NCBI GenBank assembly: GCA_944325315.1
Contig: CALVAA010000007.1
Location: 1 to 64,000, forward strand
Direction of reading: 5' to 3'
DNA: 64,000 nucleotides
Source of the DNA: Candidatus Gastranaerophilales bacterium
GTDB lineage: Bacteria; Cyanobacteriota; Vampirovibrionia; Gastranaerophilales; Gastranaerophilaceae
This document shows positions 1 through 64,000 of the stretch, in pieces. The notes under the pieces were generated by a model, which was not told where the DNA came from, made no database searches, and saw only the letters and a list, made by a program, of their open reading frames with translations. The position numbers and the translations under genes were made by a program. Positions within the stretch are counted from its first letter, which is position 1; every line of letters starts with the position of its first letter.

Positions 1-1290
1 TGTGTTTCATGCAATGCGACTAACGGAACATGCACGGGGTGTGCCACAGGGTACTATCTAAGCGGAGGGACATGCCATCTGTGCCCCGGAGGATGCAGTG
101 GTTGCAGCTCAGCTTCTTTATGCACGGGATGCAAGCCGGGGTATTACCTTTCCGGTAATAAATGTACTTTATGTCCTATCGGAAGTTATTGTCTAGGCGG
201 AGTAAATTCAAATACATGCTGCGGAGCAGGATTAACCAGTGCAGCGGGGTCTCAAAATTCAAGTGCCTGTGTGGCTTGTCCTGCAGGGAAAACTAAAACA
301 GGAAGTTGCGGAGACTGCGTTTCTTGTGGGGTTACAAATTGTACAGGCTATTCGTCGGGATGCACATGTTCAAGTTGTTCAGCAAATAATGTGGCTGTTT
401 TTGGAAAATGCTGTCCTGTTATATCAAACTGCGGAACTTATAATACAGACTGCAGCTGTAGCGGCTGCAATGCGAACTATGAAAAAGTCTCAAACACCTG
501 TTGTTCAAAAATAGACAAATGCACTGCTTATAATACCGACTGCACATGTAAAAGCTGTTCAAGCGGTTACGTTGTATACAATAACAGTTGCGTTGCAGGT
601 CAGTGGTACTGTGATGCCATACTTGGAAGAGATACAAGGCCGGATGGAAGCTATGACAGGCGTTCTTGGGTGTTTATTCAAAAAGAATATAACGGTAATT
701 CTCATAATGTGTGTGTGACTTCATATAATGTAGGGCCATCATATTATTGCAGTAATAATTGGCATCCTTCCGATGTAACACATGTTGAACCAAAAAAAAG
801 CTGCAAAACCTGGATATGTGTCTGGTGGCATGCGCATATAAATACAACAGATGTTTATGATGATTCTATATACTATCAAAGCAATTATTCCACAAGCAAA
901 AGGGGTGTCGGAACATTTTGGGCGGCAAAAAGTTTTTGTGCAGGTATAAATAACGGGATAATAACCCAAAGGATGCCGTCTTTAGCCGAACTCAGCGCTT
1001 GGAGTGCTAATAAGAACATCATTCCAAATTTTTCAGGCAGCTCAGAATCGCTTGATTTGTGCGATTATGAGGCAGGCTACGGGTCGAACCGTTGCTATAG
1101 GGGCATTGGAAACTGTCCCGGCGCTTGGAATGACACTTGCTATCCGCACTGCGTCTGGGGAGCTCCTGAAAGTGCCGATTATAGTACAAGCACAGGGTAT
1201 GCTGCGTGTTTAGAAAAAGGTGCACTAAAAATTTACTCACGCACATTTAATATGGCGGCTTCAATAAGATGTGTACATGAAATTGACTGA
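1..1290 (+). CDS. Cysteine-rich repeat surface protein, 5' end missing
   Basis: The frame is open from base 1 to a stop at 1290 (429 residues visible), so the start and any signal peptide lie outside the window. The first ~200 residues are short modules with CxxC and CxxCxxGYY patterns, resembling EGF/furin-type cysteine-rich repeats of extracellular proteins. The last ~220 residues form a different domain with few cysteine pairs. Its MPSLAELSAWS stretch and terminal SIRCV look like the DUF1566/Fibrobacter-paralogous C-terminal fold of surface proteins; that match is by eye. The gene is visibly richer in G+C than its AT-rich neighbours. It is followed by a strong terminator. Role inferred: secreted or cell-surface adhesin-like protein; no enzymatic motif seen. 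Confidence 0.8.
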   Translation, partial: CVSCNATNGTCTGCATGYYLSGGTCHLCPGGCSGCSSASLCTGCKPGYYLSGNKCTLCPIGSYCLGGVNSNTCCGAGLTSAAGSQNSSACVACPAGKTKTGSCGDCVSCGVTNCTGYSSGCTCSSCSANNVAVFGKCCPVISNCGTYNTDCSCSGCNANYEKVSNTCCSKIDKCTAYNTDCTCKSCSSGYVVYNNSCVAGQWYCDAILGRDTRPDGSYDRRSWVFIQKEYNGNSHNVCVTSYNVGPSYYCSNNWHPSDVTHVEPKKSCKTWICVWWHAHINTTDVYDDSIYYQSNYSTSKRGVGTFWAAKSFCAGINNGIITQRMPSLAELSAWSANKNIIPNFSGSSESLDLCDYEAGYGSNRCYRGIGNCPGAWNDTCYPHCVWGAPESADYSTSTGYAACLEKGALKIYSRTFNMAASIRCVHEID

Positions 1291-1314
1291 TTATTTTTGT
1301 GTTTTATTGTTATT

Positions 1315-1339
1315 GAGGGCTTATAAGCCCTCTTTTTTT
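1315..1339 (+). terminator. Intrinsic terminator of the Cys-rich gene
   Basis: A perfect 18-bp palindrome (GAGGGC-TTATAA-GCCCTC) is followed by seven T on the plus strand. It sits 25 bases after the stop of the upstream gene. The T tract is only on the plus strand, so it does not serve the convergent minus-strand gene. Confidence 0.9.
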
Positions 1340-2153
1340 ATAAACTTTTATAATAATCTTTTAAAATTTTCGTATCAACTTCGATATTCGGACTTTCGCA
1401 AACCAGTGCCCCTTTAACATTAAAATCTTTTAGAGCTTTCAATAAATCTTTATAGTTAAAATCGCTTTCTTTTAAAATAAGGTGGTTTTTTTCTCCTTTT
1501 TCTCCATAGTTTATGCCTGCAGCATGACCGTGAAAGTTTTCAAGAGCAACATCTCCAAGTTCTTTTCCGATTTTTTCCAGAATTGAACAAAATTCGCTGT
1601 AAGTATTAAATTTACCGCCTTCTCTTGCGTGTATATGGGCAAAATCTATACAGGGAAGAATTTGAGAAAAATTTTTAGATAGTTCAATAATTTCATCTAC
1701 TGTTCCCCATTGGCTTTTTTTGCCTGTCGTTTCAGGGCGAATCCATACATCTATATTTTCTTTTTGAAGTGTTTCAATAATTGTTTTGTGTCTTTCAATC
1801 ATTTTTTTTGTTGTTATTGCTGAATTATCTCCAAGATAAAAAGCGCCATGGTAAGTTATTGAATAAGCACCTAAATCTTTGGCTGCCCTTGCTGTATCCA
1901 ATACTCTTTTAATGCTTGCTTGGATTTTCTCTTCTTCTTTGGAATTAAGATTGATATAGTATGGGCCGTGGTGAGTTATGATTTTATTTTTTCTGTTTAA
2001 AATTGCTTGTTTTGTTTTTGCGCTATATCTAACACCATGGACAAATTCTACTTCAAGACCGTCTAAATCTAATTCTTCAAGTTTATCAAATGCATTTGTA
2101 TAGTCTTTAGCACAAATTGGTATTCCTGCTGTTAAAAAGTAAAGTTTGTCCAT
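1338..2153 (-). CDS. TIM-barrel AP endonuclease (endonuclease IV-like)
   Basis: 271 residues. The metal-ligand motifs of the Nfo/AP_endonuc_2 fold are visible in order: HHGPYYINL near residue 80, YHGAFYLG near 115, RPETTGK near 155, CIDFAHIHA near 185, and a late HGHAAGI..GE motif. Endonuclease IV cleaves the backbone 5' to abasic sites using three metal ions. The RPETTGK form is the divergent, archaeal-like version rather than the LENTAG form of E. coli Nfo, so a sugar-isomerase-type member of the same fold cannot be excluded. It is the last gene of a minus-strand run, 8 bases after the formyltransferase. Confidence 0.75.
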   Translation of the reverse strand: MDKLYFLTAGIPICAKDYTNAFDKLEELDLDGLEVEFVHGVRYSAKTKQAILNRKNKIITHHGPYYINLNSKEEEKIQASIKRVLDTARAAKDLGAYSITYHGAFYLGDNSAITTKKMIERHKTIIETLQKENIDVWIRPETTGKKSQWGTVDEIIELSKNFSQILPCIDFAHIHAREGGKFNTYSEFCSILEKIGKELGDVALENFHGHAAGINYGEKGEKNHLILKESDFNYKDLLKALKDFNVKGALVCESPNIEVDTKILKDYYKSL

Positions 2154-2161
2154 ATTTTCTC

Positions 2162-3091
2162 CTAAATTAACATTTCACCTTGTTTTGGTGTAAAAATTTG
2201 ATATATTTCTCTTGGAGAGAATATTCCCCAAGAACCGATTTTAGCTATTTCTATTTTTAAATATCCTCCTTTTGCGCTAACTATAAAGTTATCGTTATCT
2301 GCTTGAACAATTGCGCCAAAAGGATTATTGTGTTCTTTTGTAATCGCTTTTGCTTGAATAATTTTAAAACCAACCCCTCTAAAGGTTGTATAAGCATTAT
2401 AAAAAGGATTACATGCTCTTATTAGCCTTTCAATTTTATCTATACTTTGGCTTTTCCAACGTATTAAAAAATTGCCGTCGACTTTCGGGGCATCTATAAA
2501 ACTTTCATCTTTTTTTTGCGGACATCTTTCGATTTTTCCTTTTTGTTGAATCCTATCCAAAACTTCAATTAAACCGTCCGATAGCATATATGTTGTTCTG
2601 TTAAACAGTGTTCCCATTGTTTCAAAATTTGAAAGTTTGAATTTTTTTTGATAGATGATATCTCCTGTGTCAAAATTTTCATCCATGAAATGAAGCGTTA
2701 TGCCTGATATTTTTTCACCGTTGTTTATTATGTGAAAGTAGGGACTGGCACCCCTGTAATAAGGTAAAAGTGAAGGGTGACAGTTGATGTATCCCATTTT
2801 TGTTGAGGATAGAAAATTTTTGCTTAATTTGTAATTATACGAACAAACAACACCGATATCAGCATTCAAATTTTTTATTTTTTCTATGCAGCTATCTTCA
2901 TTAGGGCTTGAGTTAAAGTCAATTAAATTTAAATTTTTTGACAGAACAAAGTTTTTAAAAAAATAATAAGTTTCATGAGTTTTTTTGGGAGGCACAACTG
3001 CTATTATATTAAAATTTTTTTCAAGCAGATTGGATAAACAAACAAGTGCCATATCGGGCATACCCACAAAAATAATTTTTAATTTTTCCAT
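2162..3091 (-). CDS. Fmt-family formyltransferase
   Basis: 309 residues, the usual size of methionyl-tRNA formyltransferase. The N-terminal half has the formyl-transfer signature N-x-H (INCHPSLLPYYRGASP) and the catalytic aspartate in FDTGDI. The C-terminal third (WKSQ..IERLIRACNPFYNAYT) resembles the Fmt C-terminal domain. The substrate is uncertain: initiator Met-tRNA is plausible, but the divergent N-terminus (IFVGMPDMALVCL) also fits formyltransferases acting on sugar nucleotides. It starts 1 base after trkH stops, so it is probably co-transcribed with the potassium transporter genes. Confidence 0.75.
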   Translation of the reverse strand: MEKLKIIFVGMPDMALVCLSNLLEKNFNIIAVVPPKKTHETYYFFKNFVLSKNLNLIDFNSSPNEDSCIEKIKNLNADIGVVCSYNYKLSKNFLSSTKMGYINCHPSLLPYYRGASPYFHIINNGEKISGITLHFMDENFDTGDIIYQKKFKLSNFETMGTLFNRTTYMLSDGLIEVLDRIQQKGKIERCPQKKDESFIDAPKVDGNFLIRWKSQSIDKIERLIRACNPFYNAYTTFRGVGFKIIQAKAITKEHNNPFGAIVQADNDNFIVSAKGGYLKIEIAKIGSWGIFSPREIYQIFTPKQGEMLI

Positions 3092-3092
3092 T

Positions 3093-4544
3093 TTAATCTT
3101 TCCACAAATCTTTATTCAAAATTGCAAGAAAAGGAACAATTTCCAACCTGCCTATTAACATTAAAAGTATCAAAATCCATTTTGTTGAAACATGCAAATT
3201 AAAAAAACTTCCCATTGGACCGGTTATACCAAAACCCAGGCCAACATTACCGATTGCGGATGCGGATGATGATAAGGCAATTATTGCATTGTTTTCAATT
3301 AAAACAATTAAAAAAGCCCCGATAGCAAAAAACACAAAATAAAAAGTAACAAAAGCAATCATCTGAGATATTATATCGCTTGCTATAGGATTTCCTTCAA
3401 GTTTAATCGGGTATACCGCTTTAGGGTGGATAATTTTTTTTAACTCCCTTTTTAAATATTTTCCGATAAAAATCCATCTTATAATTTTCATACCGCCCGA
3501 AGTTGAGGTGGCGCATCCGCCTAAGAAGAATGCTACAAATAAAATCGTCTTACTTATATAGTCCCATTTTATGTAATCTTCACTTGCAAAACCGGTCGTT
3601 GTGATTGTTGAAATAACATTAAAAAATGAATGCAAAAAAGCATTTTTTAAGGTATAGTTTGAGTTCATAAAAAGACTTGTTGCAAGCACAACAGCAATTA
3701 TAACGGTTATTATAAGATAAACTTTAAATTCTTCACTTTTCAATATTGAAGATATTTTTTTGCTTTTTATGGAACGATATATAAGTATATAGTTAATTCC
3801 TGCAATAAACATAAAAATTGCAATACAAACCGTGACTTTTGTGTCGTGAAGACCTGCTATGCTGTCGGTTAAATAATGAAAACCTCCGGTTGCCATAGTT
3901 GAAAGGGATGTTACGACTGCACTGTATAAATCAAGATTGCACAATTTTAAAAATATAATTTCTAAAATTGTAAGCGAAAGATATATTCCCCACAACCAGC
4001 CTGCAGTGAACCTTATTCTCGGAGTTGCTTTATCTTCTGTCGGAGCAGGGATTTCGGCATAAAACATTTGCCTTCCGGCTACGGATATCTTAGGCAGAAC
4101 CGCAATAAATAAAACAATAATACCCATGCCGCCAAACCATTGGGTTAGCGAGCGGAAAAAGAAAAGAGTTTTAGGGTAAAGTGAAAAATCTACAAATACC
4201 GTAACTCCGGTTGTTGTAACACCGGAGGTTGCTTCAAAGACTGAATTTGTAAAATTTAGACCATAAAAAAGATATGGAACTGAACATATAAGAACAAATA
4301 ATATCCAAGAAAACAAAACTGTAGTAAGAGATTCTGTTTTTTTAATATTATCTATATTTTTTTGCTCTGTTTTATTTAAAGACAGTGTAAAACCTATGGC
4401 ATAAGCAAGAATCCCCGTGATTAAAAAAGGTGTGATTTCTCTATACTCTTTTAATAAAATTGCTGCAACAATCGGAAAAATAAACATAAGGCCGATGTGT
4501 TTTGAAATTGTACCTAAAATATTTAATATGATATTATATCGCAT
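3093..4544 (-). CDS. trkH: Potassium uptake channel subunit TrkH/KtrB
   Basis: 483 residues, strongly hydrophobic throughout, in the inner membrane. The four half-membrane pore loops of the Trk/Ktr superfamily are visible in order: SGVTTTGVT, STMATGGFHY, STITTTGFAS and SAIGNVGLGFG, each supplying a glycine to the K+ selectivity filter. It overlaps the stop of trkA by one base, so the membrane and regulatory subunits are translated together. Together they should take up K+ under control of nucleotide binding to TrkA. Confidence 0.95.
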   Translation of the reverse strand: MRYNIILNILGTISKHIGLMFIFPIVAAILLKEYREITPFLITGILAYAIGFTLSLNKTEQKNIDNIKKTESLTTVLFSWILFVLICSVPYLFYGLNFTNSVFEATSGVTTTGVTVFVDFSLYPKTLFFFRSLTQWFGGMGIIVLFIAVLPKISVAGRQMFYAEIPAPTEDKATPRIRFTAGWLWGIYLSLTILEIIFLKLCNLDLYSAVVTSLSTMATGGFHYLTDSIAGLHDTKVTVCIAIFMFIAGINYILIYRSIKSKKISSILKSEEFKVYLIITVIIAVVLATSLFMNSNYTLKNAFLHSFFNVISTITTTGFASEDYIKWDYISKTILFVAFFLGGCATSTSGGMKIIRWIFIGKYLKRELKKIIHPKAVYPIKLEGNPIASDIISQMIAFVTFYFVFFAIGAFLIVLIENNAIIALSSSASAIGNVGLGFGITGPMGSFFNLHVSTKWILILLMLIGRLEIVPFLAILNKDLWKD

Positions 4545-5881
4545 TATTTAAAGTATTCCTTTGCAGACATTACATTATCTGTTTTTATAAAAAGAATCAA
4601 TTTGTCATTTGCTTCAATTATGGTTTTTCCTTTTGGAATAATAACTTTTGAACCGCGTCTTACTATCGCTATAACACAAGGAAAAGGCATTTCAATCTGG
4701 CTTAAAGGTTTTGGTGTAAAAGAAGAATTGAGTTTGATTTCAAGAATTTCACCCTGTCCTCTTTCAACTGTTGCAAGAACCCCTGCTCTTGATTCTATTA
4801 TTCTGTTTTTAATTTCGTTAACACAGGCTTCTCTTTGCGAAATAGCAACATCAACACCCACTTTTTCAAAAAGATTTGCCGTAGTTCCTTGTGAAACTCT
4901 TGTAATTATTTTTTTTGCACCAAGCTGTTTTGCAAGAAGCGAACACAGCAGATTTTTTTCGTCGTTATTTGTAATTGCAACAACTACATCACTTTTGCCT
5001 ATTTCTTCCTGTTCCAACAATTCTAAACTCGTTCCTGAAGCGTTTAGTACAAGAGTTTTTTGAAGTTTTGATGAAATAAACTCGCATCTTTCGTAATTAG
5101 TCTCTATCATTTTTATTTTCATGGGCGTTTTTTCCAATTCGCAGGCCAATTCATAGCCGACTGAGCCGCCGCCTATAATGGCAATTTTTTTAACTGCTTC
5201 TTCGGATGTAAAAAGCTCGCTTACCGCAAGGTCCAGCCCGATAGGTGTACCCATTAGAATTATTTTATCATTGAGTAAGAATTCACTGTTGCCGTTTGGA
5301 ATAAAAAGATCTTCATTTCTTACTATTCCGACAACAAGAACCTCAGAGTTAAAATAGCACTCTTTTAGTTTTTTGTTTAATAGTTCGGAATCTTCTTTAA
5401 TCCTGTATTCCAAAAGCCTTGCTCTGCCATGGGCAAAACTTTCAACATCAACGGCAGAAGGAACTGTTATAATTTTAAAAATTTCTTGCATTAAAAGATT
5501 TTGCGGCCAGATAATACTGTCTATACATTGGGCATATATTGAATTATGGTGGTCTTTTAGAGTGTTTATAGACTGCATTGATTCCTTTTTTTGAACAAAA
5601 CAAATTGTTTGACTGTCTGAAATTTGTTTTGCCATAAGACAGGCTATAAGATTAGATTCGTCATTATCCGAAACGGCTATAAAAACATCTGCTTCGTTAA
5701 TCTGTGTTTCTTTTAAAGAACCTATACTAAAAGCGTCTGCACAAATTATACCTATATCCAGCTTTGAAAAACTGTCAAGATTTTTTTGAACGGGATCAAT
5801 TACGATAACATCGTGATCTTCAAAAAATTCTGCGGCTAAAGAAGAAGCCATTTCATTTGCACCGTATATGATTATTTTCAT
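4544..5881 (-). CDS. trkA: Trk potassium transport regulator TrkA
   Basis: 445 residues with the tandem RCK_N-RCK_C, RCK_N-RCK_C layout of full-length TrkA. The second Rossmann domain has an intact dinucleotide loop (IIGGGSVGYELA, near residue 220). The first has a changed loop (IIYGANEMASSLA at residues 3-15) instead of GxGxxG, so the N-terminal half may bind nucleotide poorly. This cytoplasmic subunit gates the TrkH pore encoded immediately downstream. It begins 12 bases after ffh stops. Confidence 0.95.
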   Translation of the reverse strand: MKIIIYGANEMASSLAAEFFEDHDVIVIDPVQKNLDSFSKLDIGIICADAFSIGSLKETQINEADVFIAVSDNDESNLIACLMAKQISDSQTICFVQKKESMQSINTLKDHHNSIYAQCIDSIIWPQNLLMQEIFKIITVPSAVDVESFAHGRARLLEYRIKEDSELLNKKLKECYFNSEVLVVGIVRNEDLFIPNGNSEFLLNDKIILMGTPIGLDLAVSELFTSEEAVKKIAIIGGGSVGYELACELEKTPMKIKMIETNYERCEFISSKLQKTLVLNASGTSLELLEQEEIGKSDVVVAITNNDEKNLLCSLLAKQLGAKKIITRVSQGTTANLFEKVGVDVAISQREACVNEIKNRIIESRAGVLATVERGQGEILEIKLNSSFTPKPLSQIEMPFPCVIAIVRRGSKVIIPKGKTIIEANDKLILFIKTDNVMSAKEYFK

Positions 5882-5893
5882 ATTAAACCTTTA

Positions 5894-7231
5894 TTAAAAC
5901 GGAAACTTAGGCATTTTGCCTTTTTTAAAGGATTTTTTAAATCCGCTAAGTCCTTTCATCATTTTTCTCATAGTTTCAAATTGAGCTATAAATGCATTTA
6001 ATTCATTTATGTCCATGCCTGCACCTTTAGCTATTCTCTTTTTCCTTGAAGCATTCAGAATATTTGGATTTTTTCTTTCCGTTGGAGTCATTGATTGAAT
6101 AAATACTTCAATTTTTTTAAACTGTTTTTCTCCTTCATTAGAAATTTTTTCCGTGTCATCTTTTGATATTCCCAAAGGAAGCATAGAAAGAATTCCTCCA
6201 AAAGAACCGAGAGCTTTAATTTGTTTTTGAATTTTAAGAAAATCCTCAAAACTAAATTCAGCTTTTAACATTTTATTTTCGAGTTCTTTTGCTTCTTTTA
6301 AATCTATATTTTTTTGAGCACGTTCAACTAAAGATACGATATCGCCCATGCCCAAAATTCTGTTTGCCATTCTGTCGGGGTGAAATTCTTCAAGGGGAGT
6401 AATATTTTCTCCTGTAGCTATTAGTTTAATGGGTTTTTTTGTTGTATGGACGATACTTAAAGCACAACCGCCTTTAGTGTCACCATCCAGCTTTGTTAAA
6501 ATTACGCCGTCAATCCCTAACTGTTCATTAAAGTTAACAGCAACATCAATAGCGGCTTGACCTATCATAGAGTCAACAACAAGCAGTTTTTCGTTTATAT
6601 TAAAACTGTGCGATAACAGTAAAAGTTCAGCCATCATATCGGAATCAATTTCAAGACGACCGGCTGTATCAAAGATTAAAACGGTATTGTTGTTTTCTTT
6701 TGCATAATTTAGTGCATTTTTTGCAATTTTTATAACATCTTTTTCGTTTTCTTCGCCATAAAAGTCAATTTTATTGTCGAAAGCCAAAGTTTTTAGCTGT
6801 AAAATTGCTGCCGGGCGATAAACATCAAGAGCAGTCAGGAGGGGTTTTTTGCCTTCTTTTTTTAACATTAAAGCTAATTTTGCACTCGATGTTGTTTTTC
6901 CTGAACCCTGAAGTCCGAGCATCATTATAATTGACGGGTTGGTGTCAAGTTTTAGGGGGGACTGTTTTTGCCCCAACAAATTTGTAAGTTCGTCGTTTAC
7001 AAGTTTAATTAAAGTTTGAGAAGGGTTTGTTGATTTTACAACATCTAGCCCTATTACCTTATCTTTTATTGATGATATAAAGGATTTAACAACATTTAAT
7101 GAAACATCTGCACCTAAAAGTGCACGTCTTATTTCTCTTAAAGCTTCCTGAATATTTTCTTCGCTTAAAGTAGTATTGCCTTGAGTTTTCGCTATTATTT
7201 CCTGTAGTTTTTGAGATAGACTGTCAAACAT
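5894..7231 (-). CDS. ffh: Signal recognition particle GTPase Ffh
   Basis: 445 residues with N, G and M domains. The G domain has GLQGSGKTT (P-loop), DVYRPAA, DTAGRLE and TKLDGDTKGG. The methionine-rich M domain ends with the RNA-binding stretch around ILNASRKKRIAKGAG. The protein delivers nascent inner-membrane proteins to the Sec translocon with 4.5S RNA and FtsY. It is the first gene of the minus-strand run that continues into trkA and trkH. I did not find an SRP RNA gene beside it. Confidence 0.97.
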   Translation of the reverse strand: MFDSLSQKLQEIIAKTQGNTTLSEENIQEALREIRRALLGADVSLNVVKSFISSIKDKVIGLDVVKSTNPSQTLIKLVNDELTNLLGQKQSPLKLDTNPSIIMMLGLQGSGKTTSSAKLALMLKKEGKKPLLTALDVYRPAAILQLKTLAFDNKIDFYGEENEKDVIKIAKNALNYAKENNNTVLIFDTAGRLEIDSDMMAELLLLSHSFNINEKLLVVDSMIGQAAIDVAVNFNEQLGIDGVILTKLDGDTKGGCALSIVHTTKKPIKLIATGENITPLEEFHPDRMANRILGMGDIVSLVERAQKNIDLKEAKELENKMLKAEFSFEDFLKIQKQIKALGSFGGILSMLPLGISKDDTEKISNEGEKQFKKIEVFIQSMTPTERKNPNILNASRKKRIAKGAGMDINELNAFIAQFETMRKMMKGLSGFKKSFKKGKMPKFPF

Positions 7232-7362
7232 AATTTTATTTTACAATAAAAATTTTTTTATAAAAAATTTTATATCGATATAAAGATTGTATAAAAAAAA
7301 TAAAGAAATTGTTTTTTATTGTGTATACTAATATCAATTAATGAGGTTAATGAGGAAAAATA

Positions 7363-7665
7363 ATGCAAGCAGTTATTGATTCAAATACTTTAAAACAAGA
7401 AAACATTTCTGAAAAGCTGGACTATTTACTGTCAGATATTGACCCTGCAACGAAAAATGATGTTGAAAATTCTATAGTTGCAATGGGTTCAAGAGTTGTC
7501 GGTGCGTTGGTTGATAAGCTAAGAACTCTTAAAGGCTTGCAAAGAGGGGTTGTTGCAATGAGTTTAATAAGAATAGGAGAAAGTTCAATTGCTCCTTTGA
7601 AAGCACTTGCAACTGAAAGTTCGGAGTATCAATGGATGGCTGATTATTTACTGTCTGAAATATAA
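7363..7665 (+). CDS. Small HEAT-repeat-like protein
   Basis: 100 residues, divergent from ffh, with an AGGTTAATGAGG stretch upstream of the ATG. The central part (VENSIVAMGSRVVGALVDKL and VAMSLIRIGESSIAPLKAL) forms two helical pairs with the spacing and hydrophobic pattern of HEAT/PBS-type repeats. It has no signal peptide or membrane segment. Such small alpha-solenoids usually serve protein-protein contacts; the partner is unknown. A strong terminator follows at once, so it is probably a single-gene transcript. Confidence 0.7.
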   Translation: MQAVIDSNTLKQENISEKLDYLLSDIDPATKNDVENSIVAMGSRVVGALVDKLRTLKGLQRGVVAMSLIRIGESSIAPLKALATESSEYQWMADYLLSEI

Positions 7666-7690
7666 TCAAGTATTTATTATTTTATATATA

Positions 7691-7717
7691 AAATCGGGCA
7701 ATAGCCCGATTTTTTTA
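7691..7717 (+). terminator. Intrinsic terminator
   Basis: TCGGGC-AATA-GCCCGA hairpin flanked by A and T runs, with seven T downstream. It ends the transcript of the HEAT-like gene 26 bases after its stop. Confidence 0.92.
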
Positions 7718-7868
7718 TTTTAATATGTCAAAAACCGTTTTTTTATCGAAAAATCACCGATTCGGATAACCTTTTATGGTAATGAATACCTCTCAAAGAA
7801 AACGCATAATTTTAACATAAAATTGTATGTTTTTATTTGAAAAATAAAAAAACATAAAAGGAGGAAAA

Positions 7869-9740
7869 ATGACTATCAAAAGAAGATTATTATCAACTGC
7901 AACAATAGGTATGTGTGCTTTGGCTCTTAGCGTACCTATGACATTTGCAGCTTGTCCCGTTGCCCCTGATTGCGGCTGCAATAAAAACAACAGCGAAATT
8001 GTAACGCCGGACAATGCAACTTGTTCAAAATGCAAAAAAGCTGATTGTGATTGCGAAAAGAAAAAGAAAGACAAATGCGATCCTTGTGAAAAACAAAAAT
8101 CTGATTGCGGATGTCCGACAGGCGGTGCTGCTCCTTGTGTAGAACAAGGTATACAGAATCAACAAACATATGCTTATCCTAATGCAATATACTCTCATGC
8201 CAATGAAGCACAGGTGGGGGAGGCAATAAACAGCGCTCAAATTAATGATTCTTTATTGTCTCCAAACTACAAAGGTGTTCCTGTTGAGTGCGGATGCCCG
8301 ACAGGCGGTGCTGCTCCGGTAATTGATGCCGATGCAATGCCAAAATATGACTGTGATGCTGCTCCAAATGTTTATTCCACCACTACAATGGATATTATTA
8401 AAAAAACCAAAGAACCTTGTGCTTGCTTAGGTTTTACAGGTGCAGCTGCTGACATTACCGCACAACAATACCCTGATGTATTTGACAGCTACTGGGCAAG
8501 TGGTGATATCAACCGTTTAACTGAACAGTGCGTATTAGAAGGATATCCTGACGGAATGTTTAAACCAAACAGAAAAGTATCTCGTGCAGAAATGGCAACA
8601 ATGGTTGTAAAAGGATACAATCTTGACGTAACTTCCGAATGTGACAATTTAACATTTAAAGATGTTCCAAAAAGTCACTGGGCTCATGATTTCATTTCAA
8701 AAGGTGTTAGTGAAAACATGATTGCGGGTAAATCAAACGACAGATTTGCACCAAATGAAAATATAACAAGAACGGAAGCTCTTACTATTATGTCAAAAGG
8801 TCTAAATTGCCCAATGGATGAAAATAAGGCAAATGAAATCCTTTCTAAGTATAAAGACGGCTCACAAGTTCCTTGCTGGGCAAGAGAGTGCGTTGCAAAA
8901 GCTATTGATAACGGTGCTCTTAAAAACGAAAGAAATCAGGATTTCATAAGACCAAACGACAAAACCACACGTGCTGAAGCAAGTTCTATGCTTCAAGGTA
9001 TGAGGCTTGCAGGCGGATATGACAAATCTACAAAAACCGCTTCACAAGACTTAGGCGGCAAGACATTTATTGAAAGAGAAACAAAAGTTTCAATTCCGAC
9101 ATTGGAACTTTCAATGAATGACATAATTAACGCAAAACATGTTAATGTTGGAGAACAATTCGCAGCAACAACATTAAATGAAATCACAATTAACGGACAA
9201 GTATTCCCTTGCGGATCTACCGTTAGAGGTAAAGTTGTTGAAGTTACAAGACCTTCAAAAAATTGCCCCGGTTCACTACGCTTATCATTTAACCAAATAA
9301 TTAATTGTGACGGTTGTAAAGCTCAACTTCCGAAACAAATTTTGACTGCCCGTGTTGAAAGACAAAAAGAAATTAATCCTTTATTGAGATTAGTCCAATT
9401 ACCTTTCACATGGACCGGTACTTTAATTGGTACAGCAGGAAGAACAATCGGCGGTGCTGCTATAGGAATTTCAAATGCTGCTGAATCACTGCTTGACCAA
9501 ACAGGTGTAGGTACATCCGAATTATTGAGCGGTAAATTCAAAGCAGCGGGAAGAAGCTATCAAGATGGTCTTAAAACCGTATTTAAGGCTCCGGTTGACT
9601 TAACCAGAACCGCTTTATCCGGTACTATGGGCTTGTTCCAGACAACAGGTGACGAATTTGCTTATTTGATTGACGGAGCAGGCATGCCGATTGCAAAAGT
9701 TAACCCAAAAGAAAAGGTTACCATTGCTTTTGGACAATAA
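7869..9740 (+). CDS. SLH-domain surface protein with Cys-rich N-terminus
   Basis: 623 residues, start fixed by AAAGGAGG 5-6 bases before the ATG. A signal peptide (basic MTIKRR, hydrophobic core, cut near TFA-A) is followed by ~170 residues rich in cysteine, including the repeated CGCPTGGAAP module. Three S-layer homology domains follow at about residues 205-375, with EGYPDGMFKPNRKVSRAEMA as the clearest motif. The C-terminal ~220 residues match the same region of the second SLH protein at 52901-54331 (AKHxNxGxxF, TFPxGSxVxGKV motifs, then a glycine/alanine-rich stretch). SLH domains normally bind secondary cell-wall or peptidoglycan-linked polymer, so the protein likely tethers the outer layer to the wall. 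It has its own terminator. Confidence 0.9.
   Translation: MTIKRRLLSTATIGMCALALSVPMTFAACPVAPDCGCNKNNSEIVTPDNATCSKCKKADCDCEKKKKDKCDPCEKQKSDCGCPTGGAAPCVEQGIQNQQTYAYPNAIYSHANEAQVGEAINSAQINDSLLSPNYKGVPVECGCPTGGAAPVIDADAMPKYDCDAAPNVYSTTTMDIIKKTKEPCACLGFTGAAADITAQQYPDVFDSYWASGDINRLTEQCVLEGYPDGMFKPNRKVSRAEMATMVVKGYNLDVTSECDNLTFKDVPKSHWAHDFISKGVSENMIAGKSNDRFAPNENITRTEALTIMSKGLNCPMDENKANEILSKYKDGSQVPCWARECVAKAIDNGALKNERNQDFIRPNDKTTRAEASSMLQGMRLAGGYDKSTKTASQDLGGKTFIERETKVSIPTLELSMNDIINAKHVNVGEQFAATTLNEITINGQVFPCGSTVRGKVVEVTRPSKNCPGSLRLSFNQIINCDGCKAQLPKQILTARVERQKEINPLLRLVQLPFTWTGTLIGTAGRTIGGAAIGISNAAESLLDQTGVGTSELLSGKFKAAGRSYQDGLKTVFKAPVDLTRTALSGTMGLFQTTGDEFAYLIDGAGMPIAKVNPKEKVTIAFGQ
8106..8317 (+). repeat. 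Two 29-bp near-identical direct repeats in the SLH gene
   Basis: Bases 8106-8134 and 8289-8317 differ at one position and encode the peptide CGCPTGGAAP twice. A weaker third copy, CACLGFTGAAA, follows at about 8419-8451. The spacing (183 bases, in frame) points to duplication of a cysteine module inside the coding sequence, not to a DNA-level element. Confidence 0.8.
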
Positions 9741-9760
9741 AATTAAAATCGTATGATTTT

Positions 9761-9789
9761 AAAGGCTGCAAATATTTGCAGCCTTTTTT
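9761..9789 (+). terminator. Terminator between the SLH gene and recR
   Basis: AAAGGCTGCAA-TAT-TTGCAGCC hairpin with T7 on the plus strand and a shorter A/T run on the other side. It ends the SLH transcript and overlaps the stop codon of the convergent recR. Confidence 0.9.
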
Positions 9790-10384
9790 ATATTATAACC
9801 CTGCCTTCGATTGCTTTAGCCAGTGTAATTTCGTCTGCATATTCAAGCTCGCAACCTACAGGAAGTCCAAAGGCAATTCTTGAAATTTTTATTTCGAACG
9901 GTTTTAACAATTTATGTAGATATAAACTTGTTGCTTCTCCTTCTACGGAAGGATTTAGTGCTAAAATCACTTCTTTGATATCATTTTGGTTTATTCTGTA
10001 TAAAAGTTCTTTTATCCTTATATCATCAGGACCAATACCGTCTATTGGCGAAATGAGTCCTTGCAGGACGTGGTATAAACCTTTGTATTCATTTGTTTTT
10101 TCAATCGCAATTAAATCTTTTGTTTCGCCTACAACGCAAATTATGCTTTTATTCCTTGAATTGTCGGAGCATATTTCACATGTATCAGAACAAGACATGT
10201 TAAAACAAGTTTTGCAGTATGAGACTTTTTGCTTTGCTTCAAGCAGTGCATTTGAAAAATTAGCTACCTCATTTTCGCTCATTTTTATTACATACAAAGC
10301 AAGTCTTGTCGCTGTTTTTGGTCCTATTGAAGGCAATTTCTGAAAGTATTCTATTAATTTTGCAAGAGGTTTTGTATATTCCAT
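9788..10384 (-). CDS. recR: Recombination mediator protein RecR
   Basis: 198 residues, standard length. The helix-hairpin-helix region (LPSIGPKTATRLALY) lies at residues 16-31. A four-cysteine zinc finger (CKTC..CSDTCEIC) follows, then a Toprim domain starting at IICVVGETKDLIAIE. With RecF and RecO it loads RecA onto SSB-coated gaps in the cytoplasm. No dnaX or ybaB neighbour is present here, unlike in many bacteria; ybaB is 9 kb away. Confidence 0.96.
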   Translation of the reverse strand: MEYTKPLAKLIEYFQKLPSIGPKTATRLALYVIKMSENEVANFSNALLEAKQKVSYCKTCFNMSCSDTCEICSDNSRNKSIICVVGETKDLIAIEKTNEYKGLYHVLQGLISPIDGIGPDDIRIKELLYRINQNDIKEVILALNPSVEGEATSLYLHKLLKPFEIKISRIAFGLPVGCELEYADEITLAKAIEGRVII

Positions 10385-10452
10385 TTTAATTTTTCCGTTT
10401 TGTATCGGTCTTTATTTTAGCATACCTCAATTTTTTTTAATTTGTAAGTTTT

Positions 10453-10480
10453 TTGACAGCAATTTAAAATTTTGTATAAA
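10453..10480 (+). promoter_or_regulatory. Sigma-70-type promoter for a candidate RNA
   Basis: TTGACA at 10453-10458, a 16-base spacer, and TATAAA at 10475-10480. No plus-strand reading frame follows, so the product would be a non-coding RNA starting near 10487. Confidence 0.55.
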
Positions 10481-10486
10481 AATAAT

Positions 10487-10720
10487 ATAAAAAACGGAAT
10501 AAATTAATTCTTTCATTTATTAAGTCTTCTAAGGGAGTTTGATGCAGCAGAGAAGATTGAATTTATAAATACGTAAACCATCAACTATCTATAATGTAGT
10601 TTTGGGTATTTTATGAAGTCAAAGACCGGCTAAAATTCTTTTTACAAAGCGAGTTTCAAAATCTTAGCAATGGTGGCTATAAGAATCAAACAGAATATTA
10701 TTTATAAAACCGTTTTATTT
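10487..10720 (+). ncRNA. Candidate structured non-coding RNA
   Basis: The ~330-base gap between recR and the next gene holds a promoter and then ~230 bases without a coding frame. The two ends can pair: AAAACGG (10491-10497) with CCGTTTT (10710-10716), ATAAAT (10499-10504) with ATTTAT (10700-10705), and ATTCT (10507-10511) with AGAAT (10692-10696). Inside are three possible hairpins: TCTTCT/AGAAGA (10525-10530 with 10551-10556), AACTA/TAGTT (10583-10587 with 10597-10601), and ACC plus GCTAA with TTAGC plus GGT (10625-10633 with 10664-10674). I recognise no known family: no tRNA arms, no RNase P or tmRNA core, and no single-hairpin 6S shape. The 3' end overlaps the stop of the convergent gene. 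Confidence 0.4.
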
Positions 10721-11122
10721 TGAAAATTCAATATAACTTTCTGAATTTGAAGCAGAATTTTTTGAATTAACCGCACAGTGTTGATATTGCTTTGTTAAAT
10801 TATCTTTTTTGGAATTAATTGTAACGGTATAGCAATTATTGTCGTTTGAAGTTTCGTATTTATATTCCAAATCTTTTTTTAATTTTATACCTTCCAAATC
10901 TTGCGGGTATTTGCCTTCTTTGTCATGATAGTCTTCCACATAATTAATTATCGGTTGTATTTGTTTTAACTTGTTTTTTGTATTTCCGACAATATTCATA
11001 TCAGCTCTTGCAAAGTTTGCAATCCCTATAACAAACCCTATTCCTATCAGGATTTGTATCAAAAACAACACTCCAAGCGCAATAAAAAACCATTTTAATA
11101 CTTTTAAAAAACGTTCTTTCAT
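10715..11122 (-). CDS. Membrane-anchored pilin-like hypothetical protein
   Basis: 135 residues. One N-terminal transmembrane helix (about residues 10-36) is followed by a soluble part with DYHDKEGKYPQDLEGI and a pair of cysteines (C85, C103 region). The membrane helix, the KYPxDLEGI stretch and the small size recall pseudopilins, but the prepilin cleavage site (G followed by F and E at +5) is not evident. The start is supported by GGTGG about 6 bases upstream. Unrecognised; likely faces the periplasm. Confidence 0.65.
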   Translation of the reverse strand: MKERFLKVLKWFFIALGVLFLIQILIGIGFVIGIANFARADMNIVGNTKNKLKQIQPIINYVEDYHDKEGKYPQDLEGIKLKKDLEYKYETSNDNNCYTVTINSKKDNLTKQYQHCAVNSKNSASNSESYIEFSK

Positions 11123-11199
11123 ATAACCACCATTTTATTAACCTACATTTATTATATCTTTTTTTGAAAAAATAACAACTTAGCTTAAAGAGCAGTTTT

Positions 11200-11233
11200 A
11201 AAAATTAAAAAGCCTTATCAGTATTGATAAGGC
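11200..11233 (-). terminator. Intrinsic terminator (minus strand)
   Basis: Read on the minus strand: GCCTTATCA-ATAC-TGATAAGGC, then TTTTTAATTTTT. It lies 56 bases after the stop of the 89-residue gene and fits as its terminator. Confidence 0.85.
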
Positions 11234-11288
11234 CGTTGTTTGTTGTTTATGCTTCGAGATTGTGTTGTTAGGTGTTGATAATGCTTTT

Positions 11289-11558
11289 TTATGCAATTGC
11301 ATTAATTTTGTTTTGTTCCGCTTCCAAACCTTTTTCTATGCTTTGTTGTCTTTTAAAGAATGTTTGTAAAAAAAGCGGAGATTGTTTAACAGAACCTAAG
11401 AAGTCAGTTAAAAAGCTACCTTCGTTTTTAATATTTGTAGTGTTATTGATAACATCTGCGCCGTAATTTACTCTAACTCCCGAGGTAAAATTTAAACTTC
11501 TGTTATTTTTATTATTAATTGTATTTTGTACATTTTTTATCGAACTTACTGTTAACAT
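11289..11558 (-). CDS. Small hypothetical protein
   Basis: 89 residues, hydrophilic, rich in asparagine in the first half (NVQNTINNKNNRSLNFTSG), with a helical C-terminal half containing FLTDFLGSVKQSPLFLQTFF. There is no signal peptide or membrane segment. The gene has a clear promoter, an AGAGGTG ribosome site 10 bases before the ATG, and its own terminator, so it is very likely expressed although I recognise no family. Confidence 0.7.
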   Translation of the reverse strand: MLTVSSIKNVQNTINNKNNRSLNFTSGVRVNYGADVINNTTNIKNEGSFLTDFLGSVKQSPLFLQTFFKRQQSIEKGLEAEQNKINAIA

Positions 11559-11627
11559 TTTGGATTTCTCACCTCTTGTTTTTTTGTATTTATTAGTGTT
11601 TGTTTAACACTTGTTCTTTATATTTTT

Positions 11628-11656
11628 ATTATGCACCTAAAAATTTTATTTGTCAA
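11628..11656 (-). promoter_or_regulatory. Promoter of the 89-residue protein gene
   Basis: On the minus strand TTGACA (11656-11651), a 17-base spacer, and CATAAT (11633-11628). The start codon is ~70 bases downstream. Confidence 0.65.
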
Positions 11657-11827
11657 CCCCTCTTTATAAATTTTTTATTTCAAGATATAGTTGACTTTCA
11701 GACACGAAATTTTAAAAAAATATAATAACTGTTAAAAGTACACTTAATAATTTTATTTTATTTTTTTGCATATATCTAAAATATTACCCATGTGTACAAT
11801 TGTTTTTAACGGGTTTGTATATTTATA

Positions 11828-11901
11828 TATAATTAATCTTTTTCATACTTCCAGCTATTCTTAATTCCAGACAGTTTGGGGCTTAAAAGCCCCATTTTTT
11901 T
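11828..11901 (+). ncRNA. Orphan terminator with possible small RNA
   Basis: A strong hairpin GGGGCT-TAAA-AGCCCC (11878-11893) followed by A and T7 stands on the plus strand with no plus-strand gene for more than 2 kb upstream. A perfect TATAAT lies at 11828-11833, though its -35 box (TTTAAC, 11805-11810) is poor. Together they could make a ~60-base RNA starting near 11840. The T tract is on the wrong strand to serve the minus-strand gene ending at 11915. Apart from this, the gap 11657-11914 is AT-rich with nothing recognisable. Confidence 0.3.
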
Positions 11902-11914
11902 ATGCTTTTAAAAT

Positions 11915-12694
11915 TTAGTCTTCCGTATAATAATTCTTTTCGCCGACTTTTGAACCCAATACCACATAAATCAGCGGTAAAAATCTATCTAAAGGCAATT
12001 TTGCAAAAATACTGTCTTTGGAAGATACGAGAATCGGTATGACATCATCAGCATGAACAAGCAAATCCGTTGGTTTTACGGCTCTTTTTTTCTTGTCGTC
12101 AGGATCTATCATTTTAGTATTTATTGTATTTGTTACACTTGTACCCACCAAAAATCCTCCAAACATTGCAGCGAATATTGTAAGTTGTTTGAGGGCTTTA
12201 TTCTTCCGCAATATTTCCGGTATAACTTTTTTTATGCCCTTTGAATCAGAATTCAAAATTTGCTCTGCAATTTTTGCAAATCCGGCAGGAATTGCAACAT
12301 TGTTAAACACATAAATTGCCTCTTTAATTTTTTCAATTGTGCTTTCGTGTTCTTGATCTTCCGAAAAACCGCCTATAAAACTGCCAAGACATGCTCCGAG
12401 GGTTTGAAGAAGCATATATGCATATCCTCTTAAGCCTTCATAGTCCAATTTTGTGTATTTTAAAATATTCTTTGCGCTTTGTTTTATATCACCTTTGATG
12501 AAAACATCTTTGACGGGTTCATTTTTTTTGCCGAGCGCTATTGAAACACCCAAAGCCGTACCTACACCTATCAAGCTTCCCAAAAAGGCTTTTTTCTTTG
12601 TTTTTTCATCGTCAGTTAATACTTTAAGCGCCTGTTTTCTTGGAAAATCGAAGTTTTTATATATCTTTTTTTCGTTTTTGTTTAAATACAGCAT
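11915..12694 (-). CDS. Unknown membrane-associated protein, family A copy 1
   Basis: 259 residues. Hydrophobic glycine-rich segments occur near residues 38-56 (FLGSLIGVGTALGVSIALG), 95-108, 130-142 and 172-190. It is paralogous to the protein at 41388-42038: both have the LxGxxIGVGxAL segment near residue 40, and both end with ..DDxxxxxxxxxxxxxKxPxDxxLPxIYxxxGSxxGEK. Neither has a signal peptide. No catalytic motif is visible. The C-terminal signature looks like a family hallmark, possibly specific to this lineage. The gene is transcribed away from minC. Confidence 0.7.
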   Translation of the reverse strand: MLYLNKNEKKIYKNFDFPRKQALKVLTDDEKTKKKAFLGSLIGVGTALGVSIALGKKNEPVKDVFIKGDIKQSAKNILKYTKLDYEGLRGYAYMLLQTLGACLGSFIGGFSEDQEHESTIEKIKEAIYVFNNVAIPAGFAKIAEQILNSDSKGIKKVIPEILRKNKALKQLTIFAAMFGGFLVGTSVTNTINTKMIDPDDKKKRAVKPTDLLVHADDVIPILVSSKDSIFAKLPLDRFLPLIYVVLGSKVGEKNYYTED

Positions 12695-12839
12695 CGCAAA
12701 TAATTAAAATATGCTAAAAAAAATTTTTTGACTTTTATTAAATTAATTTTACATTACTTTATAAATAATTGTAGTAATAATTTGTTTAAGTTAGTCTAAA
12801 ATTGAGTATTAGATATTTTGAATTAAGGTAACTTTTTTT

Positions 12840-13943
12840 ATGTATGATAATGAATACTTTGTCGTAGATATGGCTTCTTGCACATCAACCGGTGAAATAA
12901 TAAACAGTCTTTCTCTGGCGCTGGAAACACTTAATCGTTCCGGCAAAAAGATTGTTTTGAAATTAAATGACAGTCATTTAAATCAATCGCAAATGCTTAG
13001 CATCCAATCTCTTATTACAAGCTATGGTTGTATCTTGGATACTGTCGAAACCACAAATTTAGACACTTTAAATGTAGCTGCAAACATGAATATTATGACC
13101 CAAAAGCCTATTGGAAAAAGGGTTGAAGAAAAATATGAAAACAGTTCGGATAATTTTGAACCGTTTGACATTAACATAAACTCACAAACAAATGACCCGA
13201 TAGTTAAAGATGTCACAGGCCTGCATTTTGAGGCCAATTTAGACGCTATTAAGCATCAGGAAGAAAGTATTAATATTACACGTGATTTAAAAGAAGCCGG
13301 AATTAATCCTGCAAGTGATTTTGAAACAATCAGCAATCAGGCTTTTGAACCTTATACAAAACCCAGGGAAATAATTCCTGCCGTTGACGATTACACTTCA
13401 ATGCAAAGTCCGGGACATCTTGCTTCAAAATACAATACTTCCCTTTTAGATAAGGATGAGTTGGAAAATGTTGAAAAAAATTCTATAGGTGTATACAAAA
13501 AAGCCTATGATGAAAATGAAATACAAGAAGACAACTGGGAGGAAGTTGATTTTTATGAAACTCCGACAACTGACCCTGTTATTTCGGATTCAAAAAATAC
13601 AACTTATATAAATCAAACACTTCGTTCCGGCCAAATTCTTGAATCTGAAGGCAATGTTGTTATCATTGGAGACTGTCATCCGGGCAGCGAAATAAGAGCA
13701 ATCGGAGATATTACAGTCTGGGGCGTATTATCAGGAATTGCCCATGCGGGATACAAAGGAAACATAAACGCAAAAGTAAGGGCGCTTAAACTCAATGCTG
13801 TCCAGTTAAGAATAGGGAATTGCTACTCAAGACGTCCGGATGGGACAAACATCCCTTATATCATCAGATCATCCATATTCACACCCGAAGAAGCACGTGT
13901 AGTGGATGGCGAAATAATGTTATTTAAGATTAATCAAAACTAA
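12840..13943 (+). CDS. minC: Septum-site inhibitor MinC
   Basis: 367 residues, longer than the usual ~230. The N-terminal ~90 residues form the FtsZ-inhibiting domain fold. A long acidic, low-complexity linker follows at about residues 95-245. The C-terminal ~110 residues form the right-handed beta-helix that binds MinD and dimerises (LRSGQILESEGNVVIIGD, then GSEIRAIGDITVWGVLSGIAHAG). With MinD it blocks Z-ring assembly away from mid-cell. First gene of the min operon; minD begins 12 bases after its stop behind AAAGGAG. Confidence 0.93.
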   Translation: MYDNEYFVVDMASCTSTGEIINSLSLALETLNRSGKKIVLKLNDSHLNQSQMLSIQSLITSYGCILDTVETTNLDTLNVAANMNIMTQKPIGKRVEEKYENSSDNFEPFDININSQTNDPIVKDVTGLHFEANLDAIKHQEESINITRDLKEAGINPASDFETISNQAFEPYTKPREIIPAVDDYTSMQSPGHLASKYNTSLLDKDELENVEKNSIGVYKKAYDENEIQEDNWEEVDFYETPTTDPVISDSKNTTYINQTLRSGQILESEGNVVIIGDCHPGSEIRAIGDITVWGVLSGIAHAGYKGNINAKVRALKLNAVQLRIGNCYSRRPDGTNIPYIIRSSIFTPEEARVVDGEIMLFKINQN

Positions 13944-13955
13944 AGGAGCAAATAA

Positions 13956-14765
13956 ATGGCAGGTTCTGTTATTGTTATTACGTCAGGAAAAGGCGGTGTT
14001 GGAAAAACTACAACATCTGCTAATATCGGTACGGCCTTGGCTCATATGGGAAACAAGGTTGTTTTAATAGATACTGATATAGGATTAAGAAATTTAGATT
14101 TATTGTTGGGGCTTGAAAATAGAATTGTATATACAATTGTAGATGTTGTTGAAGAACGCTGCAAACTAAAACAAGCACTTGTTAAAGACAAGAAAAATCC
14201 AAACCTTTGTTTACTTGCTGCTGCTCAAACAAGAGATAAATCAGCGGTAGATGCCGAACAATTAAAAGATATATGCGAACAATTAAAACAAGATTTTGAC
14301 TATGTTTTGGTTGATTGCCCGGCGGGTATTGAACAAGGTTTTCAAAATGCTGTGGCAGGGGCTAATGAAGCAATAGTTGTAACAACTCCGGAAATGAGCG
14401 CTATAAGGGATGCAGATAGAATCATAGGCCTTTTGGAATCCAAAGAAGGGGTTGAAAAATACCGTCTTTTGGTTAACCGTGTAAGACCAAAATTAATCAA
14501 ATCAAACGATATGATGGGCGTTGATGATGTTGTTGAAATTTTATCGTGTGAGCTTATAGGTGTAATTCCTGAAGATACAAATATAATTACTTCAACAAAC
14601 AAGGGTGAACCTGTTGTAAATGATGAAAAATCTTTAGCAGGTATGGCTTATATGAATGTCGCCAGAAGAATAATGGGAGAAGAAGTACCGTTTTTAGATA
14701 TAGATGAACCTACAACAATAATAGATAAAATTAAAAAATTCTTTGCTAAGAAAGCGCAGGGCTAG
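13956..14765 (+). CDS. minD: Septum-site ATPase MinD
   Basis: 269 residues. The deviant Walker A motif GKGGVGKTT lies at residues 11-19, with the switch regions DTDIGLRNLD and VDCPAGIE. The C-terminal end (IDKIKKFFAKK) is the amphipathic membrane-targeting helix. ATP-bound MinD sits on the inner membrane, recruits MinC, and is released by MinE-stimulated hydrolysis. Confidence 0.98.
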   Translation: MAGSVIVITSGKGGVGKTTTSANIGTALAHMGNKVVLIDTDIGLRNLDLLLGLENRIVYTIVDVVEERCKLKQALVKDKKNPNLCLLAAAQTRDKSAVDAEQLKDICEQLKQDFDYVLVDCPAGIEQGFQNAVAGANEAIVVTTPEMSAIRDADRIIGLLESKEGVEKYRLLVNRVRPKLIKSNDMMGVDDVVEILSCELIGVIPEDTNIITSTNKGEPVVNDEKSLAGMAYMNVARRIMGEEVPFLDIDEPTTIIDKIKKFFAKKAQG

Positions 14766-14766
14766 A

Positions 14767-15237
14767 ATGAAAGATATTTTTTCAGATTTATACGATAAAG
14801 TTTTAAGCTTTTTTACATCTCAGACTTCCGACGATACAAAAGTTGTTGCAAAAAGCCGCTTAAGAACAGTTTTAATGCAAGACAGAGTGGGCTTTTCGGA
14901 ACGTGCCATGCAAATGCTTAAAGATGATATGATTGATTCAATTTCAAGATATCTTGAAATTGATGTCGATTCTTTTGATTTAAGTATTGATGCAAATGAA
15001 AATACTACAATATTAAATCTTTCCATACCTGTTTTACGCCCAAAAACAGATGAAGAAATCGATGAAGCATTATCTATAGCAGAAAAAGCAAAAATTGAAA
15101 AAACGGAAGAAATTGTAGGTGAATTAAAAGAACTTGTAAAAGAAAAAGCTCAAGAGCTTGCAGAACAAATAACAGAAGAAGAAAAAGAAGAAACTTCACA
15201 GGATAAAAAAGAAACAAAAAGAAAAAGAGCTGATTAA
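14767..15237 (+). CDS. minE: Cell division topological factor MinE, C-terminally extended
   Basis: The start is taken as the ATG at 14767, 1 base after the minD stop, which gives MKDIFSDLYDKVLSFF as the amphipathic membrane-binding N-terminus; an upstream in-frame ATG at 14743 lies inside minD. The protein has 156 residues, against 80-110 in most bacteria. Residues ~28-90 carry the anti-MinCD and dimer region (KSRLRTVLMQDR..., ILNLSIPV). After residue ~92 comes an extra, highly charged, probably coiled-coil tail of Glu/Lys repeats. Sets the pole-to-pole Min oscillation. Confidence 0.9.
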   Translation: MKDIFSDLYDKVLSFFTSQTSDDTKVVAKSRLRTVLMQDRVGFSERAMQMLKDDMIDSISRYLEIDVDSFDLSIDANENTTILNLSIPVLRPKTDEEIDEALSIAEKAKIEKTEEIVGELKELVKEKAQELAEQITEEEKEETSQDKKETKRKRAD

Positions 15238-15319
15238 TTATTTAAGCAAAACTTGAAATTTAGTTGTGTTTTAAATATTATTATCATTAGCTCATCACAA
15301 TAACATAAGGAGAAACCAA

Positions 15320-15814
15320 ATGCAGGTTATATTAAAAAAAGATGTACAAAATATAGGCGAAGTAGGCGATCTGGTTAATGTTAAAGACGGATATGCAAGA
15401 AACTATTTAATTCCAAATTCATTAGCAGAAATTGCAACTCCGGGTGCTTTAGCTCAAAGAGAAAGAAACATTGCAAGAATTAAAGCGAAAGCAGAAAAAT
15501 TGCATCAAGAAGCATTGAGCGCAAAAGAAGAAATTGAAAAAATCGGCTTAATTTCTCTAAGTGCTAAAGCCGGTGAATCAGGAAAATTATTCGGTACAAT
15601 CACAACCAAAAAGCTTGCCGAAGAACTTCTTCAAAAATGCGGTATTGAAATTGATAAAAAATCAATAATACTTGACAGTCCTATCAATCATATAGGAAAT
15701 TTTGTAATGACAATTAAACTGTCATCAAAAGTTAAGGCTCAATTAAATGTTGAAGTTACTGCCTCCGAAACAATTAAAGAAGTTTACGAAGAAGAACAAA
15801 ACGAACAAGAATAA
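15320..15814 (+). CDS. rplI: 50S ribosomal protein L9
   Basis: 164 residues. The N-terminal rRNA-binding domain contains VILKKDVQNIGEVGDLVNVKDGYARNYL-type sequence, followed by a long connecting helix (about residues 41-75) and the C-terminal domain (GKLFGTITTKKLAEEL). A TAAGGAG ribosome site precedes the ATG. It lies 82 bases after minE and may be part of the same transcript. Confidence 0.97.
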   Translation: MQVILKKDVQNIGEVGDLVNVKDGYARNYLIPNSLAEIATPGALAQRERNIARIKAKAEKLHQEALSAKEEIEKIGLISLSAKAGESGKLFGTITTKKLAEELLQKCGIEIDKKSIILDSPINHIGNFVMTIKLSSKVKAQLNVEVTASETIKEVYEEEQNEQE

Positions 15815-15833
15815 TTAAACTGTTTTTATTTTT

Positions 15834-15860
15834 AAGCCCGGTGAATTCCGGGCTTTTTAA
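15834..15860 (+). terminator. Terminator after rplI
   Basis: AAGCCCGG-TGAATT-CCGGGCTT hairpin followed by TTTAA, 19 bases after the rplI stop. Confidence 0.85.
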
Positions 15861-15935
15861 GCTTAATTTATATGTACGATTTTTTTGCATTTATATTTGT
15901 TAAAATTTAAATATTAGTAAAATAGGAATAAAAAA

Positions 15936-16484
15936 ATGGTTTTTTTAGCAGTCTTTTTTATTGTTCTTCTGGTCTTAGTTTTTATAATAGGCACAAATAA
16001 TAAAATTATTATACTTGAAAATTACACAAAAGAAGCTTTTTCGACAATGGATATATATCTTAAAAAAAGGTGGGACTTAATTCCCAATCTTGTTGAAATA
16101 GCAAAAAAATATATGAATCATGAAAAAGAAACTCTTGAAAATATCACAAAAATAAGAAGATCAAATTATGCGGCAATGGAAAATAATGAAAAAATAGAAT
16201 TAAATAACAAACTTTCATTCGGTCTATCTAATTTGATTGCCACTGCTGAGAATTATCCTGATTTAAAAGCAAATGAAACATTTGGTCAATTGATGAGTGA
16301 ATTAACAAATGTCGAAAATGATATTGCAAATTCAAGAAAATACTATAACGGATCAGTAAGGGAATACAATACATATATTTCGATTTTTCCTTTTTGTATA
16401 ATCGCAGCTTTCAAAAAAGCGCAGCCTTATGTTCTTTTTGAAATATTGCAAACGGAAAAACAAAATGTTAAAGTTAAATTCTAA
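15936..16484 (+). CDS. lemA: LemA family membrane protein
   Basis: 182 residues. One N-terminal transmembrane helix (residues 2-22) is followed by the long helical LemA bundle, with RWDLIPNLVEIAKKYMNHEKE, ENDIANSRKYYNGSVREYNT and FP at their usual places. The function of LemA is not settled; it is an inner-membrane protein often paired with DUF2207 proteins. Here the DUF2207 gene starts 20 bases before this gene ends, so the two are translationally coupled. Confidence 0.93.
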   Translation: MVFLAVFFIVLLVLVFIIGTNNKIIILENYTKEAFSTMDIYLKKRWDLIPNLVEIAKKYMNHEKETLENITKIRRSNYAAMENNEKIELNNKLSFGLSNLIATAENYPDLKANETFGQLMSELTNVENDIANSRKYYNGSVREYNTYISIFPFCIIAAFKKAQPYVLFEILQTEKQNVKVKF

Positions 16485-18315
16485 ATTATTTATATATGTA
16501 AAAATACTGTTTTTTGCGACGGTATTTTCAATTTTTACCCAATGTCCAGGTTTGGCTGAAAATTTTACCATTGAAAAATATATTGTCGAATTAAATGTTC
16601 AAGCTGACGGTTCGATTGATGTAAAAGAAGCAATAGCTGCAAATTTTCATACATTCTCACCCGGAATAGAAAGGCAAATTCCATTATACAGAACTCCCGG
16701 TGATAAAAACGGCAGAAGATATCCTTCAAAAGTAAAAATTAAAGACCTTACAGTAAACAGGCAATATAAAACCAGTATAAAAAACAATAATTTAATTGTT
16801 AAAATTGGTGATAATAAAAATGTAAAAGGACTTCAAAAGTATTTAATCAGCTATAAATACATACCGCAATACAAATACGGCGATGAATTCTATTTTGATA
16901 TAATACAAAATAATTGGAATACGGAAATTAATAAAGTTGAATTTCTTATCAATATGCCAAAGCAGTTTGATAATAGAAAGGTTTATTTTTTAACTAATTT
17001 TGAACATCTAAATCTGCCCGTTTCCTACAAAAGGCTTAATACAAGCATTCAAGGCCAAACAAAAGCAAATTTGGTATCAAACCAGTCATTTGCAATAAAA
17101 ATAAATCTTGATGAAAATTATTTTCCTGTTGCAAAAAACACAAATAAAAACACCGGCTTCAATGCTTTTTTAATAACAGTCTTTACTTTAATATCCGTAA
17201 TATTTTGGTATGTATACGGAAAAGACTCTACTTCAATTCCGACTGTTTCTTTTTATCCTCCAAAAGGACTTAATCCTGCTCAAGTCGGTATGATTTTTAA
17301 TGAAAAAATTGAAAATAATCTTATGCCTTCTTTGATTCTTTATCTTGCAAGCAAAGGCTATATAAAAATTACGGAAGGCGAAATAATCAATGAAAATAAA
17401 TTTTTTGCAAGACATTCAAAAGATGTGTTTATAAAAAAGAATTTTTATTTTGAAAAACTGAAAAACTATGACGGCAAAAGTGCCATGCTTAAGTTATTAA
17501 TGGACGAATTTTTTAAGCATTCTCCAAGAACTTCCCTTAATGTTTTAGATGTTGATTTTATGCTAAGGGGAGTTCATAAAAAAATCAGAGAAATGTTTAC
17601 AGATTTTTATACAAAAATATTTGATAAAGATTCAATAAGCTTTAAAGTAAAAATTGCACCCTGTCTTTGCACTTTGTTTCTTGGTTTTTTATTGTTCTAT
17701 AATCTTTTTAGCCATGATACATTGGTAATGATTTTTATATCTATATTTAAAAATTTCAAATTCACATGCTTTTTTATCTTTATGCTTTTTGTCTCGATAC
17801 CTACCATTTCTAAGCTATTCAAACACAAGAAAAACATAAGCGGACATTTGCAAGTGGTTACATACACGCTTGCACTTATTATGATTTTAATGATGGCAGA
17901 TAATATATTAAATATATCAATATCTTTAACGGATAACTTTGCTTTATTGACATACAATATAATAGCTTTTATTGTAAGCTTGGTTTGCTTGAAAAATTTA
18001 CCCAAAAAGAACAGTCTGGGTCAGAAAATCTACGGAGAAATTCTGGGATTTAAAAAGTTTATAGAGACAGCTGAAAAATCTAAAATCGAAATGCTAATAA
18101 AAGACAATCCGGACTATTGTTATGATATAATTCCATATGCTTATGTTCTTGGTGTCAGTGTAAAATGGAATGAAAAAATTAACAATATTGCTAACTCTCC
18201 ATTCTGGTTTGACGGAGAATTTAGTAATGATTGCTATGATGTTTTTTGTTCACAGCTTCTGGATGTATTAATTCCGACTGAAACAGGAAAACCTTGTGAA
18301 AATAGTAATATTTAA
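16465..18315 (+). CDS. DUF2207 (YciQ-like) membrane protein
   Basis: 616 residues from the ATG at 16465, which places a signal peptide at the start (KILFFATVFSIFTQCPGLA); an in-frame ATG at 16429 would add 12 residues inside lemA. Residues ~25-205 are the extracytoplasmic DUF2207 beta domain (IEKYIVELNVQADGSIDVKE). A membrane helix follows near residue 230, then a cytoplasmic section, then a cluster of four hydrophobic helices (about residues 395-520) and a C-terminal cytoplasmic end. Function unknown in all bacteria; coupling to LemA suggests a joint envelope role. Confidence 0.9.
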   Translation: MLKLNSKLFIYVKILFFATVFSIFTQCPGLAENFTIEKYIVELNVQADGSIDVKEAIAANFHTFSPGIERQIPLYRTPGDKNGRRYPSKVKIKDLTVNRQYKTSIKNNNLIVKIGDNKNVKGLQKYLISYKYIPQYKYGDEFYFDIIQNNWNTEINKVEFLINMPKQFDNRKVYFLTNFEHLNLPVSYKRLNTSIQGQTKANLVSNQSFAIKINLDENYFPVAKNTNKNTGFNAFLITVFTLISVIFWYVYGKDSTSIPTVSFYPPKGLNPAQVGMIFNEKIENNLMPSLILYLASKGYIKITEGEIINENKFFARHSKDVFIKKNFYFEKLKNYDGKSAMLKLLMDEFFKHSPRTSLNVLDVDFMLRGVHKKIREMFTDFYTKIFDKDSISFKVKIAPCLCTLFLGFLLFYNLFSHDTLVMIFISIFKNFKFTCFFIFMLFVSIPTISKLFKHKKNISGHLQVVTYTLALIMILMMADNILNISISLTDNFALLTYNIIAFIVSLVCLKNLPKKNSLGQKIYGEILGFKKFIETAEKSKIEMLIKDNPDYCYDIIPYAYVLGVSVKWNEKINNIANSPFWFDGEFSNDCYDVFCSQLLDVLIPTETGKPCENSNI

Positions 18316-18318
18316 AAA

Positions 18319-19119
18319 TTATTTTTTGTGGTGAATTTTAAAATTTACTTTAATGTTATTTATCTCCATTAAATATTTTTTTAAATCCCCAATATTTTCG
18401 CTTTCGGCAAGCAAATCTCTTTTTTTGCTTTCTTCAATCAAGGCATCTTTTGTTTTTTCAAAATCTGATTTATAACCCTTGTGATTGATTTTACGAACTA
18501 AATCGTCAACGTTTTTTGCTTGGTATTCGCTATACATTGAAAGAATTTCACTTTGTGTTTTTCCGACAGGCAATTTATACAACCATTTCAATGTTTCGAG
18601 ATCGTTTTTTGAAATATTTATAATTCCGTATTCATGAGGAACATACATTATATCGCCTTTTGTTTTAGAATGTCCAAGCCCGACAGAATGTCCGATTTCA
18701 TGAATAATTGTGTGAAAAACTTCGTTTTCATCCATATATTTTTTGTGAAGAATTCCGTCCGATAAGCCGATTGAAAGTTCAGCAGAGTAATATCTTCCGA
18801 GTTTATCATAATTAAACGTGCAAGAGCCGAGAGATTTTCTGTCCACCCTTCTCCAGTCGATATTAATTTGGGAATCATACAAATCCATTGTTCTTTCAAA
18901 CGAGACAATACCCGAACTTAAAGATTCCCAAAGATTGAAAGCATCAATTATCATTTGGGTATATTTATATTCGTCATTTGCACCCATGGATTTATACCAG
19001 TTAAATTTGCCTATAAAAACTTTTAAAGGCATAATGTTATCCGGCCATCTTGATAATTTATCTTTGTTGAAACAACTGTTGAGGTAGGTATTAGTTTGCA
19101 TATAAATATATAATATCAT
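18319..19119 (-). CDS. Matrixin-like zinc metalloprotease
   Basis: 266 residues. The extended zinc site of metzincins is complete: HExxHxxGxxH at residues 140-150 (HEIGHSVGLGH), with the Met-turn methionine at 158 (DIMYVPHE). A cysteine at residue 100 lies upstream. No signal peptide or membrane helix is visible from either ATG (19119 or the in-frame one at 19101), so export is unexplained. The 100 residues after the catalytic domain are charged and helical. It is convergent with the DUF2207 gene, 3 bases between stops. Confidence 0.85.
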   Translation of the reverse strand: MILYIYMQTNTYLNSCFNKDKLSRWPDNIMPLKVFIGKFNWYKSMGANDEYKYTQMIIDAFNLWESLSSGIVSFERTMDLYDSQINIDWRRVDRKSLGSCTFNYDKLGRYYSAELSIGLSDGILHKKYMDENEVFHTIIHEIGHSVGLGHSKTKGDIMYVPHEYGIINISKNDLETLKWLYKLPVGKTQSEILSMYSEYQAKNVDDLVRKINHKGYKSDFEKTKDALIEESKKRDLLAESENIGDLKKYLMEINNIKVNFKIHHKK

Positions 19120-19168
19120 ATAATATTATTAAAATTAAGACATTACAAAATTAAGGAAGACAACTACC

Positions 19169-19504
19169 ATGATGAATATGATGCAGGTAATGCAACAAGC
19201 ACAAAAAATGCAGAAAAAATTTAAAGAAACACAAGCGGAACTGGAAAATACGGAAATTACTGCCCAGAGCGGAAATGGTGCAGTTGAAGTTATTCTAAAC
19301 GGACAAGGCAAGTTTAAGTCAATTAAATTAAAACCTGAAGCAATAAATCCGGAAAACCCGCAAGCTGTTGAAACAGACACTGTTGAAATGCTCGAAGACC
19401 TTTTAACTCAAGCTTTGAACGATGCTACTAAAAAAGCAAATGATCAAATGGAAGCTAAAATGAAATCTATTACAGGTGGCATTTCAATTCCGGGATTGTT
19501 TTAA
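19169..19504 (+). CDS. ybaB: YbaB/EbfC nucleoid-associated protein
   Basis: 111 residues, the usual size. It begins MMNMMQVMQQAQKMQKKFKE, the helix typical of the family, followed by the beta core (GNGAVEVILNGQGKFKSIKL) and a final helix with ALNDATKKANDQM. It dimerises and binds DNA. It is usually next to recR, but here stands alone, divergent from the matrixin-like gene. Confidence 0.95.
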   Translation: MMNMMQVMQQAQKMQKKFKETQAELENTEITAQSGNGAVEVILNGQGKFKSIKLKPEAINPENPQAVETDTVEMLEDLLTQALNDATKKANDQMEAKMKSITGGISIPGLF

Positions 19505-19590
19505 AATTCCGGAATTATTGAGTTGTATTGGGCTAAAACATACTCGCAGATTAAATTTTAGAGTTTTATAATATATAATAAATGTTTTTA

Positions 19591-22284
19591 TTATATATCT
19601 TCTATTATTTTTTCCCTTTTGTGCGGCTTAAAAATATATGTTAAATATTCTTCACTGTTTTTATTTGGAGTATTTTGTCCTTTTTTCAAAGCAACTCTTG
19701 TTTTAGCAGACATTTGTGAAAGATTTTTTCTTTCCTGAATTGATTTTTTTAAGTAATATTTTCCATAGGATGTTGCAAGTTCGGCGGACGCTTTTGTGTA
19801 TTCTTTGGCTATTGCGGCAGTTTTGCTTTTATTTGATTTCATATTTTCAAAATCTAAGTCATCTAAATCTATTCCTTTATTTTTAAGATTTGATTTTACT
19901 TGATTTCGAAGCATAGTATTCAGTGAATGTTCCAGTTCATGTAATGATTGCTCTGCTGATGTTTTTGCTTTTGCTAAATTTCCCTGAACGTCGGATGGAA
20001 TAATATTTAATTTTTCCATTATATTTTCACAGATATTTTTTATTGAGTCATTTGAAATTGACTCTAATTTTGTTTTATCATCAAAAAAGATTCTTTCTAA
20101 TTCTTTTGATAGTTTTTCATAAGCTTCTTTTTCGCTCATTCCTTGAGGAAGTTTTGCTCCGTTAAGAGTGAATTTTGCAATATTTTCTATATCGGCATTT
20201 TGTACATATTTAGAGAAATTAAGGAATCTAAATGCATTATTAGCATCCTGGTTGACAACGTTACCTGTGTCAATCAATGTAAAGAAGTTTTTTTCACCTC
20301 TTTTTAGTGCATCCAAATCAATAAATATATTACCGGGATGAATGTCGCCATGGATAATTTTGCCGTTTTTGTCAATTTTACTAAATTGTTCAATTAATAT
20401 ATCCTGATATTTTTCCAGCATATTTTTAATGTTTTCTTTTGATAAGTCTTTTGTTAATTCATTGGCCAGTCTTTGTTTTTCTTTGATTTCATTCAATTTT
20501 TCCTGTGCTTCTGCAATTTTTTCTTTGTAATGTTCTTTGTTTTGTGTATAAATTCCATCAAGTTTTTTTTGCCAATATTCCAAATCGTCTTGAAGAGATT
20601 CTTCTCTCCATTTAAAATCTTGTCCAAGATAGCTTGTTAAATCCTGCAAACAAATACCGTTTGCTTTTTCCATTACATAAATATTATCTTTAACTTCAAG
20701 CGGCACAACCACTTTAGCGTTTTTTGTAACCTTAGCTAATTCAATAGCTGCATTTTGTTCGTTTTTCAAATCTATTTCAGCCAGTATTCCGTCTGCTATG
20801 CTTTCAATATTTTTTATCAAAAATTCTTTTTCTTCATTTGTTTTTTGTGAATTTTTAACTATATCTATGAATTTTTCTTTATCTTTTAGAATTTTTTGTT
20901 CATTAATGCCGTTTTTTAGCATTTTAATACAATATTCTTTACCTTTTTCGTCTTTAACTAAATATGTCTCTGCTATTGTACCTACGCCTTTACATTCAAG
21001 TACTGTATATTTTTTACCGAAAGTTTTTTCAATAATACTTTGTGCTTCTTCAATGGTTCTTGTAACAGGGCATTCGGTTTTAAGCGCACGTGACAAGTCG
21101 TCATTATTATAGCCAATTTGTTTAAATTTAAGTGCAAAAATATTTTCATCGCTTAAAGCCTGAATTTTTTCAGGCGTGTTCGTTGAATAATCTTTAATTA
21201 TGTTTGCGATTTTTTCGTCTTCGAATAAAATATTTTCTAACTTTTTGTAGCTTGAACTATCATTGGCTGTAGCTTTCAAATCAGCATTTTTTAATTTTTC
21301 AATTGTTTTTTGCAGATTTTTATTAAAAACTTTATCAAATTTTGCATTTTTTATAGCCGGAATTGCAATTGCGACTGCAGATAAAATATTTATAATTTTT
21401 GAATTATCCAGATTTTCAAAATACGAATTTAAAGATTTTTCCCTGCTGTCTTCTTTTGATGCTATAAAATATCGATTCAAAGAATTTAAAACAATACTCA
21501 AGGGAATACCTGCAACACCAAACAGGGCAGCAAACGAAGAAATAAGCCCGTTAACCATTCCTGATATTGAATTTCTGAAATTTGCATTTTTCTTTTGTTT
21601 TTTTGCGGATTTTTTTGCTTCTTTGATTTCGTCTTTACTCATTTGCGGGTTTATCTGAGCTTTATATTGTTCGGTTGCTATTCTGTTTAGTTTTAGAATA
21701 TTATTTTTTACAAAGCCGCCGACAAACATAGCAGGAATTGCACATAGAGCTACAACAAAATGTTTTTTATTTATATTTTTTTCAATAAAACGGGAAAGTT
21801 TTTTGACGGTTTTATTGTCAGTGTGACTTAAAAGATCAGATATTTTTATATTGTTGATCTCAACTTTTTGTGCAACTTTTTTTTGTATAAAATGTTTTAA
21901 GCTGAATAATGCTGCCGTGGATGCAGTCATGGAAGCAACGTCTGCAACCGCCTGAGCGGTATTTTCCTGGCTTCTTCTATAGTTTTTAATATCTTGCTCT
22001 ATTTGTTGGTTGTTTTTCCCTTCTTCAATTGATTTTTGAATTTTTTTCGATGAAATTCCAATGCCTACGGCGTTTTTAATTTTGTCCGTTAATTTTTCAA
22101 TCAGACCGTTTTGCCTTTTTGCGTTTTCTAATTCTGCACTTAATGTAGGCTTAGGAACAGTTAAACTAAAAGTATCCCGGTTTTGGTTTTGTTTGTTTGA
22201 CAAATTTAAAGGATAAGTTTTAATTTTATCCTGTTTTTGAGTTATTTGTTTTTTAAAATCATTAAAATATATGAAATTATTCAT
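19591..22284 (-). CDS. Large ABC1/UbiB-like kinase with long N-terminal extension
   Basis: 897 residues from the ATG at 22284, which has GGG 8 bases upstream; a start at 22311 would add 9 residues. Residues 1-~420 are not a known domain: charged helices and hydrophobic glycine-rich segments near 110-130, 185-205 and 245-275. Residues ~420-760 are an atypical kinase: GVGTIAETYLV loop, CIKMLK lysine, EIDLKNEQNAA (the ExD motif helix of ABC1 proteins), HGDIHPGNIFI catalytic loop and DTGN in place of DFG. The KxGQ motif of canonical UbiB/ADCK is not visible. No ubiquinone gene is nearby. Role unknown; probably membrane-associated. Confidence 0.8.
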   Translation of the reverse strand: MNNFIYFNDFKKQITQKQDKIKTYPLNLSNKQNQNRDTFSLTVPKPTLSAELENAKRQNGLIEKLTDKIKNAVGIGISSKKIQKSIEEGKNNQQIEQDIKNYRRSQENTAQAVADVASMTASTAALFSLKHFIQKKVAQKVEINNIKISDLLSHTDNKTVKKLSRFIEKNINKKHFVVALCAIPAMFVGGFVKNNILKLNRIATEQYKAQINPQMSKDEIKEAKKSAKKQKKNANFRNSISGMVNGLISSFAALFGVAGIPLSIVLNSLNRYFIASKEDSREKSLNSYFENLDNSKIINILSAVAIAIPAIKNAKFDKVFNKNLQKTIEKLKNADLKATANDSSSYKKLENILFEDEKIANIIKDYSTNTPEKIQALSDENIFALKFKQIGYNNDDLSRALKTECPVTRTIEEAQSIIEKTFGKKYTVLECKGVGTIAETYLVKDEKGKEYCIKMLKNGINEQKILKDKEKFIDIVKNSQKTNEEKEFLIKNIESIADGILAEIDLKNEQNAAIELAKVTKNAKVVVPLEVKDNIYVMEKANGICLQDLTSYLGQDFKWREESLQDDLEYWQKKLDGIYTQNKEHYKEKIAEAQEKLNEIKEKQRLANELTKDLSKENIKNMLEKYQDILIEQFSKIDKNGKIIHGDIHPGNIFIDLDALKRGEKNFFTLIDTGNVVNQDANNAFRFLNFSKYVQNADIENIAKFTLNGAKLPQGMSEKEAYEKLSKELERIFFDDKTKLESISNDSIKNICENIMEKLNIIPSDVQGNLAKAKTSAEQSLHELEHSLNTMLRNQVKSNLKNKGIDLDDLDFENMKSNKSKTAAIAKEYTKASAELATSYGKYYLKKSIQERKNLSQMSAKTRVALKKGQNTPNKNSEEYLTYIFKPHKREKIIEDI

Positions 22285-22427
22285 TAGATACCCTTTTCTA
22301 TATAAAAACAAAATTTTTCAAGAAATTGTTTAAATAATTAATTTTTTATTAAAAAAAGTTAAAATTTGAAAAAAAGAGCGATAATGTGAGTGTAGAAAAT
22401 AAAAGATAACTGAAAGGAGTATGTAGT

Positions 22428-22886
22428 ATGAAATTTTTAGTTAGAAAAGCACCTCAAAATTTTATAAGAAGCGTAAATGACGAAATCAGTTCTCTTTTGA
22501 ACCGCCATTTCGACAATTATTTTCCAAATCTTCAATATTGGGAAGATGAAGCCGATAAGCTTTCAATGCCTGTTGAAGTTTGCGATAAAGGCAGTGACTA
22601 CCAATTAAAAGCAGAACTTCCGGGCATCAAAAAAGAAAATTTAGACATTGATATAGATTCAAATTATGTTACAATCAATGCAAAAAAAGAAGATGAACAC
22701 AAAGAAAAAGACAATTATTATAAAAAAACCGAATTTACTTACGGCGAATTTTCAAGAACAGTATATTTTCCTGAAGAAATTGATATTGAAAAAACAAGCG
22801 CAGAGCTTAAAGACGGGGTTTTAAAAATTGATGCACCTAAAAAATCAGTAAAGAGTGAAAATAGAAAAAAACTTGAAATCAAATAA
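22428..22886 (+). CDS. Small heat-shock protein Hsp20
   Basis: 152 residues. The alpha-crystallin domain spans residues ~45-140: PVEVCDKGSDYQLKAELPGIKKENLDI, a YGEFSRTVYFPEEID strand, and ELKDGVLKIDAPK. The family IxI/V motif at the extreme C-terminus is replaced by KLEIK. An AAAGGAG site precedes the ATG. It is an ATP-independent holdase. Single-gene transcript, closed by a strong terminator. Confidence 0.95.
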   Translation: MKFLVRKAPQNFIRSVNDEISSLLNRHFDNYFPNLQYWEDEADKLSMPVEVCDKGSDYQLKAELPGIKKENLDIDIDSNYVTINAKKEDEHKEKDNYYKKTEFTYGEFSRTVYFPEEIDIEKTSAELKDGVLKIDAPKKSVKSENRKKLEIK

Positions 22887-22900
22887 TTAAATTATTAATT

Positions 22901-22936
22901 AAAAGGAGGACTATTAATTTAGTCCTCCTTTTTTTG
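22901..22936 (+). terminator. Terminator after hsp20
   Basis: AAAAGGAGGACT-ATTAATTT-AGTCCTCCTTTT hairpin with a T run, 14 bases after the stop. Confidence 0.9.
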
Positions 22937-22990
22937 TATTGTATTTCATTGTTTCTCCTTTTAAAATATTATAAAAATCAAGGAGAAAAA

Positions 22991-24028
22991 ATGAAACATT
23001 TTAGAGGCTCGTTAATATTTGCTTTGTTTGGTCTGTTTTTGGCCTATATATGGACTCATAAGGCTCATCCCGGAAATGAATTGGGTGCACTTTTTATAGT
23101 TATTGTATTGAGTGTTTTGGAAATTAGTCTTTCTTTTGACAATGCAGTAGTGAATGCTATGAAGTTGGAAAAGATGAGTGCCAAGTGGCAGCATCGTTTT
23201 TTAACTTGGGGAATATTAATTGCAGTTTTTGGTATGAGGTTTTTGTTTCCGATACTAATAGTTGCAATATTTGCCGGGGTTGGAATTTTTGACGTTGTTA
23301 AAATGGCCCTTTATGATTCAAACCGGTATGCTCATTATCTTCATATTTCACATCCTCCTATAATAACATTTGGTGCAAGCTTTTTGATAATGCTTTTTTT
23401 CAGTTATTTTTTCAATTCTTCAAAAGAAGTTCACTGGATAAAGCCTGTTGAAAAATTTTTGACCCGATTCGGGAGACTTAAAGGATTAAATGTAATTTTA
23501 ACACTTATTATTATTTTTATATCTTATTTAAATGTTGCAAAACAAGATGCTAAAGAAGTTTTAATAGCGGGTATTTCAGGGATAATAATTTACCTGTTGA
23601 TAGATGGTATGGCAATTGCTCTTGAAAAATACAGTGAAAAAAGGCAACTTTCTTGTTCAAATACGTCAAAAAGCTTGGTTAACTCTTGTTTTATAAATTT
23701 TTTATACTTAGAATTAATTGATGCTTCTTTTTCACTGGATGGCGTATTAGGGGCATTTGCTCTCAGCAGGGATATTTTTATAATTACCATAGGACTTTCA
23801 ATCGGAGCATTCTTTGTCAGGTCTTTGACTATTATGCTTGTTGAGAATAAGACTTTAAAACAATATATATATTTAGAACACGGCGCTCATTGGGCAATTG
23901 GTGCTTTAGCTATGATAATGTTTATTTCTGCTTCATATGAAGTAAGCGAAATTATAACAGGGTTTATCGGGTTGTTCTTTATTATCTGTGCTTTAATTTC
24001 ATCTGTCAGAGAAAATAAAAAAGCTTAA
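22991..24028 (+). CDS. DUF475 TerC-related integral membrane protein
   Basis: 345 residues from the ATG at 22991, fixed by CAAGGAG; an upstream in-frame ATG at 22934 lies in the terminator zone. About nine hydrophobic segments are seen. The two acidic signatures of the TerC/DUF475 superfamily lie in membrane helices: EISLSFDNAVVNA (near residue 45) and ELIDASFSLDGVLGAFALS (near 245). TerC-like proteins are linked to metal (Mn2+) export in other bacteria; for DUF475 this is only a guess. The nuclease gene starts 4 bases after its stop. Confidence 0.9.
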   Translation: MKHFRGSLIFALFGLFLAYIWTHKAHPGNELGALFIVIVLSVLEISLSFDNAVVNAMKLEKMSAKWQHRFLTWGILIAVFGMRFLFPILIVAIFAGVGIFDVVKMALYDSNRYAHYLHISHPPIITFGASFLIMLFFSYFFNSSKEVHWIKPVEKFLTRFGRLKGLNVILTLIIIFISYLNVAKQDAKEVLIAGISGIIIYLLIDGMAIALEKYSEKRQLSCSNTSKSLVNSCFINFLYLELIDASFSLDGVLGAFALSRDIFIITIGLSIGAFFVRSLTIMLVENKTLKQYIYLEHGAHWAIGALAMIMFISASYEVSEIITGFIGLFFIICALISSVRENKKA

Positions 24029-24032
24029 GTCT

Positions 24033-24674
24033 ATGAATTTAAAAATTATCTTACTTTTAATTTGTATCCTGTTTTTAAAATTATCTGTTTTTGCGGATGA
24101 AAGTTCTTTTTATAAAGTAATAAAAGTTGTTGACGGTGATACTGTATATATTGATTTTAACAGAGACGGTATAGCTCAAAAAGATGAAAGAGTAAGACTT
24201 AACGGCATAGATACTTTTGAAGGAATAATAGGAGATCATTTTAAATTTCAGGTAAAAAAATATAATTTATCTCAAAAAGAAGTTTTGGGACTCGGGTATT
24301 TGGCAAAAGAATTTGCAAAAGAAAAACTTTTAGCTAAAGATGTAAAGGTGGAATTTTCATCAAATGAACTAAAGGATAAGTACAATAGACTCATTGTTTC
24401 AATTTATTACAATGACAATAAAAAAGGAAAATACATATCGTTTGAAAAAGAACTTTTAAAACAAGGGCTTGCGCTTGTTTATGAAAAATCCAATCTTGCT
24501 ATGGATTTAAAAAAGTATGAAAATTATAAAAAATTAAAAGAAAATATTAAAAAAGCGGACGATTTAAATCTGGCTGTTTTGGATAAAAAAAGCGGAAAAT
24601 ACTATAAACTTGATTCTGATAAAATTTTCTATATAAACTATAGTGACTGGGAATTGTTGGAAATTTCCGATTAA
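24033..24674 (+). CDS. Secreted thermonuclease-like (SNase) protein
   Basis: 213 residues with a signal peptide (hydrophobic residues 3-18, cut near VFA-D). The SNase OB-fold begins at KVIKVVDGDTVYID and continues with RVRLNGIDTFE and a late KYNRLIVSIYYN strand, matching the calcium- and active-site loops of the family. An insert between the first strand and RLNGID (DFNRDGIAQKDE) resembles a Ca-binding turn. It probably degrades nucleic acid outside the cytoplasm. Co-transcribed with DUF475. Confidence 0.85.
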   Translation: MNLKIILLLICILFLKLSVFADESSFYKVIKVVDGDTVYIDFNRDGIAQKDERVRLNGIDTFEGIIGDHFKFQVKKYNLSQKEVLGLGYLAKEFAKEKLLAKDVKVEFSSNELKDKYNRLIVSIYYNDNKKGKYISFEKELLKQGLALVYEKSNLAMDLKKYENYKKLKENIKKADDLNLAVLDKKSGKYYKLDSDKIFYINYSDWELLEISD

Positions 24675-24761
24675 AATTATTTTATGATATATATTCAAAA
24701 GGGGAATAAAAAAAATTTTCTTTTGTCTGATTATTAAAAAAAGATAAAAGAAAGGTACACT

Positions 24762-26081
24762 ATGACATTTAATCCGTTAAAAGAAAAAGGAATTCCCCTT
24801 GAAAAACAAATAAGAAATTGGAATCAAATAGCAGTAAAACCCTATAATAAGACAACAGTAGACTGTTATACAAGAACAAGGCAAATTTTAATGAATGGAA
24901 TTGAAGTTGAAGCTTGGGGTTTTAAGCACCAACTAAACAGATTTGCTTTTGATAACAATGACAAAGAACTTATTGCTCAAATAAGCAGAATTGAAGACTC
25001 TCAACAAGCAACTGCAAATTGGATGACTCCAAAAGACCAATCTGTTCTTGAAACAACGCTTGCCTATGAACAGGTGGCGGTTGATCTAACCGCTTGGCTT
25101 GCTCAAAATGAGCCGGATGATTATATTAAAGAAACATTTGATTTTGGCTTATTGGAAGATTTTGACCATCTATACAGATACAGTCAGTTTGCATATATGA
25201 CTGAAGGCATTTGTCCGGATAGTATTGTAGATAATCAGACCGATGTTATAATAGGGCGTCCTACTCAATTCCATCATAATGACAACGGGCTAAGAATTAG
25301 AAAGCACTATGATAAAAAAAAGACCCACCCTCAAACAAAAGTAAATATTCTGACTCTTCTTTCAGCAGAACAACAAACACACAATTTTTACGCAGAGCAC
25401 GGCTTTATGTATGGAAGTCAGAGTTTGAGAGAAACTTATGCAGAAATTAAAGATGTTGAAGAAGAACATGTAACAATGTATGAGTCTTTAATTGATCCGT
25501 CGGAGACCATGTGGGAAAAATTTTTGATTCACGAGTTTTGTGAGGTTTGCAATTATTATACCTGTGCTGAAGATGAGGTTGATTTAAGAATTAAGAAAAT
25601 TTGGGAGCTGTTTTATGAACTTGAGCTCGGGCATTTAAAAATTGCTATAGATTTATTTAAAAAGTACGAAAAAAGAGACCCTGAAGAAATTATAGGCTCA
25701 ACTGTCGTAATACCTTCAAGATTCAAAAGCCAGAAAAAATACGTTCAAAAAGTGTTGGAAAAAGAGACGTCAAAGCGTTTAGATACAAACGGTCGCTATA
25801 ATGTAACAGACCAGCTTGAACAAGATTGGCCGAGCTATAAAGTTCAAGATAAACAAAATGAAATAAATTCACCGAGTGAAAATGCCGTTAGATTGGCAGT
25901 GATTCAAAACGATAGAGATATTGTCCATTGCGATGAAGCTTTAAAAAATAAAGAAATTGAATTGTTGAAAAGCGGTTTGCAGAAAAAATCAAATGCCAAT
26001 AATACCGTTTTCCCTGATGAATTAGATGAATTGATTAAAAAAAGCAATGAAGAAAAATTAAAAAAAGAAAAACTAATATAA
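24762..26081 (+). CDS. Ferritin-like di-iron protein
   Basis: 439 residues, no signal peptide, AAAGG ribosome site. Helices carry repeated glutamate and E..H patterns expected of a four-helix di-iron bundle: ETTLAYEQVAVDL (near residue 95), SAEQQTHNFYAEHG (near 205), VEEEHVTMYESL (near 230) and FYELELGHLKIAI (near 285). The spacing suggests a ferritin/rubrerythrin-like domain; a CEVCNYYTC segment near residue 255 adds three cysteines. The last ~130 residues are charged. I do not recognise the family precisely. It borders two metal-resistance loci. Confidence 0.6.
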   Translation: MTFNPLKEKGIPLEKQIRNWNQIAVKPYNKTTVDCYTRTRQILMNGIEVEAWGFKHQLNRFAFDNNDKELIAQISRIEDSQQATANWMTPKDQSVLETTLAYEQVAVDLTAWLAQNEPDDYIKETFDFGLLEDFDHLYRYSQFAYMTEGICPDSIVDNQTDVIIGRPTQFHHNDNGLRIRKHYDKKKTHPQTKVNILTLLSAEQQTHNFYAEHGFMYGSQSLRETYAEIKDVEEEHVTMYESLIDPSETMWEKFLIHEFCEVCNYYTCAEDEVDLRIKKIWELFYELELGHLKIAIDLFKKYEKRDPEEIIGSTVVIPSRFKSQKKYVQKVLEKETSKRLDTNGRYNVTDQLEQDWPSYKVQDKQNEINSPSENAVRLAVIQNDRDIVHCDEALKNKEIELLKSGLQKKSNANNTVFPDELDELIKKSNEEKLKKEKLI

Positions 26082-26113
26082 AATTAAAAGAGCTTTTTAG
26101 CTCTTTTAATTTT
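26081..26113. terminator. Bidirectional terminator
   Basis: AAATTAAAAGAGCT-TTT-AGCTCTTTTAATTTT inverted repeat with A and T runs on both sides, between convergent genes. It overlaps the stop codon of the CDF gene. Confidence 0.85.
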
Positions 26114-26771
26114 TCACGTCGATTAATATTTTTACCGTGTTTTTGATTAATCCTATTGCCCATTTGATAACTAAAATGCCGCCTAAAATTCCAATAATCG
26201 AATCAAGATAAACTATTGTAAATATTTTGCCGATAACAAGTGCAAGAATTGCCAGAATAGAAGTCAGAGCATCCGCCAGAATGTGGTAATATGCGGCTTT
26301 AAAATTGTAGTCTGTTGTTTTTTTGTTTTCTTTTTTATGGTTTAATTCCATAATTAAAATGCAAGCACTGTTTACTATAAGCCCGATTATGGCTATTAAA
26401 ATTGCTTCGTCAAATTTTATTACAAGAGGGTTTATAAACCGGCTTACAGCCTCAAATATAATATAAATACCGCTTAATCCCAGAAATAATGAGCTGGTAT
26501 AGCCTGCAAGAGTTCCGATTTTCTCCGGACCGTTTATAAAAATATTTGAATTTGAGTATTTTCTAACCAAAATGTAAGCCGCATAAGTTAGCCCCAAAGC
26601 AAGAACATGGCATCCCATATGATATCCGTCCGCTAAAAGCGCCATTGAATTTGTATAATAGCCGTAAATTACCTCCGCTATCATTGTGATTAAAGTAAGA
26701 AGTATGACAATGAGTGTTCTTTTTTCATTCTCCAGAGAGATTTTGTGGTGATGATTGTGTTCATTGTGCAT
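26106..26771 (-). CDS. Cation diffusion facilitator (Zn/Co/Cd exporter), short form
   Basis: The start is the ATG at 26771 with GAGG 7 bases upstream; an in-frame ATG at 26834 would lie upstream of its own promoter. The protein has 221 residues and begins with a histidine-rich tail (MHNEHNHHHK). Six membrane helices follow; the transport-site residues are in ALLADGYHMGCH (helix II) and YHILADALTS (helix V), the HxxxD pattern of zinc-type CDFs. The cytoplasmic C-terminal domain is missing: the chain stops right after helix VI. It faces an SmtB-type repressor across a 127-base divergent control region. Confidence 0.92.
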   Translation of the reverse strand: MHNEHNHHHKISLENEKRTLIVILLTLITMIAEVIYGYYTNSMALLADGYHMGCHVLALGLTYAAYILVRKYSNSNIFINGPEKIGTLAGYTSSLFLGLSGIYIIFEAVSRFINPLVIKFDEAILIAIIGLIVNSACILIMELNHKKENKKTTDYNFKAAYYHILADALTSILAILALVIGKIFTIVYLDSIIGILGGILVIKWAIGLIKNTVKILIDVKN

Positions 26772-26804
26772 TTTTTTATCCTCATTTGAAGTAGATCTAT
26801 TTAT

Positions 26805-26834
26805 ATTATAGTTGAATAGTTGTTCAACTGTCAA
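26805..26834 (-). promoter_or_regulatory. CDF promoter with SmtB-type operator as spacer
   Basis: On the minus strand TTGACA (26834-26829) and TATAAT (26810-26805) are separated by exactly 18 bases. Those 18 bases are the palindrome GTTGAATAGTTGTTCAAC (26811-26828), which contains the TGAA-N6-TTCA core of ArsR/SmtB operators. A repressor bound there would block RNA polymerase directly. The start codon is ~27 bases after the expected transcription start. Confidence 0.88.
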
Positions 26835-26862
26835 TATGTTTGAAACAAATCTTTACAATATT

Positions 26863-26892
26863 TTGACATTTGAACAAATGTTCAACTATAAT
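26863..26892 (+). promoter_or_regulatory. arsR/smtB promoter with operator as spacer
   Basis: TTGACA (26863-26868) and TATAAT (26887-26892) flank an 18-base spacer that is the near-palindrome TTTGAACAAATGTTCAAC (26869-26886), again TGAA-N6-TTCA. The start codon at 26899 is where transcription should begin, with no room for a ribosome site. Confidence 0.88.
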
Positions 26893-26898
26893 TAAACT

Positions 26899-27207
26899 AT
26901 GACTTCATTTGATTTTAAAAATCTTTTAGATAGTGATACTTTGTATGATTTATCAGACTTTTTTAAAGTTATGTCTGACCCTACAAGAATTAAGCTTTTG
27001 TTTGCGCTTGAAAAGGAAAAAATGTGTGTCGGAGACTTGTCAAATGCTTTAAATATGACAAAATCCGCAGTTTCTCATCAATTAAAAATTTTAAAAAGCG
27101 CTAAACTGGCAAAGTCTGAAAAAAATGGAAAATACGTTTTTTATTCTCTTTGCGATTACCATATTAAAACGGTTTTAGAAATGGCATTAGAACATGTTAA
27201 AGAGTAG
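26899..27207 (+). CDS. ArsR/SmtB-family zinc-type repressor
   Basis: 102 residues with a winged helix-turn-helix (VGDLSNALNMTKSAVSHQLKIL). The zinc site at the last helix, as in SmtB and CzrA, is complete: D86, H88, H99 and E102 with the same spacing as in SmtB. One cysteine pair typical of arsenic sensors is absent, so zinc (or cobalt) is the likely signal. It would leave DNA when metal binds and so induce itself and the divergent CDF exporter. The message appears leaderless. Confidence 0.94.
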   Translation: MTSFDFKNLLDSDTLYDLSDFFKVMSDPTRIKLLFALEKEKMCVGDLSNALNMTKSAVSHQLKILKSAKLAKSEKNGKYVFYSLCDYHIKTVLEMALEHVKE

Positions 27208-27230
27208 CTGAAAAACTTTCAGCTACTTTT
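27204..27230 (+). terminator. Terminator overlapping the arsR stop codon
   Basis: GTAGCTGAAA-AAC-TTTCAGCTAC followed by TTTT. The stem begins inside the last codons of the repressor gene. Confidence 0.85.
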
Positions 27231-27247
27231 AACATTGTTTATATTTT

Positions 27248-28042
27248 TTATTCTGAATAATAGTTATATACGCTTTTTGCAAGTTCTTTTAAACTTTCGT
27301 TTTCGCTGTTATATATTTTGTTTGCTTCTTCAGATGTAATCAATCCGTCAACTTTTTCGAATGAAAATGCCAGTCCTTGCTCGGATTCTAATAGTCCGTC
27401 TGCCAGAATCATATAAGTAGCATATTCTTCAGCTGTTATGTTTTTTGTTTTTCCGTCTAAATCAAGCACCTCAGACATATTGGCTATGGTTTCATCGTCT
27501 GTATTTGAATAACTTTTTATTTCCTGATAATCTAATTTTTTATTTACAGGAGCTTCGCTATCTACCATGGAATAAGCTTTTTCAATTGCTTCAATGTCTG
27601 CTTTTGCAAAATTTAGTGCGGATTGATAATAATCATCTCCTGATTTTGCATATTCTATTCCGCCGTTTTCTTTTACAGAGCCTTCAAAAATGTCGTGTTG
27701 GTAGTAATATTCACGCTGTTCAACTTCTTTTTGCGCTTGTTCTGTTTCAAAAATATTATCGGATTTTGAAAATCCTAAAAATTCTCCAATTTTTGTAAAC
27801 ATTCCTTTTTTGGTATCGTCTTTACTTAAATTAGATCTGTCTTGACCGTTTAAGCTGTTTAACTTTTCGTTAAAATCTTCCAAGGTAACGGTTAGCGCTG
27901 ATTTGTTTTCCTGGCTTGAAGCTGCGTTTTCTGCCATATCCATTATCGATGCGGAGGTATTGTCGCTTTGAACTGTTGCCTGGCTTAATCCTCTAAAGGC
28001 TTTAAAAGCACTGTAGCCTGTTAATTCCTGAATATTTGTCAT
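27248..28042 (-). CDS. EF-hand-like acidic hypothetical protein
   Basis: 264 residues from the ATG at 28042, which has AGAGGA 7 bases upstream; a TTG at 28057 is a less likely start. No signal peptide. The C-terminal half has two degenerate EF-hand-like loops: LDLDGKTKNITAEEY (near residue 205) and EKVDGLITSEEANK (near 240), the second matching positions 5, 6, 8 and 12 of the loop. The N-terminal half is low-complexity. Calcium binding is possible but unproven. Convergent with the SmtB-type gene. Confidence 0.65.
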   Translation of the reverse strand: MTNIQELTGYSAFKAFRGLSQATVQSDNTSASIMDMAENAASSQENKSALTVTLEDFNEKLNSLNGQDRSNLSKDDTKKGMFTKIGEFLGFSKSDNIFETEQAQKEVEQREYYYQHDIFEGSVKENGGIEYAKSGDDYYQSALNFAKADIEAIEKAYSMVDSEAPVNKKLDYQEIKSYSNTDDETIANMSEVLDLDGKTKNITAEEYATYMILADGLLESEQGLAFSFEKVDGLITSEEANKIYNSENESLKELAKSVYNYYSE

Positions 28043-28153
28043 TTTATATCCTCTCAATATATACTTTTTATCTCTTGAATATATAAAAACAATTTATTTT
28101 AAAAAATTTCTTAATTGTTAAATAATGTTAAATATCTGTGTCAATATTTTTTC

Positions 28154-28204
28154 TTGACGAAAAATAATAAAAGTTTTAATATATTGATACCCCCCGGGGG
28201 TGTA
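28154..28204 (+). promoter_or_regulatory. Promoter with CsoR-type operator
   Basis: TTGACG (28154-28159), a 17-base spacer and TAATAT (28177-28182) form a promoter. At 28187-28204, over the expected start point, lies ATACCCCCCGGGGGTGTA, whose core is the palindrome ACCCCC-C-GGGGGT. Such GC-rich palindromes flanked by TA are the known targets of copper-sensing CsoR repressors, and a CsoR-type gene is 0.5 kb downstream. In this AT-rich DNA the motif stands out sharply. Confidence 0.85.
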
Positions 28205-28231
28205 GTAGCAGATATGTTAAAAGGAGAATTT

Positions 28232-28615
28232 ATGAAAAAACTACTTAGCGCAGCTTTTATAATAGGCGCACTGTTTTTGACAAATGCTGTTTTTGCATGT
28301 GAAAAATGTAAATGCGAAAACAATGATTGTGCTTGTGCTTGTCATAAAGTTTGCGATAAAGACTGCGATTGCGGCTGCCACAACGGCGAAAAATGCGCTT
28401 GTAAAGATTGCAAATGCGCTTGTCATAAACAATGCGATAAAGATTGTGCTTGCGCTTGTCATAAAGTTTGCGATAAAGACTGTGATTGCGGATGTCAAAA
28501 CGGCGAAAAATGCGTATGCGAAAAATGTGACTGCAAAGATTGTGCATGCAAAAAACAAAGTAAATTTAAAAAATTATTTAAAAAATCAAAAATTAAATGT
28601 AATTGTGAAGAATAA
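28232..28615 (+). CDS. Exported Cys/His-rich metal-binding protein
   Basis: 127 residues from the ATG at 28232, placed by AAGGAG. A signal peptide (residues 1-22, ending NAVFA) is followed by a mature part of 105 residues holding 31 cysteines and 4 histidines in CxC, CxCxC and CxCH patterns. Two 23-residue copies of the same segment lie at residues 35-57 and 74-96, differing at two positions. The tail (residues 108-122) is lysine-rich. This looks like an exported metallothionein-like sponge; the upstream CsoR-type operator suggests copper. The cysteine right after the cut could also be a lipid site, but the -2 phenylalanine is atypical. Confidence 0.85.
   Translation: MKKLLSAAFIIGALFLTNAVFACEKCKCENNDCACACHKVCDKDCDCGCHNGEKCACKDCKCACHKQCDKDCACACHKVCDKDCDCGCQNGEKCVCEKCDCKDCACKKQSKFKKLFKKSKIKCNCEE
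28334..28519 (+). repeat. Internal tandem-type duplication in the Cys-rich gene
   Basis: Bases 28334-28402 and 28451-28519 encode the same 23-residue cysteine module with a 117-base period. Related shorter units fill the gap. It marks growth of the protein by in-frame duplication. Confidence 0.85.
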
Positions 28616-28624
28616 TAGTATTTT

Positions 28625-28658
28625 AGGCTCTTTTGGAATTTTCCTAAAAGAGCCTTTT
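28625..28658 (+). terminator. Terminator between the Cys-rich gene and csoR
   Basis: AGGCTCTTTT and AAAAGAGCCT arms around a short GGAA/TTCC extension, followed by TTTTT. The csoR ribosome site (AAGGA) begins right behind it, so csoR is expected to depend on readthrough and be made in smaller amounts. Confidence 0.85.
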
Positions 28659-28669
28659 TAAGGATTTAT

Positions 28670-28945
28670 ATGGTACATGTTGATAAAAAAAAGACTTTGA
28701 GGCTTTTGAATACCGTAAAGGGGCAAATTGAAGGTTTGTCGAAAATGATTGAAAATGACAGAGACTGCATTGATATTAGTAATCAAATTCTTGCAAGCCA
28801 ATCAATATTAAAAAAAATTAATATGGATATTCTAAAAGGCCATTTTGAACATTGCATAAAGGAATCTTTTGAAAAAGGAAGTAAGGCTGAAAGCGAAGAA
28901 AAGATAAAAGAAGTAATAGAAGTTTTATCAAAGCTTATAAAATAA
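28670..28945 (+). CDS. csoR: CsoR-family copper-sensing repressor
   Basis: 91 residues, all-helical. The copper-sensor triad Cys-His-Cys is intact at C33, H58 and C62, with the spacing (25 and 4) of Mycobacterium CsoR; the second-shell tyrosine/glutamate region is in the C-terminal helix. These residues separate CsoR from nickel (RcnR) and formaldehyde (FrmR) sensors. Cu(I) binding would release the operator at 28187-28204 and raise production of the exported Cys-rich protein. Confidence 0.9.
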   Translation: MVHVDKKKTLRLLNTVKGQIEGLSKMIENDRDCIDISNQILASQSILKKINMDILKGHFEHCIKESFEKGSKAESEEKIKEVIEVLSKLIK

Positions 28946-28946
28946 A

Positions 28947-29594
28947 TTAATTAGATATTAAGTAGTCAAAAAGCTCTTTAAAATTGTCAAAGATTTTATC
29001 TGCTTTATTTTCTAATAAAAAGCTTTTGTCTTTGTAGCCCCAAGACACGCTCAATGATTGAATTTGTGCGTTCTTTGCAGTTTGAATATCAACCTCGCTG
29101 TCTCCTATTATACAGACTTCTTTTTTGCTTAAATTTAGTTTATCTATAATATATAATACGCTTTCGGCGGAAGGTTTTTTTAGAAAGGCAGATGTTTCAC
29201 CGAGTGAAATATCAAAAATATCCGGAAAAAATATTTCAGATAATTTTTTTACCTCACTATTTTTTTTGTTGGATAATATTGCTAATTTTATGCCTTTTGT
29301 TTTTAGCTTTTTTAAGGTTTCAACAGCTCCGTCATAGGGCTTTGTTGTGTTTGTAGAGTTTTTTGAGTAATGATTTATAAAATATTTATAGCAAAGTTCA
29401 TATTTATCCTGATTTTTTCCGATTGCCCTTTCGATTAATTTTCCAATTCCGTTTCCGACAAACTCTCTCGTTTTATCAAGTGAAATTGTGTCTAAAGAAC
29501 ACTTTTTGAGTGCATAATTAACACTTTCGGACAAGTCTTTAAGTGTGTATAAAAGAGTGCCGTCAAGATCAAAAATTATTCCTTTGTATGTCAT
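28947..29594 (-). CDS. HAD-family phosphatase (phosphoglycolate phosphatase-like)
   Basis: 215 residues with all HAD motifs: FDLDGTL (nucleophile D), LAILSNKK (motif II), FLKKPSAE (motif III lysine) and IGDSEVDIQTAKNA (motif IV). The helical cap between motifs I and II is of the Gph type, so a small phosphate ester such as 2-phosphoglycolate is likely. Convergent with csoR, 1 base between stops, with no terminator seen. Confidence 0.88.
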   Translation of the reverse strand: MTYKGIIFDLDGTLLYTLKDLSESVNYALKKCSLDTISLDKTREFVGNGIGKLIERAIGKNQDKYELCYKYFINHYSKNSTNTTKPYDGAVETLKKLKTKGIKLAILSNKKNSEVKKLSEIFFPDIFDISLGETSAFLKKPSAESVLYIIDKLNLSKKEVCIIGDSEVDIQTAKNAQIQSLSVSWGYKDKSFLLENKADKIFDNFKELFDYLISN

Positions 29595-29635
29595 GAATCG
29601 ATATCCTGTTTATGAATGAGTTAGTACAATAAATG

Positions 29636-29663
29636 TTACAAATATTAACAATCGTGCTATAAT
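29636..29663 (+). promoter_or_regulatory. Possible fliD promoter
   Basis: TTACAA (29636-29641), a 16-base spacer and TATAAT (29658-29663), 80 bases before fliD. It fits the housekeeping factor; no flagellar sigma-28 motif is seen. Confidence 0.4.
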
Positions 29664-29742
29664 TATATTGTTGTGTGGAACAAATTAAAATATAATGTAA
29701 TTATTATAATACGGATATTATAAACTTAAAAGGATTTTTTAA

Positions 29743-31569
29743 ATGTCTTCGACAATTACAGGATTAGGCTCTGGTTTTGATATTAACAGCTGGGTTGAGC
29801 AATTAGTTGCAGCCAAAGAATCAACTATGCTTACCCCTTTGCAGACTAAACTTACAAATTTACAAAATAAAAGCAGTGCAATATCTGAACTGAAAACAAA
29901 GTTTTCGACTCTGCAAAGCTCACTTCAGGCTTTTACAAAAGTTATATACGATTCTTCGTCAGATATGTGGACAAATACAACTATTAATTCGTCTAATTCT
30001 GCATATGCTACTGCAACCAGCGCAGGAAATGTTGCTGCGGCAAGCGTTAATCTTAAAATTGAACAAATTGCAACCGCAACAAGCGCAAAAAGTATAAATA
30101 GTCTTGGAATGATTTCAAAAGATAACATTGAAAATGCAAAGTTTGTTAATTTGGCAAACGGCCAAGCCAAAGAAGGCAGTTTTTCAATGTTTTTAAACGG
30201 AAAAGAATACAGTATTGAAATAGACGAGAGTGATTCTCTAAAAAATGTAATGGATAAAATAAACGATGCTTCAGGCGGAAAAATTCAGGCAAGTGTTGAT
30301 GACAGCGGTAATTTTTCTATTAAGGCATACAAACAAGCACAAGATGGTTCGTGGGAAGTTGACACGAGTGCAAATTTGGTTTTAGGCTCAAGCGGTGATG
30401 AGTCAAATCTTGCTTCTGCGCTAAAATTACATACTAAAGAAGGAGAATACGGATATACAAGCTCATATCCGGTTTCTGTGGTTAATACCGGTGTTGCAAT
30501 GGCGGGTGATGAGTCCGGGCTTTTTGGAATAGAATTTTATGATAAAGACGGTAACCCTGCTGATTCAGGCACAATTACAATCAACGGTGTGGATTTTACG
30601 GTTGATAAAAACACAAGTCTAAACAGTCTTATATCAAAAATTAACGGTAATTCTGATGCTAATGTTAAAGCATCATATGATTCTTTAACAAATAAACTTA
30701 TTTTGACTTCAACTCAAACCGGAGAAAACAATATAAGTCTTTCTTCCGACGGAACAAACCTTTTAAATGTTTTAGGCCTTACGGAAGGTACGGGTGAAGA
30801 TGAAACTTTAGCTCAAGGTTCGCAAACACTTGGCCAAAATGCTATTGTTTATATTAACGGCAATAAAGTAATTTCAACATCCAATACCATTACCGGAGAA
30901 TCTTCGGGAATAGCAAATCTTTCAATTACGGTAAAAAAGCCAACAAGTGATTACAGTTCAAACCCTGATGATGATAAAGAAGTTACGCTTGATATTGAAC
31001 CGGATTATACAAAAATTAAAGAATCTCTTCAGACTTTTGTTGATGCATATAACGATGTAGTTGAGACGACAAAAACTTTAACAAGCTCAGATGGTGCTAT
31101 CGGCTATGATTCAAGTTTAAACATGATATTATCATCAATGAGAAGTTTAACTTCTATGGTGAGTGAAAACGATGGTGCTTTTTCTATGCTTGCACAAATA
31201 GGAATTTCAACTTCGCAATCCGATACCACAAAGCTTACTATTGATGATGCAAAATTAGAAGAAGCTTTAAGTGAAGATTTTAACTCGGTTAAGCTGCTTC
31301 TTTCAGACGGTTATGTTTCAAAAAATGATACCGGCTTATTTGACAGGCTTTTGGTTAGTGTAAATGCTGCTTTGGATAATGAAAACGGTTATTTTACAAA
31401 TTCAACAAACAGCGTAGATAGCCAAATTGCATCTATGAATACACGAATTGAGCGTGCAAATACAAGAATTGCAAGTTACGAAGAAAGAATTACAAAACAG
31501 TTTAATAAAATGGATTCAACAATTTCTTCTTTGAATTCTCAGTTGAGCACCTTGCAAGCATATTTATAA
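29743..31569 (+). CDS. fliD: Flagellar filament cap protein FliD
   Basis: 608 residues. The N-terminal FliD_N domain begins ITGLGSGFDINSWVEQLVAA. Middle beta domains follow, with two copies of a GTxTINGVDFTV-like segment, and the FliD_C region ends in a coiled coil (MNTRIERANTRIASYEERITKQFNKMD) and the terminal helix. As the cap it folds flagellin subunits at the filament tip. No other flagellar gene lies in the window. Confidence 0.95.
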   Translation: MSSTITGLGSGFDINSWVEQLVAAKESTMLTPLQTKLTNLQNKSSAISELKTKFSTLQSSLQAFTKVIYDSSSDMWTNTTINSSNSAYATATSAGNVAAASVNLKIEQIATATSAKSINSLGMISKDNIENAKFVNLANGQAKEGSFSMFLNGKEYSIEIDESDSLKNVMDKINDASGGKIQASVDDSGNFSIKAYKQAQDGSWEVDTSANLVLGSSGDESNLASALKLHTKEGEYGYTSSYPVSVVNTGVAMAGDESGLFGIEFYDKDGNPADSGTITINGVDFTVDKNTSLNSLISKINGNSDANVKASYDSLTNKLILTSTQTGENNISLSSDGTNLLNVLGLTEGTGEDETLAQGSQTLGQNAIVYINGNKVISTSNTITGESSGIANLSITVKKPTSDYSSNPDDDKEVTLDIEPDYTKIKESLQTFVDAYNDVVETTKTLTSSDGAIGYDSSLNMILSSMRSLTSMVSENDGAFSMLAQIGISTSQSDTTKLTIDDAKLEEALSEDFNSVKLLLSDGYVSKNDTGLFDRLLVSVNAALDNENGYFTNSTNSVDSQIASMNTRIERANTRIASYEERITKQFNKMDSTISSLNSQLSTLQAYL

Positions 31570-32592
31570 AGCTTTGCCTGCCAATTGCCCGCAGGCAGCG
31601 TCAATGTCTGCTCCACGCTCCAGTCTTATTGTAACCTTTTTCCCTGAAGCTTCAAGAAGATATTTAAATTTCATCATATCTTTTTTCTGGGGTCTTGTAA
31701 AGTTATTATCGTCTAAAACAGGGTTATAGGGGATTAAATTTATGTTACATTTAATCCCTTCAAGAAATCTGATTAGCTCAAGCGCACATTCTTTTGTGTC
31801 ATTTAAACTTCCGATTAAAATATATTCGATTGTAATTCTGTCTTTCGTTTCTTTATTATAATCCAGAAGCGCCTTTTTCAATTCATCAATATGGTATTTT
31901 TTTTCAACAGGCATTATTTTTTCCCTTGTTTGATGATTTGCACTGTGAAGCGAAACGGCAAGAGTCGGTGTAAGCTCATTTTTTGCAAGCTCATAAATCT
32001 TGGGAACAATGCCGCAGGTTGAAATAGTCAGTCTTCTTATTGAAATTTGGAGGTTTTTGTTAATTAATAAAATTGCCTTCTTAACGTTTTCAAAGTTGTC
32101 CAGAGGCTCGCCCTGACCCATAAATACAACGTTTGTAATTTTTAAATTCGTATCATTTTGTACCAATAAAATTTGTGATACAATTTCATATGCTTCCAAA
32201 TTTCTTTTAAATCCGTTTTTCCCTGTTGCGCAAAATTTGCACCCCATTTTGCAACCTACTTGAGATGATACGCAAATTGAGAGGTTTGAACGGTTGTCAA
32301 AGCGCATCAATACAGCTTCTGCGTATAAGCCGTCTTTGTATTCAATTAAATATTTAAGTGTTCCGTCTGATGAAATTTGTCTTGTTTTTATTTTGCAGTC
32401 TAAAATTTTGCAGTTTCCATTCAAAAAAGTTCTGAGTTCTTTCTTTACATCAGTCATATCGTCAAAACAACGGGCATTTTTTTTCCAAATCCATGAAAAA
32501 ATTTGCTCTGCACGAAATTTTTTCTCACCGATGCTTAAAATATAATCTATAAGTTCTTCATAAGAGAGTTTTGAAAGAATCATTTTTTCCAT
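31564..32592 (-). CDS. rlmN: Dual-specificity RNA methyltransferase RlmN
   Basis: 342 residues. The radical SAM cluster motif CxxxCxxC (GCKMGCKFCATGK) and the two catalytic cysteines of the RlmN family (one in the loop near CVSSQVG / the other in AACGQL at the C-terminus) are visible. It methylates A2503 of 23S rRNA and A37 of some tRNAs at C2. Convergent with fliD, overlapping it by 6 bases. Confidence 0.96.
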   Translation of the reverse strand: MEKMILSKLSYEELIDYILSIGEKKFRAEQIFSWIWKKNARCFDDMTDVKKELRTFLNGNCKILDCKIKTRQISSDGTLKYLIEYKDGLYAEAVLMRFDNRSNLSICVSSQVGCKMGCKFCATGKNGFKRNLEAYEIVSQILLVQNDTNLKITNVVFMGQGEPLDNFENVKKAILLINKNLQISIRRLTISTCGIVPKIYELAKNELTPTLAVSLHSANHQTREKIMPVEKKYHIDELKKALLDYNKETKDRITIEYILIGSLNDTKECALELIRFLEGIKCNINLIPYNPVLDDNNFTRPQKKDMMKFKYLLEASGKKVTIRLERGADIDAACGQLAGKAL

Positions 32593-32680
32593 ATTAATAA
32601 TATTAACACAAAAATATTACATCTCTTTACAGAACTCTTGCAAAAATAATTTGTTTTTATTAAAATTGATATTGCCTAAA

Positions 32681-32699
32681 GTGGCTTATGGTATGCCAC
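32681..32699 (+). promoter_or_regulatory. Leader hairpin ahead of rpmI-rplT
   Basis: GTGGC-TTATGGTAT-GCCAC stem-loop in the untranslated leader, 27 bases before the rpmI start. In many bacteria L20 represses its own operon by binding a leader that mimics its rRNA site; this hairpin is a candidate for such control but I cannot match it to a known class. Confidence 0.35.
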
Positions 32700-32725
32700 A
32701 AGGGAATAAAAAAAAGGAGAAAAAA

Positions 32726-32938
32726 ATGCCTAAAATGAAAACTCACAAATCAGCGGCTAAACGCTACAAAATTACTGCTTCCGGCAAAGTTCTACGTCAG
32801 AAAGCAGGAAAAGGTCACTTGTTAGCTCATAAAAGTCCGGCCAGAAAAAACAGACTAACAGGCACTACTGAAGTGTTTGAAGGAAATTTAGCAATGATTG
32901 CTAAAGAATTACCGTACAAAAAGAAATATTCAAGATAG
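32726..32938 (+). CDS. rpmI: 50S ribosomal protein L35
   Basis: 70 residues from the ATG at 32726 with AAAGGAG just upstream; a longer frame from 32651 has no ribosome site and would run through the leader hairpin. It begins MPKMKTHKSAAKRYK and contains LLAHKSPARKNRL, the family hallmarks. First gene of the rpmI-rplT pair. Confidence 0.97.
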   Translation: MPKMKTHKSAAKRYKITASGKVLRQKAGKGHLLAHKSPARKNRLTGTTEVFEGNLAMIAKELPYKKKYSR

Positions 32939-32950
32939 GAAGGCTGAACT

Positions 32951-33301
32951 ATGAGAGTTAAACGTGGTAATGTATTAAGAAAAAGACATAAAAAAATATT
33001 AAAGCTTGCTAAAGGTTTTATTGGCGCAAGAAGCAGGATTTTCAAAGTTGCAAATATAGCAGTAATGAAAAAATTAAAATATCAATACAGAGACAGACGT
33101 GTTATAAAAAGAAACATGCGTTCACTTTGGATTGTTAGAATAAATGCTGCGGTTAGAGAATTAGGTTTAAGCTATTCAAAGTTTATGAATTTGCTTAAAA
33201 AAGCCGATATTCAGGTTAACAGAAAAATGTTAGCTGAGCTTGCAGCAAACGAACCTGAAGCATTTAAAGTTTTGGTTGAAACTGCACAAAGTGCAAAATA
33301 A
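32951..33301 (+). CDS. rplT: 50S ribosomal protein L20
   Basis: 116 residues. It begins [23 protein letters not shown] and has the conserved [21 protein letters not shown] block. It is needed for early 23S rRNA assembly and often represses its own operon. Starts 12 bases after rpmI, behind AGGAAGG. infC is not upstream here. Confidence 0.97.
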
Positions 33302-33307
33302 ATTTAT

Positions 33308-33331
33308 AAGAGAAATTCACGTCTCTTTTTT
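33308..33331 (+). terminator. First terminator after rplT
   Basis: AAGAGA-AATTCACG-TCTCTT hairpin with a T run, 7 bases after the stop. Weaker than the second hairpin behind it. Confidence 0.65.
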
Positions 33332-33344
33332 ATAGGTAAAAATA

Positions 33345-33368
33345 AAAAGCCGCATTTTTGCGGCTTTT
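33345..33368. terminator. Second terminator, bidirectional
   Basis: AAAAGCCGCA-TTTT-TGCGGCTTTT, symmetrical, between rplT and the convergent ribbon-helix-helix gene; it can stop both. Confidence 0.85.
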
Positions 33369-33416
33369 AGACTTGTAATTTAAAATAAAATTTGTTTACT
33401 CTCTTTTTTTCCTCTT

Positions 33417-33605
33417 TTAATCCAGTAGCGCTTCAAGAATAGCGGCATTCTTGTTTGCAAATGTGTTTTCTCTGATTTTTGAGCGGTTAATATATGTTCT
33501 TAAAGCTTCTCTTATTAACTCGCTTCTTGTTCTGTTTTCCCCTTGTGCTACCGAATCAATTTGTGATAAAAATTTCTCCGGCATTGAAATTAGCACTCTT
33601 GCCAT
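33417..33605 (-). CDS. Ribbon-helix-helix DNA-binding protein (CopG-like)
   Basis: 62 residues, ATG at 33605 with AAGGAG 5 bases upstream; the longer frame upstream lacks a ribosome site. The N-terminal strand (RVLISMPEKFLSQID) and helix-turn-helix (RTRSELIREALRTYI) match the CopG/Arc fold. Many such proteins are antitoxins or small repressors. No toxin-like gene is next to it, so a regulator is as likely. Confidence 0.85.
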   Translation of the reverse strand: MARVLISMPEKFLSQIDSVAQGENRTRSELIREALRTYINRSKIRENTFANKNAAILEALLD

Positions 33606-33763
33606 TTTATTCTCCTTATAAAATTTATTTGTTTTATCTTTCTTACATATATAAAAAGTATATGAACTTACAATAATTGCTATATTGATTATAAATTTAT
33701 TAATATTTTTTAACATTTTTGATTTTTCAGTGTAAAAATAATCTTTTTCATTAAAAAAAAGAA

Positions 33764-34147
33764 ATGAAAAACATTCTGTTAAAGTTTTTGAAAAATCAGA
33801 CAAAATGCAGCCATAAAAATGCTCTTTTAAATACAAAAAGCGGTTATTGTCCTGATTGCGGGCAATATCTGGAAAAAAATTATTATATAGTAAGATGTAT
33901 GGGCTGCGGCATAAAAAGAAATGCAAAAGTGTATCTGGATGAAATTGTGCCTACAGAAAAATTCTGTTCAAATTGCGGCTGCAGAGGGTATTATATTGAA
34001 AAAACAGATGATATTAATTTTATTGATGCTAACTATGCAATTTGCATTAAAGAGCCTGCCTGCGAGTATCAAAATTTACATGTAAAAGAGCAAATTTGGG
34101 TTGATCCAAAAAGCAGCGGTTTAAAAAAAATCACAAAAATGAGTTAA
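33764..34147 (+). CDS. Zinc-ribbon hypothetical protein
   Basis: 127 residues, cytoplasmic. Cysteine knuckles in order: CSH (15-17), CPDCG (about 29-33), CMGCG (about 45-49) and CSNCG (about 68-72), enough for two zinc ribbons. A further cysteine pair follows (CIKEPAC). No enzymatic motif. Unrecognised; nucleic-acid or protein binding is likely. The 209 bases after it, to the end of dnaE, are AT-rich with nothing I can name. Confidence 0.65.
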   Translation: MKNILLKFLKNQTKCSHKNALLNTKSGYCPDCGQYLEKNYYIVRCMGCGIKRNAKVYLDEIVPTEKFCSNCGCRGYYIEKTDDINFIDANYAICIKEPACEYQNLHVKEQIWVDPKSSGLKKITKMS

Positions 34148-34356
34148 GTCTATTTTTAACGTCTTTTTTACTTAACATCCAAAAATAAAGATTTGTATTC
34201 ATTTGTTTTATAATATTTCTAACAAAGTATGGGTTTATTTAAAATTGAAATCAACTTTGTTTTTTTGAACCTGCTTATAAATGTCTGCAAAAATCTATCA
34301 TAATGCTTGATTCTGAATAAGCGGGAATAAGAAGGTTATATCTAAATAAACTAAAT

Positions 34357-37300
34357 TTATGCAAGCGCTTTAATATCGATTTGAAGCTTATTTTTAAAAG
34401 CGTTATTTATTTCCTGTTCTACATTGGAATTAACATCAACCCAAAGCTTATGGCTTATCAATAATTCATAATTTTTAAGAGTGTCAAATTCATCAGGCGC
34501 AACAAAATCAATCACAACGGGATTTTCGCCTTTGTGTTTTGTAAGAAGGTCTTTAAGATATATATTTTCTTCCATTTTTAATTCTTCAAGAAATTTAATT
34601 CTGACAAGGCTAACATTTTCAATCGGCCTAACTTCATTAACTGCAAGATTAATTTCTTCGTCTCTGATATTCACTTTTGCTTTTAAAATTACTTTCTGCT
34701 CGGATTCAATCAAAGCGCCGTATTTTTCTACAATTTTAGGGAAAGCAACTATGGAGATTCTGCTTGTTAGATCTTCAATTATCCCTGTTTTAATAAATTT
34801 TGTCGGGTCTTTTTTTGTTGGTTTTTGGGTAATTTGAGATAATAAGCCGCAAATTGTAACGTTTTCATCTTGTTTTGGTGATTCTAAAATATCGGAAATT
34901 GTTTGCGGGGTTATGTATTTAACAGTATCTTTAATGGATTTTAACGGGTGCGATGTGACATAAATTCCCATTAATTCTTTTTCAAATATTTGAATTTGAC
35001 TGTCTGTAAATTCGTCGTTTTCATCCCCTTGCATTTTAAAAGTAGGAATGTTGAGCTCTTCTTGAGAATCTCCGGATAGCCCCGCAAAAAGACTAACCTG
35101 ACCTGAAGATTTTGCTTTGTTTGAATTTTGAACAAATTCTACAACTGCATCAATGTTGTTTAGTAATTGTTTTCTTGATTTTTCAATACAGGAAAAAGCT
35201 CCTGCCTTAATTAAACTTTCAAGAGTTCTTTTATTCAAACATTTCATATCAACTCTCGTGCAAAAATCAAAAAAGCTTTCAAAAGGTTTGTTTTTACGTT
35301 CAAGTTCAATTTGTTCAATTACCGCCTCGCCGACATTTTTAATCGATGTAAGTCCAAAACGAATATTATTGCCATCGGGGGTAAACTGGGCATTGGACTT
35401 ATTAATATCGGGTGCAAGAACATTTATTCCCTGTGCTTGGCATTGCAAGATGTATTGTTGAGTTTTTTCTTGTTTATCTGCAACTGAAGTCAACATTGCG
35501 CACATAAATTCAACCGGATAATGTGCTTTCAAGTACGCTGTTTGATAAGCAACAAACGCATAAGCGGATGAGTGCGCTTTATTAAAACAGTATTTTGCAA
35601 AGCTTTCAATTTGCTCAAAAAGAGCAGTAGCAGCTTGTTCACTCATTCCTTTTGAAGCTGAAGCCTTTACAAAACGTTCTTTTTGTTCTGCCATCTGTTG
35701 AAGTTTCTTTTTCCCCATCATACGGCGCACCATATCGGCATCTCCAAGGGAATAATCAGCAAGGGTTTGGAATATTTGCATGATTTGCTCTTGATATAAA
35801 ATAGTTCCGTATGTATCATTTAGAATGTTTTCAAGCAAAGGATGAGCGTATTCAATTTTTTGTCTGCCATGTTTTCTGTCTACAAAATCATCTACCATGC
35901 CCGCTTCCAATGGTCCGGGACGGTACAGCGCAACCAAAGCACCCAGATCTTCAAAAACGTTTGGTTTTAGGCGTTTAACTAGTTTTTTCATTCCACCCGA
36001 TTCAAGTTGGAACACAGCATCAGTTTCCCCTCTTGTTAATAAATCAAAAGTCAACTTATCATCAAGCGGAATTCTGTTGATATCTATACTCTTACCTGTT
36101 CTTTGTTTGATTAAATCAAGTGCATCCTGGATTATGGTTAAAGTTTCAAGACCCAGAAAATCCATTTTTAACAGACCGATTTTTTCAATACCTGCCATGG
36201 GATATTGCGTTGTTGAAGCCTTTTCTTTTGAAAGAGCAATCGGGATAATTTCATCCATTGGTCTTGGGGCAATTATGACGCCTGCTGCATGTGTTCCTGT
36301 TTGGTTTTTTAGGCCTTCCATATGAAGCGCTTCATTTACTAAGCTATTTACCTGGTCGTTTTCGTCGCACAGTTTTTTTAGCTCCATTCCGTCTAAAAGC
36401 GCTTCTTTTAATTTTGTTCCCGGAGCTGAAGGCACCATCCCTGCCCAAGTGTTTGCCTGTGAAAAAGGGATATCATAAACCCGGCACACTGCTTTAAGTG
36501 CAGCTTTAGCTGCAAGTGTGCCAAATGTTATAATTTGACAAACGTGGTCTTTACCCCATTTATCTGAAACATAGTCTATTACTTCTCCACGCCTTCTTTG
36601 GCAAAAGTCAATATCTATATCAGGCATTGAAATACGCTCAGGGTTCAAGAATCTTTCAAACAGTAAATTATGATATATCGGGTCAAGTTCTGTTATACCT
36701 AAAGAATATGCAACAATTGAGCCGGCTGCAGAGCCCCTTCCCGGCCCGACCGGAATTGAGTGTTCTTTTGCCCAGTTTATAAAATCCCAGGTTAAAAGAA
36801 AGTAAGCCGGAAAACCCATTTTAAATATAACGCTTTTTTCGTATTCATATCTTTCTATAATACTGTTTGGTATAGGGTCTCCATATCTTTTTTTTAACCC
36901 TTCAATACAAAGACAGTCAAAATATTCTTCTTCGGTTTTTCCGTCCGGACATGGGTATTTGGGTAAGTATTCTCTTGTTTTTCCAAATTCCAGTTTATCC
37001 ATTTGAAAATCTATTTTGTCCGCCACTTCAACAGTTGTTTCGATACATTTGTTGAAGTAGTCTTCATCCATCCACGAGAATGCTTTTCTCAGTTCTTCTA
37101 CGGTTTTTACATAAAATTCGTTTACCGAGAATTTAAATCTGTTTGGATTGGCCTTAGAAGACTTTGTCTGTTCGCAAAGCAGTGTGTCATGCCATGCGGC
37201 ATCTTGTGCTTTAAGGTAGTGTGAGTCGTTGGTTATAACTGTTTTAATGTTATATTCTTCAGCCATTTTCATTAAAAACGGATTAGAATCTTTTTGTTCT

Positions 37301-37881
37301 TTTAAGCCGTGATCTTGAAGTTCGATATAATAATCATCTTTAAAAAGATTTTTATAGTATTTTACTGCTTCAATTGCACCTTCCTCGTCTCCGTCTAAAT
37401 ACTTTCTTGCAACTTCTCCCTGGATGCAAGCAGAAAGACAAATTAAATCGTCTTTGTATTGTTCAAGTATTTCATGATTTATTCTTGGCTTGTAATAATA
37501 TGCTTTTGTTGTCGCAATTGAGTCCAGTTTGCAAAGGTTGTGATAGCCGTTTTGGTTTTTTGCAAGAAGAACCAGATGGTACATTGTTTTTTTGCTTCTG
37601 TCTTCTAATACATCTCCTTCGCAAATGTAAAATTCGCAGCCTAAAATTGGTTTTACTGCTTCTATCTTTTTTTTCATTTCCTGCTGTTCATCTGATAGCA
37701 TGTGTGACAGCATTTCATTTTTTGCTATAAACATATCAGCACATCCATACATTACGCCGTGGTCTGTTATTGCTATTGCAGGAAAGTCATTTTCTGCCGC
37801 ATACTTGTAAAATTCAGGTATTCTTATCGCCCCGTCTAAAAGAGAATACTCCGTGTGGATGTGTAATGGTACATATTTCAT
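34357..37881 (-). CDS. dnaE: DNA polymerase III alpha subunit
   Basis: 1174 residues, the usual DnaE size. The PHP domain opens the protein (HIHTEYSLLDG, ITDHG). The polymerase core has GPGRGSAAGS near residue 375 and the catalytic aspartates in PDIDIDF near 415. The beta-binding and OB-fold regions follow (KVILKAKVNIRDEEINLAVNEV). It is the main replicative polymerase; no DnaQ-type exonuclease domain is fused. Confidence 0.97.
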   Translation of the reverse strand: MKYVPLHIHTEYSLLDGAIRIPEFYKYAAENDFPAIAITDHGVMYGCADMFIAKNEMLSHMLSDEQQEMKKKIEAVKPILGCEFYICEGDVLEDRSKKTMYHLVLLAKNQNGYHNLCKLDSIATTKAYYYKPRINHEILEQYKDDLICLSACIQGEVARKYLDGDEEGAIEAVKYYKNLFKDDYYIELQDHGLKEQKDSNPFLMKMAEEYNIKTVITNDSHYLKAQDAAWHDTLLCEQTKSSKANPNRFKFSVNEFYVKTVEELRKAFSWMDEDYFNKCIETTVEVADKIDFQMDKLEFGKTREYLPKYPCPDGKTEEEYFDCLCIEGLKKRYGDPIPNSIIERYEYEKSVIFKMGFPAYFLLTWDFINWAKEHSIPVGPGRGSAAGSIVAYSLGITELDPIYHNLLFERFLNPERISMPDIDIDFCQRRRGEVIDYVSDKWGKDHVCQIITFGTLAAKAALKAVCRVYDIPFSQANTWAGMVPSAPGTKLKEALLDGMELKKLCDENDQVNSLVNEALHMEGLKNQTGTHAAGVIIAPRPMDEIIPIALSKEKASTTQYPMAGIEKIGLLKMDFLGLETLTIIQDALDLIKQRTGKSIDINRIPLDDKLTFDLLTRGETDAVFQLESGGMKKLVKRLKPNVFEDLGALVALYRPGPLEAGMVDDFVDRKHGRQKIEYAHPLLENILNDTYGTILYQEQIMQIFQTLADYSLGDADMVRRMMGKKKLQQMAEQKERFVKASASKGMSEQAATALFEQIESFAKYCFNKAHSSAYAFVAYQTAYLKAHYPVEFMCAMLTSVADKQEKTQQYILQCQAQGINVLAPDINKSNAQFTPDGNNIRFGLTSIKNVGEAVIEQIELERKNKPFESFFDFCTRVDMKCLNKRTLESLIKAGAFSCIEKSRKQLLNNIDAVVEFVQNSNKAKSSGQVSLFAGLSGDSQEELNIPTFKMQGDENDEFTDSQIQIFEKELMGIYVTSHPLKSIKDTVKYITPQTISDILESPKQDENVTICGLLSQITQKPTKKDPTKFIKTGIIEDLTSRISIVAFPKIVEKYGALIESEQKVILKAKVNIRDEEINLAVNEVRPIENVSLVRIKFLEELKMEENIYLKDLLTKHKGENPVVIDFVAPDEFDTLKNYELLISHKLWVDVNSNVEQEINNAFKNKLQIDIKALA

Positions 37882-37939
37882 ATTTTTATTTTAGCATAAA
37901 TATTTTTATATATTTTTTTTGTATAAATTTTTGTTAATT

Positions 37940-38935
37940 TTAAAGGTTTATATAATGCATTAATATTTGAATTATTTCGTTATGCTTGTTTAATATAAAA
38001 ACTACTGCTATTGATACAACCAAACCGATAATTGCTTTTGTTATATCTTTTAAAAGGTGCTTGTATACTTTTTTTTCCGTGATGAAACGCAGCCTGTTAT
38101 ACAGGGCGATTTCTCTACCTGCTAATACTCCTAAAAATACCCAGGTTGTTGACATTGGAATATTATTTACGTTTTGGAAATATAAAAGTATGCAAGCATA
38201 GACTATATCTATAATTGTTGCAGACCTTACGTCTTGGGTGTTTGTTTTTAATTTTACTATGTTTTGAATTTCTCCGCCTCTTTTATAGCAAATTATGTAT
38301 AGTAATCCCAAGAATACCATCATACTTATTATCATTTCTTCAAAGTTTAATTTTCTTGGCAAAAATACAAATAAAACAGCCCCGTCCTGCAACAGCCAGG
38401 CCACCCATAAAAATGCAGTAGATATCCATTTTGCCACTATCCAAGACATGGGAATTGCTTTATTTTTTTTATAGAGAAATATTTTTTCAACTTTTCTTGC
38501 TATAAAAAAGTATAGAACCATTGAGACTATCAAGGCCATGATATAACCTATAAAAGATTTTACAATCATTAGCCCTATTACCGTATTTGATGAAAAGATG
38601 CTTACGATTAAAAATGATGTTGCAACAGGTATGCCTTTTTTTGTTAAGTAAAGTAACACTATAGGAGGAACTATATGCCACCAGTATAATTGCTCGGGAT
38701 AAGGAACTCTATCCAACCTTCCAAATGCCATATCGCCGTCATTTACATACCACCCTATAAGGAAAGTCAGGAATAGTATTGTTCCTGTATAAAGCCAGAC
38801 TTGCCAGACAGGTCTTTCTTTTGTTGTAGCTAAAAAAGTGCCCAGAGTTTGAATAACATCGTTTGAAACGCAAGAATACAGGGAAAGCAAAAACCCTATT
38901 ATCATAAATATCAAACTCGGTGTAATTTCTATCAT
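37940..38935 (-). CDS. PiT-like integral membrane protein
   Basis: 331 residues, eight or more membrane helices. Two inverted-repeat-type signatures recall the PiT phosphate transporters: SNDVIQTLGTF near residue 24 (compare GANDVANA) with GIPVATSFL near 100, and PMSTTWVFLGV near 260. The match is partial, so the substrate could be phosphate or another anion. It follows yebC by 15 bases and may be in the metG-yebC transcript. Confidence 0.6.
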   Translation of the reverse strand: MIEITPSLIFMIIGFLLSLYSCVSNDVIQTLGTFLATTKERPVWQVWLYTGTILFLTFLIGWYVNDGDMAFGRLDRVPYPEQLYWWHIVPPIVLLYLTKKGIPVATSFLIVSIFSSNTVIGLMIVKSFIGYIMALIVSMVLYFFIARKVEKIFLYKKNKAIPMSWIVAKWISTAFLWVAWLLQDGAVLFVFLPRKLNFEEMIISMMVFLGLLYIICYKRGGEIQNIVKLKTNTQDVRSATIIDIVYACILLYFQNVNNIPMSTTWVFLGVLAGREIALYNRLRFITEKKVYKHLLKDITKAIIGLVVSIAVVFILNKHNEIIQILMHYINL

Positions 38936-38950
38936 ATACTATCCGTTTTT

Positions 38951-39745
38951 CTATGTGTCAATTAAATTCATTATTGATTCGTCAGCTTCAAAATTAGAGT
39001 ATACATTTTGAACATCATCATGTTCGTCTAATTTTTCCAGTAACAATAGTACTTTTTTTGCAACTGCCGCATCGGTTATTTCATTTGAATTGGAAGGAAT
39101 TCTTGTAAGCTCTGCGCTTTTTATGGTATATCCTAAGTTTTCCAGTCCTTTTGCGGTTGATTCCAATTTATCTGTTGCTGTTTTAATTTTAAAATCGTCG
39201 TCTTCAGCATCTTGCCAAACATCCATAGGGTCAAATTCCATTGAATCTTCAAACAATTTATCAAAATCGAATACTTTTACTTCTTCTTTGGAGCGTTTGT
39301 TTACTTCTTTTGGTTTTTCTATAGAAATCAAACCGCATGGTTCAAATATCCAACCCACGCAACCTGTTTCTCCAAGGTTTCCGCCAAATTTTGTAAAATA
39401 ACTTCTGATATCTCCTGCGGTTCTGTTCCTATTATCTGTTGCAGCTTCTATAAATACAGCAACTCCGCCTGCGCCATAGCCTTCGTATGTGATTTCTTCA
39501 TAATTATCACCTTGGGAATTTCCTACTCCTTTATCTATGGCGCGCTTTATTGTATCGTTTGGCAAACCTCCGGCTTTTGCTTTTTCTACAGCCGTTCTAA
39601 GACGGAAATTGCCGTTTATGTCTCCGCCGCCAATTTTAGCAGCTATAATTATTTCTCTTGAAAATTTAGCAAAATTAACGCCTCTTGCCGCATCTGCTTT
39701 TGCTTTTTTATGTTTTATATTTGCCCACTTTGAATGTCCTGACAT
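38951..39745 (-). CDS. yebC: YebC/PmpR/TACO1 family protein
   Basis: 264 residues. It begins MSGHSKWANIKHKKAKADAARG, diagnostic of the family, and contains YEGYGAGGVAVFIEAATDN. Members help ribosomes through proline stretches or act as regulators. The region at residues ~145-200 has an acidic insert (FDFDKLFEDSMEFDPMDVWQDAEDDDF). Encoded 12 bases after metG. Confidence 0.96.
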   Translation of the reverse strand: MSGHSKWANIKHKKAKADAARGVNFAKFSREIIIAAKIGGGDINGNFRLRTAVEKAKAGGLPNDTIKRAIDKGVGNSQGDNYEEITYEGYGAGGVAVFIEAATDNRNRTAGDIRSYFTKFGGNLGETGCVGWIFEPCGLISIEKPKEVNKRSKEEVKVFDFDKLFEDSMEFDPMDVWQDAEDDDFKIKTATDKLESTAKGLENLGYTIKSAELTRIPSNSNEITDAAVAKKVLLLLEKLDEHDDVQNVYSNFEADESIMNLIDT

Positions 39746-39757
39746 AGTTTCATCCTT

Positions 39758-41317
39758 TTATTTACTTTTTTTATCTTTGGCCAGTTCGCTGTCTAATCTT
39801 AAAAATACGGGAGTAATTTCTTCTTTTGATATTAGTTTTCCTGCTTTTATATTATTGAATTTCATATCATCTAATTTTGTATTTATATCATATTTAAGTT
39901 GCTTAGCCATCTTTAAAGCTATATTCGGACAATACGGATAAATTAAACTTGAAATTGTGCACATAATTTCAAGCGTGGTGTATAAAACTTCACCGCATTT
40001 TTCAATTTGGTTTTCTTTGGCTAAAGTCCAGGGAGCATTATCTGTTACGTATTTGTTAACCAAATCCACAAGCTCGTTAATTTTCAAGGCGGCTTCCGCT
40101 ACTTCAAAATAATCAAAACAGTGTTTTACTTCTCCAATTGTTCTTTTTGCTTGCTCAAATAAAATTGAATCTTTTATAAATTCTTGTTTTATTTCTCCGT
40201 CAAAATATTTAACAAGCATTGATAAGCTGCGATTCAAAAGATTTCCCATTGAATTTGCAAGATGCGCATTTACTTTTTCTTTGAAATCATCATCGGAATA
40301 ATTACCGTCTTTTCCGACAGGAGCGGCTGTTGCCATATAATAGCGAAGTGCATCCGGCTCTTTTAAGCCAAATGCTTCAATTATGCTTTTTGGACTTACA
40401 ACATTTCCTAAAGATTTTGACATTTTAGTTTCATCAATTGTTATCCAACCATGGGCAAGAATATGTTTTGGTAAGGGTAGATTGAGTGCCATTAGGATTG
40501 CAAGCCAGTATATTGAATGGAATTTTAAGATATCTTTGCCGATAACCTGAACATCAGCCGGCCAATATTTTTTAAAGAGACCGCTGTTGTTAACGGTGTC
40601 ATACCCTAAAGCTGTTATGTAATTTGAAAGCGCATCAATCCAAACGTAAATAACTTGTTCTTTATCGCTTAAAACGTCTATTCCCCATGAAACATTTGCT
40701 TTTATTCTTGAAACCGAAATATCTTCAATATTTTCCAGCTGATTTAAAACCTCATTTGCTCTAAATGTCGGGATTATAAAATTCGGATTGTTTTTTATGT
40801 GTTTAATTATTGCGTCTTTATATTTTGTTAACTTAAAAAAGTAGTTTTCTTCTTGGACAACTTCCGGCTTTTTTTTATGTATAAGGCAATTTCCGTTTTC
40901 ATCCAAGTCCTTTTCCGCAAGAAAAGCTTCGCATCCTGCGCAATATAACCCTTTGTAGGAATGTTTATAAATATCACCTTGTTTTAATAGTTTTTCAAAT
41001 ATATTTTGAACTGCTTTTTTATGGTCTTCATCTGTTGTTCTGATAAATTTTGAATAATTTATATCAAGCAGCTTCCAGGCGTCTGTAAATTTTTTTGCGT
41101 TAGCATCGCAAAATTCTTTTGGACTCATTTTTAGCTCTGAAGATGTTTTTTGAATTTTTATGCCGTGTTCATCTGTTCCTGTAAGCATAAAAACATCATT
41201 TGTTCTTTGCATAAAGTGTCTTGCAATAACATCCGTTAAGATTTTTTCATAAGCATGCCCGATATGAGGCGCACCATTGACATAATCTATTGCTGTAGTT
41301 GTGTAAAATTTATCCAT
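39758..41317 (-). CDS. metG: Methionyl-tRNA synthetase
   Basis: 519 residues from the ATG at 41317 (GGAAA 5-8 bases upstream); a longer frame reaches back into the preceding gene. HIGH motif as PHIGHAYE at residues ~16-22, zinc-knuckle cysteines (CAGCEAFL), and KMSKSLGN near residue 300. The C-terminal EMAP/Trbp111 tRNA-binding extension is absent. It charges initiator and elongator tRNA-Met in the cytoplasm. Confidence 0.97.
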   Translation of the reverse strand: MDKFYTTTAIDYVNGAPHIGHAYEKILTDVIARHFMQRTNDVFMLTGTDEHGIKIQKTSSELKMSPKEFCDANAKKFTDAWKLLDINYSKFIRTTDEDHKKAVQNIFEKLLKQGDIYKHSYKGLYCAGCEAFLAEKDLDENGNCLIHKKKPEVVQEENYFFKLTKYKDAIIKHIKNNPNFIIPTFRANEVLNQLENIEDISVSRIKANVSWGIDVLSDKEQVIYVWIDALSNYITALGYDTVNNSGLFKKYWPADVQVIGKDILKFHSIYWLAILMALNLPLPKHILAHGWITIDETKMSKSLGNVVSPKSIIEAFGLKEPDALRYYMATAAPVGKDGNYSDDDFKEKVNAHLANSMGNLLNRSLSMLVKYFDGEIKQEFIKDSILFEQAKRTIGEVKHCFDYFEVAEAALKINELVDLVNKYVTDNAPWTLAKENQIEKCGEVLYTTLEIMCTISSLIYPYCPNIALKMAKQLKYDINTKLDDMKFNNIKAGKLISKEEITPVFLRLDSELAKDKKSK

Positions 41318-41387
41318 TTTTATTTTCCATATACCTACAGTTGGATTATACCACGAAAAATTTTGCACTGTAAAACTTAAACTTTTG

Positions 41388-42038
41388 CTATTCTTTTTCG
41401 CCGGCTCTTGAACCGCTGTAGATATATATAAATGGCAGGATTTTGTCAACCGGAATATACTTTTCCACTTCTTCAAAACCTATTTTTATGGTTGCAACTA
41501 TATCGTCAAAATTTGCAACGGTATCTTTAATTGAATACTGCCTTTCTTTTTCATCGCTGCCTTTTGTTGCATTTGTGATTTTTGTAGCTGTTATTGCTCC
41601 GATGCCCATAGCTAAAAATGATGCAACAATTCTTGCAGGAATTGAAGACAATACCTTTACTTTTTTACACACTTCCAAAACAGAACCTACCATCACCATA
41701 GGAAGTGTAGTATTCATCATTTGAAAAACAGCTTCGTGCCGCTTTTTCTTTTTTGATTCCCTGCTTGCTTTAATTGAGCCTCCTAAAACACCGCCAATAT
41801 TTCCAAATAGAGCCATTGTGAGCATTTTTAGGGTTGAACTTAAGCTTTTGTTTTTAATTCTGTTTTTATTGTTTACTATAGCATCAAGCGCTAAAGCGCT
41901 TCCTACACCAATTGATGCTCCTAATAAAGATTTTATTTTAACATCTTTTTTTGTTTGTACTCTATAATCCTTTTGGCTGTTGGCTTTATAATATTTATAA
42001 GTTTTAAAATTAGGATATATTTTGTTTTCTGCTTCCAT
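41388..42038 (-). CDS. Unknown membrane-associated protein, family A copy 2
   Basis: 216 residues, second copy of the family seen at 11915-12694. Shared: LLGASIGVGSALALD near residue 38, a glycine-rich hydrophobic middle, and the ending KYIPVDKILPFIYIYSGSRAGEKE. The middle is shorter than in copy 1. Function unknown. The start is the ATG at 42038, with GGTGAG upstream. Transcribed toward metG. Confidence 0.7.
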   Translation of the reverse strand: MEAENKIYPNFKTYKYYKANSQKDYRVQTKKDVKIKSLLGASIGVGSALALDAIVNNKNRIKNKSLSSTLKMLTMALFGNIGGVLGGSIKASRESKKKKRHEAVFQMMNTTLPMVMVGSVLEVCKKVKVLSSIPARIVASFLAMGIGAITATKITNATKGSDEKERQYSIKDTVANFDDIVATIKIGFEEVEKYIPVDKILPFIYIYSGSRAGEKE

Positions 42039-42104
42039 TATTAACTCACCATTGAATATATAAGCAAAAAAACAAAAATTTTACCAGTTTTTTATTGGTT
42101 TAGT

Positions 42105-42245
42105 TTATAAAATTTCCTTAAATTCGCTCTTTGGAGCATTGCACAAAGGACAAACCCAGTTTTCGTCTAAATCTTCAAAAGCTATGTTATTGTTTTCGCT
42201 TGGTTTATAGATATAACCGCAAACTATGCATAAGTATTCTTTCAT
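42105..42245 (-). CDS. Rubredoxin
   Basis: 46 residues, too short for many gene finders. The iron site is complete: C6-IV-C9-G and C32-PL-C35-N, with the aromatic residues YIY and W30 in their usual places. AAAGGAG stands 5-10 bases before the ATG. It carries single electrons at an Fe(SCys)4 centre, typically to rubrerythrin, superoxide reductase or similar oxygen-defence enzymes in anaerobes. A ferritin-like protein is encoded elsewhere in this window (24762). Confidence 0.93.
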
Positions 42246-42415
42246 TCTTGTCTCCTTTTTGAAAAGCTTAAATCAAAAAATAAAAATTGTTATTATCTTT
42301 ATCAGCTAGTTAGATTTTACAAAAGTTAATATTTTTTCGTTTTATGTAAATTTATTCTTAAGAAATTTTTTTATTTTTATATAGGGGTTTAATAAATTTT
42401 GGAGGACTTACATTC

Positions 42416-43888
42416 ATGTCGGTAGGACTAATTTCGCAATCTGACTGGGAATTGTTTAATAATGATTTTGTAAATTCCAAAGCAAGTATGCAAGCGAATT
42501 ATACAACTTCTAATGCGTCTGATCAGTCAGTGTTTAGTGAGCAAACGCAACAAACCGGTGTATCATCCGAGTGTAGTGACGGTAGTGATGACGGCAAAAT
42601 CGGACTTTTTTCAAAAATCGGAAGTGTTTTAAAAGGTGTTGCAAACGGTGCTGTTAATATGGTTAAAGGTGCAATATCGAACCCTCTTAAAACGGCTGCC
42701 GTTGTCGCTGCGTGCTGTATACCGGTTGTAGGGCCGTTGGTTGCCGGCGGACTTGCTGCCTATGGTATATATAGCGGCGGCAAACAGATATTAAGCGGTA
42801 TTGAGCAAGCAAATAATGCTACAACTGATGCCGAAGCAAAAGATGCTTGGGAAAATGTCGGCTCGGGAGGACTTACGGTTGGAGTTTCCGCTGTCGGCTT
42901 AAAAGGTAGTGCGGGAATGTTAAAATCTCAACTAAATGGTGCTTCAACGACGGTAAATGCTGTTAAATCGGCGAAATCAAACGGTGCAACAAAAGGTCAA
43001 ATTGCGGAAATTGCATTCAAAGAAGGCGCAAGAGAAACAGGAAGAACTATTTCGGGTGTTTATACAAAAGTAAAAGATAAAGCTGTCGAAATAAAAGATG
43101 GCGGAATACAAGGTGTCAAAGATTCTCTGACGGCAGAAGCAAACAAAGCCATTGACAGTACCGGAGCTAAAATCAGGAAAGTTGTTGATAAAGTCGATGA
43201 TTTCCAAAAACAAAATTTAACAAAAGAAGCAAGAGCATTAAAAAAACAAACAAAGGCTGCTCAAAAATCTGAAGTGCAGACCATTAAAGATAATGCAAAA
43301 TTAGATGGCGGAAAAATTACGGAAAAATCTTCAGGCTTTGAAGTTGAATACTCTGACGGCACTGTAATGAAATACAACAATAAGGGCATTCAAACTTCCC
43401 AATCAAATACTGTGGTTAACTCGGATGGCACAACAACAACTATTGTTAAAAAGTTTGATTCACAAGGTACTTTAGTTAAACGAACAACTACAGTAAAAAA
43501 TTCCCAAGGAGAAATAATAAGTGAAAACGGTATATCGAAAAATCTAAAAACTGGTGTTGAAAAATCCAAACAAGTAAATATCGATGCTGACGGAAACAAA
43601 ACAACAACTACCACCTCGACAAATCACAAAACAGGTGTTGTATACCAGGATAAAGTAAGCAAAACAACAAATGGCACAAACAAATCTTCCCAGTATGCGT
43701 CATTTGAAACGGACGGTTTTGTTGATGCGGGAAATTTATCAAAAATAGACAAATTTTTCATCAAAGCTGATTCAAATTCACTCGGAAACATAATAAATTG
43801 GGAGTCAAAAATTCTTAAAGAATCTACAAATCCGTTTTTTATGACAGGAAGCAGCATACTTTTAGAAAAAGAAAAAGAAGCAATATAA
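42416..43888 (+). CDS. Unknown protein with glycine zipper and repeat tail
   Basis: 490 residues, GGAGG ribosome site. A serine/threonine-rich N-terminus is followed by a hydrophobic glycine-zipper segment (about residues 98-125: AAVVAACCIPVVGPLVAGGL) that could insert in a membrane, then charged helices to ~295. The tail (about residues 300-430) is built of short strand repeats of the YSDGTVMKYN, NSDGTTTTIVKKFD, DADGNKTTTTTS kind, like YD/MORN-type beta repeats of secreted proteins. No signal peptide and no recognisable enzyme domain. Possibly exported by an unconventional route or effector-like; this is inference. Confidence 0.65.
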   Translation: MSVGLISQSDWELFNNDFVNSKASMQANYTTSNASDQSVFSEQTQQTGVSSECSDGSDDGKIGLFSKIGSVLKGVANGAVNMVKGAISNPLKTAAVVAACCIPVVGPLVAGGLAAYGIYSGGKQILSGIEQANNATTDAEAKDAWENVGSGGLTVGVSAVGLKGSAGMLKSQLNGASTTVNAVKSAKSNGATKGQIAEIAFKEGARETGRTISGVYTKVKDKAVEIKDGGIQGVKDSLTAEANKAIDSTGAKIRKVVDKVDDFQKQNLTKEARALKKQTKAAQKSEVQTIKDNAKLDGGKITEKSSGFEVEYSDGTVMKYNNKGIQTSQSNTVVNSDGTTTTIVKKFDSQGTLVKRTTTVKNSQGEIISENGISKNLKTGVEKSKQVNIDADGNKTTTTTSTNHKTGVVYQDKVSKTTNGTNKSSQYASFETDGFVDAGNLSKIDKFFIKADSNSLGNIINWESKILKESTNPFFMTGSSILLEKEKEAI

Positions 43889-43890
43889 AA

Positions 43891-43918
43891 TTAAGGGCTA
43901 TATAGCCCTTAATTTTTT
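43891..43918. terminator. Terminator, convergent genes
   Basis: TTAAGGGCTA-TATAGCCCTTAA perfect palindrome followed by T7 on the plus strand. It overlaps the end of the ABC permease gene on the other strand. Confidence 0.88.
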
Positions 43919-45036
43919 TCTGCCTGAAATTTAAAACTAAACCTTGCTATAGTGAGTGTCAAAAAAGCAATCAAAATTAACGGAATTAAATTCTGAACAA
44001 CAACAATGATATCCATGTTTTTAAAATATATCCCTTTAATTATCAGCATATAATATCTTACAGGGTTTAAAGAGCTTATATATTGGAAAAACGGAGGCAT
44101 ATCTTCAATGGGCGAAACAAAACCGGATAACAAAACAGCAGGGGTCTGAAAGACAAAAACTCCTAAAATTGCCTGCTGTTGCGTATAAGACAAAGAAGAG
44201 ATAAAAAGCCCCACACCAATTATGGAAAAAAGAGAAATAAACATTGCAACAAGATAAATTAAAATTGAACCATTGAAAGGAACTTTGAAAGCAAAAACGA
44301 TAATCAGGGTAATTACAATACTTGAAAAAAAAGCTGTCAAAAGCGGGGGGATAGTTTTTGAAAAAAGAATTTCATCAATAGATAACGGACTAACCATTAG
44401 TTGGTTAAATGTTCCCAGTTCTCTTTCTCTTGCAATGGATAAAGACGACAACAGAAGACTTAAAACCAAAGCAAGCATAACAATTAAACTCACTGTTAAA
44501 AACCATTTGTATTCAATATTCGGGTTGTACCAGTTTCTTACTATGACATTAATTGAAGGATTGTTAATGCCTTTCAATTTATCAAGCTCTCTTGAATAAT
44601 CAGATATAATTGTGCTTGCATAGTTTGAAGCAAGTGCGGCCGAGTTTGTTTGTCTGCCGTCTGCTATTATTAAAACTTCATTTTTAGAGTTTGAATTAAT
44701 ATTTCTTACAAAATCGTTTTGAATTATTATTCCCAACTGTGATTTTTTTAAGTCAATATCATCTTTTAATTCTTTCATTGTTTTAGGATAGTATATTTTT
44801 CTAAACCATTTCGAATTATAGAATCTTGATGTTAACTCTCTTGAATGCTGCGAATTTGAATAATCTAAAACTGAAATATCAATATTTTTGACCTCCAAAG
44901 TTATGGCATGAGCAAAAACCAACAACTGTAAAACCGGAGGCATTATAATAAGGGCTCTGTTTTTGGGGTCTTTGAAAATTGTAAGAAACTCTTTTTTTAT
45001 TAATGCTTTTATTCTTGTAATTCTGTTTTTTTGCAT
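43909..45036 (-). CDS. ABC-2 type exporter permease (second)
   Basis: 375 residues. One N-terminal membrane helix, a large extracytoplasmic loop (about residues 45-180), then five C-terminal helices, the ABC2_membrane_3 layout of the YbhR/YhhJ group. The ERELGTFNQLMVSPL segment in the coupling region is typical. Pairs with the permease encoded just upstream, overlapping it by 28 bases. Last gene of the export operon. Confidence 0.9.
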   Translation of the reverse strand: MQKNRITRIKALIKKEFLTIFKDPKNRALIIMPPVLQLLVFAHAITLEVKNIDISVLDYSNSQHSRELTSRFYNSKWFRKIYYPKTMKELKDDIDLKKSQLGIIIQNDFVRNINSNSKNEVLIIADGRQTNSAALASNYASTIISDYSRELDKLKGINNPSINVIVRNWYNPNIEYKWFLTVSLIVMLALVLSLLLSSLSIARERELGTFNQLMVSPLSIDEILFSKTIPPLLTAFFSSIVITLIIVFAFKVPFNGSILIYLVAMFISLFSIIGVGLFISSLSYTQQQAILGVFVFQTPAVLLSGFVSPIEDMPPFFQYISSLNPVRYYMLIIKGIYFKNMDIIVVVQNLIPLILIAFLTLTIARFSFKFQAEKN

Positions 45037-46145
45037 TTTTCTAACCTCAAATCAAGATTTCTGTATACAATTAAAAAAAGCGCAATACCTAAAATTGAAA
45101 GGAAAAATGAATTAATTAAAACTATCTTTGGAACTGTTCCTGCCATAAATTCGCTTTGGATAAAGATTATAAAATATCTTGGAGGTAAAATTGAAGTTAA
45201 ATATTGAAATATTTTAGGCATAGAACTAATAGGATAAATCAACCCTGAAAGCATTAAGGCGGGTAAAAGCCCAAAAGAAAGAGCCATTTGTGAAGATGAA
45301 AATTGTTCTTTATAAGCAGAACTTATTGTAAGTCCTACACCAAGGCAACAAAAAAGATACAATCCTCCGACAAAAAGCAAGATAATCAAATTTCCTCTAA
45401 ACGGAATCTTAAAAATTTTTATACAAAGAAATATATTAAAAATAAAAGAACTTATTCCTAAAATAAAATAAGGTATGTATTTGCTCAATATAAGCTGCAT
45501 TTTTGTAATTTTGGTTGAAAATAATGCTTCAATTGTTCCCCTTTCCCATTCTCTTGAAATTACAAGTGCAGTCAAAAGCATTCCGATTAAATTCATGGTG
45601 ACTGCAAGAGAGCCGGGCAGAATAAAATAGTGTGAATTAACATCCTGGTTATACCAGTATCTTATAGTTGGTGTTATTGATGTATTTTTAAACAAATATT
45701 TAAAATCCGATGTTTCATAAAGCCAAAGATTGGCAATAGTATAACAATAGCTTTGTGCAAAGTTTGCAAGATTAGCTTCAGAGCCATCTGTAATTACAAA
45801 CATATCAGCAGGCTCATTTTTTAAAAGTTTTGAGGTAAAATCGTTCGGGAAAATTACAGCGCCTTTTAATTTAGAATTTTTAATTTTTTTATACATTTTA
45901 TTTTTTGAATCAAAAAATTCCGTTTTAATGTATTTACTGTGGTTAAAAGAATTAATAAGTGTTGATATTTTTGGATTTATATCATCGTTTTTTATTCCAA
46001 GAGTAACCTTTACCGTGTCTAAATTGACTCCGTAGCGATAGAGAATTAAAATTATAAAAGGCAAAACAACCGCAATCAGAATGCTGGATGAGTCTCTTAT
46101 AATTTGATAAAATTCTTTTTGGATAAGTGCAAAGTATATTTTCAT
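45009..46145 (-). CDS. ABC-2 type exporter permease (first)
   Basis: 378 residues with the same topology as the following permease; the segment SREWERGTIEALFSTKI is the coupling motif. Related to YbhS/YbhR. It overlaps the ATPase gene by 4 bases. The two permeases should form the heterodimeric channel. Confidence 0.9.
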   Translation of the reverse strand: MKIYFALIQKEFYQIIRDSSSILIAVVLPFIILILYRYGVNLDTVKVTLGIKNDDINPKISTLINSFNHSKYIKTEFFDSKNKMYKKIKNSKLKGAVIFPNDFTSKLLKNEPADMFVITDGSEANLANFAQSYCYTIANLWLYETSDFKYLFKNTSITPTIRYWYNQDVNSHYFILPGSLAVTMNLIGMLLTALVISREWERGTIEALFSTKITKMQLILSKYIPYFILGISSFIFNIFLCIKIFKIPFRGNLIILLFVGGLYLFCCLGVGLTISSAYKEQFSSSQMALSFGLLPALMLSGLIYPISSMPKIFQYLTSILPPRYFIIFIQSEFMAGTVPKIVLINSFFLSILGIALFLIVYRNLDLRLEKCKKTELQE

Positions 46146-47629
46146 TTTTGATTTGCCTTTTTAATTAAATTAATGAAAGCATCCTGCATTGTTTTAGCTT
46201 TGGCGCTTTCAATTAACTTGTCGGGTTTATTTAACGCTATAATTTTGCCGTTATAAAAAAGACTGATATTATCACAAAATCTTGCTTCGTCCATAAAATG
46301 TGTTGTTACTAAAACACTGACTCCGATTTTTGATAAAGATTTAATATGATTCCAAAATTCTCTTCTTTGAATAGCATCAACTCCCGATGTCGGCTCATCT
46401 AAAAATAATACGGGAGGCTCATGGATAAGAGCGCAAGCAAGAGAAAGACGTTGTTTGAATCCTAAAGGCAAAAGGGAGGTTATTGTTGTTTTATATTGTT
46501 CAAGGTCGAAAATTTCTATCATTCTTTCCATTTTTTTCTTTTTGTCTTTGCCAAAAAGCCCATAGACGCCTGCAAAAAAATTTAAATTATCCATAAGCGA
46601 AAGCCTCGAGTACAGAGAAAATTTTTGCGCCATATATCCAAGATAACTCCTTGCTTTTGTCGGTTCTTTTTCAACATCAATTCCAAGAATATATCCCTTC
46701 CCGCTTGTTGGTTTTAAAAGAGCACACATCATTTTAAAAGTTGTGGATTTTCCTGCACCATTTGGGCCTAATAAGCCAAAAATTTCACCTTTTTTTATAC
46801 AAAAAGAGTTATTTTTAACAGCCCAAAAATCTCCAAATTTTTTTGACAGATTGTCTGCAACAACAGTGCATTTTTCGCTGTAATTTTCTATATGATAGTT
46901 TTTTGCTATCTTTGATTCGACTTTTTTATAACCTCCCATTAAATCAATTACTTTTGATTCAAATTCTTCGTATGTGGAGCCCAGGGCTTTCGTATTTCCT
47001 TCAAATATCACTTTCCCTTTGTCTAAAATTATGCTTAAATCAAAATTAAAAGCTTCATCAAGATATGAACTTGACCAAATAACGCTTGTATTTTTATTTA
47101 TTGTTTTTTTGACAAGTTCTAATAATTCAAGTCTGGATAACGGGTCAACTCCAACCGATGGCTCATCTAAAATTAAAAGCTCCGGTTGTGCTAATAAAGC
47201 ACAAGCAAGCCCGAGTTTTTGTTTCATTCCTCCTGAAAGATTTTGAGCCAGGCGATTTTTAAAAGGTTTTAAGGTGGTAAAATCTAACAGTTCATCAAAA
47301 TCGTTTTTTGTATTTTTTAACTTTGCATACAAATTTAAATTTTCAATTACTGTTAAATCTTCATACAAACCAAATTTTTGGGGCATGTAACCTGTTTTTA
47401 AAACAATTTTTTCTTTTTGTATGACAGGGTTTAAACTTAATGTTTTAATTCTTCCTTCACTCGGACATAAAAGCCCTATAATTAATCTTAAAAGTGTTGT
47501 TTTTCCTGAACCGTCCGCTCCCAAAAGTGCAACAATTTTTCCTTTTACAAAAGACAATGAGATGTTTTTTAGGGCATATTTATCATCAAATTTTTTTGAT
47601 AAATTTTCAATTTCAATACATAAATCCAA
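46142..47629 (-). CDS. Double ABC ATPase (YbhF-like)
   Basis: 495 residues, two fused nucleotide-binding domains. Domain 1 (about 1-225): GADGSGKTT, LSGGMKQKLG, LLILDEPSVGVDP. Domain 2 (about 255-490): GPNGAGKST, signature changed to LPLGFKQRLS, VLFLDEPTSGVDA. The altered second signature is usual in YbhF-type pumps. It powers the two ABC-2 permeases at the inner face of the membrane. Confidence 0.93.
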   Translation of the reverse strand: MDLCIEIENLSKKFDDKYALKNISLSFVKGKIVALLGADGSGKTTLLRLIIGLLCPSEGRIKTLSLNPVIQKEKIVLKTGYMPQKFGLYEDLTVIENLNLYAKLKNTKNDFDELLDFTTLKPFKNRLAQNLSGGMKQKLGLACALLAQPELLILDEPSVGVDPLSRLELLELVKKTINKNTSVIWSSSYLDEAFNFDLSIILDKGKVIFEGNTKALGSTYEEFESKVIDLMGGYKKVESKIAKNYHIENYSEKCTVVADNLSKKFGDFWAVKNNSFCIKKGEIFGLLGPNGAGKSTTFKMMCALLKPTSGKGYILGIDVEKEPTKARSYLGYMAQKFSLYSRLSLMDNLNFFAGVYGLFGKDKKKKMERMIEIFDLEQYKTTITSLLPLGFKQRLSLACALIHEPPVLFLDEPTSGVDAIQRREFWNHIKSLSKIGVSVLVTTHFMDEARFCDNISLFYNGKIIALNKPDKLIESAKAKTMQDAFINLIKKANQK

Positions 47630-47632
47630 TTT

Positions 47633-48487
47633 TTATTCCTCGCTGTCAAGATTAATTTCAACGCTTACAGGCATGCCTTGTCTTAGGTATTCATCGACTT
47701 CATCTATATAAACTCTTATTCTGTAAACCAAATCTGCTCTTAAATCTTCGCTTTGAACGGTTTTTGGAGTAAATTCCGCAACCGGTGAGATATAGCCTAT
47801 GTAGCCTTTATATTTTTTCTTCTTTTTGCTTTTGATATCCTCTGTATCGGTGTAAATCCAGGCTGTTTTCCCGTATTTAATGTTTCCTAAGTCACTTTCT
47901 TTTATATAAGTTCTAACCCAAATCGGTTTATTTAAACTCAAAACATAAACAATTTGGTTTTTTTCAACACGAGCGCCCTTTTCCTGAACTCTTGCAGTAA
48001 TTATCCCTTCCTGCGGAGCATACATTTTTGTATAGTTCAGCTGTAAGAGGTGGTACTGTTCGTTTTCAATGTCTTGTTTGTATTTTGCGTATGATAAATC
48101 TTTCGTATTTAAATAAGTTTCGCATTCTTGCTTGGAGATAATTTCGCCTTTGCAAAGAGGGCGGTTTTTTTTGTATTTTTGTTCGTCTTCTTTTGCTTGT
48201 GCTTTTGATTCGAATTTCTGAAAGTATGCTTTTTTATAATTTATTTTATAGTCCCTATCATCTAAAACGGCAAGCAAATCCCCTGGCTTTACCCGGTCTC
48301 CTTCTTCAACAAAAACATCTTTAATAATTCCTGATACCTGAAAAGATAAATCTACCTGTCTTATTTCAATGTTGCCGTAGGTTTTTATTATGTTTGGTTT
48401 TTTTCTTGTAAAAAAGTTATACAAAAAATCCGCTACGCTTAAAGCTATAATAAATATTAAGGAGACTACAATAATTTTTTTTATCAT
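47633..48487 (-). CDS. HlyD-family periplasmic adaptor (YbhG-like)
   Basis: 284 residues, N-terminal membrane anchor (residues 4-24), then the lipoyl half-motifs (VSGIIKDVFVEEGDRVKPGD and MYAPQEGIITARV), separated by a coiled-coil hairpin (about residues 85-145) that contains two cysteines. It links the inner-membrane ABC pump to the TolC-type channel. It overlaps the upstream tolC-like gene by 4 bases. Confidence 0.93.
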   Translation of the reverse strand: MIKKIIVVSLIFIIALSVADFLYNFFTRKKPNIIKTYGNIEIRQVDLSFQVSGIIKDVFVEEGDRVKPGDLLAVLDDRDYKINYKKAYFQKFESKAQAKEDEQKYKKNRPLCKGEIISKQECETYLNTKDLSYAKYKQDIENEQYHLLQLNYTKMYAPQEGIITARVQEKGARVEKNQIVYVLSLNKPIWVRTYIKESDLGNIKYGKTAWIYTDTEDIKSKKKKKYKGYIGYISPVAEFTPKTVQSEDLRADLVYRIRVYIDEVDEYLRQGMPVSVEINLDSEE

Positions 48488-49794
48488 AATTCTCCTCCAA
48501 CTGCTTTGTATAGTGTAATGTAGTCAATAAGGCGAGTTGCTTTAGAGCTTGCCTGAAGTGCTTGCTTTTGTTCCAGAGAAGTTTTGTCTTCCAATAAGTT
48601 AATTTTTGAAATTGTCCCATTTTTAAATTTTTCACATGAAGCAAAGAAGTTTTTCTTTTGAAGATTTAGAGCACTAATCATATTTTTTTCGGTTTCGCTG
48701 TCTCTTTTTATAATATTCAGTGCATTATTTATTTCTTTAATTGCGTTCAAATCAGCTTGTTTGTATTTTTCAACAAGTTCATAATACTTTGCTTTTTTAA
48801 TTTTTAGATTGGCAAGTTTTTCTCCGCCTGAAAAAATATCCTGGCTCAAGCCTGCAAGTAAAAAAGCAAAAGAAGATTGCCAAGAAAAAAAGTTTCCGCT
48901 TCCCGCCGTGTCAAAAACAAGATAACCTGTAATGTTAAATCTTGGAAAAAATTCTTTTTTAGCTACAGTGACATCAATTTTTGCGCTCTTTAGTTTGTTT
49001 TCAATTTCAACTATATCCGGGCGCATATAAATTACGTCGGAATTTATAATTTCAGGTATTGTTTGGCTGTATTCAAAGTTTTCCAGTTTTCCCCGTTTAA
49101 TATCGCTAAAATTTTCAGGACATTCACCTATTAAAAGCGCAAAATTATAAAGAGCAGTTCTTTGACTTTTTAAAAGATTTTCGTAAATGCTGTTTTCGTT
49201 TTCAAGCTTTTGTTTTTTTTCATTTAATTCGACGATATCAATTACGCCTTTTTTATATTTTTCTTTATTTAAATCAAAACTTATTTTTTTATCTTTCAAT
49301 ATTTCGATTTGTCTTTCCAGTAAATAATCAAAAAGAAGAATGTTGATATATGTGCTTGCAACATCCGACAATAGTGAAATATATGTTCCTTTTTGATTTG
49401 CAAGCATTGCTTTGTAGAGTTTTTGGGCACTTTTTGTTTTGTCTCTGTTTTTCAAAAGTAAATCAGGTTCATAACCGGCAGACAAAGGCAAAATATAAGA
49501 ATTCCTTTCCATAAGAAAATTATTATCTCCTTTTGGAAAATGCGAACCAAGATAATTACTTGATGCAGTAAGTTTTGGCAGTTCAACTGCGAATTGTTTT
49601 TTTATTTCATTTCTGTATTGCTCTACTTTATGATTTGTACTTTTTAAATCATGATTATTTCTAAGGGCAAGTTCTATGTAATTTTCCAAAAAAATATCAC
49701 TAAAGCGTTTAAAAAAATCAATATTAACAGAAGAAGCAAATGTTGATTGCCCGAGTAAAAATAATATTAAAACGATTAAATACAAAATCCTCAT
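48484..49794 (-). CDS. TolC-like outer membrane efflux protein
   Basis: 436 residues with a signal peptide (ILYLIVLILFLLGQSTFA). Two OEP repeats are seen, with long alpha-helical barrel helices and YEPDLL, the usual motif between strands. It forms the trimeric outer-membrane channel of the five-gene export system, first in the operon. Its presence shows the cell has an outer membrane. Substrates are unknown; drug or toxic-compound export is likely by analogy with YbhFGRS. Confidence 0.93.
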   Translation of the reverse strand: MRILYLIVLILFLLGQSTFASSVNIDFFKRFSDIFLENYIELALRNNHDLKSTNHKVEQYRNEIKKQFAVELPKLTASSNYLGSHFPKGDNNFLMERNSYILPLSAGYEPDLLLKNRDKTKSAQKLYKAMLANQKGTYISLLSDVASTYINILLFDYLLERQIEILKDKKISFDLNKEKYKKGVIDIVELNEKKQKLENENSIYENLLKSQRTALYNFALLIGECPENFSDIKRGKLENFEYSQTIPEIINSDVIYMRPDIVEIENKLKSAKIDVTVAKKEFFPRFNITGYLVFDTAGSGNFFSWQSSFAFLLAGLSQDIFSGGEKLANLKIKKAKYYELVEKYKQADLNAIKEINNALNIIKRDSETEKNMISALNLQKKNFFASCEKFKNGTISKINLLEDKTSLEQKQALQASSKATRLIDYITLYKAVGGEL

Positions 49795-49842
49795 ATAAGA
49801 ATTTTTTATCGTTTTTGTAGTGTTTTGAATTGGAAAAATGTA

Positions 49843-50613
49843 CTAACCTATCCGTCGCACTTTTATGTTTGCTTTTATTAAATCGTTTTTTAAATTTTTG
49901 ATGTTTAAAGTATTGTAATGAAAGATTGATGCAGCAAGTGCAGCATCAACATTTGTTTTTTTAAAAACGTCTATAAAATGTTTTGAATCAGCCCCAGCTC
50001 CGCCCGATGCTATAACAGGTATATTCACCGCATTTGATACAATATTTAGTAAATCAATATCAAACCCTTTTTGAGTTCCGTCAAAATCCATTGAAGTTAA
50101 AAGAATTTCTCCTGCCCCTAATTCGGCTGTTTTTTTCGCCCAATCAACAACTTTTAGACCTGTGTTTTTTTTGCCTGCATTAATAAAAACGTAAAAATCA
50201 CCGTCAACTCTTTTTGCATCAATTGCTGCTACGACGCATTGAGAACCAAAGTAGTTTGCGCAATCGGATATTAAAGAAGGGTTTTTTACTGCCGCCGAAT
50301 TAACGGAAATTTTATCCGCTCCGAGCGTGAGAATTGTCCTTATATCTTCTGTTTCGCTTATGCCGCCTCCAACAGTAAAGGGGATAAATACTTCTTTAGC
50401 CACTTTTTCTACAAGTTCTGCTACTGTTTTCCTTTTTTCATTTGTTGCGGTAATATCCAAAAAAACAAGTTCGTCCGCCCCAAGTGATGAATATTTTTTT
50501 GCAAGCTCAATTGGGTTTCCTACTGTTTTTAAATTTTCAAAATTAATACCTTTTACGGTTTTCCCTTCTTTGACATCCAAACAAGGGATTATTCTTTTTG
50601 TAAGGTTATTCAT
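49843..50613 (-). CDS. hisF: Imidazole glycerol phosphate synthase cyclase subunit HisF
   Basis: 256 residues, (beta/alpha)8 barrel with two phosphate sites. Catalytic aspartates are in [14 protein letters not shown] (residue ~13) and [10 protein letters not shown] (residue ~132). It closes the imidazole ring using ammonia from HisH. No other his gene is here. Its ATG overlaps the stop of the diguanylate cyclase gene by one base, an odd pairing. Confidence 0.97.
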
Positions 50614-51488
50614 TAAGCGCCTAAATTCATTTTGGAAAATTCTACAATTTTATTTTTTCCTGATTGTTTTGCACTGTATAGAGCGTGTTCTGCGTATCTT
50701 ATAAGAGTGTTTGCGTTTTCTTCCACCCCTTCCATACAAGGGAATGACGAAATACCCCCGGAAATTGTTACGGGATGGCGTTCTTCTTCGTTTGCCGGGA
50801 TAAATTCCATCTTTTCAACATCTTTTCTGAAGCGTTCCGCAAAAATCATAGCCTGTTGTTCCGTTGTTTCGGGAAGTAGTATTATAAACTCTTCATCGCC
50901 ATATCTTGTTAAAACATCTTCTTTTCTGACTAAAGCACTAAGCATTTGAGCGATTTTTTTAAGCAAAATATCTCCCCAATCATACCCGTACATATCATTT
51001 ACTATTTTAAAGTAATCTATGTCCAACAATAGGCAGGAAAGATGCGTTGAGTATCTTTTTGAGCGGGAAATTTCCGCTTCAAGTCTGTGATGGAGGTATT
51101 TCCTGTTGTATAAACCTGTAAGCTCATCGCAAATAGCTGTTTTTACAAGATTTCTTTTTATTTCTTCGGTCTTTAAAAGCGCATTAATTCTTGTATTTAA
51201 TTCAATTTGGTTTACCGGAGTTTTAATGTAATCATAGCTTAAAGCTCTAATTGTAAGATTTTCAGGTATTTCGGATACTAAAACCAGAAGCGGGCATTCG
51301 AGTTTTCTTACCGCACAAAATTCTCTTACTTTATTAACGTCCAAATCCAAAATCATCACCGAAGGATTGTATTGTTTATAGTTTTCAAGTTCTTCAAGCG
51401 GTATTTGTCTTACCTCGATTTCTTCATCGGTACTTATCAATTGAACTAAATCACTTTTTGAATTTTCACCATATATAACTATGTTCAC
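50613..51488 (-). CDS. REC-GGDEF protein with a GDEEF motif
   Basis: 291 residues. Residues 1-~110 look like a receiver domain (D48 in MILDLD, K89 in YIKTP), although the acidic pocket at the N-terminus is weak. A GGDEF domain follows from ~115 ([31 protein letters not shown]). The signature reads GDEEF at 197-201 instead of GG[D/E]EF: the second glycine is aspartate. An RxxD inhibitory site (RKED, 188-191) stands exactly 5 residues before it. It may be a weak or inactive cyclase, or a c-di-GMP sensor through the I-site. Confidence 0.88.
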
Positions 51489-51626
51489 TTTATAAAACCT
51501 CGCTAAATTTTGCTAAAATAAGTATAGCATATTTTTTTCTCCTCCAAATATATTTCATACAAATATATTATGTTTTATATAGTTTTCTTTATTAAACTAA
51601 TCATAGAGCTATAAGGAAGCTTTGGT

Positions 51627-52811
51627 TTGTCAAGAGCAGTTAAAAAAGTTTATAAGAGTGCTCATTATGAATATAACCATTCGTACTATGACTATATTCA
51701 AGAGCCGATATATATAAAAAATAAAAGAAACAAAAAGCGAAAAGGATTTTTAAAATCCGTTAAAAGATTTTTTGCTTTAATGTTTGCGCTTTTATTGCTT
51801 GGCTGTTATGGCGTTTTTGTTTGTCCTTACAATTTTAAACACTATTTTGAAGTACTTTTTTTAAACCGTTTTTTAAACAGAAATTTAACTTTAAAAACGG
51901 ATTCGTTTGTAAGTCCTTTGAGTGAATATATCTATAATTCTTTTTTTATGGGCGACTATCAGCTTACGCCAATTGCAAACAAAACAAAAGAAGTAACGGA
52001 TATTCAAATAGTTTCGGAGCTTAAGGATACAAAAATCAAGCTGCTTGAATTATTTAAAAAATATCCAAAACTTACCCCAAGCGTTTTTGTATGGGAATAT
52101 TCAACGGGCTCGGGCCTTGAAATTAATGCCGATGAATTATACCCGAGTGCAAGTATAATTAAAATCCCTATAGCATTTGAGCTTATAAGACTTATTGATG
52201 AAACCTCAAAAACAATTAACCCTGTAACCCTAAGTGATAAAAGAGTTTTTACGGATGAATTCAGAACATTGGGTTCCGGTGATTTGCAATACACCAAGTC
52301 GGATGTTGCCTATTCACTAGATTATTTGGCAAATATAATGATAGCAAACTCGGACAATTCGGCAACAAATATGATACTTTATGAAATTGGCGGACTGGAT
52401 TCATTTAACCGTTCAATGAGAAATTTAGGTTTAAAAAAAGTTTCAATGGGTGAGTGGTTACCGGATTTGGATGGTAAAAACAAAATTAGCGCAAAGGAAA
52501 TATCCAAAATATTATATAATATTGATAATCCTAATTATATAAATCCTAAGTATAAATCAATTTTAAAAGAGTATTTGGGCAATACGAAAAATATCCACCT
52601 AATAAAAGAAAAACTTCCCAAAGATGTTATGGTTCTCCATAAAACAGGAGATATTGCTTCAATGCTCGGCGATAGCGGAATTGTATATACAAACAACGGC
52701 AGAAAGTATATTGTAACAATCCTGACAAAAAGACCTGCAAATGACTACAGCGCAAAAACCCTTATTCAAGACGCATCTTTGTTGATTTATAACGATATTA
52801 ATTCTCTGTAA
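51627..52811 (+). CDS. Membrane-anchored class A beta-lactamase-like serine hydrolase
   Basis: 394 residues from a TTG start at 51627 with AAGGAAG 7-8 bases upstream. A membrane helix lies at residues ~48-66. The catalytic fold follows: SxxK as S176-IIK179, SDN (NSDNSATN) and KTG (HKTGDIASM). The Glu-x-x-Leu-Asn omega-loop of true class A lactamases is not seen, so it is more likely a peptidoglycan-related hydrolase than a drug-resistance enzyme. Active site on the periplasmic side. Confidence 0.85.
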   Translation: MSRAVKKVYKSAHYEYNHSYYDYIQEPIYIKNKRNKKRKGFLKSVKRFFALMFALLLLGCYGVFVCPYNFKHYFEVLFLNRFLNRNLTLKTDSFVSPLSEYIYNSFFMGDYQLTPIANKTKEVTDIQIVSELKDTKIKLLELFKKYPKLTPSVFVWEYSTGSGLEINADELYPSASIIKIPIAFELIRLIDETSKTINPVTLSDKRVFTDEFRTLGSGDLQYTKSDVAYSLDYLANIMIANSDNSATNMILYEIGGLDSFNRSMRNLGLKKVSMGEWLPDLDGKNKISAKEISKILYNIDNPNYINPKYKSILKEYLGNTKNIHLIKEKLPKDVMVLHKTGDIASMLGDSGIVYTNNGRKYIVTILTKRPANDYSAKTLIQDASLLIYNDINSL

Positions 52812-52818
52812 TTTTTTC

Positions 52819-52847
52819 TTGACTAATCCACAACCTTATAAGATAAT
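52819..52847 (+). promoter_or_regulatory. Promoter of the second SLH gene
   Basis: TTGACT (52819-52824), a 17-base spacer, GATAAT (52842-52847). The ~45-base leader contains a small CAAGT/ACTTG inverted repeat and ends with AGGAG before the ATG. Confidence 0.6.
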
Positions 52848-52900
52848 CAATTTGTATTAGTGTATGTCAAGTTCAATGCACTTGAGAATAGGAGTAAGTT

Positions 52901-54331
52901 ATGAAAAAAACTACGCAGGCTTTGTCTATAACCTTAGCAATGTTTTTAACTTGCACTGTGGTTATGGCTAAACAACCGTGTTGCAAACAAGAAAAAGTTG
53001 AAGTTTATGCTCACCCTTCGCTTATGAATGCTGATGCAACCGAAGTAAAAGATGCTAATTATGTTTACAGAATTGGCGGAAAAGTACTTAAACAAAAAAA
53101 CAGACTAGGTTTCACAAACAAAGATAACACTTATGTAAATGCTTTTTCAAAAGATTTGTTAAATACAATGAGTGTTAGAAAAGGCGATAGAGATTTTAAT
53201 ATTAAAATGCCTATCTCAAGATCAGAACTTGCATTTATGCTTTCTCAAGGCTTAAATATGAAACAAGTGGGAAATACGAAAAAATATACAGACGTGACTG
53301 TTTCATATTGGGCTAACGACGAAATCAATAAAGCTACTGCAGCAGATGTTATGATTGGATATCCGGATAAATCATTTAAACCGGATCAAGCTATTACAAA
53401 AGCAGAAGTTTTTGCTACCGTTGCAAAATTAATCGATGTTAATTACACAAATGACAATACTGCTCCCAAGCTAAACGGTAAAACTATTGAAAATATACCA
53501 ACTTGGGCTTACGGTTGCACAAAAGAAGTTATTGCTTCAGGTTTAATTGACAATCTTCCTGATGAAAAAACACTTTATGAATCTCAATACTTATCAAGAC
53601 ATCAAGTTGCAACTTTAATTAGCGAATTGAGACTAAAATATGGTTCAAATGGCCAATTGATTGGTGATGCGTTTAAAGGTGCAGGTACTCCTGTTGCAAT
53701 TAAAGTTAAAATGTTAGATAGAATTGATGCTAAACATTCAAATATCGGGGATACTTTTGTAGCAAAAACAACTCAAGAAGTTACTGTTGACGGTCAAACT
53801 TTCCCAACAGGCTCAAAAGTGTACGGTAAAGTTGTAACAGTTCAAAGACCGGGTCTTGGAACTCATCCGGGTTCAATTACCGTTAAATTTACAGAAATCA
53901 AAAACGGAGATTGCACTGCTAAATTCCCGAAAGAGTTGACTTCTGCCACTGCTGATTGTTTGAAAAATCCAAACATTATAGCAAGAATTTTAGGACTGCC
54001 GTTTACTGCAGCTGCAAGAACAGTTGGTGTTGCCGGTCGTTCCGTTGGTCAGGTTGTTAATATTTCCGCCAACGGCTTAGAAGAATACGGCGATAGATTG
54101 TCTGACACTTTTGTTGAAACATTCACCGGACACCTTGGACGTGGTGCTGCAAGCTTTGGTATGTCCTTTGTAACACTTGGTAAAGGCGTATATGGAATTA
54201 TCAAAACAGCAATTTCAGGTACATTCGGTGTAATTTATGAAATCGGAGATGAATTGTTGTATACAATAGTTCCTTCTGTTTCTAATTCTTCAGCTTTGAA
54301 TCCTAATGAAGAATTAACTATCATTTTTTAA
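52901..54331 (+). CDS. SLH-domain surface protein, second copy
   Basis: 476 residues with a signal peptide (cut near VVMA-K). SLH-type repeats occupy about residues 100-245 (MPISRSELAFMLSQGL, VMIGYPDKSFKPDQAITKAEVFA, YLSRHQVATLI). The C-terminal ~220 residues match the protein at 7869-9740: DAKHSNIGDTF, TFPTGSKVYGKVV, then a glycine-rich stretch ending NPNEELTIIF. It lacks the long cysteine-rich region of copy 1, keeping only CCKQ after the signal. Likely an abundant envelope protein; strong promoter and terminator. Confidence 0.9.
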   Translation: MKKTTQALSITLAMFLTCTVVMAKQPCCKQEKVEVYAHPSLMNADATEVKDANYVYRIGGKVLKQKNRLGFTNKDNTYVNAFSKDLLNTMSVRKGDRDFNIKMPISRSELAFMLSQGLNMKQVGNTKKYTDVTVSYWANDEINKATAADVMIGYPDKSFKPDQAITKAEVFATVAKLIDVNYTNDNTAPKLNGKTIENIPTWAYGCTKEVIASGLIDNLPDEKTLYESQYLSRHQVATLISELRLKYGSNGQLIGDAFKGAGTPVAIKVKMLDRIDAKHSNIGDTFVAKTTQEVTVDGQTFPTGSKVYGKVVTVQRPGLGTHPGSITVKFTEIKNGDCTAKFPKELTSATADCLKNPNIIARILGLPFTAAARTVGVAGRSVGQVVNISANGLEEYGDRLSDTFVETFTGHLGRGAASFGMSFVTLGKGVYGIIKTAISGTFGVIYEIGDELLYTIVPSVSNSSALNPNEELTIIF

Positions 54332-54348
54332 AATGATTTAACTATTAA

Positions 54349-54378
54349 AAATAGAGTCCTATTGGACTCTATTTTTTT
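54349..54378 (+). terminator. Terminator of the second SLH gene
   Basis: AATAGAGTCC-TATT-GGACTCTATT hairpin with T7, 18 bases after the stop. Confidence 0.9.
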
Positions 54379-54669
54379 GTTTAAATTAATTACTTTAAAA
54401 ATAAATAAGATATATTTATTACTTGATTTTTAGATATGTAAACTTATCTTGTACAACTTTAATTTTGCAGCAATTTTTTGTTTAATTTTTTACAATTGTT
54501 GCAGCCGGGATTGGTGTTTAATAGTGACTTAACATCCGGTGTCTTTAAAGTTGGGTATGAATTTATTCATTTGATGACTTAGAAATTTAACAAATTCTTT
54601 CTGTTTTATGCCGCTATAATGCCGAATAAAATTTTTATGCAAGTTTTTGGATTGCAAAACATAAATTTA
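54379..54669. other. Non-coding gap upstream of tetR
   Basis: 290 AT-rich bases without a plausible gene. The one structure I see is TGCAGCAATT (54466-54475) pairing with AATTGTTGCA (54494-54503), a long-looped hairpin followed by GCCGGG rather than T, so not a terminator. Use unknown. Confidence 0.4.
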
Positions 54670-54713
54670 TTATGACCAAAAGTCATTGACTTATGGTCAT
54701 AAATATGTATAAT
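54670..54713 (+). promoter_or_regulatory. TetR-type operator and promoter
   Basis: A 33-bp near-perfect palindrome spans 54670-54702, centred on 54686: outer arms TTATGACCA/TGGTCATAA and inner arms AAGTCA/TGACTT. The promoter (TTGACT 54686-54691, 16-base spacer, TATAAT 54708-54713) lies on its right half, so a bound repressor would block it. Its size suits one or two TetR dimers. Confidence 0.85.
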
Positions 54714-54733
54714 TTATTATAAAAGGATAAACT

Positions 54734-55348
54734 ATGAACAAAAGAAAATTAACAGCACAAAAAACAAAAAGAAAGCTTATAACAGCGGGACTTGAATTAA
54801 TAAAGGAAAAAGGGTTTGATGCAATAAATGTTGAAGATATTACAAAAAAGGCAGGCGTTGCAAAAGGCACATTTTATATTTATTTTAAACGTAAAGAAGA
54901 TATCGTCCTTGATATAAGCAGAGTTCCGTTTGGTGAAATAGCAGATGAACTCGAAAAAATGGAGGGTTCTGCAATAACTGAAAAGTTGCGTCATTATTTT
55001 CACAGGTTTATGGAATGTGTTGAATCTTGCGGCATAAATGTTTGCAGGCAATGGACAAAAGACGTATTAGATCCTAATAATGTTCCTGACACAAAAGACG
55101 GGCGGAAATGGAAATACGATTTTGAAATGTTGAAAGGTATTTTGGAAAACGCCGTTTTAAAAGGTGAATTAAAAAGTAATGCTCCTGTAGAGCTTTTGAC
55201 GCATATTATAATTTCTGAACTTTACGGAATGATGACTTGCTGGTGTATGTCTGATGGTGAGTTTGAACCTTTGGATTGGACAGACAGGTTTTGCGAAATT
55301 CAGATTCAGCCAATTTTAGGAAAATTTATAAAAAATGATGGAGAATAA
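54734..55348 (+). CDS. TetR-family repressor
   Basis: 204 residues. The N-terminal helix-turn-helix is typical (LIKEKGFDAINVEDITKKAGVAKGTFYIYFKRKEDI). The C-terminal ligand domain contains several cysteines (MECVESCGINVC), which might sense redox or electrophiles. AAAGGA ribosome site. It is first in an operon with two aldo/keto reductases and probably represses it through the upstream palindrome. Confidence 0.93.
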   Translation: MNKRKLTAQKTKRKLITAGLELIKEKGFDAINVEDITKKAGVAKGTFYIYFKRKEDIVLDISRVPFGEIADELEKMEGSAITEKLRHYFHRFMECVESCGINVCRQWTKDVLDPNNVPDTKDGRKWKYDFEMLKGILENAVLKGELKSNAPVELLTHIIISELYGMMTCWCMSDGEFEPLDWTDRFCEIQIQPILGKFIKNDGE

Positions 55349-55351
55349 TTT

Positions 55352-56344
55352 ATGAAATACAGAAAATTAAGAAATATTGAGGTTTCAGCCATTGGTATGG
55401 GTTGTATGGGTTTCAGCCACGGTTATGGTGCAATTCCGTCGGAAGAAGAATCTATAAGACTAATGCATAAGGCATATGATTTGGGCTGCACATTGTTTGA
55501 TACCGCAGAAGCTTATGGACCGTTTGTAAATGAAATTCTTGTCGGAAAAGCCGTAAAGCCCTTTAGAGATAAAATCATACTCACAACAAAATTTGCTCCG
55601 GTATTCCAGCCCGGGCAAGAAATTCCTGAAGGAAAACTGAGTAAAAAAGGAATAGAAAATGCATTGAATGATTCTTTAAAAAGACTTAATACAGATTATA
55701 TTGATATTTATTATGAACACAGAGTCCCATTAGGCAGTGATGTGGAAGAAGTGGCCGGGTGGATGGGTGAATTTATAAAAGAAGGAAAAATTCGTGCGTG
55801 GGGACAATCGCAGTCAACTGTTGAGCAAATAAAAAAAGCCCATGCAATCACTCCCCTTTGTGCAATTCAAAGTGAATATTCCATGATGGAGCGAATGTTT
55901 GAAAAAGACGTTATTCCGATATGCAAGGAGTTAAATATTGGTTTTGTTGCATTTTCTCCTATGGCTTCGGGATTTTTAAGCGGAAAATATAACAAAAATA
56001 CCAAATATAAGGGAGATGATGTAAGAAGGGTTATTACAAGATTTAACCCTGAAAATGTAGAAAAGAATCAACCGTTACTTGACCTTTTGCACTCGGTTGC
56101 CAACAAAAAAGGCATAACACCGGCACAAATTTCACTTGCCTGGATGCTTCACAAATATCCGCATGTTGTACCTATTCCCGGCATGAGAAAAGATGAAAGA
56201 GTAATTGAAAATCTCAATGCTGCTGATGTTGTTTTAAGTGATGAAGAATTTAAAAATATTGAAGATGAATTAATTAAAATTTCAATCTATGGAAACAGAA
56301 CAGATGAAGATATTCATAAATTGGGTACTGTAAAATCTATTTAG
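55352..56344 (+). CDS. Aldo/keto reductase
   Basis: 330 residues, (beta/alpha)8 barrel. The catalytic tetrad is present: D and Y in FDTAEAYGP, K in LTTKFAP, H in YYEHRVP. It begins RKLRNIEVSAIGMGCMGFSHGYG, as in the AKR12/13-type reductases, NADPH-dependent enzymes for aldehydes and ketones. It starts 3 bases after tetR stops. Confidence 0.93.
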   Translation: MKYRKLRNIEVSAIGMGCMGFSHGYGAIPSEEESIRLMHKAYDLGCTLFDTAEAYGPFVNEILVGKAVKPFRDKIILTTKFAPVFQPGQEIPEGKLSKKGIENALNDSLKRLNTDYIDIYYEHRVPLGSDVEEVAGWMGEFIKEGKIRAWGQSQSTVEQIKKAHAITPLCAIQSEYSMMERMFEKDVIPICKELNIGFVAFSPMASGFLSGKYNKNTKYKGDDVRRVITRFNPENVEKNQPLLDLLHSVANKKGITPAQISLAWMLHKYPHVVPIPGMRKDERVIENLNAADVVLSDEEFKNIEDELIKISIYGNRTDEDIHKLGTVKSI

Positions 56345-56371
56345 TTTTGAATAATTAAGGAGGATGCTTTA

Positions 56372-57206
56372 ATGAACACAGTAAAATTAAACAATGGCGT
56401 TGAAATGCCGATTTTGGGTTTCGGGGTTTTTTGTAGACCCTAAAGAATGTGAAAGATGTGTAACTGAAGCTATTGAAACAGGATACAGGTTGATTGATAC
56501 GGCACAAGCCTATTATAATGAAGAAGGCGTTGGTAATGCCGTTAAAAAATCAAGAATTAACAGAGAGGAGTTTTTTCTGGTTACAAAAGTTTGGATAACA
56601 AACTCCGGCGAAGAAAAAGCGTATAGGTCCATCGACGAATCCTTGAAAAAATTACAAACAGATTATGTTGATTTATTGTTAATCCACCAGCCGTTCGGTG
56701 ATTACTACGGAACTTATAGGGCAATGGAAAAAGCCTACAAAGAAGGTAAAGCCCGTGCAATCGGTGTTAGTAATTTTTTCCCTGACAGATATGTAGATTT
56801 ATGTAATTTTGTTGAAGTTAAACCTATGGTTAACCAAATGGAGACCCATGTATTCCAACAAGAAAAATTATCCAGAAAGTACATGGATAAATACAACACT
56901 CAATTAATGTCGTGGTCACCTATGGCAAGAGGCGAAAACAACTTTTTCGATAATGAAACTCTTAAAGCAATCGGAGAAAAACACAATAAAACCGTTGCAC
57001 AAGTAGGACTAAGATTTTTAACGCAGGAAAATATAATAGCAATTCCAAAATCAACCCACAAAAAAAGAATGGAAGAAAATTTTAATATCTTCGATTTTAA
57101 ACTTTCTTCCGATGATATGGAAACTATAAGAAAAATGGATAAAGCATCAAGTATTTTTGTTAATCATTATAATCCTGAATTTGTAGAGCATATTATAAAT
57201 TATTAA
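56372..57206 (+). pseudogene. Aldo/keto reductase with a frameshift near its start
   Basis: An ATG at 56372 with AAGGAGG upstream encodes [20 protein letters not shown], the normal N-terminus of AKR5-type reductases, but this frame stops at 56441. The rest (VDPKECERC.. to 57206) continues in the other frame. The break lies in the G4T6 run at 56423-56432; removing one T joins GFGVF directly to VDPKE. The remainder is intact: DTAQAYY, VTKVW, LLIHQP give the catalytic residues, and the C-terminus is complete. It is either a recent mutation, an assembly error in the homopolymer, or phase variation by slippage. Confidence 0.88.
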
Positions 57207-57234
57207 CAATACCGCTATTTTTATAAAAGATTAT

Positions 57235-57259
57235 GCCCTTATAATTTAAGGGCTTTTTT
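57235..57259 (+). terminator. Terminator of the tetR-reductase operon
   Basis: GCCCTTA-TAATT-TAAGGGC hairpin followed by T7, 28 bases after the reductase stop and just before the convergent dehydrogenase. Confidence 0.88.
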
Positions 57260-57262
57260 AAT

Positions 57263-58300
57263 TTAATTTTCAAGCAGAATTTTTATTGCTTTTCCGTCTC
57301 TATGCATTTCTATTGCTTTTTTAGCGTACTTCATATCCATTTTTGCCGTTATTAATTTTTCAACATTGATTTCACCTTTGATAATTAAATCCAGCGCTTG
57401 CCTAAAGTATTTTGGTGTGTGGTGAAAGGAACTTATAATTTTTACTTCGTCATAGTGCAATCGTTTTGTGTCTAAATTGATTGAAGTTCCGGAAGCACAT
57501 CCTCCGAAAAAGTGTACACATCCGCCTTTTCTCACCAAAGAAAACATTTTTTCCCAAATTTCAGGCAATCCGACACACTCTATTGCAACATCAAGTCCTC
57601 TTTTTTCTTCGGTATTGCTGAGAATAATCTCTCTTGGGTCGGGATGTTTTTTTAAATCTATTATAATATCTGCGTTTGAAAATTCATGTGCCATTTTTAA
57701 TTTTAAGGGATTACGCCCAAGGGCAATAACCTTTGCTCCTTTTAATTTTGCCAGACGTGCAAACATAAGCCCTATTGGCCCGATTCCCATAATGCCTACT
57801 GTGTCTCCCTTTTTTATTGGAGTTTTATCTATGCCATGGACAACATTTGCCAAAGGTTCGCTGAAAGCAGCCTGAGCGAAACTTATGTTATTTGGAATTA
57901 TAAGAGTGTTTTGTTCAACTATTCTTTTTGGAACTGCAATATATTGGGCATATGCTCCGTTTAATAAATCTAAATTTTCACAAAGCTCAAATTCTCCTCT
58001 TTTACAATAAAAACACTCTAAACAAGGGGCGCTGTTAGCACAAACCACCCTGTCTCCTACATTAAAGTTTTTAACTTCTTCGTCTTTTTTTACAATTATG
58101 CCTGAAAATTCATGTCCAAATCCTGATGGTACGGTTTTAATTAAAACCGGATGACCCCGTTTGTATGTTTTTACATCAGTCCCGCATGTGAGAGCAGCTT
58201 CTACTTTTACAAGAATTTCTCCTTGTTTTAGTTCGGGAATCTTTATTTCTTCATATCTTATGTCATTTGGCGACCAGAAACGCACTGCTTTCATTTTCAT
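57263..58300 (-). CDS. Zinc-dependent medium-chain dehydrogenase
   Basis: 345 residues. Catalytic zinc ligands in CGTDVKTYKRG and GHEFSG; structural zinc in C-x2-C-x2-C-x7-C (CLECFYCKRGEFELC). Rossmann loop GIGPIGLMFA. It resembles threonine, sorbitol or inositol-type dehydrogenases that oxidise a secondary alcohol with NAD(P)+. Its start overlaps the stop of the next dehydrogenase gene by 4 bases, so the two are one operon. Confidence 0.92.
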   Translation of the reverse strand: MKMKAVRFWSPNDIRYEEIKIPELKQGEILVKVEAALTCGTDVKTYKRGHPVLIKTVPSGFGHEFSGIIVKKDEEVKNFNVGDRVVCANSAPCLECFYCKRGEFELCENLDLLNGAYAQYIAVPKRIVEQNTLIIPNNISFAQAAFSEPLANVVHGIDKTPIKKGDTVGIMGIGPIGLMFARLAKLKGAKVIALGRNPLKLKMAHEFSNADIIIDLKKHPDPREIILSNTEEKRGLDVAIECVGLPEIWEKMFSLVRKGGCVHFFGGCASGTSINLDTKRLHYDEVKIISSFHHTPKYFRQALDLIIKGEINVEKLITAKMDMKYAKKAIEMHRDGKAIKILLEN

Positions 58301-59283
58301 ATTTCTATATATGCCTTAAAAATTTTGTTATTAAAACTATCATCAACTGCTTGTGCTAAATTGTCAAGTTTATAGTGTGTGGTTAGATTTTCTACATTAA
58401 CAAGTCTTTTGTTTAACAAATTTGCAGATAACTCAATATCGTAAGGGGATGGAGAATAACTTGCTATAATTGACAATTCTCTATAATAGATTTCATTATT
58501 TGAAAAACCCTTATTATCCAATTCAACAGAAGAAAAAACAATGATTTTTCCTCCGTCAATTACATATTTTAAAGCAGTATCAACAGCCTTTGAATTCCCT
58601 GCAGTCAGAAAAACAACATCATATTTTTTGTCTTTGTCAAATTCAAAACCGAAATTCTTTGCCTGTTGCATTCTTTGTTCGGAAATATCATATCCGTACG
58701 TTTTAATATTGAATGCCTTAAGGGCTTTCATCATTAAAAGACCAATTGACCCCAGACCAATTGTAAGGGTGCTATGATTTGAGTTTTTGTTTTTGCCATA
58801 TTCAAACCCCGCTCTTCTTATTGCTCTATTGCAGCATGAAAGCGGCTCTAAAAAGGCTTTTTCGTCATCTTTCAATGATTCATTCATTTTATAGACAGTA
58901 TATTTAAGATGGTTTTTGTCAACTCTTATATACTCACTAAATCCGCAGGGATATATGTTTGAATTTTTGAATGTTTTACACATTGAATAAGATTTGTTTT
59001 TGCAATATTCACAATCAAAGCAGGGGTAGTGATGCGTTAAAGATACAATATCACCCTTTTTAAAACCTTTAATATCGCAATTTATATCTTCAATTATCCC
59101 TGTAATTTCATGTCCCAGAACAACTTTATCTTCATTTTTCAAATTTGAGTGTTTGATTTTAACTAAGTCTGAGCCGCAAAGCCCGCAGCCTGTAACTTTT
59201 ATAATTGCTCCTTCAATATTCAAATCAGGTTTTTGTGTTTCAATTATTTCTATTTTTTTATTAATTAATTTAGCGCTTTTCAT
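58297..59283 (-). CDS. Zinc-dependent medium-chain dehydrogenase, second
   Basis: 328 residues, same fold as its neighbour: CGLCGSDLVKI and LGHEITG (catalytic zinc), CFDCEYCKNKSYSMC (structural zinc), GLGSIGLLMM (nucleotide loop). Divergence from its neighbour is large, so they are not recent duplicates and probably act on different steps of one alcohol-oxidising path. First gene of the pair, divergent from an Fe-S oxidoreductase. Confidence 0.9.
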   Translation of the reverse strand: MKSAKLINKKIEIIETQKPDLNIEGAIIKVTGCGLCGSDLVKIKHSNLKNEDKVVLGHEITGIIEDINCDIKGFKKGDIVSLTHHYPCFDCEYCKNKSYSMCKTFKNSNIYPCGFSEYIRVDKNHLKYTVYKMNESLKDDEKAFLEPLSCCNRAIRRAGFEYGKNKNSNHSTLTIGLGSIGLLMMKALKAFNIKTYGYDISEQRMQQAKNFGFEFDKDKKYDVVFLTAGNSKAVDTALKYVIDGGKIIVFSSVELDNKGFSNNEIYYRELSIIASYSPSPYDIELSANLLNKRLVNVENLTTHYKLDNLAQAVDDSFNNKIFKAYIEI

Positions 59284-59298
59284 TTTCTGCCTTAAAAG

Positions 59299-59327
59299 TT
59301 TAAAATTTATTGCTTTTAAATTATACT
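59299..59327 (+). promoter_or_regulatory. Promoter of a leaderless Fe-S oxidoreductase gene
   Basis: TTTAAA (59299-59304), 17-base spacer, TATACT (59322-59327). The ATG at 59335 is 7 bases after the -10 box and no ribosome site is present, so transcription probably starts at or next to the start codon. Confidence 0.5.
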
Positions 59328-59334
59328 ATAAACC

Positions 59335-60378
59335 ATGATTGATGACGAAATTAAAAAAAATCTTTCAAAATGTTCAAGATGTGCTCTTTGTGTGCAAAAT
59401 TGTCCGATATATGATATTACAAAAAACGAAAATAATACCGCACGAGGTCTTGTGTGCAAACTTTTGGGTTATCAAAAAGGCTTGTTAAATGAAAAAGAAA
59501 TAAGAAAAGATTTAAAAATATGTCTAAACTGTTCAAAATGTTTAAAAAATTGCCCTTCAGGGGTAGACACAACGGAAATTTTTGCATATAAGAATGCTGT
59601 TTTATCTCCATCAAAAATCAGTCAAAGACTTTTTTTAAAATTAAAACTTTTGCCTTTAAAGGTGCTTTATTTTTTAAATTTTTTCAAAAACACCAATATA
59701 AAAACTAAAAAAAAATCCATTGTATATTTTAAAGGCTGCGTTGCAAAAGCACAACATAAAAAAACTTTTTTGGATAATTTATTCTATAATCCCGGCTTTT
59801 CTTGCTGTGCTTTACCGTATTTAGCCGGAGGTGATATTAAAAATTATGAAAAAGCTAAAAATAAAAATATTGAGCTTATTAAAAAATCAAATTGTGTTGT
59901 ATTTGACTGTGCAACCTGCAAAAACTGCGTTTCTTCCTACTTTGGGCTTGAGGATGAAAACAGGGATAAGCTTGTCTTTTTTGTTGAATTACTAAAAAAT
60001 AAAAAATATAAACTGAAACAAACTTCAAAATATATAAAAAAAACAGTGGTCTTTCATAAACCCTGCCATTTAGATAAAGAAGATTTTAATAATATTGAAA
60101 ATTTTTTAAAAAATATTGAAGGAATAAACTATAAACGCTTGAATAATATTGATTCTTGCTGCGGTTTTGGAGGCAGTTATTTTATATTTCATCCCATTAT
60201 TGCGTTAAAAATTGCATTTAAAAAGGCAAATACAATAAAGGAATCTAAAGCTGATTTAATATTAACTGCATGTCCCTCTTGCGTTTTGGGCATTAGAACC
60301 GGACAAATTTTTTCTTTCGGTTTAGGTAAAACACTGGAATTAAGAGATTTTATAAATAATGAATTAATTGAAGTTTAA
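59335..60378 (+). CDS. GlcF-like Fe-S oxidoreductase subunit (CCG domain)
   Basis: 347 residues. Two 4Fe-4S motifs at the N-terminus: CSRCALCVQNCP (about 14-25) and CLNCSKCLKNCP (about 62-73). Two cysteine-rich CCG-type domains follow (SCCALPYLAGG and SCCGFGGSY). This is the electron-transfer subunit of glycolate or lactate oxidases, but the FAD-binding partner GlcD is not in the window. It is divergent from two alcohol dehydrogenases, suggesting a shared hydroxy-compound pathway. Confidence 0.88.
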   Translation: MIDDEIKKNLSKCSRCALCVQNCPIYDITKNENNTARGLVCKLLGYQKGLLNEKEIRKDLKICLNCSKCLKNCPSGVDTTEIFAYKNAVLSPSKISQRLFLKLKLLPLKVLYFLNFFKNTNIKTKKKSIVYFKGCVAKAQHKKTFLDNLFYNPGFSCCALPYLAGGDIKNYEKAKNKNIELIKKSNCVVFDCATCKNCVSSYFGLEDENRDKLVFFVELLKNKKYKLKQTSKYIKKTVVFHKPCHLDKEDFNNIENFLKNIEGINYKRLNNIDSCCGFGGSYFIFHPIIALKIAFKKANTIKESKADLILTACPSCVLGIRTGQIFSFGLGKTLELRDFINNELIEV

Positions 60379-60977
60379 ATTAATTTTTCATAAGTTTCGA
60401 GAATTTTTTTGGCTTGCCTTGGCTTGTTAAGCTCTTTATAACAGTATGCAAGGTTATAGTAGTAATCTTTGTTTGTATTGTCAAGTTCAAGTGCTTTAAT
60501 TAAATTCTTTTTTGCTCCCAGGTAATTTTTAAGTTTTATTTGGCAGCAAGCCAGATTATAGTATGCGGGAGAAAAAGTTTTGTTGTATTTTATTGCAAGT
60601 TCAAAGTTGTTAGAAGCTAAAAGATATGACTTTTTGGAGGCAAAAATGCAACCTAAATTGTAATAAGCTTTATAATAGCGGTAGTTTTTATCAAGAGCTT
60701 TATTTAAATTTTTTATTGCCGTGTTATCATCTTTGTTTTCCTGGGCTATATTTGACAATATTAGAAAAACTTCTTCGTTTTTATCATTTGGACTTAAATT
60801 ATCGAGCAATTTAAACGCTTCTGCGTAGTTGCCTGTAGTATACAGGGCAATTGCTTGTTGTTTTATATCTTCAATGTTGCTATTTTCATTAGAAAGTGCT
60901 ATATTAACATTGAAAAATAAACAGAACACAAAAAAAGTCAGAATTTTTTTTGTAAGTTTTATATTTTTTCTAAACAA
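60375..60977 (-). CDS. Exported TPR-repeat protein
   Basis: 200 residues from a TTG at 60977 with GGGG 7 bases upstream; this puts a signal peptide at the start (ILTFFVFCLFFNVNIALS). An ATG at 61055 would add 26 residues and has no ribosome site. Four to five TPR repeats follow; the clearest are AYYNLGCIFASKKSYLLASN and AYYNLACCQIKLKNYLGAKK. Protein-binding scaffold in the periplasm or on the membrane. Convergent with the GlcF-like gene, 4 bases overlap. Confidence 0.8.
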   Translation of the reverse strand: MFRKNIKLTKKILTFFVFCLFFNVNIALSNENSNIEDIKQQAIALYTTGNYAEAFKLLDNLSPNDKNEEVFLILSNIAQENKDDNTAIKNLNKALDKNYRYYKAYYNLGCIFASKKSYLLASNNFELAIKYNKTFSPAYYNLACCQIKLKNYLGAKKNLIKALELDNTNKDYYYNLAYCYKELNKPRQAKKILETYEKLI

Positions 60978-61101
60978 AATTATCCCCAATGCTTTATAAC
61001 AGTATAATACACTAAAATTTTGAATTTGTGTATAAGTTAATATTAAATTTGCCATTTTTTCGTAGTATAATTTTAATGTAATTAATTTATCGGTAACAAA
61101 A

Positions 61102-62391
61102 ATGAACAGTAGCCTCGAAGATAGAATTCAAATATATAGAATACCAATCAAACCACAATACAGAAGACGTCGTCGCCCCAAAAAAAATAATAACAATTTT
61201 GCAAAATTTTTGTTTTTATTGGCGCTTGTTTTTTTTGGTGTATTCTGGTTTTTAAACGAAAATGTAAATACCGATTCTGCGATTGTTCAGACTGATAAAG
61301 CTCATCATTCTCCTATTGATTTGAGTTTTAATTTTTCTCCGAGAACTCAAAATATTCTTTTAATGGGGGTGGATGTCGCAACAAATTCACAACATCCCTT
61401 CAAAGGGAATCGTTCTGATACAATGCTTTTAATCAGCATTGCACCATACGGTAAAAACGTAAACGTAATTTCTATCCCGAGAGATTCAAAGGTTTACCTT
61501 GCGGGAAAAAACAAGGTAGATAAAATCAACCATGCTTTTGCTTTTGGAGGTGCGAAACTTGCAGTTAAAACGGTTGAAGAGACTTTTGGTGTTAAAATAC
61601 ATAACTATCTTGCAATTTCAAATGCAGGCGTAATAAAAATGATTGATGTGCTCGGGGGGTTGCCTATATATATTGAAAAAAACATGAAATATGATGATTA
61701 TAGCGGTAATTTGCACATTAATTTAAAACAAGGAGACCATATTTTATCGGGTAAGCAAGTTGAAGGGTATTTAAGATTCAGACATGATTCTTATGGCGAT
61801 ATAGGCAGAATCAGAAGGCAACAATGGTTCTTTAATGCACTCCTTGCTCGACTTAAAGACCCTACGGTTGTAGTTAAACTGCCGGAATTATTAAAAATTT
61901 TGCCTGAATATGTTCAAACGGACTTGTCTGCTTACGATATGGCAAAATATTTAGGAATGGCAAAAAATATTGATACTTCTACTATTCAAATTGCAACCAT
62001 TCCAGGAGCTCCTTCTACAAAAGGTATAATAAGTTATTGGATAATTGATCCTATAAAAACGCAAGATTTAATAAATAAGATGGTCTACAGAAACAAAACA
62101 AACATAGGACCCGGTGATTTATCCATAGGAATACTTTATGCAGATTCAGAGGCTGATAGTGCAAATGTTTTAAAACAAGAGCTTGAAGCAAAAGGAGCTG
62201 TTGTAAAAATGAAGACTTCTAATTCTCTTGCGAAAGACTACATCGCAATTCATAATTTGGATATTGCAGGCGAAGCATTAAGTGAATTAAAAAAGACTAT
62301 TCCCGAAATTAAAGATAAGCATACAATATATGATCCTGTTGGGATAAACCGTACCGGCCGTGATTTAACAATTGTTATTTCAGGACTTTAA
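61102..62391 (+). CDS. LytR-CpsA-Psr (LCP) family protein
   Basis: 429 residues. A basic cytoplasmic tail (RRRRRPKKNNN) and one membrane helix (about 30-47) are followed by the LCP catalytic domain: RSDTMLLISIAP, ISIPRDSKV, DKINHAFAFGG, RFRHDSYGDIGRIRRQQ. The C-terminal ~90 residues are a LytR_C domain. LCP enzymes attach glycopolymers to peptidoglycan outside the inner membrane, which here might supply the ligand for the SLH proteins (inference). Confidence 0.93.
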   Translation: MNSSLEDRIQIYRIPIKPQYRRRRRPKKNNNNFAKFLFLLALVFFGVFWFLNENVNTDSAIVQTDKAHHSPIDLSFNFSPRTQNILLMGVDVATNSQHPFKGNRSDTMLLISIAPYGKNVNVISIPRDSKVYLAGKNKVDKINHAFAFGGAKLAVKTVEETFGVKIHNYLAISNAGVIKMIDVLGGLPIYIEKNMKYDDYSGNLHINLKQGDHILSGKQVEGYLRFRHDSYGDIGRIRRQQWFFNALLARLKDPTVVVKLPELLKILPEYVQTDLSAYDMAKYLGMAKNIDTSTIQIATIPGAPSTKGIISYWIIDPIKTQDLINKMVYRNKTNIGPGDLSIGILYADSEADSANVLKQELEAKGAVVKMKTSNSLAKDYIAIHNLDIAGEALSELKKTIPEIKDKHTIYDPVGINRTGRDLTIVISGL

Positions 62392-62472
62392 AAATACATT
62401 GTTTATACTATAAAAATTTCTTTCAAACTGTTCTTACGGTTGATTTAATAAATTGCTTTCTATTGCAAAATC

Positions 62473-62670
62473 ATGATTATGATATGTAATAAAAATGAGA
62501 AATGTCTTTTGAATTTTATTGCCGGTTACAAAGAAAATTCCGGCAAAGATGATTTAATGAAATTAATATTAGATTTTGGCATAAAAATTGATTTCAAAAA
62601 TCATAACTCGGTATATCAGATAATTGATGAACTTAATTATGGTGAATATTTTTCAAGGCGTAGTTTATAA
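62473..62670 (+). CDS. Small hypothetical protein coupled to a CHASE2 gene
   Basis: 65 residues, no signal, no membrane helix. Its stop shares a base with the ATG of the next gene (TAATG), so the two are translated together. No ribosome site is obvious and two further in-frame ATG codons lie just after the first. Unrecognised; possibly a partner or regulator of the sensor. Confidence 0.55.
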   Translation: MIMICNKNEKCLLNFIAGYKENSGKDDLMKLILDFGIKIDFKNHNSVYQIIDELNYGEYFSRRSL

Positions 62671-64000
62671 TGACAAAAGAAGGTAAAAAAAGGTTAATAT
62701 ATGCTGTTTATACGCTCATTGTAATCACTTTATTCGGATGTTTAGTGTGGCTTGGACACTTTGTTTCGTTTCAAAATTTTATAAACACAATTGAACAAAG
62801 TACATTTGACAGAAGGCAAAAAGTTATTGCAAAATACAAAACAGCAAATAAAGATTTTGTAATAATATCTGTTGATGACCAAGCATATGAGTATGTTATG
62901 GACAAATACGGCGAATGGCCCGTATCAAGAAAAATTTGGAGTGAAGTTATAAATTTTGTCGAAAAAGCAGGTCCAAAGTCCATTGTTTTTGATTTAATTT
63001 TTGCAAAACCAAATCTAAAAGATATTGCTTCGGATGAAGCTCTGATTAATTCCGTTAAAAATAACAACAATGTTTATCTTTCAATGAATTTTGATAATTA
63101 TTCAGATGAGATAAGGAAGTCTTCAATACTTGATGATAAATTAAAATTAAAAATCAAAGAAGGCAGTCTTATAGATAATCCCTTTGTTACATTTATAAAT
63201 TCAAGAGTGATAATGAAAGAATTGATGGATGTGACGGATAATATAGGGATAATAAATATTACAAGAGATAATGACGGCATAATTAGAAACACCACTCCCA
63301 TTTTTAAATATAAGGGTGATTATTATCCAAACCTCACTTTAAAAGTGGCTATGGACTTATTAAATAAAGATGAAGTTTCAATTAAAAACAACCGCATTGT
63401 AATTGACGAAAAACACTCAATACCATTAGATGCTACTCAAAGGACAATACTAAATTGGTATGGAAAAAGCGGAACATACAAACACATTTCTCTTTGGCAG
63501 GTATTAAAAGCAATTAAAAATAATGACAGTGCTTTTTTTGATAATAATTTTAAAAATAAAGTAGTATATATAGGAACAACAGCAACAAGCTTATCTGACA
63601 TTAAAAGCACCCCGATTGAATCACACCTTGCAGGAGTTGAACTGCATACAACATTTTTAAATAATATTTTTGATAATAATTTTATAAAAAAAGTTCCCGT
63701 AGAAATTGACTTTTTAATTTCAATTTTACTTTGTCTTTTGGTAGGGTATTTTGTTTTAAAAATACATTCTGTTTTAAAAACTTTTGTTTTCTTGTTTGTA
63801 TCATTGACTTTTTATATAATAATCAGCACTATTTTAATGGCAAAATACAATATTTGGATATCAATCGTATTGCCCTGCATGAGTACAATTGCAACTTTTG
63901 TTTTGGTTTATTGCGAAAAATATCTTTTAAAAGTAAAAGACTATGAACAAACATATAAGCTTGCGGTTACTGATGGTTTAACCCAGCTTTATAATCACAG
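62670..64000 (+). CDS. CHASE2-GGDEF sensor protein, 3' end missing
   Basis: 443 codons are visible and the frame is open to the window end. An N-terminal membrane helix (about 10-28) precedes an extracytoplasmic CHASE2 domain (FVIISVDDQAYEYV, WPVSRKIW, VYIGTTATSLSDIKSTP), then three membrane helices (about 345-415) and the opening of a GGDEF domain (LAVTDGLTQLYNH). It should link an external signal to c-di-GMP synthesis. The catalytic motif itself is beyond the window, so activity cannot be judged. Confidence 0.9.
   Translation, partial: MTKEGKKRLIYAVYTLIVITLFGCLVWLGHFVSFQNFINTIEQSTFDRRQKVIAKYKTANKDFVIISVDDQAYEYVMDKYGEWPVSRKIWSEVINFVEKAGPKSIVFDLIFAKPNLKDIASDEALINSVKNNNNVYLSMNFDNYSDEIRKSSILDDKLKLKIKEGSLIDNPFVTFINSRVIMKELMDVTDNIGIINITRDNDGIIRNTTPIFKYKGDYYPNLTLKVAMDLLNKDEVSIKNNRIVIDEKHSIPLDATQRTILNWYGKSGTYKHISLWQVLKAIKNNDSAFFDNNFKNKVVYIGTTATSLSDIKSTPIESHLAGVELHTTFLNNIFDNNFIKKVPVEIDFLISILLCLLVGYFVLKIHSVLKTFVFLFVSLTFYIIISTILMAKYNIWISIVLPCMSTIATFVLVYCEKYLLKVKDYEQTYKLAVTDGLTQLYNH

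Follow-up and report, generated by a model that had tools for sequence, protein, structure and literature searches.

A CsoR-type repressor gene and operator linked to a predicted exported metallothionein-like protein in gut Melainabacteria

Bacterial copper defence is usually told as sensing and pumping. The locus described here raises the question of what a repressor of the CsoR family would control when the gene in front of it encodes a Cys-rich exported protein and not a copper pump. The window, the whole stretch of 64,000 nucleotides that was analysed, comes from the 1.81-Mb genome (97% complete draft) of a gut bacterium of Candidatus Gastranaerophilales, an order within Candidatus Melainabacteria. 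At positions 28154-28945 it carries, in this order, a promoter, an operator, the Cys-rich exported-protein gene, a hairpin, and csoR, with the following features.

28154..28182, + strand: sigma-70-type promoter, -35 TTGACG, 17 bp, -10 TAATAT (motif scan and relatives)
28188..28202, no strand: predicted CsoR type-2 operator TACCCCCCGGGGGTG (genome-unique, co-occurring with csoR, matching the consensus)
28232..28615, + strand: predicted metallothionein-like exported protein, 127 aa, 31 Cys (ORF and homologues)
28232..28297, + strand: predicted Sec-type signal peptide MKKLLSAAFIIGALFLTNAVFA, cleavage probably after VFA (read by eye)
28325..28396, + strand: Cys-rich 24-residue block 1, aa 32-55 (internal repeat comparison)
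28442..28513, + strand: Cys-rich 24-residue block 2, aa 71-94 (67/72 bases as in block 1)
28625..28655, + strand: intergenic RNA hairpin that probably attenuates transcription as a terminator or stabilises the RNA (-17 kcal/mol, z -2.8)
28670..28945, + strand: csoR, CsoR-family (DUF156) repressor, 91 aa, with C33, H58, C62, D32 (position A) and E81 (position B) (PF02583 and alignment)

The repressor belongs to the CsoR/RcnR (DUF156) family, with PF02583 covering the whole protein (E = 1e-24, 87 bits against a cut-off of 22.8) and CsoR entries of the PDB matching it at E 3.5e-14. C33, H58, and C62 stand at the spacing of the CsoR ligands, in agreement with the initial annotation, which had described a CsoR-type gene with an intact Cys-His-Cys triad. 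The genome of the window contains one copy of csoR, and matches of this protein to phage records were weak and partial only, so that a phage origin is not indicated.

The GC palindrome had been read as a CsoR-type operator over the start point, and our examination bears this reading out. First, when we compared the site with the type-2 consensus TAC-N9-GTA (PMC3902906), the pseudopalindrome, the G-tracts, and the associated promoter were all present; the site reads TAC-N9-GTG, one base off, and the operators of G109, G213, and G026 read TAC-N9-GTA, giving an overall match of TAC-N9-GT(A/G). Second, the operator lies 7-11 bp downstream of the -10 element in the 12 measured loci, which places it over the point where transcription is expected to start. 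Third, the 1.81-Mb genome contains TACCCNNNNGGGGTG in exact form only once, at TACCCCCCGGGGGTG, and the window, at 32% GC, has no other CCCC...GGGG site with a short spacer. When the genome was scanned more loosely, with up to two mismatches, 78 matches were obtained against 48 for the reversed control, and thus only the exact site is informative. The TTGACG-17-TAATAT promoter, as a bare motif, is not more frequent than in shuffled sequence; its architecture is repeated in relatives, where TTGACA or TTTACA stands at a comparable distance before the operator.

The order has csoR-linked Cys-rich genes in 14 genomes or more, with a distribution that extends to another family. The complete arrangement of promoter, operator, Cys-rich gene, and csoR is repeated in the same-genus relatives G011 and G027 (contigs CANPYC010000046 and CANQAV010000004, both MAGs of Candidatus Gastranaerophilales) and in G023, G045, G008, G026, G056 (split over two contigs), G071, G109, G213, G180, and G401, and in G035 the Cys-rich gene and csoR are paired and no operator was found upstream. 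Among Cys-rich genes with a readable upstream region, the operator precedes 13 of the 14 that adjoin csoR and none of the 17 without csoR (Fisher p = 7e-8, a value that ignores kinship among the genomes). Operator and csoR thus come and go together whereas the Cys-rich gene persists, and we regard this co-occurrence as good evidence that CsoR acts at the palindromic operator. The comparison of mature regions and neighbourhoods that the initial annotation had proposed supports CsoR, the operator, and the exported Cys-rich protein as one regulatory unit conserved across the order. As 17 relatives have retained a Cys-rich homologue but neither csoR nor the operator, metal induction is not indispensable to the job of the protein.

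In the same-genus, csoR-less species G022, G020, G019, G017, and G025 (L034, L035, L037-L039), the Cys-rich gene occupies the syntenic site, which lies ahead of a HAD-phosphatase gene and fliD just as it does in the window; csoR and the operator were lost there or never present, and the proteins have 16-17 Cys and long Lys/Glu/Pro/Ala tails with the terminus ENKPIVIETVGLDK or one near it. In one other genus (g8; L186, L193, L195-L197, L199, and L200), csoR-less genes encode exported-type proteins with 22-30 Cys and a conserved KKGCPL-type C-terminus. The GC palindrome is absent at these g8 genes, and this branch is probably constitutive or otherwise regulated.

We then considered what the target gene encodes. 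All 31 Cys of the 127-aa protein lie in its 105-residue mature part (29%), which agrees with the about 30% stated previously for the mature part of a secreted protein. These Cys form 16 CxC motifs, and the composition is consistent with a metal-thiolate protein. A 24-residue block occurs twice at a spacing of 39 residues, with 23 of 24 residues and 67 of 72 bases identical, and we interpret it as a recent internal duplication; the duplicated modules reported before are thus real, with a repeat length of 24 residues, close to the 23 given there. No Pfam or NCBIfam model, those of the known bacterial metallothionein families included, matched the protein at E up to 1. We infer that the protein binds metal in a metallothionein-like manner. 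A different purpose would be export for redox buffering, or as a disulphide-bonded surface or defence peptide, with CsoR reporting a stress such as persulfide. CstR-type CsoRs sense persulfide by two Cys, and in several csoR-less relatives the retained protein has fewer Cys and carries long tails rich in Lys and Glu, as such a purpose might allow. However, CstR is devoid of the His ligand that is kept here as His58, and a role in metal binding is suggested both by the dense CxC motifs and by the descent of the regulator from copA-linked CsoRs; we consider the redox or peptide role improbable.

The putative metal-binding protein would act outside the cytoplasm. Its N-terminus, MKKLLSAAFIIGALFLTNAVFA, is signal-peptide-like by eye and ends in VFA, and 20 of 20 homologues keep the MK(K/N) start and the hydrophobic core while the mature parts diverge, a pattern consistent with export via Sec. 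We also considered a lipoprotein, and the sequence does not fit the lipobox [LVI][ASTVI][GAS]C, as VFA/C (slash at the cleavage site) has Phe at -2, again by eye. The homologous signals end in TLA/C or ALA/C, or have no Cys at +1 (AYA/AAC and SFA/EEN), and these endings together with the lipobox mismatch make signal peptidase I the likelier enzyme. If the hydrophobic stretch were inefficient for export, the protein could work inside the cell or carry metal outward. The conserved signal-peptide-like start on an otherwise diverging protein speaks against this alternative, and so does the fact that Sec moves unfolded chains, which would make a metal-loaded cluster an unlikely cargo. Action inside the cell has a parallel in MymT, which is under the CsoR paralogue RicR and is described as intracellular Cu(I) sequestration (PMC10470581), but we regard either form of this alternative as very improbable, and continue with export.

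To place the regulator, we examined its best 80 relatives in the genome collection. In eight, which are loci of the Gastranaerophilales type, csoR is preceded by a Cys-rich gene that is either whole or cut by the end of the contig, and two adjoin DmeF-type CDF genes (L058 from Elusimicrobia, and L112); the other 70 are accompanied by a full P1B-ATPase ORF in 64 cases and by a partial ATPase or CopZ in 4. Four ATPases tested from these copA-type neighbours scored well above the copper-ATPase cut-off. In the trees, the window CsoR falls in a 12-row clade whose members are all linked to Cys-rich exported proteins (support 98/95). An adjoining second clade (96/97) mixes Cys-rich-linked, DmeF-linked, and unassigned CsoRs, and both clades are nested in a larger group (100/94) of otherwise copA-linked CsoRs. 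With 90 columns and many open forks, the trees do not fix the order of events; on the simplest and most likely reading, a regulator of the copA type came to be attached to an exported metallothionein-like protein instead.

Which metal this regulator senses is a separate matter. Copper had been deduced from the Cys-His-Cys triad, and this deduction is not secured, because the triad has no power to predict the metal and the second-shell Tyr is the best predictor of Cu(I) sensing (PMC4235346). In the window CsoR, position A (residue 35 of M. tuberculosis CsoR, Tyr there) is Asp32, and Glu81 is kept at position B; owing to Asp32, the protein is not classed here as a proven Cu sensor. Outside the order, all 70 of the closest, copA-type CsoRs have the second-shell Tyr. 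Among the Cys-rich-linked CsoRs, those of G045, G008, G026, G109, G213, G401, and L052 have Tyr, and those of the window, G011, G027, G023, and G180 have Asp. Asp is found separately in the second clade, whose DmeF-linked members have Asp or Glu, and on this distribution the Tyr-to-Asp change probably arose twice.

The change allows a reading in which the circuit is the same and the effector is not Cu(I): the Tyr-to-Asp change would have re-tuned CsoR so that it responds to Ni(II), Co(II), or Zn(II), the metal that the exported protein would then bind. Besides D32 itself, this is favoured by the neighbouring-clade CsoRs with D or E, which pair with genes for DmeF-type CDF proteins (Co/Ni exporters), and by InrS, which senses Ni with the same Cys-His-Cys, these ligands not separating the metals (PMC4235346). 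On the contrary, the older branches of the pure clade (the seven Tyr-bearing CsoRs above) keep Tyr, the operator, and the protein type, the acidic residue typical of InrS at position C is Lys78 here, and Glu81 is retained; moreover, the DmeF-like gene of the window adjoins an ArsR gene, and the genome has no second operator. We consider a non-copper effector rather unlikely on balance. We favour Cu(I), with some reserve, as the likeliest effector, given that the regulator has a copA-linked ancestry, that Tyr-bearing sisters share its operator and target, that Glu81 is retained, and that the InrS-type residue is missing. As a side observation, the sister clade paired with DmeF-type CDF genes and carrying Asp or Glu for Tyr (L157, L160, L163-L165, L168, L112, and L058) forms a natural series for metal-specificity switching.

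When we searched the 97% complete genome of the window, we found no heavy-metal P1B-ATPase (TIGR01525, TIGR01511), no HMA/CopZ domain, no Csp repeat (PF03860, DUF326), by which the Cys-rich protein is not a member of Csp1, and no haem-copper oxidase subunit I (PF00115). In the 14 control genomes, the ATPase and HMA searches were positive in 13 or 14 and that for PF00115 in 8. The case for the absence of P1B-ATPase and HMA from this draft is strong but not final. In G011, G027, and G008, the three genomes scored among those that have a P1B-ATPase along with the Cys-rich gene and csoR, the pumps are of Cd/Zn type by score, and neither csoR nor an operator-like site adjoins them. G035 is the exception: at L143 (2227-4568), a P1B-ATPase that scores near, and slightly above, the Cu-ATPase cut-off has just upstream of it a second gene of the CsoR family, with TATCCCCCCATAGGGGATA as an operator-like site. 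A Cu-type ATPase above the cut-off is present in 3 of the 57 genomes of the family, and this rarity indicates that the missing copper pump is a family habit and not a consequence of the locus.

A strict replacement of copA by the metallothionein is weakened by the same survey, as most genomes of the family are without a Cu-type ATPase whether the locus is present or absent. We offer only tentatively, as possible, the wider proposal that in gut Melainabacteria external soak-up replaced ATP-driven copper efflux, with a former pump CsoR now controlling only an exported metallothionein and part of the clade re-tuned, by Tyr to Asp, to another metal. The initial annotation had also called the Cys-rich gene the only linked target. 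This holds for CsoR, with one operator and one csoR, and fails for the neighbourhood, since a DmeF-like CDF gene with its own ArsR gene lies 1-2 kb upstream. These two genes, encoding a DmeF-like CDF cation exporter (NF033827, 225.8 bits against a cut-off of 250) and an ArsR/SmtB-type regulator, stand head to head at 26106-27207 with TTGAAC/GTTCAA-type dyads between them, as a second metal-resistance module nearby.

Between the Cys-rich gene and csoR, a terminator had been proposed. A stable hairpin is present in the window, although a consensus terminator scan did not flag it and only four or five U follow its stem. Where the gap between the genes is at least 51 nt, relatives have a hairpin of unrelated sequence at the same place, with short or absent U-tracts; in G027, G008, and G026 the gap is at most 15 nt and has no hairpin. 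The element is common yet not universal, and the further proposal that the terminator keeps the repressor low does not apply generally. Attenuation of csoR by the hairpin is plausible in the window without being the general case. No promoter can be fitted between the two genes, so transcription of csoR most likely comes from read-through, which would make the gene autoregulated.

Based on these observations, we suggest an autoregulated, single-target metal-stress switch, most likely responding to Cu(I), with the exported protein as the sink, a model that we think has somewhat better than even prospects. Metal-free CsoR, bound to the GC palindrome over the start point, would shut off the two-gene operon of the Cys-rich protein and csoR. 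A cytosolic rise of a thiol-loving metal, with Cu(I) as the likeliest candidate, would load the Cys33'-His58-Cys62 site, and the metal-bound CsoR would leave the DNA. The Cys-rich protein would then be made in quantity and exported through Sec, and its Cys clusters could tie up metal outside the inner membrane before re-entry, while read-through past the hairpin would yield a little new CsoR to reset the switch. A cytosolic sensor with an exported sink is an indirect defence. Protection seems likelier than storage, as neither an oxidase-type copper enzyme nor a pump was detected.

The closest known systems are the CsoR-copZA and copA-csoR operons (Bacillus, Clostridia, Collinsella; M. tuberculosis cso), which share the repressor family, the Cys-His-Cys ligands, and the type-2 operator. 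In these operons, too, csoR follows the target gene, and their CsoRs are the direct phylogenetic neighbours of ours; in contrast, the target here is neither a copper ATPase nor a chaperone but an exported Cys-rich protein, the search of the genome yielded no P1B-ATPase, and Tyr is replaced by Asp. The SmtA/BmtA/PmtA metallothioneins are also small and Cys-rich with a metal-thiolate-type composition, whereas the protein of the window has many more Cys, a predicted signal peptide, and no Pfam or NCBIfam match. SmtA-type genes are usually under the ArsR-family SmtB. InrS and the DmeF-linked Ni/Co sensors share the family and the ligands, and relatives of the window CsoR stand beside dmeF, but the target gene differs and the acidic C residue is missing. 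Csp1 of methanotrophs is exported, Cys-rich, and Cu-induced (PMC7558416), and export and Cys-richness are likewise predicted here; however, Csp1 is a Tat-exported folded four-helix bundle, whereas the protein of the window is a low-complexity CxC repeat. RicR-mymT of Mycobacterium tuberculosis also places a CsoR-family Cu repressor over a Cys-rich metallothionein (PMC10470581). In contrast to the present locus, RicR controls several loci, its lineage is distant, and MymT is not of the same sequence family as far as tested. MymT is not known to be exported.

CsoR-family control of a metallothionein (RicR-MymT, PMC10470581) and exported copper storage (Csp1, PMC7558416) are already known. The open literature searched on Gastranaerophilales or Melainabacteria with metallothionein or CsoR contained nothing on this locus, and what appears new is a CsoR switch with an exported metallothionein-like protein as its sole operator-bearing target in pump-less gut Melainabacteria. 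If the model is true, the coupling of a pump-type sensor to an exported metal sponge, in an order mostly without a Cu-type ATPase, would represent a different strategy, and the sponge could influence copper or zinc for neighbours and host. The clade, in which Tyr, Asp, or Glu at one site is paired with copA, metallothionein, or dmeF, would also allow a direct test of the long-standing question of what determines metal choice in CsoR proteins.

Finally, many of the exported Cys-rich proteins carry a short basic-aromatic C-terminal patch (FKKLFKK, FRLFRR, FKIFKK, FFGFLKR, or FLGIFKRK), after which come K(I)KCNC or GCP-type motifs, at 28540-28612 in the window and in the homologues L002-L007, L042, L051, and L147. 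This patch is a possible membrane or envelope anchor.
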